Notes under the pieces: generated by a model
Databases searched by the model: none
What the model was told of the DNA's origin: nothing
The model's input: only the letters and a program-made list of their open reading frames with translations
Assembly (NCBI GenBank): GCA_946042585.1
Contig: CAMGDO010000001.1
Location: forward strand, 1 to 16,912
Direction of reading: 5' to 3'
Length of the DNA: 16,912 bases
Origin: an uncultured Clostridia bacterium
Lineage (GTDB): Bacteria; Bacillota; Clostridia; Christensenellales; Aristaeellaceae
Made by a program: the position numbers and the translations under genes
In this document: in pieces, positions 1 through 16,912 of the stretch
Layout of the letters: each line of letters opens with the position of its first letter
Position numbering within the stretch: the first letter of the stretch is position 1

Positions 1-22
1 GTCAGATGTGTATAAGAGACAG
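1..22. other. Nextera/Tn5 sequencing adapter remnant (artefact)
   Basis: Positions 4-22 read AGATGTGTATAAGAGACAG, the 19-base Tn5 mosaic end used in Nextera libraries, preceded by GTC as in the read-1 adapter. This is library DNA joined to the contig, not genome. Any protein model starting MCIRDR from position 6 is a translation of the adapter. Genomic sequence starts at about position 23. Confidence 0.97.
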
Positions 23-387
23 ATCGCTACATGCGCCCGCTGATCGAAAACGGATATGTTTATATCGCCATGCCGCCGCTGTACAAGGTGACGAAAAACA
101 AGCAGGAGCACTATGTATACGACGACAACGAGCTGCAAAAGCTCCTGGATCGCATCGGCCGCGATCCCAAGCCCGAGATCCAGCGCTACAAAGGTCTGGG
201 CGAGATGAGCAGCGAGCAGCTGTGGACCACCACCATGAACCCCGAAACGCGCACCATGATGCAGGTGAGCGTGGAGGACGCCATGGCTGCCGACGAAATC
301 ATGAGCCTGCTGATGGGCGACAAGGTGGAGCCCCGCCGTGAATTCATCGAGCAAAACTACAATATGGTCACGGATCTGGATCTGTAA
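23..387 (+). CDS. gyrB: DNA gyrase subunit B, C-terminal fragment
   Basis: This is the C-terminal 120 or so residues of the ATPase subunit of DNA gyrase, the type II topoisomerase that introduces negative supercoils. The frame reads [20 protein letters not shown], then the strongly conserved [15 protein letters not shown] and [13 protein letters not shown] segments, and ends with [14 protein letters not shown]. These are the end of the TOPRIM region and the GyrB tail. The tail and the gyrA gene immediately downstream favour GyrB over ParE. The 5' part (GHKL ATPase and transducer domains) is missing because the contig ends in adapter sequence; there is no sign that the gene itself is broken. 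The stop is TAA at 385-387. The gene probably forms an operon with gyrA, 111 bases downstream. Confidence 0.95.
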
Positions 388-406
388 GGAGGCGCTCCGG
401 CACGAG

Positions 407-449
407 AAGGCTTTGCCAAAGCATGCCATACGCCGGCATGCCGCGCCTT
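407..449 (+). other. Imperfect hairpin between gyrB and gyrA
   Basis: GCATGCC (421-427) and GGCATGC (435-441) form a 7-bp stem around a 7-base loop. AAGGC (407-411) and GCCTT (445-449) can form an outer stem. Only four T residues follow (448-451), so termination would be weak at best. It could be a processing site or an inefficient terminator that tunes gyrA against gyrB. Confidence 0.35.
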
Positions 450-498
450 TTCCGCCAACGCTGTTTCCGCCTTATGTCCCGGCGAAAGGAATGAAATC

Positions 499-2985
499 AT
501 GAGTGATATTCAGGATCGTCTGATTCCCATCAATCTGGAACAGGAAATGCAGAAATCCTTCATTTCCTATGCCATGGCCGTTATCATTAACCGCGCCCTG
601 CCCGATGTGCGCGACGGTCTCAAGCCCGTACACCGCCGCATTCTGTATGCGATGAACGAGCTGGGCATGACGCCCGACAAGCCCTACCGCAAGAGCGCGC
701 GCATTGTGGGCGATGTGCTGGGTAAATATCATCCCCACGGCGACGCGGCAGTGTATGACGCCATGGTTCGCCTCGCACAGGATTTTTCCACCCGCTACAT
801 GCTGGTGGAGGGTCAGGGCAACTTCGGCTCTGTGGACGGCGACGGCGCCGCCGCCATGCGTTATACCGAAGCGCGCATGGCAAAAATCACGCAATACCTG
901 ATCGGCGAAATCGACAAGGACACCGTTGATTTCATGCCGAACTTTGACGAAACGCTGATGCAGCCCACCGTGCTGCCCTCGCGTTTCCCCAATCTTCTGG
1001 TCAACGGCTCCTCTGGCATCGCCGTCGGCATGGCCACCAACATTCCGCCGCACAATCTGACGGAGGTGATCAACGCCGCCATCTGCCTGATGGAAAAGCC
1101 CGACGCGAGCCTGGACGACCTGATGGAGCATGTGAAGGGCCCCGATTTCCCCACCGGCGGCGTCATTCTGGGGCGCAGCGGCATCCGCGAGGCCTATCAC
1201 ACCGGCCGCGGCCGCATCATCGTGCGCGCCAGGAGCGAAATCGAAGCCATGGGCAACGGACGCGACCGCATCGTCATCACAGAAATTCCCTATGGCGTCA
1301 ACAAGGCCAAGCTGGTGGAAAAGATCGCCGAGCTGGTGCACGAAAAGCGTCTGGACGGCATCAGCGACATCCGCGATGAGAGCGACCGTAACGGCATGCG
1401 CGTGGTCATCGACCTCAAGCGCGATGTGCAGCCCCAGGTAGTGCTCAACTACCTGTATAAGCACACCCAGCTGCAGGACACCTTCGGCGTCATCATGCTG
1501 GCGCTGGTGCACGGGCAGCCGCAGGTATTGTCGCTGCGCGACATGCTGCACTGGTATATCGAGCACCAGAAGGATGTTGTGACCCGCCGCACCAGGTATG
1601 ATCTGGACAAGAGCCTGGCCCGCGCTCACATTCTGGAAGGCCTGCTCAAGGCGCTGGACAACATCGACGAAATCGTCCACATCATCCGCCACAGCAAGGA
1701 TACCCCCTCTGCCAAGGCCGAATTGATCGCCCGCTTTGACTTCTCCGACAAGCAGGCGCAGGCCATTCTCGATATGCGTCTGGCCCGCCTCACCGGTCTG
1801 GAAGCCGACAAGCTGCTGGCTGAGTATCAGGAATTGGAAAAGACCATCGCCTATCTGCGCTCCATTCTGGCGGACGAAAGCCTGCTGCTCTCCGTCATCC
1901 GCGATGAGCTCACCGTCATCCGCGACAAGTTCGGCGATGAGCGCCGCACCGAAATCAGCGCCATCGAAGGCGAAATCGACGTGGAAGACCTGATTGCCCG
2001 CGATGATATGGTGGTCACGCTCACGCATTTCGGCTATGTGAAGCGCCTGCCCAAGAGCACCTACCACGCGCAGAACCGAGGCGGCAAGGGCGTGACGGGG
2101 CAGAGCCTGCGCGAAGAAGACTATGCCGAGCAGATCCGCGTGGTGAACACGCATGAAGATATCATGTTCTTCACCAATCTGGGACGCTGCTATACGCTGC
2201 GCTGCTTCCAGATTCCCGAAGCGGGGCGCACGGCGCGCGGCACAGCCATTATCAACCTGCTGCAGCTGCAATCGGGCGAAAAGGTCACCACCATGATCCC
2301 CATGCCCGACATGCCCGAAGGCCACTATCTGATGATGGCCACGCGGCAGGGACTGATCAAGAAAACCCCGCTGGAGGAATTCTCCAATCTGCGCAAGAGC
2401 GGCCTGATCGCCATCATCCTGCGCGAGGATGACGAATTGGTGTCTGTGGAATTGACCGATGGTCACCGCGAGCTGCTCATGGGCAGCCGTCTGGGCAAGG
2501 CCATCCGTTTCAGCGAAGCCAATGTGCGCTCCATGGGGCGCGCCAGCCAGGGCGTGCGCAGCATGAAGCTGCGCGACGGGGACGCCGTGATCTCCATGTG
2601 CGTGGTGGATGAAGACAGCCTTGTGCTGTCCATCACCGAAAACGGCTATGGCAAGCGTACCTCTCCCGATGAATACCGCGAGCAGGGACGCGGCGGTCAG
2701 GGCGTCACCGCCATGAATCTGACCGACAAGACCGGCTGCCTTGCGGCGCAGCTGATGGTGAATGAGAAAGAGGACGTCATTCTCATCACCGACGACGGCA
2801 CGGTCATCCGCACAGGAGTGGACAGCATCCGCGTGTGCGGCCGTTCCACGCAGGGCGTACGCCTGATGCGTGTGGACAACGGAAGCCGCATCGTGGGCGT
2901 TGCCCGCGCTGAAAAGGAAGAGCCGCAGGAGGCTGAACCGTCTGGCATGCCGGACGAAGCGCCCGAAGAACCCCCCGAAGCATAA
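499..2985 (+). CDS. gyrA: DNA gyrase subunit A
   Basis: This is the DNA-cleaving and DNA-wrapping subunit of gyrase, 828 residues, a normal length for GyrA. The N-terminal breakage-reunion domain carries the quinolone pocket ([12 protein letters not shown], residues 77-87) and the catalytic tyrosine Y122 in [10 protein letters not shown], matching E. coli numbering exactly. The GyrA box appears as QNRGGKG at residues 525-531 and marks the C-terminal beta-pinwheel, which separates gyrase from ParC/topoisomerase IV. An acidic, proline-rich tail follows (after about residue 805). AAAGGA (485-490) lies 8 bases before the ATG and supports this start. Position 83, usually Ser or Thr, is Ala here, while D87 is kept. 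gyrB lies just upstream and a strong terminator just downstream. Confidence 0.98.
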
Positions 2986-2995
2986 GCAAGCAAAC

Positions 2996-3038
2996 AGAAC
3001 GCTGGCGGACTTTTAGCCCGCCAGCGTTCTTATTTTTT
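2996..3038 (+). terminator. Intrinsic terminator of gyrBA
   Basis: A perfect 13-bp stem pairs AGAACGCTGGCGG (2996-3008) with CCGCCAGCGTTCT (3018-3030) around a 9-base loop, followed by TATTTTTT. It starts 11 bases after the gyrA stop. The minus-strand side lacks a good T tract, so it mainly works rightward. Confidence 0.95.
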
Positions 3039-3053
3039 GAATCAGCTCCGTCT

Positions 3054-3517
3054 TCAGCGGATACGCTTGTCCAGCTTCACCGCCAGATGCGTGCCAATGC
3101 TCTGGAACACCTGCACCAGCGGCTCCACCAGAATCATCAGAATCAGGAAAGGCACGGAACGCAGCAGGTTAATAACCACATTCAGTATGCGCATCACGCT
3201 CCGAGGCAGGGGCAGCACGCCTTTTCCCTCCCCCGCCACCAGCGGAATTCCCAGCGGCAGACCGATCAGCAGGGAATCCGCCACGGGATTGATCTCAGCG
3301 GAAATGGCATAGTTGGAATTGATGATGGCACAGTCGAGATCGGGCAGCTGAACGGGCAGCTGAGCGGCTTCAATCTCTTCAATTTTCAGGTTTTCGGGCT
3401 TTTCCACAATGTCGCGCTTGGTGGCGGTGATGCCGGCGCCTTCCCTGAGCCTGATCACGCCGGCCGCCTCCAGCTTGTGAGAGCCAGGGACAAAATGATC
3501 GCAGCAAACTTTTTCCT
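3054..3517 (-). pseudogene. metQ: Collapsed metQ-metI remnant (methionine ABC transporter)
   Basis: Reading leftward, the pieces are: (a) a MetQ-like signal peptide KKFAAIILSLALT with AAGGAG (3525-3530) 7 bases upstream, but AGG (3515-3517) where ATG should be; (b) in another frame, a middle piece of the MetQ substrate-binding protein, KLEAAGVIRLREGAGITA through EAAQLPVQLPDLDCAIINSN to NPVADSL; (c) fused in frame, MetI permease pieces: GLPLGIPLV, NVVINLLRSVPFLILMIL, and the MetI C-terminus LVQVFQSIGTHLAVKLDKR. Compared with normal MetQ (about 270 residues) and MetI (about 220), there seem to be three deletions: about 130 residues inside metQ, one from the metQ end into metI (and metN if it lay between), and the centre of metI. 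A deletion with frame change plus a lost start codon makes this a pseudogene. An assembly collapse is the main alternative. Confidence 0.82.
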
Positions 3518-3584
3518 GGTTTTTCTCCTTTTTTTATTTCTTTTCTTTGGCTGTGAGCAACGGGAAAACGTATTTACCTTCATC

Positions 3585-3650
3585 TCACCGCCGCATTCGG
3601 CGGCTTTCACAGCTGCTCCGAATCCAAAGCACAGGAAAAGACATCCGCAT
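3585..3650 (-). CDS. Possible 21-residue ORF after the attenuator
   Basis: An ATG at 3650 follows AAAGGAG (3658-3664) with a 7-base spacer, good initiation geometry. The ORF encodes 21 residues starting MRMSFPVLWIRSSC and stops at TGA. A 6-bp GC stem (CCGCCG and CGGCGG around a 4-base loop, about 3588-3603) covers its end. It begins only about 10 bases after the terminator T tract, so it would be translated only in read-through transcripts. It matches no family I know and has no Met run. It may be a second leader ORF, leftover DNA or chance. Confidence 0.25.
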   Translation of the reverse strand: MRMSFPVLWIRSSCESRRMRR

Positions 3651-3673
3651 GTGACCGCTCCTTTCAGCAAATC

Positions 3674-3708
3674 AAAAAAGGGAAAGCCTTGATGAAGCCT
3701 TCCCTTTT
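3674..3708 (-). terminator. Intrinsic terminator (candidate attenuator) upstream of metQ
   Basis: On the minus strand AAAAGGGAAGGCTT, loop CATC, then AAGGCTTTCCC and six T residues. The stem has one mismatch and one bulged base. It lies about 50 bases after the stop of the Met-rich small ORF and before the metQ remnant. That is the position of an attenuator in a leader region, although it could also be the plain terminator of the small ORF. Confidence 0.75.
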
Positions 3709-3721
3709 CTATCGCAGAAAC

Positions 3722-3761
3722 CGGTATGCCATCCTCCCCTTTCGGGAAAGGGGGCTTACCG
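3722..3761 (-). promoter_or_regulatory. Leader hairpin overlapping the small-ORF stop codon
   Basis: CCCCTTTC (3736-3743) and GAAAGGGG (3746-3753) form an inner palindrome. CGGTATGCC (3722-3730) can pair with GGCTTACCG (3753-3761), with one mismatch, as an outer stem. The outer stem includes the TAA of the Met-rich ORF, so a ribosome finishing that ORF would cover one arm. On the minus strand, AAGCC and TTCCC of the first arm can alternatively pair with GGGAAGGCTT of the downstream terminator. This is by-eye pairing without folding energies. Confidence 0.5.
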
Positions 3762-3854
3762 CTGAGAAAACACATCATCCACAGGAACACAGCAACGCAT
3801 GCACATGTACATCGACATCTGCATCATCTTGCACATCGCCATGTTCTTTTTCAT
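3756..3854 (-). CDS. Methionine-rich 32-residue peptide, candidate metQ leader peptide
   Basis: The ORF has its own SD (GGAAAGGAG) ending about 9 bases before the ATG, and a consensus-like promoter just upstream. Its first 20 residues are MKKNMAMCKMMQMSMYMCMR: 9 of 32 residues are Met, all in the first 19 codons, plus four Cys (8, 18, 21, 22). The rest is polar, with no hydrophobic helix, so it is not a signal peptide. A hairpin overlaps the stop, a terminator follows, then the remnant of a methionine transporter. Known leader peptides (trp, his, leu and others) are enriched in the amino acid handled by the genes behind them, so I infer that this ORF senses charged Met-tRNA. A small metal-binding Met/Cys peptide is an alternative. 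No S-box or T-box core was seen nearby. Confidence 0.6.
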   Translation of the reverse strand: MKKNMAMCKMMQMSMYMCMRCCVPVDDVFSQR

Positions 3855-3891
3855 GAATGCTTTCTCCTTTCCTCCATGCTGTGGGGATTAC

Positions 3892-3921
3892 GCTATACCA
3901 GCTATACATCCGCCGTGTCAA
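3892..3921 (-). promoter_or_regulatory. Promoter of the Met-rich leader
   Basis: On the minus strand, TTGACA (3916-3921), an 18-base spacer, then TATAGC (3892-3897) preceded by TGG, giving an extended -10. A start near 3885 would give a 5' UTR of about 30 bases before the ATG at 3854. Confidence 0.72.
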
Positions 3922-3958
3922 GCAAAGATGCGGCTGTTTTCCGTTTTTCTTTTGTATT

Positions 3959-4714
3959 TTACCGGCCGTTCGCCGTAACGCAGGGCAGCACATCCTCCAC
4001 CGCCGCCAGCAGCACATTCTCTTCCACAAAGCCCTCGGCGGATTCCGGCGCGCAATTGACAGAGATCAGCACGCTCGTGCCCTTATAGCCCGTGGGCATA
4101 TAGAAGGCCAGCGCCTGGGTGTACTTCATGACGCCCGAGCCGTCTTCCGATTCATAGACCATCTGATAGGAGAAATACCTGGCTGTGCCCTTTTCGGTCT
4201 TGTAGTCAGTAATATCGGTGATGGAGCCGTCCTCGCCGACCATGCTGCCCAGCGCATTGTGTGCCTGCTCCACCATTTCCTGCGGCGTCTTGGCGATGCC
4301 CAGCACATACACATAGTTCAGCGGGCTGTCCTCATCCACGGGCTTGAAGACGAAGCTGGTGCGCAGATCCACTGCGGTGGACGTGCCGTCCACATCCTCA
4401 TCGCTGAGCACATAGCCTTCGGGCGTATCCACCGTGGCAATCTTGTAATATTCGCTGTTCTTGCCATCGCCCAGATCGGCCACCAGCCAGTTGTCCTGCG
4501 CGTCCACCAGCGCGTCGTTGCGAACCTTCAGGGAGCCGTCGTCATAAATAAAATTATACCACACAATCAGGGCGAGAATCACCACGACCACCGCAATGGC
4601 AATCCCCTTGATCACCCACTGGGTCTTCGCGGACTGCTGCGCCCACCATTCCTTAAAGGTCGGATCGGCTTTTTTCTGATATTTCTGCGGGCGCTTGATT
4701 TTCTTTTTGCTCAT
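3959..4714 (-). CDS. Membrane-anchored protein of unknown function
   Basis: A 251-residue protein whose family I do not recognise. The first 33 residues are short and basic (MSKKKIKRPQKYQKK), followed by one hydrophobic helix at about residues 34-55 (VIKGIAIAVVVVILALIVWY) and about 195 residues of mixed, acidic sequence. By the positive-inside rule the N-terminus is cytoplasmic and the main domain is outside the membrane. No catalytic motif is evident. The two Cys (one in SVNCAPES, one near the C-terminus in VLPCV) lie in the outer domain and could form a disulfide. AGGAAG about 8 bases before the ATG supports the start. A -10-like TATGATAAAAT lies about 45 bases upstream, with no clear -35 box. 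It is probably transcribed alone: a terminator closes the unit upstream, and the leader promoter begins 38 bases beyond its stop. Confidence 0.85.
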   Translation of the reverse strand: MSKKKIKRPQKYQKKADPTFKEWWAQQSAKTQWVIKGIAIAVVVVILALIVWYNFIYDDGSLKVRNDALVDAQDNWLVADLGDGKNSEYYKIATVDTPEGYVLSDEDVDGTSTAVDLRTSFVFKPVDEDSPLNYVYVLGIAKTPQEMVEQAHNALGSMVGEDGSITDITDYKTEKGTARYFSYQMVYESEDGSGVMKYTQALAFYMPTGYKGTSVLISVNCAPESAEGFVEENVLLAAVEDVLPCVTANGR

Positions 4715-4792
4715 GTCTGCAACTTCCTATCTGTCAAAGTATTGATATTCCCATTTTATCATACTTCCATACAAAAAACAATCATCTGCAAC

Positions 4793-4814
4793 AAAAAAGC
4801 GGCGTCCGCGCCGC
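4793..4814 (-). terminator. Intrinsic terminator of the regulator-phosphatase-dehydrogenase unit
   Basis: On the minus strand GCGGCG, loop CGGA, CGCCGC, then TTTTTT, 8 bases after the stop at 4823. It is a compact 6-bp GC stem with a good T tract. Confidence 0.9.
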
Positions 4815-4822
4815 CGCATGCT

Positions 4823-5854
4823 TCAGTATTTCCCGCAGATGCCCAGTGGATAGGGCATATATTGCACGCATTCGAGCTGATCCACCGTCACAACCCCCGC
4901 CGGGGCGCGCAGCAGGCTGGGAATGCGATTGACAATGGTGGCGCAGGTATGCTCCACCGTTGCAGGCTTGTGCACCTGCCAGCGCGTATCGGGTTCGCCG
5001 GTAATTTTCCAGTCGCACATATCGCCGTCCTCCGGGCCATATACCTTGCCGATGCACTGCGTTTCCAGCACCACGCCCTGATAGGTCTCCGTGGTCACCA
5101 CCGCCGCCATGCCGATGCACCGTCCGGCGGGGATATTCTGCCCCAGTGTCTGGGAATACACATCCTTCTTGTCAAAATATGGCACGCACTTCTGGGTCTG
5201 GCGCATGATGCTCAGCCCCAGACGCTGCGCCAATGCCTCGTTGCTGTTCCACACATAGGCTGGCTCAATCTCCGACGGATGCGCCAGCTGCTGCTCAAAT
5301 TCCTCTTTTGTCAGCCCCACGCCGTGCGCCCGTGCCAGCGCCAGACCATAATCCTCCACATTATAGCTCACCGCGCCCTCAATGCGCCGGACGGTGTGGC
5401 AGCCGGCTGCCGCCAGCGCCACCATATTGACCCAGAAGATATCCTCCATGCCGCTGCCCACAAACGTGCAGCCATGCTCCTTGGCCAGCGCGTCCAGCCG
5501 GTTGGTGTGCATGGGATCCGTCGTCCAGCTGAAGGTCGCCTCCTCGCAGGTGGTAATCACATTGATGCCGCGCTCCAGGCACCGCTCAAAGGCTTCATAG
5601 CAATCGCTGACCAGGCTAAACAGCGTCACCACCGCCACATCGGCATCGGCGCCGTCCAATACCGCCTCGGCGTCATCGGAAATCATGACGCCCGTCTTTA
5701 CACCCAGGCCCGCGTAATCGCCGATATCCATGCCCAGAATATCCGGGTTCACGTCGATCGCGCCCACAATCTGCGCGCCCTTTTCATACAGATAGCGCAG
5801 AATATACTTGCTCATTTTGCCGCAGCCGTACTGTATCACCCTGATTTTTTCCAT
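4823..5854 (-). CDS. DapB/2,4-diaminopentanoate dehydrogenase-like oxidoreductase
   Basis: A 343-residue NAD(P)-dependent dehydrogenase. A Rossmann nucleotide-binding start is visible ([19 protein letters not shown]), with [16 protein letters not shown] at the end of the second strand as in dihydrodipicolinate-reductase-like folds. The middle and C-terminal segments ([57 protein letters not shown] [20 protein letters not shown]) resemble Ord, the 2,4-diaminopentanoate dehydrogenase of clostridial ornithine fermentation, as I remember it. No oraS/oraE or ort genes are nearby, so the substrate here is uncertain; it may act on another amino or imino acid. The start at 5854 is chosen because AAGGAGG (5861-5867) lies 6 bases upstream and the Rossmann strand begins at once; an in-frame ATG 11 codons earlier has no such support. 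It follows the phosphatase gene by 53 bases. Confidence 0.8.
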
Positions 5855-5907
5855 ACAAAACCTCCTTGCGGGCCCACGGCCCTGCAAACAGGTTTTCCCT
5901 GCGCTGC

Positions 5908-6357
5908 CTATTTTATGCGCTCAAGCAGCGCAGCGCAGCCTGCCTTCACATCGCGCAGCGTCGCGTCAAAATCGCCTGTATACCAGGGATCCGCCACATC
6001 GCCGGGCTGCGCGGTCCAGTCAAGCAGCCGGGAGATTTTCCCCTGCGGATCGCCGCCGCAGATGCGCAGCATATTGCGGATATTCCATGTATCCATGCCA
6101 ATCAGATAATCATAGCGCGCATAATCCTGACTTCTCATCTGCCGCGCCGTCTTGCCCGCGCAGGAAATGCCCAGCTCTGCCAGCTTGCGCCGCGCCGGGG
6201 GATACACGGGATTGCCCAGCTCCTCCGTGCTGGTCGCCGCCGACGCAATCTCCCATTCGCTCTCCCGCCCCGCCGCGCGCACCATGTCCTTCATCACAAA
6301 TTCCGCCATCGGGCTGCGGCAGATGTTGCCGTGGCAGACGAACAGTATCTTCATCAT
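5908..6357 (-). CDS. Low-molecular-weight protein tyrosine phosphatase
   Basis: A 149-residue cytoplasmic cysteine phosphatase, normal length for the family. The P-loop CHGNICRSP holds nucleophile C8 and R14, and DPWY (123-126) supplies the general acid D123. The residue between N and C in the loop is Ile, as in tyrosine-specific enzymes. The arginine phosphatase YwlE has Thr there, so phosphotyrosine is the likelier substrate. The gene starts ATGATG; the first ATG is given, but the second (6354) is equally possible, both behind AAAGGAAAG. It sits 40 bases after the LacI-type regulator gene and 53 before the dehydrogenase gene, with no terminator between, so co-transcription is likely. No kinase or polysaccharide partner lies nearby. 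Confidence 0.92.
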
Positions 6358-6397
6358 ATGCTTTCTTTCCTTTCGAGCGCCGTATCCCCCGGCAGGG

Positions 6398-7393
6398 TTA
6401 TGTCAGGCGTTTCACGCTCTGCCGCCTGATCAGCGTCGGTGAGTAGATGGTTTTTACGCAGCGCCCCAGCGGCTCCGCAATGCGTCCCAGCAGAATTTCA
6501 GCGGTGGAGCAGCCCATCATCGTCGGGTCGCAGCTCAGGCAAGTGATATTCAGCCCGTCTTCATTGACCAGCGGCGAATCGTCAAAGCAGATGATGCTGA
6601 TATCCTCAGGGATTCGCCTGCCCAGCTTGAGCAGCTGATGCACCGCCCCGGCCGCCATATAATCATTGCCGATATACGCAGCGGTGAAGTCCTTCTCTGC
6701 CAGAAACGCGGCGAAGCTCTTGCCGCACTCGCGCGAAAGATCGCCGAAAATCACCCACGAATCCTCCATGGGCAGGTCGCTGTCAATCATCGCATGCCTG
6801 AACCCGCGCAGGCGGTCCTCCGCCGTGGCGGAATTGCGCGGCCCTGCCAGATGCGCGATTCTTCTGTGTCCGTTTTCGATCAGATGCTGCGCCGCCAGAT
6901 ACCCGCCGCGATAGTTGTCTATGCGCACTACATCCAGATCCAGAGAGCGGATATAGCGGTTCACCAGAATCACGGGAATGTCCGTGTTCTGCAAAAATGC
7001 CACCAGCTCCCTGGATTCCGTCACGGTAATCATGACAATGCCGGCATATCGCTCTTCCTGCGCCCGTTGAATCGCCTCCATCTCCACGGCGGCGTCATAA
7101 TTGCTGTTGCACAGCACAATGTTATAGCGGTGCCTGCTGAGGACGGAGCTGAGCCCGATGATGATATTCGCATAGAACTCCTTGGAAATATCCCCAACCA
7201 CCACCAGCACCAGACTGGAGGATGCGTTTCTCCCCAGAAACATATCCTCGATATGCTCTATGCCCAGCTCATCCATCGCCCGGCGGATGCGCTGCATCGT
7301 TTCCGGACTCACCCGGGCGCTGTGCGTCAGTGCGCGTGAAACCGTTGCATAGGATACGCCTGCTTTCTGTGCAATCAGCCTTTGTGAAATCAT
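6398..7393 (-). CDS. LacI-family transcriptional regulator
   Basis: A 331-residue repressor-type protein. The N-terminal helix-turn-helix is RLIAQKAGVSYATVSRAL (about residues 5-22), followed by RVSPETMQRIRRAMDELGI. A periplasmic-binding-protein-like sensor domain follows (VVVGDISKEFYANIIIGL, ENGHRRIAHLAGP, YIGNDYMAAGAVHQLLKLG, DISIICFDDSPL), which binds a sugar or related effector. The hinge is odd: the usual YxPNxxAR-L segment reads IEHIEDMFLGRNASSS, so DNA contacts may differ from standard LacI members. Start 7393 is chosen because GGGAGGA lies 6 bases upstream and the HTH starts immediately; an upstream in-frame extension to 7465 would cross the promoter. The gene diverges from the sugar operon and probably controls it and itself. 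Confidence 0.93.
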   Translation of the reverse strand: MISQRLIAQKAGVSYATVSRALTHSARVSPETMQRIRRAMDELGIEHIEDMFLGRNASSSLVLVVVGDISKEFYANIIIGLSSVLSRHRYNIVLCNSNYDAAVEMEAIQRAQEERYAGIVMITVTESRELVAFLQNTDIPVILVNRYIRSLDLDVVRIDNYRGGYLAAQHLIENGHRRIAHLAGPRNSATAEDRLRGFRHAMIDSDLPMEDSWVIFGDLSRECGKSFAAFLAEKDFTAAYIGNDYMAAGAVHQLLKLGRRIPEDISIICFDDSPLVNEDGLNITCLSCDPTMMGCSTAEILLGRIAEPLGRCVKTIYSPTLIRRQSVKRLT

Positions 7394-7429
7394 GCCATAT
7401 CCTCCCGTTTCCCTCTTGTTTCTGACCAG

Positions 7430-7458
7430 ATTATAAAGCAAATCCGCAAAATAGTCAA
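7430..7458 (-). promoter_or_regulatory. Promoter of the LacI-type regulator
   Basis: On the minus strand TTGACT (7453-7458), a 17-base spacer and perfect TATAAT (7430-7435), about 36 bases before the start codon. This is one of the best promoter matches in the window. Confidence 0.87.
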
Positions 7459-7465
7459 TCTGCAA

Positions 7466-7491
7466 TGAAATTTTGTGAAATTTATGAAATT
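7466..7491 (+). repeat. Three TGAAATT repeats between divergent promoters, candidate operator
   Basis: TGAAATT occurs at 7466-7472, 7476-7482 and 7485-7491, spaced 10 and 9 bases apart, close to one helical turn. The first two also form an inverted pair, AAATTT, TGTG, AAATTT (7468-7483). They lie beside the regulator's -35 box and upstream of the operon's -10 box. They are good candidates for the binding site of the LacI-type protein or of an activator. Confidence 0.45.
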
Positions 7492-7517
7492 GTATTCCAT
7501 TCTAATTTTCGCCTCCG

Positions 7518-7523
7518 TATAAT
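7518..7523 (+). promoter_or_regulatory. -10 box of the carbohydrate operon
   Basis: A perfect TATAAT lies 36 bases before the first start codon. The -35 position (about 7495-7500, TTCCAT) is a poor match. This suggests a regulated promoter that may need an activator or derepression. Confidence 0.65.
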
Positions 7524-7559
7524 ATCATTAACTACACAGGATAAACAGGAGGCACGCAT

Positions 7560-8363
7560 ATGAACCTATTTCGCGAAAGGCTGAACTCCGGAAAACGGCT
7601 TCTGGGCACACATGTCAATCTGACTGATCACCGGGTCGCCGAGCTGATGGGCAGCCTGGGCTTTGACTATCTGTGGTTTGATATGGAGCATATTTCCACC
7701 AGCTTCAAGGAGATGGAAATCCACCTCATCGGCGCAAAAGCAGCGGGCGTTCCATCTCTGGTGCGCATCTGCTGGAATGATGTGCCGCATGCCAAGCGCG
7801 TGCTGGAGGCCGGCCCCGACGCCGTGCTGTTTCCGCAGATCAACAGCGTGGAGGAGGCGCAGCGCGCCATCGATATGTGCATCTATCCGCCGGAAGGAAA
7901 GCGTGGCTTCGGCCCGTTCCGCGCCATTCGATATGGCGTGGACAGCGCGGATGACTACATCAGCAGCGGCAACAACGAGATGATGCGCTTTCTGCAGATC
8001 GAAAGCCGCCAGGCCGTCTGCTGCATGGAAGAGATGACCAAAATCCCCCATGTGGACGGCTTTATCATCGGCCCGATGGATATGAGCGGCTCTGTGGGCA
8101 ATCTCGGCGACAACCGCCGGGGCGAAACCAACGCGCTGATTGACCGCGCCATTGCCATCGGTCACGCAGCCGGGCTGCCCGTGGGGCTTTCCACCGGGTC
8201 GGATGACGCGGAGGAGCTGGAGCACTGGATCAGCAAGGGCGTGGACTTCATTTCCGCCAGCACCGATACCTGGAGCATTATCAAGGGCGGAAGAGAAGTG
8301 CTGGGAACGATGCAGCGCATATCGCAGAAATATCCGCGCGCGAGAAAGGACGGCATGCGATGA
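7560..8363 (+). CDS. HpcH/HpaI-family class II aldolase
   Basis: A 267-residue metal-dependent aldolase of the HpaI/GarL/RhmA family, which cleaves 2-keto-3-deoxy sugar acids or related 4-hydroxy-2-oxo acids to pyruvate and an aldehyde. Key residues match E. coli HpaI with an offset of one: base H44 (WFDMEH), R69 (LVRICWND), and metal ligands E148 (LQIESRQA) and D174 (IIGPMDMSGSVG). It ends with a basic tail (YPRARKDGMR). AGGAGG (7547-7552) lies 7 bases before the ATG. It is the first gene of the operon and overlaps the next by ATGA. Substrate choice within the family cannot be read from sequence. No sugar-acid dehydrogenase or dehydratase is in the window, so its substrate must be made elsewhere or by the unrecognised operon members. 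Confidence 0.9.
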   Translation: MNLFRERLNSGKRLLGTHVNLTDHRVAELMGSLGFDYLWFDMEHISTSFKEMEIHLIGAKAAGVPSLVRICWNDVPHAKRVLEAGPDAVLFPQINSVEEAQRAIDMCIYPPEGKRGFGPFRAIRYGVDSADDYISSGNNEMMRFLQIESRQAVCCMEEMTKIPHVDGFIIGPMDMSGSVGNLGDNRRGETNALIDRAIAIGHAAGLPVGLSTGSDDAEELEHWISKGVDFISASTDTWSIIKGGREVLGTMQRISQKYPRARKDGMR

Positions 8364-9286
8364 AAGCCGGCGGCATCTATTGGCAAAAGCTGGGCAAGGA
8401 CATCCGGCGCGATTATCAGCTGTATCTGCTGCTCATTCCCGCCGTGCTGCTGATAGCGTTCTTTCATTACGCGCCGATGTGGGGCATTCAGATCGCCTTC
8501 CGCGATTTCAAACCCTCCCTGGGCATTCTGGACAGCAAATGGGTGGGGCTGAAGCATTTCAGGCGCTTTCTGAAATCGCCCAATATGCTCCAGCTTGTGG
8601 GAAACACGCTGACACTGAGCGTGCTGGGCGTGCTGATTGCCTTCCCGCTCAAGATTTTTCTGGCGCTGGTGCTCAATGAGCTGCGCAATCCGGGCTATAA
8701 AAAAGTGGTGCAGACCGTCACCTATGCTCCCTACTTCATTTCCTACACCATCCTCATCGCCATTGTCAACATCATGTTCGATCAGAACATCGGGGTATTG
8801 ACGCATCTGTTTCAGGCGCTGGGGGCCAACGCGAACGACTGTCTGACCAGCAGCAAGGCTTTCCCCTGGATGTATGTGTGTTCCGGCATGTGGCAGCAGA
8901 CCGGCTATGGCGCCATCATATTCATGGCAGCGCTGGCAGGCGTTGACGTTTCCCTGCACGAGGCGGCCATGATCGACGGTGCCTCCCGCCTGCAGCGCAT
9001 CTGGCACATCAACCTCCCCGGCATCCTGCCCACCATCACCATCATGTTTATCCTGACGATGGGCAATCTCATGAGCGTCGGCCACGAAAAGGCGCTGCTG
9101 ATGCAGAACGCGCTGAATCTGGAAGCCAGCGAGCTGGTGTCGACCTATGTCTACAAAATCGGCCTGCAAAAAACCCAGTACAGTCTTTCAACCGCCGTCA
9201 GTCTGATCAACTCCGCAGTCAACGTGGTCATCATGCTGACAACCAACTGGATCGTGAAAAAGATGGGGCAGGTGAGCGCAATATGA
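8360..9286 (+). CDS. Carbohydrate ABC transporter permease, LplB type
   Basis: A 308-residue inner-membrane permease with about six hydrophobic helices and the cytoplasmic EAA loop LHEAAMIDGASRLQRIWHI (about residues 199-217), ending NLPGI, through which it contacts the ATPase. The opening (DYQLYLLLIPAVLLIAFFHY, then APMWGIQIAFRDF) is typical of the LplB/COG4209 branch, used for oligosaccharides and uronide-containing sugars in Bacillota. It starts inside the aldolase stop (ATGA) and its own stop is the start of the next permease gene (ATGA), so the three genes look translationally coupled. It pairs with the second permease and the binding protein downstream. No ATPase gene accompanies them, as is usual for this branch. 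Confidence 0.93.
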   Translation: MKAGGIYWQKLGKDIRRDYQLYLLLIPAVLLIAFFHYAPMWGIQIAFRDFKPSLGILDSKWVGLKHFRRFLKSPNMLQLVGNTLTLSVLGVLIAFPLKIFLALVLNELRNPGYKKVVQTVTYAPYFISYTILIAIVNIMFDQNIGVLTHLFQALGANANDCLTSSKAFPWMYVCSGMWQQTGYGAIIFMAALAGVDVSLHEAAMIDGASRLQRIWHINLPGILPTITIMFILTMGNLMSVGHEKALLMQNALNLEASELVSTYVYKIGLQKTQYSLSTAVSLINSAVNVVIMLTTNWIVKKMGQVSAI

Positions 9287-10203
9287 GCATTGTAATCAAG
9301 AAAAAAACGGCTCATATTGCCAGCCGGGACGATCTGCTGGTGGATGGCGCGGCGCTCTTCATCAGCCTGCTGGCCATGATCATCGTGCTGTATCCGCTGA
9401 TTTTCGTGATCTCTGCCTCCGTCAGCGAGCCCATGGAAGTGGTGCGCGGCAATGTCCGCCTGTTTCCCAAAGGCTTCACCCTGGAGGGGTATCAGCGCAT
9501 TCTGGAATACCAGCCCATCTGGCGCGGCTACCGCAATTCCATTTTCTACACGCTGTCCAAGGTGGTCATTTCCCTGTTTGCCACGCTCAGCGCCGCCTAT
9601 GCCCTGTCCAGAAAAAACCTGCGCGGCCGGGGCTTTATCACCTTCTACTTTATGCTGACCATGTTCATCAGCGCCGGTCTGATTCCCACCTATCTGCAGG
9701 TGCAGCGCTACGGCATGCTCAACACCGTCTGGCCAATCATCCTGATGGGCACGGTCTCCATGCACAATCTGGTGGTGGTACGCACCTATTACACCTCTTC
9801 CATTCCCTATGAGCTGAGTGAAGCGGCGTTCATTGACGGGTGCTCCGATATCAAGCTGTTCCTGAAAATCATCCTGCCGCTGGCCAAGCCGGTCATCGCC
9901 GTCATCGCGCTCAATGTTGCCGTGGCCGAATGGAACGCGTATTTCACCCCCATGATCTATCTGAATGATTCCAAGCTTTATCCCCTGCAGGTGCATCTGC
10001 GCAATATCCTCATCATGGGACAGACGCAGGATTTCATGGGTTCGGATCCGGAGGAGCTGGCCGACATGGTGCGCCTCCAGCAGCTGCGCGAGTCCATGAA
10101 ATACGGGCTGATCATCGTATCCACCATTCCTCTGCTCGTTGTCTACCCCTTCCTGCAGCGCTTCTTTGCCAAGGGCGTGATGATGGGCTCCATCAAGGGA
10201 TAA
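9283..10203 (+). CDS. Carbohydrate ABC transporter permease, YtcP/AraQ-like
   Basis: A 306-residue partner permease (COG0395/YtcP-like) with about six helices. The EAA loop is LSEAAFIDGCSDIKLFLKI (about residues 178-196), ending ILPLAKP. Other family marks are PLIFVISASVSEP in the first helix and loop, NSIFYTL before the second, AEWNAYFTPMIYL in the last third, and a C-terminus with YPFLQRFFAKGVMMGSIKG, the usual ending of this branch. The start overlaps the upstream stop by ATGA. It would form the heterodimeric channel with the LplB-type subunit. The solute-binding protein gene follows after 115 bases. Confidence 0.93.
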   Translation: MSIVIKKKTAHIASRDDLLVDGAALFISLLAMIIVLYPLIFVISASVSEPMEVVRGNVRLFPKGFTLEGYQRILEYQPIWRGYRNSIFYTLSKVVISLFATLSAAYALSRKNLRGRGFITFYFMLTMFISAGLIPTYLQVQRYGMLNTVWPIILMGTVSMHNLVVVRTYYTSSIPYELSEAAFIDGCSDIKLFLKIILPLAKPVIAVIALNVAVAEWNAYFTPMIYLNDSKLYPLQVHLRNILIMGQTQDFMGSDPEELADMVRLQQLRESMKYGLIIVSTIPLLVVYPFLQRFFAKGVMMGSIKG

Positions 10204-10318
10204 TACGGAGAAAGCCGCCGGCGCACGGAAAGGAGGCTGGAAACACCACAGGCTGCCGCTCTCCGACATCTTTATGAACCATCGCAAAACATCATAATTC
10301 AAAACAGGAGGAAACACC

Positions 10319-11977
10319 ATGAAACGTCTTGCAACCATCCTTCTCAGTCTGCTTCTCGTATGCTCTGTGCTGGCTGCATCGGCGGAAACGTTGTCCGAAT
10401 ACAGCCAGACGATCAACCTGACCGAGGACTACCCCGTATTCTGGCAGAAGGATATCGCGCTGCCGCTAACGGAGGAGCCAGTCACCATCACCGTGATGCT
10501 CAAGCGCAACGCCAGCCATCCCGAGGATTTCACCGACATGTGGTGGGTCAAGCATGTGGAGGAGCTGACCAATATCCGCTTCGAGTTTGAGCTGGTGGAA
10601 TCCGCCGCCTGGAACGACCGGAAAACGCTTGCCTTCACTTCCAACAGCTATCCCGATGTGTTCTTTGCCGACATCACCCAGGACGATGAGCTTCTATACG
10701 GCTATGACGGCAAGCTGATTGATCTCAAGCCCCTGATCAAGGAATACGCCCCCAACGTCGCCGCGCTGTATGAAGCATATCCCGATGTGGTCAAGGGCAC
10801 CATCCACGACAACGGCGCCATCTATGTGATCCCCATGATTTCCTATGCCCCCCGCTCCGCTGTGCCGCACTGCACCACCATCAACAGCGAATGGCTCCAG
10901 GCCGTGGACAAGGAAATCCCCACCACCACGGATGAATTGTACGAAGTGCTCAAGGCCTTCCGCGACAAGGACCCCAACGGCAACAATCAGGCGGATGAAA
11001 TCCCCCTGACGCTGTGCAGCGAAGGCACCAACAACAAGCCCCTCAACAATTTCATTCTGTATGCCTTCGGCTTCACCGATCGCATGCATGATATCATCGA
11101 CGGCCAGTATGTATTCGTTCCCGCGCAGGAAAACTACCGTGCGTATCTCGAATACATGCACAAGCTGTACGCCGAAGGGCTGCTGGACAACGAATTCTTC
11201 ACCCAGGACACCACGAAAAAGCAGAGCAAGCTCTCCAGCGAGCTGGTGGGCGTGCCCAATGAAAGCGTCACCGCCCTGGTCAAGGATTATGAAAAGTATG
11301 TTGCCATGCCTGCGCTGACCAGCCCCGTGTGCGAAACCCCCGTATGGCCCGAAACCTCCATCCACTATCAGCGCCAGGTTGCCACCCTCGCCATTACCGA
11401 CAAGTGCGAGCACCCCGAAGTCGTCATGAAGTTCATGAACTGGCTGGTCACCACGGAAGCCTCCCTGGCCACGCGCCTGGGCCCCTCCCAGCAGGAAAGC
11501 AGCGACGGCTATGGCTACACCTATGAATACACCGACGGCAAGCATGCCTACGGCGCCACCCGCTCCTTCCCCGATACTTACGCCAGCTACTACAAGTATC
11601 GCATGAGCCAGTGCGTGATGTTCGCGCCCGCCTATATCAATCCCCTGGTGGATGACGTGGTGGTCGGCAGCGATGACAAGAACAACTGGCAGACCAAGCT
11701 GTGGTCGGATTCCGGCGTGTACGATGTACGCCGTACCGCCTACTCCCTGCAGTACAAGCATACCGACGACGAGCTGACCGATCTGACCTATTACATGGAT
11801 CTGGAGAACTACGCCATCTCCATGCACGCGAAGTTCATCAAGGGCGAAGTGGAGCTGAACGACGCCACCTGGGCCGATTACCTCAAAAAGCTCGGCAACT
11901 ACGGTCTGGAAGACATGATCACGCTGCGTCAGGCGGGCATTGATCGCTACAATGAGCTGCCCTCCGCCATCGACTGA
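10319..11977 (+). CDS. Extracellular solute-binding protein, LplA-like
   Basis: A 552-residue binding protein of the large type that accompanies LplB/YtcP permeases. A clear signal peptide is seen (MKRLATILLSLLLVCSVLAA), with a probable signal peptidase I site ASA|E after residue 22. The only Cys in it (C15, context LLVC) does not fit a lipobox, because the residue before Cys is Val. So, unlike most Gram-positive binding proteins, it seems to lack a lipid anchor. The mature part has the typical PVTITVMLKRN opening, a YPDVFFAD segment and an EF-hand-like loop DKDPNGNNQADE (216-227) that may bind calcium. GGAGGA precedes the ATG by about 7 bases. The separate ribosome site and the strong hairpin behind the gene suit high expression relative to its neighbours. 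Confidence 0.93.
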   Translation: MKRLATILLSLLLVCSVLAASAETLSEYSQTINLTEDYPVFWQKDIALPLTEEPVTITVMLKRNASHPEDFTDMWWVKHVEELTNIRFEFELVESAAWNDRKTLAFTSNSYPDVFFADITQDDELLYGYDGKLIDLKPLIKEYAPNVAALYEAYPDVVKGTIHDNGAIYVIPMISYAPRSAVPHCTTINSEWLQAVDKEIPTTTDELYEVLKAFRDKDPNGNNQADEIPLTLCSEGTNNKPLNNFILYAFGFTDRMHDIIDGQYVFVPAQENYRAYLEYMHKLYAEGLLDNEFFTQDTTKKQSKLSSELVGVPNESVTALVKDYEKYVAMPALTSPVCETPVWPETSIHYQRQVATLAITDKCEHPEVVMKFMNWLVTTEASLATRLGPSQQESSDGYGYTYEYTDGKHAYGATRSFPDTYASYYKYRMSQCVMFAPAYINPLVDDVVVGSDDKNNWQTKLWSDSGVYDVRRTAYSLQYKHTDDELTDLTYYMDLENYAISMHAKFIKGEVELNDATWADYLKKLGNYGLEDMITLRQAGIDRYNELPSAID

Positions 11978-11994
11978 CGCGCAAACGCCTCTTC

Positions 11995-12021
11995 TGCTGC
12001 GCCGCGTGCTGCGGCGCAGCA
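11995..12021 (+). other. Perfect 11-bp hairpin between binding-protein and propeller genes
   Basis: TGCTGCGCCGC (11995-12005), loop GTGCT, GCGGCGCAGCA (12011-12021), followed by only TTT. The weak T tract suggests partial termination or a 3' stabilising stem that leaves the binding-protein mRNA more abundant than the downstream genes, as in mal-type operons. Confidence 0.7.
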
Positions 12022-12075
12022 TTTCCCGTTGCGGGTTTATCTGTACCGCTCACAAAACATTGCCGAAAGGGACTG

Positions 12076-13482
12076 ATGCCTATGCTGAATATCGGAAACC
12101 GCCGTGAACTGTTTGTGGACGACTGCCTGCTGGACGCGCAAAAAACAACCGCGCGCCGCGTTCTGCACCATCCCGTGCGCCGGGAGCTGATCATGACCAA
12201 TGATGCGCCCTGGGAAGCCGACGGATGGGTATACTATACCGTATTTGAGGATCAGGGCCTGTTCAGAATGTATTATCTGTCCATGCCCATGTACAATGTG
12301 GAGCACACCCGTCACGACCCGCCCTTTCATCATATCAACTACGCCGAGAGCCGGGACGGCGTGCATTGGGTCAAGCCAGAATTGAATCTGTTTGAATTTC
12401 AGGGCAGCAGGAAAAACAATATCGTGATGATCACCGACACCATGGATGCATTCCATGTGTTTCGGGATACAAACCCCGCCTGTCCCTCCTCGCAGCGCTA
12501 CAAGGCGGTATACACCCGCCCCGGTCATGAGCTGTGGTGCATGACCAGCGGCGACGGCATTCATTTTGAAAATGGCTGGCTAATGTGCAGTCAGGGACAT
12601 TTTGATTCCTACAATTCCGCATTCTATGACCCGCTGCGGCAGCAGTATTTCTGCTATTTCCGCGATTTCCACGACGGCATCCGCGACATCCGGTATATGA
12701 CCTCCGCAGATTTTCGCACCTGGTCGGCGCCGCAGCGCATTTCCTACCGCCGCTGCACCCGGGATTATCAGATGTATACCAACAATGTGCAGCCCTATTT
12801 CCGCGCGCCGCACCTGTTTGTCGCCTTTCCCACGCGGTATACCGACCGTGGGGAATGGACGAAGGGATATGACGCGCTGTGCGGCGCGGAGCACCGCAAA
12901 TGGCGCATGCAGTTCAATCCGCGCTTTGGCACCGCCCTCACGGACGGACTGTTCATGGTTTCGCGCGACGGCGGCAGCTTCTACCGCTATGGCGAAGCCT
13001 TCCTCACGCCCGGCCCCGAAAGCCGCAAGCGCTGGCTGTACGGCGACGCATACGCTGCCTACGGCATGCTGGCAACGCCCACGCAGGTCTATGGCGAGGA
13101 CAGGGAATTGTCCTTCTACTCCGTCAATAACTGCTGGACGGACGAGCCCGCACAGGTTTTCCGCTATACGCTGCGGATGGACGGCTTTGTCAGCATACGC
13201 GCAGATGAGGAAGAGCAGCAGGTGGTTACGCTCCCGTTTTTGTTTGCGGGCAGCAGCCTGCATATCAATTTCTCCACCTCCGCCGCCGGCTCCGTTCGCA
13301 TCAGCCTGCTGGATGAGGCAGGCAACGCGCTGGACGGCTTTGACAGCGGCGAATTGTTTGGCGACTCCACCGACCGCCGCGTCGCCTTCGCAGGCGATCT
13401 GTCCTCCCTGAACGCAAAGCCCGTGCGCCTGCGCTTCCTTCTGCAGGATGCGGATCTCTTCTCGTTCAAGTTTGACGCATGA
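12076..13482 (+). CDS. Predicted cytoplasmic beta-propeller glycoside-hydrolase-like protein
   Basis: A 468-residue protein without a signal peptide. Blade-type motifs recur: ESRDGVHW (91-98), TSGDGIHF (157-164), TSADFRTW (209-216) and SRDGGSFY (296-303). This S-x-DG-x-x-W pattern is common in five-bladed propellers of the GH32/GH43/GH130-like kind. The N-terminus RELFVDDCLLD (10-20) and the C-terminal beta-rich domain (about 385-468: RISLLDEAGNALDGF, PVRLRFLLQDADLFSFKF) resemble uncharacterised proteins I recall from Planctomycetes and gut Clostridia. I cannot name the catalytic acids with confidence. AAAGGG (12066-12071) is 4 bases from this ATG and 10 from the next in-frame ATG (12082), so the start may be either. 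Its place between transporter and kinase genes suggests it cuts or modifies the imported sugar inside the cell. Confidence 0.75.
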   Translation: MPMLNIGNRRELFVDDCLLDAQKTTARRVLHHPVRRELIMTNDAPWEADGWVYYTVFEDQGLFRMYYLSMPMYNVEHTRHDPPFHHINYAESRDGVHWVKPELNLFEFQGSRKNNIVMITDTMDAFHVFRDTNPACPSSQRYKAVYTRPGHELWCMTSGDGIHFENGWLMCSQGHFDSYNSAFYDPLRQQYFCYFRDFHDGIRDIRYMTSADFRTWSAPQRISYRRCTRDYQMYTNNVQPYFRAPHLFVAFPTRYTDRGEWTKGYDALCGAEHRKWRMQFNPRFGTALTDGLFMVSRDGGSFYRYGEAFLTPGPESRKRWLYGDAYAAYGMLATPTQVYGEDRELSFYSVNNCWTDEPAQVFRYTLRMDGFVSIRADEEEQQVVTLPFLFAGSSLHINFSTSAAGSVRISLLDEAGNALDGFDSGELFGDSTDRRVAFAGDLSSLNAKPVRLRFLLQDADLFSFKFDA

Positions 13483-13500
13483 AAAGGGGCTGAACCCGCC

Positions 13501-15081
13501 ATGGATCTTTCAAACACCACCCTCGGCATCGAGCTGGGCTCCACGCGCATCAAGGCCGTCCTGACAGATCACAGGCACCGTCCCCTCGCGTCCGGCGCGT
13601 ACAGCTGGGAAAGCGTCTGCGAGCAGGGAATTTGGACCTATTCCTGGGAAGCCATCCACACCGGCGTTCGCGCATGCTTTCAGGCGCTGAAGGAGGACTT
13701 CTTTCGCCGCTATCACGAGCCGCTGCGCACCGCCGGCGCCATGGGCGTATCCGCCATGATGCACGGCTATCTGGCCTTTGACAAAAGCTGGCAGCCGCTT
13801 GCGCCCTTTCGCACATGGCGAAACACCTGCACCGGCCCCGCCGCGGAGGCGCTCAGCGCCCTGCTTGGCTGCAATATCCCCCAGCGGTGGAGCATTGCGC
13901 ATCTCTATCAAGCCATGCTCAACGGCGAAGCGCATGTGGAACGCATCGCGCACCTGACGACCCTGGCAGGCTATGTGCATCATCTGCTGACCGGAGAAAA
14001 CGTGCTGGGTGTGGGCGACGCATCCGGCATGTTCCCCATCAGTGATAACACCCTGTGCTATGATGCGCAGAAGCTGAAGCTGTTTGAGCAAAGGCGTCAG
14101 CAGATGGGATATGACTGGCAGCTGGCAGCGCTATTGCCCGCCGTTTTGCCCGCCGGGGAGCAGGCCGGCACGCTTTGCGCGCGCGGCGCTGCGTTCCTTG
14201 ACCCCTCCGGGGAATTCCAGCCCGGCATTCCCCTGTGCCCGCCCGAAGGCGACGCCGGCACCGGCATGACAGCCACCAACTCCGTGCGCGTACACACGGG
14301 CAATGTTTCCGCCGGCACCAGCGCCTTTGCCATGCTGGTGACCGACCATCCACTCGCGCCGCACCGGGAAATCGATATGGTGACCACGCCGGACGGCAAA
14401 CCCGTGGCGATGGTGCACTGCAATACCTGCACGGCAGACATCAACGCATGGGTGCGTCTTTTCTGCGAGTTCAGCGCGCTGATGGGTACAAAGGTTTCTC
14501 CGGAAGACGCCTTTGACCGCCTGTTCCGCCTTGCCCTTGAGGGGCAGCCCGACGGCGGCGGCCTTTTGTCCTTCAACTGCCTTGCAGGAGAGGGCATCAC
14601 GGGGCTTGACGCAGGGCGGCCGCTGTTTGTCCGAACGCCGGACGCCGCCTTCAGTCTGGCGGATTTCATGCGCGCGCATATGATGTCCGCCCTGGCGACG
14701 CTCAAGCTCGGGCTGGATCTTCTGATCAGGCAGGAAGGCCTCAGAATCGACCGCCTGACCGCGCACGGCGGCTTCTTCAAAACGCCTGCGGCCGGTCAGC
14801 GTCTGCTGGCTGCAGCGGTCAACGCTCCGGTTTCCGTGCTGGAAACCGCAGGCGAGGGCGGCCCTTACGGCATGGCGCTGCTATCTGCCTATATGCTGCG
14901 CAGACAGCAGGGCGAAACGCTGCCGGACTATCTGGAAAAGCGCGTGTTTTCCGATGCGCAGGTCGTCACCATCCAGCCAGACAGCGCAGATGTCACTGGC
15001 TTTTTGGAATACCTTGCGCGCTACACCGCCATGCTGCCCGTCCAGGCGCAGTGCGTGCAGTCTTTTCCTGCGCAGCGGTAG
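13501..15081 (+). CDS. FGGY-family carbohydrate kinase
   Basis: A 526-residue sugar kinase of the FGGY/actin-ATPase fold, transferring phosphate from ATP to a ketose or polyol. Visible marks: N-terminal phosphate loop LGIELGSTRIKAVL (8-21), the HGYLAFD and PFRTWRNT segments of the sugar pocket, GNVSAGTS (267-274), and the C-terminal nucleotide segment HGGFF (422-426) followed by ETAGEGGPYGMALL. It resembles a clostridial group often annotated only as ATPase or xylulokinase-like and, as I recall, sometimes found with L-arabinose genes, so an L-ribulose or related pentulose substrate is possible but unproven. AAAGGGG lies about 11 bases upstream, a rather long spacing. It begins 18 bases after the propeller gene and is the last gene of the operon. 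No clear terminator follows. Confidence 0.88.
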   Translation: MDLSNTTLGIELGSTRIKAVLTDHRHRPLASGAYSWESVCEQGIWTYSWEAIHTGVRACFQALKEDFFRRYHEPLRTAGAMGVSAMMHGYLAFDKSWQPLAPFRTWRNTCTGPAAEALSALLGCNIPQRWSIAHLYQAMLNGEAHVERIAHLTTLAGYVHHLLTGENVLGVGDASGMFPISDNTLCYDAQKLKLFEQRRQQMGYDWQLAALLPAVLPAGEQAGTLCARGAAFLDPSGEFQPGIPLCPPEGDAGTGMTATNSVRVHTGNVSAGTSAFAMLVTDHPLAPHREIDMVTTPDGKPVAMVHCNTCTADINAWVRLFCEFSALMGTKVSPEDAFDRLFRLALEGQPDGGGLLSFNCLAGEGITGLDAGRPLFVRTPDAAFSLADFMRAHMMSALATLKLGLDLLIRQEGLRIDRLTAHGGFFKTPAAGQRLLAAAVNAPVSVLETAGEGGPYGMALLSAYMLRRQQGETLPDYLEKRVFSDAQVVTIQPDSADVTGFLEYLARYTAMLPVQAQCVQSFPAQR

Positions 15082-15100
15082 CAGCATCCATCCAAAGCGT

Positions 15101-15129
15101 TTGCCTGTCGCGTCCGTCCGTGCTATAAT
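15101..15129 (+). promoter_or_regulatory. Promoter of the cysteine desulfidase gene
   Basis: TTGCCT (15101-15106), 17-base spacer, perfect TATAAT (15124-15129), preceded by TGC (extended -10). It lies just before the gene, so this gene is transcribed independently of the sugar operon. Confidence 0.87.
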
Positions 15130-15164
15130 AGCATTATCCTATCCATTGCCGGAGGGCAGACCGC

Positions 15165-16454
15165 ATGCAAAAGACAGACGCGCGCTACGCCGCCTATGTG
15201 CAGATTCTCAGGGATGAATTGATTCCCGCCATGGGCTGCACCGAGCCCATTGCTCTATCCTATGCCGCCGCCGTTGGACGGCAGACGCTTGGCTGCCTTC
15301 CCCTTCGGGTGCTGGCGCAGGTAAGCGGCAGCATCATCAAAAACGTGAAAAGCGTCATCGTGCCGCACACCAACCATCTCAAGGGCATTCCCGCCGCCAT
15401 TGCCGCAGGCATTGTGGCAGGGCGCGCGGACAGACAGCTGGAGGTCATTTCGGATGCAACGGCGGAGGAAATCGCCGCCATCAGGGACTACCTGGAAAAA
15501 ACGCCCATCGAGGTGCGCCCGGTGGATAACGGCGCGGTGTTTGATATCCTGCTCACCCTGTATGCCCAGTCATCGTATGTCCGGGTGCGTATCGTTCATT
15601 TTCACACCAATCTGGTGCTCATCGAAAAGGATGGATGCGTGCTGCTTGAAAAGCCCGCCGTCCTGCAAAAAACCGCTGAGCGCGTCGACCGGTCGCTTCT
15701 GAGCATGGAAGGTATCTGGGATTTTGCCTCAACAGTCGAATTGCCGGATGTGGAGGACGTGCTCAATCGCCAGATTGAATACAACACCGCCATCGCCCGA
15801 GACGGCATGGCCCACGACTACGGCGCGAACATCGGCAAGGTGCTGCTGAGCGCCTATGGCAGCGATGTGCGCACGCGCGCCCGGGCCATGGCCGCAGCGG
15901 CCTCCGACGCGCGCATGAACGGCAGTGAGCTGCCCGTGATCATCAATTCGGGCAGCGGCAATCAGGGCATTGCCTGCTCCGTTCCCGTCATCGAATATGC
16001 GCAGGCGCTGGGCGCTTCTCACGAGGCGCTTCTGCGCGCGCTGGCGCTGTCCAATCTCATCGCCATCCATCAGAAAACCGGCATCGGCACACTCAGCGCC
16101 TATTGCGGCGCAGTCAGCGCGGGCGCTGCCGCCGGCGCGGGCATTGCCTATCTGAGCGGCGGCGGCTATCAGGAAGTCATCCACACGGTGGTCAACGCGC
16201 TGGCCATTGTCTCGGGCATCGTATGCGACGGCGCCAAGGCCAGCTGCGCGGCGAAGATCGCCGCGGCGGTGGACGCAGGCATTCTCGGCTTTCATATGTA
16301 TCAGCAGGGGCAGGAATTCCGCGGCGGCGACGGCATCGTCATGAAGGGCGTGGAGGCCACCATCCGCAGCGTCGGCCTGCTCTCCACCCAGGGCATGCGC
16401 GAAACCAACAACGAAATCATCCATCTGATGACGGATTCGCCCGTCAACTGCTGA
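15165..16454 (+). CDS. cyuA: L-cysteine desulfidase (CyuA/CdsB, UPF0597 family)
   Basis: A 429-residue cytoplasmic iron-sulfur enzyme that breaks L-cysteine into pyruvate, ammonia and sulfide (related to the Fe-S L-serine dehydratase alpha chain). The family signature ELIPAMGCTEPIALSYAAA contains C25, and C314 (SAYCGAV) and C354 (GIVCDGAK) lie 40 apart. This matches the three cluster-binding Cys of archaeal CdsB (25, 282, 322, also 40 apart). INSGSGNQG and TGIGTLSAYCG are further family marks. GGAGGG (15151-15156) lies 8 bases before the ATG. A separate strong promoter and terminator make it a single-gene unit. It may serve cysteine detoxification or use as a carbon or sulfur source. A serine or other amino acid substrate within the superfamily is the main alternative. 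Confidence 0.93.
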   Translation: MQKTDARYAAYVQILRDELIPAMGCTEPIALSYAAAVGRQTLGCLPLRVLAQVSGSIIKNVKSVIVPHTNHLKGIPAAIAAGIVAGRADRQLEVISDATAEEIAAIRDYLEKTPIEVRPVDNGAVFDILLTLYAQSSYVRVRIVHFHTNLVLIEKDGCVLLEKPAVLQKTAERVDRSLLSMEGIWDFASTVELPDVEDVLNRQIEYNTAIARDGMAHDYGANIGKVLLSAYGSDVRTRARAMAAAASDARMNGSELPVIINSGSGNQGIACSVPVIEYAQALGASHEALLRALALSNLIAIHQKTGIGTLSAYCGAVSAGAAAGAGIAYLSGGGYQEVIHTVVNALAIVSGIVCDGAKASCAAKIAAAVDAGILGFHMYQQGQEFRGGDGIVMKGVEATIRSVGLLSTQGMRETNNEIIHLMTDSPVNC

Positions 16455-16459
16455 CAATT

Positions 16460-16491
16460 CCCCCGAAACAGTCCTGTTTCGGGGTTTTTTT
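16460..16491 (+). terminator. Intrinsic terminator of the cysteine desulfidase gene
   Basis: CCCCGAAACAG (16461-16471) pairs with CTGTTTCGGGG (16474-16484) as a perfect stem, followed by seven T residues (16485-16491). It starts only a few bases after the stop codon. Confidence 0.95.
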
Positions 16492-16514
16492 CTCTTTCCT
16501 TTCCTGGCAGTATT

Positions 16515-16523
16515 TGCTATAAT
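16515..16523 (+). promoter_or_regulatory. Extended -10 promoter before the last gene
   Basis: TGCTATAAT (16515-16523) is a perfect extended -10. The -35 region (about 16495-16500, TTTCCT) is poor. It lies just behind the preceding terminator and 110 bases before the next start codon. Confidence 0.62.
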
Positions 16524-16576
16524 AATGGAAAAGTATTCGTTGTATTCTCCCATTTTCTCCCTCTTTATCTCAAAGC

Positions 16577-16600
16577 CGCCCTGCGCGAAGCAGGCGTTTT
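16577..16600 (+). other. Hairpin with short T tract in the 5' UTR of the last gene
   Basis: CGCCCTGC (16577-16584) can pair with GCAGGCG (16590-16596), with one bulged C, followed by TTTT. It sits between the promoter at 16515 and the start codon at 16633. It could act as a weak attenuator or mRNA-stabilising stem, or have no role. Confidence 0.3.
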
Positions 16601-16632
16601 CCCCTCCTGACGATTGAGAAAGGACGAACTGC

Positions 16633-16912
16633 ATGAAAAAGAAACTGCTATGGATCATCCTCATCATTCTGCTGTGTCTGGGGCTTCTGACCATCCCCTT
16701 TGTTCTGAATGCCCGGCAGCAGGCCGCCACCGCTGCATTGCAGACACAGCTGGACGAAGCGCATTCTCGCAGCGCGTCGCTTCAGTCGCAGGTGGATACG
16801 CTTCAGGTCAGCCTGAACACAGCGCAGGAAGACGCCGCCGACAAGCAATCCGCGCTGGACACCGCCAATGCGCAGATCACCGACCTTTCCGCGCAGCTGA
16901 ATACGGCGCAGA
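16633..16912 (+). CDS. Membrane-anchored coiled-coil protein, N-terminal part
   Basis: The gene runs off the end of the window; 93 residues are seen. A basic start (MKKKLLW) leads into a hydrophobic helix at about residues 5-26 (LLWIILIILLCLGLLTIPFV), an uncleaved anchor or signal sequence. The rest is Gln/Ala/Leu-rich with a heptad-like pattern and no Pro or Gly (ALQTQLDEA, SLQSQVDTLQVSLNTAQ, ITDLSAQLNTAQ), as in long coiled coils facing the cell exterior. AGAAAGGA about 8 bases before the ATG supports the start. The function cannot be told from this piece. Envelope proteins with a cell-wall hydrolase or adhesion domain behind a coiled coil often start like this. Confidence 0.82.
   Translation, partial: MKKKLLWIILIILLCLGLLTIPFVLNARQQAATAALQTQLDEAHSRSASLQSQVDTLQVSLNTAQEDAADKQSALDTANAQITDLSAQLNTAQ

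Follow-up and report, generated by a model that had tools for sequence, protein, structure and literature searches.

A candidate methionine leader-peptide attenuator in front of metQ genes of Clostridia

Introduction

Methionine genes in Bacillota are usually controlled by riboswitches or T-boxes. A stretch of 16,912 nucleotides from an uncultured Clostridia bacterium (contig CAMGDO010000001.1, termed the window in the following) raises the question of whether a methionine transporter operon may instead be governed by a translated leader, as an initial annotation of this DNA had proposed. Leader-peptide attenuation is textbook knowledge for Trp, His, Leu, Thr, Phe and other amino acids, and the trp, his and leu leader attenuators of Proteobacteria work through control codons, alternative pairing and a terminator, the same mechanism that is envisaged here for methionine. 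To our knowledge, no classical leader attenuator with methionine control codons has been described, and the literature that we searched, which comprised open-licence papers such that absence is not proof, yielded nothing relevant on a methionine leader peptide among the titles listed.

Data sets

Relatives were collected from three sources, i.e. by comparing a MetQ profile with 60 relatives, by comparing the protein from locus L030 with 308 genomes of the family, and from a named genome collection (best 80 of 510). Statistics refer to 73 named loci (L094-L166) from these best 80 of 510, which are assigned to Clostridia, to subgroups thereof or, in the case of L154, to Bacillota only; six others were excluded. 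An open reading frame was counted as ORF1 when it was preceded by a Shine-Dalgarno (SD) sequence, contained at least five Met in 20 residues and was situated at most 420 nt upstream of metQ. The 42 leaders analyzed in detail comprise 34 of the 35 named loci with ORF1 (L139 was omitted), the window and seven leaders from a second, distant MetQ clade.

The leader and the operon remnants in the window

The window carries the following elements, all on the minus strand:

3892..3921, minus strand, promoter-like TTGACA-18-TATAGC read from the sequence (TTGACA 3921-3916, TATAGC 3897-3892, 18-nt spacer)
3864..3872, minus strand, SD sequence of ORF1, GGAAAGGAG, read from the sequence
3756..3854, minus strand, ORF1, a Met-rich leader ORF of 32 codons plus stop with 9 Met and 4 Cys, MKKNMAMCKMMQMSMYMCMRCCVPVDDVFSQR
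3764..3779, minus strand, 5' strand of the predicted antiterminator in the ORF1 tail (computed pairing; swap tests)
3736..3753, minus strand, 7-bp hairpin
3690..3705, minus strand, 3' strand of the predicted antiterminator, i.e. terminator 5' arm plus loop (computed pairing)
3673..3711, minus strand, intrinsic terminator of -20.4 kcal/mol with a T-run at its 3' end
3585..3650, minus strand, uORF2, a second leader ORF known across relatives, MRMSFPVLWIRSSCESRRMRR, with CGA-ATG at 3599-3594
3264..3473, minus strand, metQ remnant of about 70 residues (about residues 44-113 of the MetQ from locus L121), by homology
3057..3275, minus strand, metI remnant (residues 41-104 and 202-234 of MetI from L121, the latter piece at E 0.001)

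The promoter, the SD sequence, the 32-codon ORF with nine Met in its first 19 codons, the terminator and the remnants of metQ and metI are all present as initially annotated. The hairpin that had been said to overlap the stop codon of ORF1 begins 2 nt after it and therefore abuts it. Similar promoter pairs were seen by eye at the same position in relatives. Among 50 SD-preceded ORFs of 8-60 amino acids found in one scan of both strands, in which nested starts were counted, ORF1 is the one richest in Met.

The genes that a leader of this kind would control are those of the transporter, and here the window itself offers little, as its own operon is broken. The metQ remnant covers positions 121-184 of PF03180 only and runs directly into metI residues 41-104 (3275-3090). 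Judged by eye, the start of metQ, the stretch after the signal peptide and much of the body are gone, and a search of the window with metN from L121 gave no match. The genome assembly (59% complete, 287 contigs) contains a second permuted metQ on another contig (G000:C154), which is preceded by a Met leader of its own (MSNRVHLMAMRMGMCMMCMCSDFSCACRRA), an SD sequence and a terminator. In the window, the leader thus looks intact in front of a decayed operon. A non-functional relic that has outlasted the lost transporter operon is the likely reading of the structure, given the loss of most of metQ, the unmatched metN, the fragmented metI and the other leader-equipped metQ in the same genome, even though ORF1, terminator and uORF2 of the window are still open and well formed.

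The first ORF of the window (6-341) begins with MCIRDR, the translation of the end of a Nextera transposon, and the start of the contig probably stems from an adapter.

MetQ proteins with a permuted fold

Intact operons are found in relatives, with the gene order metQ-metN-metI in L121. Their MetQ proteins match PF03180 in swapped order. Positions 94-234 of the profile come first, and both lobes are covered in two stretches. Chains of known structure are swapped likewise, with residues 98-237 of 4k3f aligning to residues 22-161 of the query and residues 5-96 of 4ef1 to residues 184-275. A structure predicted from 34 sequences reached a mean pLDDT of 91.5, and the first lobe of this model fits the best of the known MetQ structures to 1.4-1.8 A. 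As judged from these alignments, MetQ is circularly permuted, a single ORF encoding the C-terminal part of the fold ahead of the N-terminal one. Full-length permuted metQ genes are present in L121 (4001-4846), in others of L094-L166 (72 pass the length filter), in L040-L050 and in L063, and the proteins form two distant clades in the MetQ tree. No published case of a permuted MetQ was found in the literature searched; the accessible part of PMC4990184 describes a divergent topology, but for a different binding protein. In five Campylobacter loci (L167-L171), the match to the permuted MetQ extends over roughly 1.1-1.25 kb, as would be expected of a tandem of two metQ genes, and a tandem of this kind is a possible route to permutation.

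A Met-rich ORF upstream of metQ in relatives

ORF1 precedes metQ in 35 of the 73 named loci drawn from the best 80 of 510, where 40 dinucleotide shuffles per upstream region set the chance level at 0.075 among 73 loci. Terminators follow these Met-rich, SD-preceded ORFs, and the expectation that such arrangements would be found upstream of intact metQ genes is thereby borne out. As a control, the same criterion was applied to 184 regions upstream of further long ORFs from these loci, and two of them contained such an ORF. In the 42 leaders, Met makes up 24.5% of residues in frame vs 1.1 and 0.7% in the other two frames, and it is concentrated at positions 2-22 (300 of 882 residues, 34%), with 3% (11/386) later on. 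Cys accounts for a further 11.9% of ORF1 residues (151/1268) and is present in both halves of the peptide.

The wealth of Met and Cys and the recurrence of MxMCM motifs could speak for a free-standing small protein, e.g. a metal-binding one, that resides upstream of metQ by coincidence, as both residues bind soft metals. An alignment of 21 ORF1 peptides points in another direction, because its invariant or near-invariant columns consist of Met only. No copy of ORF1 unlinked to metQ was recognized by eye within the 73 loci, in which nine further Met-dense ORFs appeared, again by eye, to be antisense or due to chance. A single pattern run over 60 genomes matched only the window; this pattern is narrow, too narrow to exclude a regulon. 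When the search was widened beyond the family to 391 genomes from the same class, one (L188) of the 17 contiguous loci with a permuted MetQ that were inspected carried a Met leader. No leader was recognized in the inspected stretches upstream of canonical metQ genes. One canonical locus, L017, contains an ORF with four Met about 270-335 nt upstream.

Terminator and alternative pairing

An intrinsic terminator is located past the ORF1 stop in all 42 leaders (-13.9 to -27.7 kcal/mol). A value of -13.9 kcal/mol or better was attained by 17 of 420 shuffled stretches, and a single one equals its real counterpart. The tail of ORF1 contains a strand (medians -18 to -4 relative to the stop) that is predicted to pair with the 5' arm plus loop of the terminator. 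In 39 of the 42 leaders, this strand overlaps the region that a terminating ribosome would cover. The pairing letters differ greatly from lineage to lineage, e.g. CGAUG:CAUCG, CAACA:UGUUG, UCUUCG:CGAAGA, GUGUG:CACAC and AUGCG:CGCAU, examples that serve as illustrations and not as a test because they were picked as the best duplex. Modelled sequestration of the terminator arm amounts to 0.66 with a stalled ribosome, 0.53 for shuffled sequences and 0.35 with the ribosome at the stop (n = 42; the value at the stop was set to 0 for L096, in which the arm lies under the ribosome). In the window itself there is little difference (0.78 stalled vs 0.61 at the stop).

Co-variation was assessed by a swap test on 27 diverged cluster representatives. 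Tails paired with their own terminators at -13.92 kcal/mol vs -10.57 for mismatched ones, i.e. 3.4 kcal/mol better, and none of 20,000 permutations was as low as the own pairs. The Met run (15,756 of 20,000 permutations) and the nucleotides that follow the stop (19,396 of 20,000) served as controls and exhibited no advantage of own pairs, and a hand-made set of 25 leaders gave a similar result for the tail. The own terminator ranked first in six of the 27 cases, among the top five in 15 and in the lower half in five, with L133 last. Taken one by one, 13 of 42 leaders surpass shuffles of their tails at the 5% level, and six (L121, L133, L138, L141, L043 and L047) do not exceed the mean of the shuffles; the antiterminator of single leaders is weak. 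A 24-nt tail, TTCGATGGGCTTTCAGATAAACGG, is identical in six loci and is read in one frame in L094, L103, L109 and L112 and in another in L098 and L121. This indicates that in those loci it is the RNA that has been kept and not the peptide.

A terminator behind every ORF1 studied, a tail that is conserved as RNA over two frames and co-varies with the terminator, Met-only invariant columns and, as detailed below, the replacement of ORF1 by an operator in sister lineages led us to reject the free-standing peptide, which we regard as highly unlikely.

Proposed mode of action

Four of the features that define a leader-peptide attenuator are present in this system. A short SD-preceded ORF is rich in codons of the amino acid in question, a terminator is situated between ORF and structural genes in 42 of 42 leaders, a mutually exclusive antiterminator with a strand covered by the ribosome at the stop is predicted computationally, though weakly for some leaders, and the downstream genes serve the same amino acid (MetQ, MetN and MetI by homology; remnants only in the window). 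What comparison across loci shows is the ORF together with its terminator, an alternative pairing that co-varies, and linkage to metQ. The original proposal of leader-peptide attenuation also gains weight from the antiterminator, from its co-variation and from the tail whose identical DNA is read in two different frames. The system, which is carried by some uncultured gut bacteria, very probably constitutes a ribosome-mediated transcription attenuator that reads charged methionine tRNA and controls a permuted metQ-metN-metI transporter operon. With ample methionine, the ribosome translating ORF1 would pass the Met codons, proceed to the stop and cover the tail of the ORF, such that the terminator forms and transcription ends. 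With scarce methionine, the ribosome would stall in the Met run and leave the tail free to pair with the terminator in its 5' arm and loop, whereupon RNA polymerase would continue into metQNI.

As the leaders are also rich in Cys, methionine may not be the only signal, and cysteine tRNA is possibly read as well. Sensing of cysteine, either by itself or jointly with methionine, appears rather unlikely to us; Cys is indeed frequent in both halves of ORF1 and a cysteine-rich short ORF resides behind a LysR-type box in L185, but Met occurs twice as often and clusters in the part of the ORF in which stalling would release the antiterminator, and the target belongs to a methionine transporter family. 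The short ORF in L185, MIILKFRDNGGRKQMCGSCCC, is located within 200 nt upstream of metQ, ends in MCGSCCC and is perhaps a cysteine leader.

Riboswitches, T-boxes and a LysR-type operator

A switch worked by a riboswitch or a T-box instead of a ribosome would agree with what is usual for methionine genes in Bacillota, and one locus (L132) does carry a T-box. Rfam covariance models, including those for the S-box and other SAM riboswitches and for the T-box (RF00230), gave no hit at gathering score in any part of the window, in accordance with the original observation that an S-box or T-box core is lacking, and positions 3500-4000 remained without a match even at E<=1. Neither SAM riboswitches nor T-boxes were matched in 16 leader loci, which gave just a cobalamin riboswitch and a tRNA, both away from the leader. 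Such a switch was therefore rejected for the leader region, and its probability is close to nil. No S-box was detected in the 32 of the 73 named loci that were searched or in 20 canonical metQ loci, the latter being free of any Rfam match. Among the same 32 named loci, L132 alone contains a T-box, and it lacks a Met leader. In L132, the T-box and a TwoAYGGAY RNA (3392-3646 and 3743-3907) are located upstream of the permuted metQ.

The leader-less relatives feature a different element. The motif ATAGN7CTAT is absent from all 34 ORF1 loci and present in 28 of the 39 others, an exclusion with a Fisher probability of 1.5e-11 in a statistic that ignores relatedness. All 595,580 bases of the loci contain 30 copies. 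According to Pfam, a LysR-type regulator is encoded by the neighbouring gene in L115 and in L124, the two leader-less loci for which this was examined. In the accessible text of PMC5359408, a CmhR site 5'-TATAGTTTSAAACTATA-3' upstream of metQ from S. pneumoniae is reported to activate metQ. It shares the ATAGN7CTAT spacing with the box in most leader-less relatives, but as the DNA site of an activator it is of a different nature, and the box is missing where ORF1 is present. On the basis of these motif counts, the main alternative control in the bacteria studied appears to be a LysR-type box rather than an S-box or T-box; the initial annotation had named the latter two as the usual alternatives, which holds for the T-box in one leader-less locus. 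The box was also found in three (L179, L182 and L185) of the 17 permuted MetQ loci from the class-wide search, and it is absent from the inspected stretch of 22 canonical metQ loci.

In a quick tree of 89 MetQ sequences (41 with leader, 38 with box, 10 with neither), at least 13 changes between leader and box states are required, seven of which are forced by well-supported branches; this tree is that of MetQ itself and can neither separate gain from loss nor exclude transfer of the module. Leader and LysR-type operator seem to have been exchanged repeatedly in front of metQ.

Near the leader in the window (around 3880), no CmhR-like LysR-type sulfur box is present. The sole copy in the window, ATAGCATTATCCTAT at 15128-15142 (0.02 expected in the window), resides 22 nt before an ORF at 15165 that belongs to PF03313, a family whose relatives presumably include cysteine desulfidases.

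A second short ORF with a CGA-AUG element

Many loci contain a second SD-preceded ORF, uORF2, between the terminator and metQ. It frequently ends in NRESRRM, TDRM, RDRM or VFRM, with a CGA codon directly before AUG, which is often the last sense codon. As uORF2 was first met via the motif CGAATG, it was recounted without recourse to this motif, which gave 74 short SD-preceded ORFs in that position (60 of 88 loci), 24 of them ending in Arg-Met. Arg is encoded by CGA in 46 of 52 Arg-Met pairs, the others being CGC (four, three of these in ORF1-type leaders), AGG and CGG. CGA provides none of 124 Arg codons in metQ genes and 18 of 118 elsewhere in the same short ORFs; CGA is thus enriched throughout these ORFs, most strongly before Met. 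CGA-ATG is repeated in frame in several loci. On the metQ strand, CGAATGTG occurs upstream of 27 of 73 metQ genes, with 42 copies in all 595,580 bases, and in three (L179, L181 and L188) of the 17 loci from the class-wide search. The codon pattern for NRESRRM, the commonest ending, was found in one of 60 genomes, and no paper in the literature searched contains NRESRRM as a word.

uORF2 co-occurs with ORF1 in 20 loci and is present without ORF1 in 15, of which 12 carry the box. A terminator of -10 kcal/mol or better follows uORF2 in just three of 26 loci with both ORFs and in seven of 24 without ORF1, a consensus structure around uORF2 in 14 sequences did not exceed three pairs, and a ribosome at CGA-AUG leaves the modelled accessibility of the metQ SD sequence unchanged (0.43 naked vs 0.42 stalled, n = 29). 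According to the accessible part of PMC4046918, slow reading of CGA was observed with a his-leader reporter in a bacterium, which renders a pause before AUG plausible. It is conceivable, though we incline somewhat against it, that methionine supply is read twice per mRNA, once by the ORF1 attenuator and once by a tuned pause at CGA-AUG of uORF2 that would gate metQ without terminator or SD masking, the whole module being swapped repeatedly with the LysR operator.

Relation to known systems and significance

Several systems, as described in the accessible portions of the respective papers, resemble the one proposed here. In the ilv-leu operon of S. aureus, a leucine-rich attenuator peptide is encoded, and this other case from Bacillota shares a leader ORF with control codons, a terminator and a stalled ribosome that favours the antiterminator; it differs in sensing Leu and in controlling a biosynthesis operon and not methionine uptake (PMC5794164). 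The His leader peptides upstream of hisS and hisZ in bacilli were likewise found computationally in Firmicutes and replace another sensor, but contain His codons and precede tRNA synthetase paralogues (PMC2965389). The Met T-box of a methionine transporter in L. lactis also couples methionine transport to tRNA-Met by read-through of a terminator, yet it relies on direct binding of tRNA by RNA and does not involve a translated ORF (PMC7058034). As far as its accessible text goes, a survey of Actinobacteria reports no RNA element for methionine operons (PMC1262725).

Methionine is encoded by a single codon, and AUG doubles as start codon. A leader with a run of Met codons would therefore report on elongator tRNA-Met in an unusually clean manner. 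The apparently repeated and mutually exclusive exchange of leader and LysR-type operator before the same gene would provide a natural series in which a switch based on protein and DNA is traded for one based on RNA, and the CGA-AUG element may represent a new and testable kind of leader signal.
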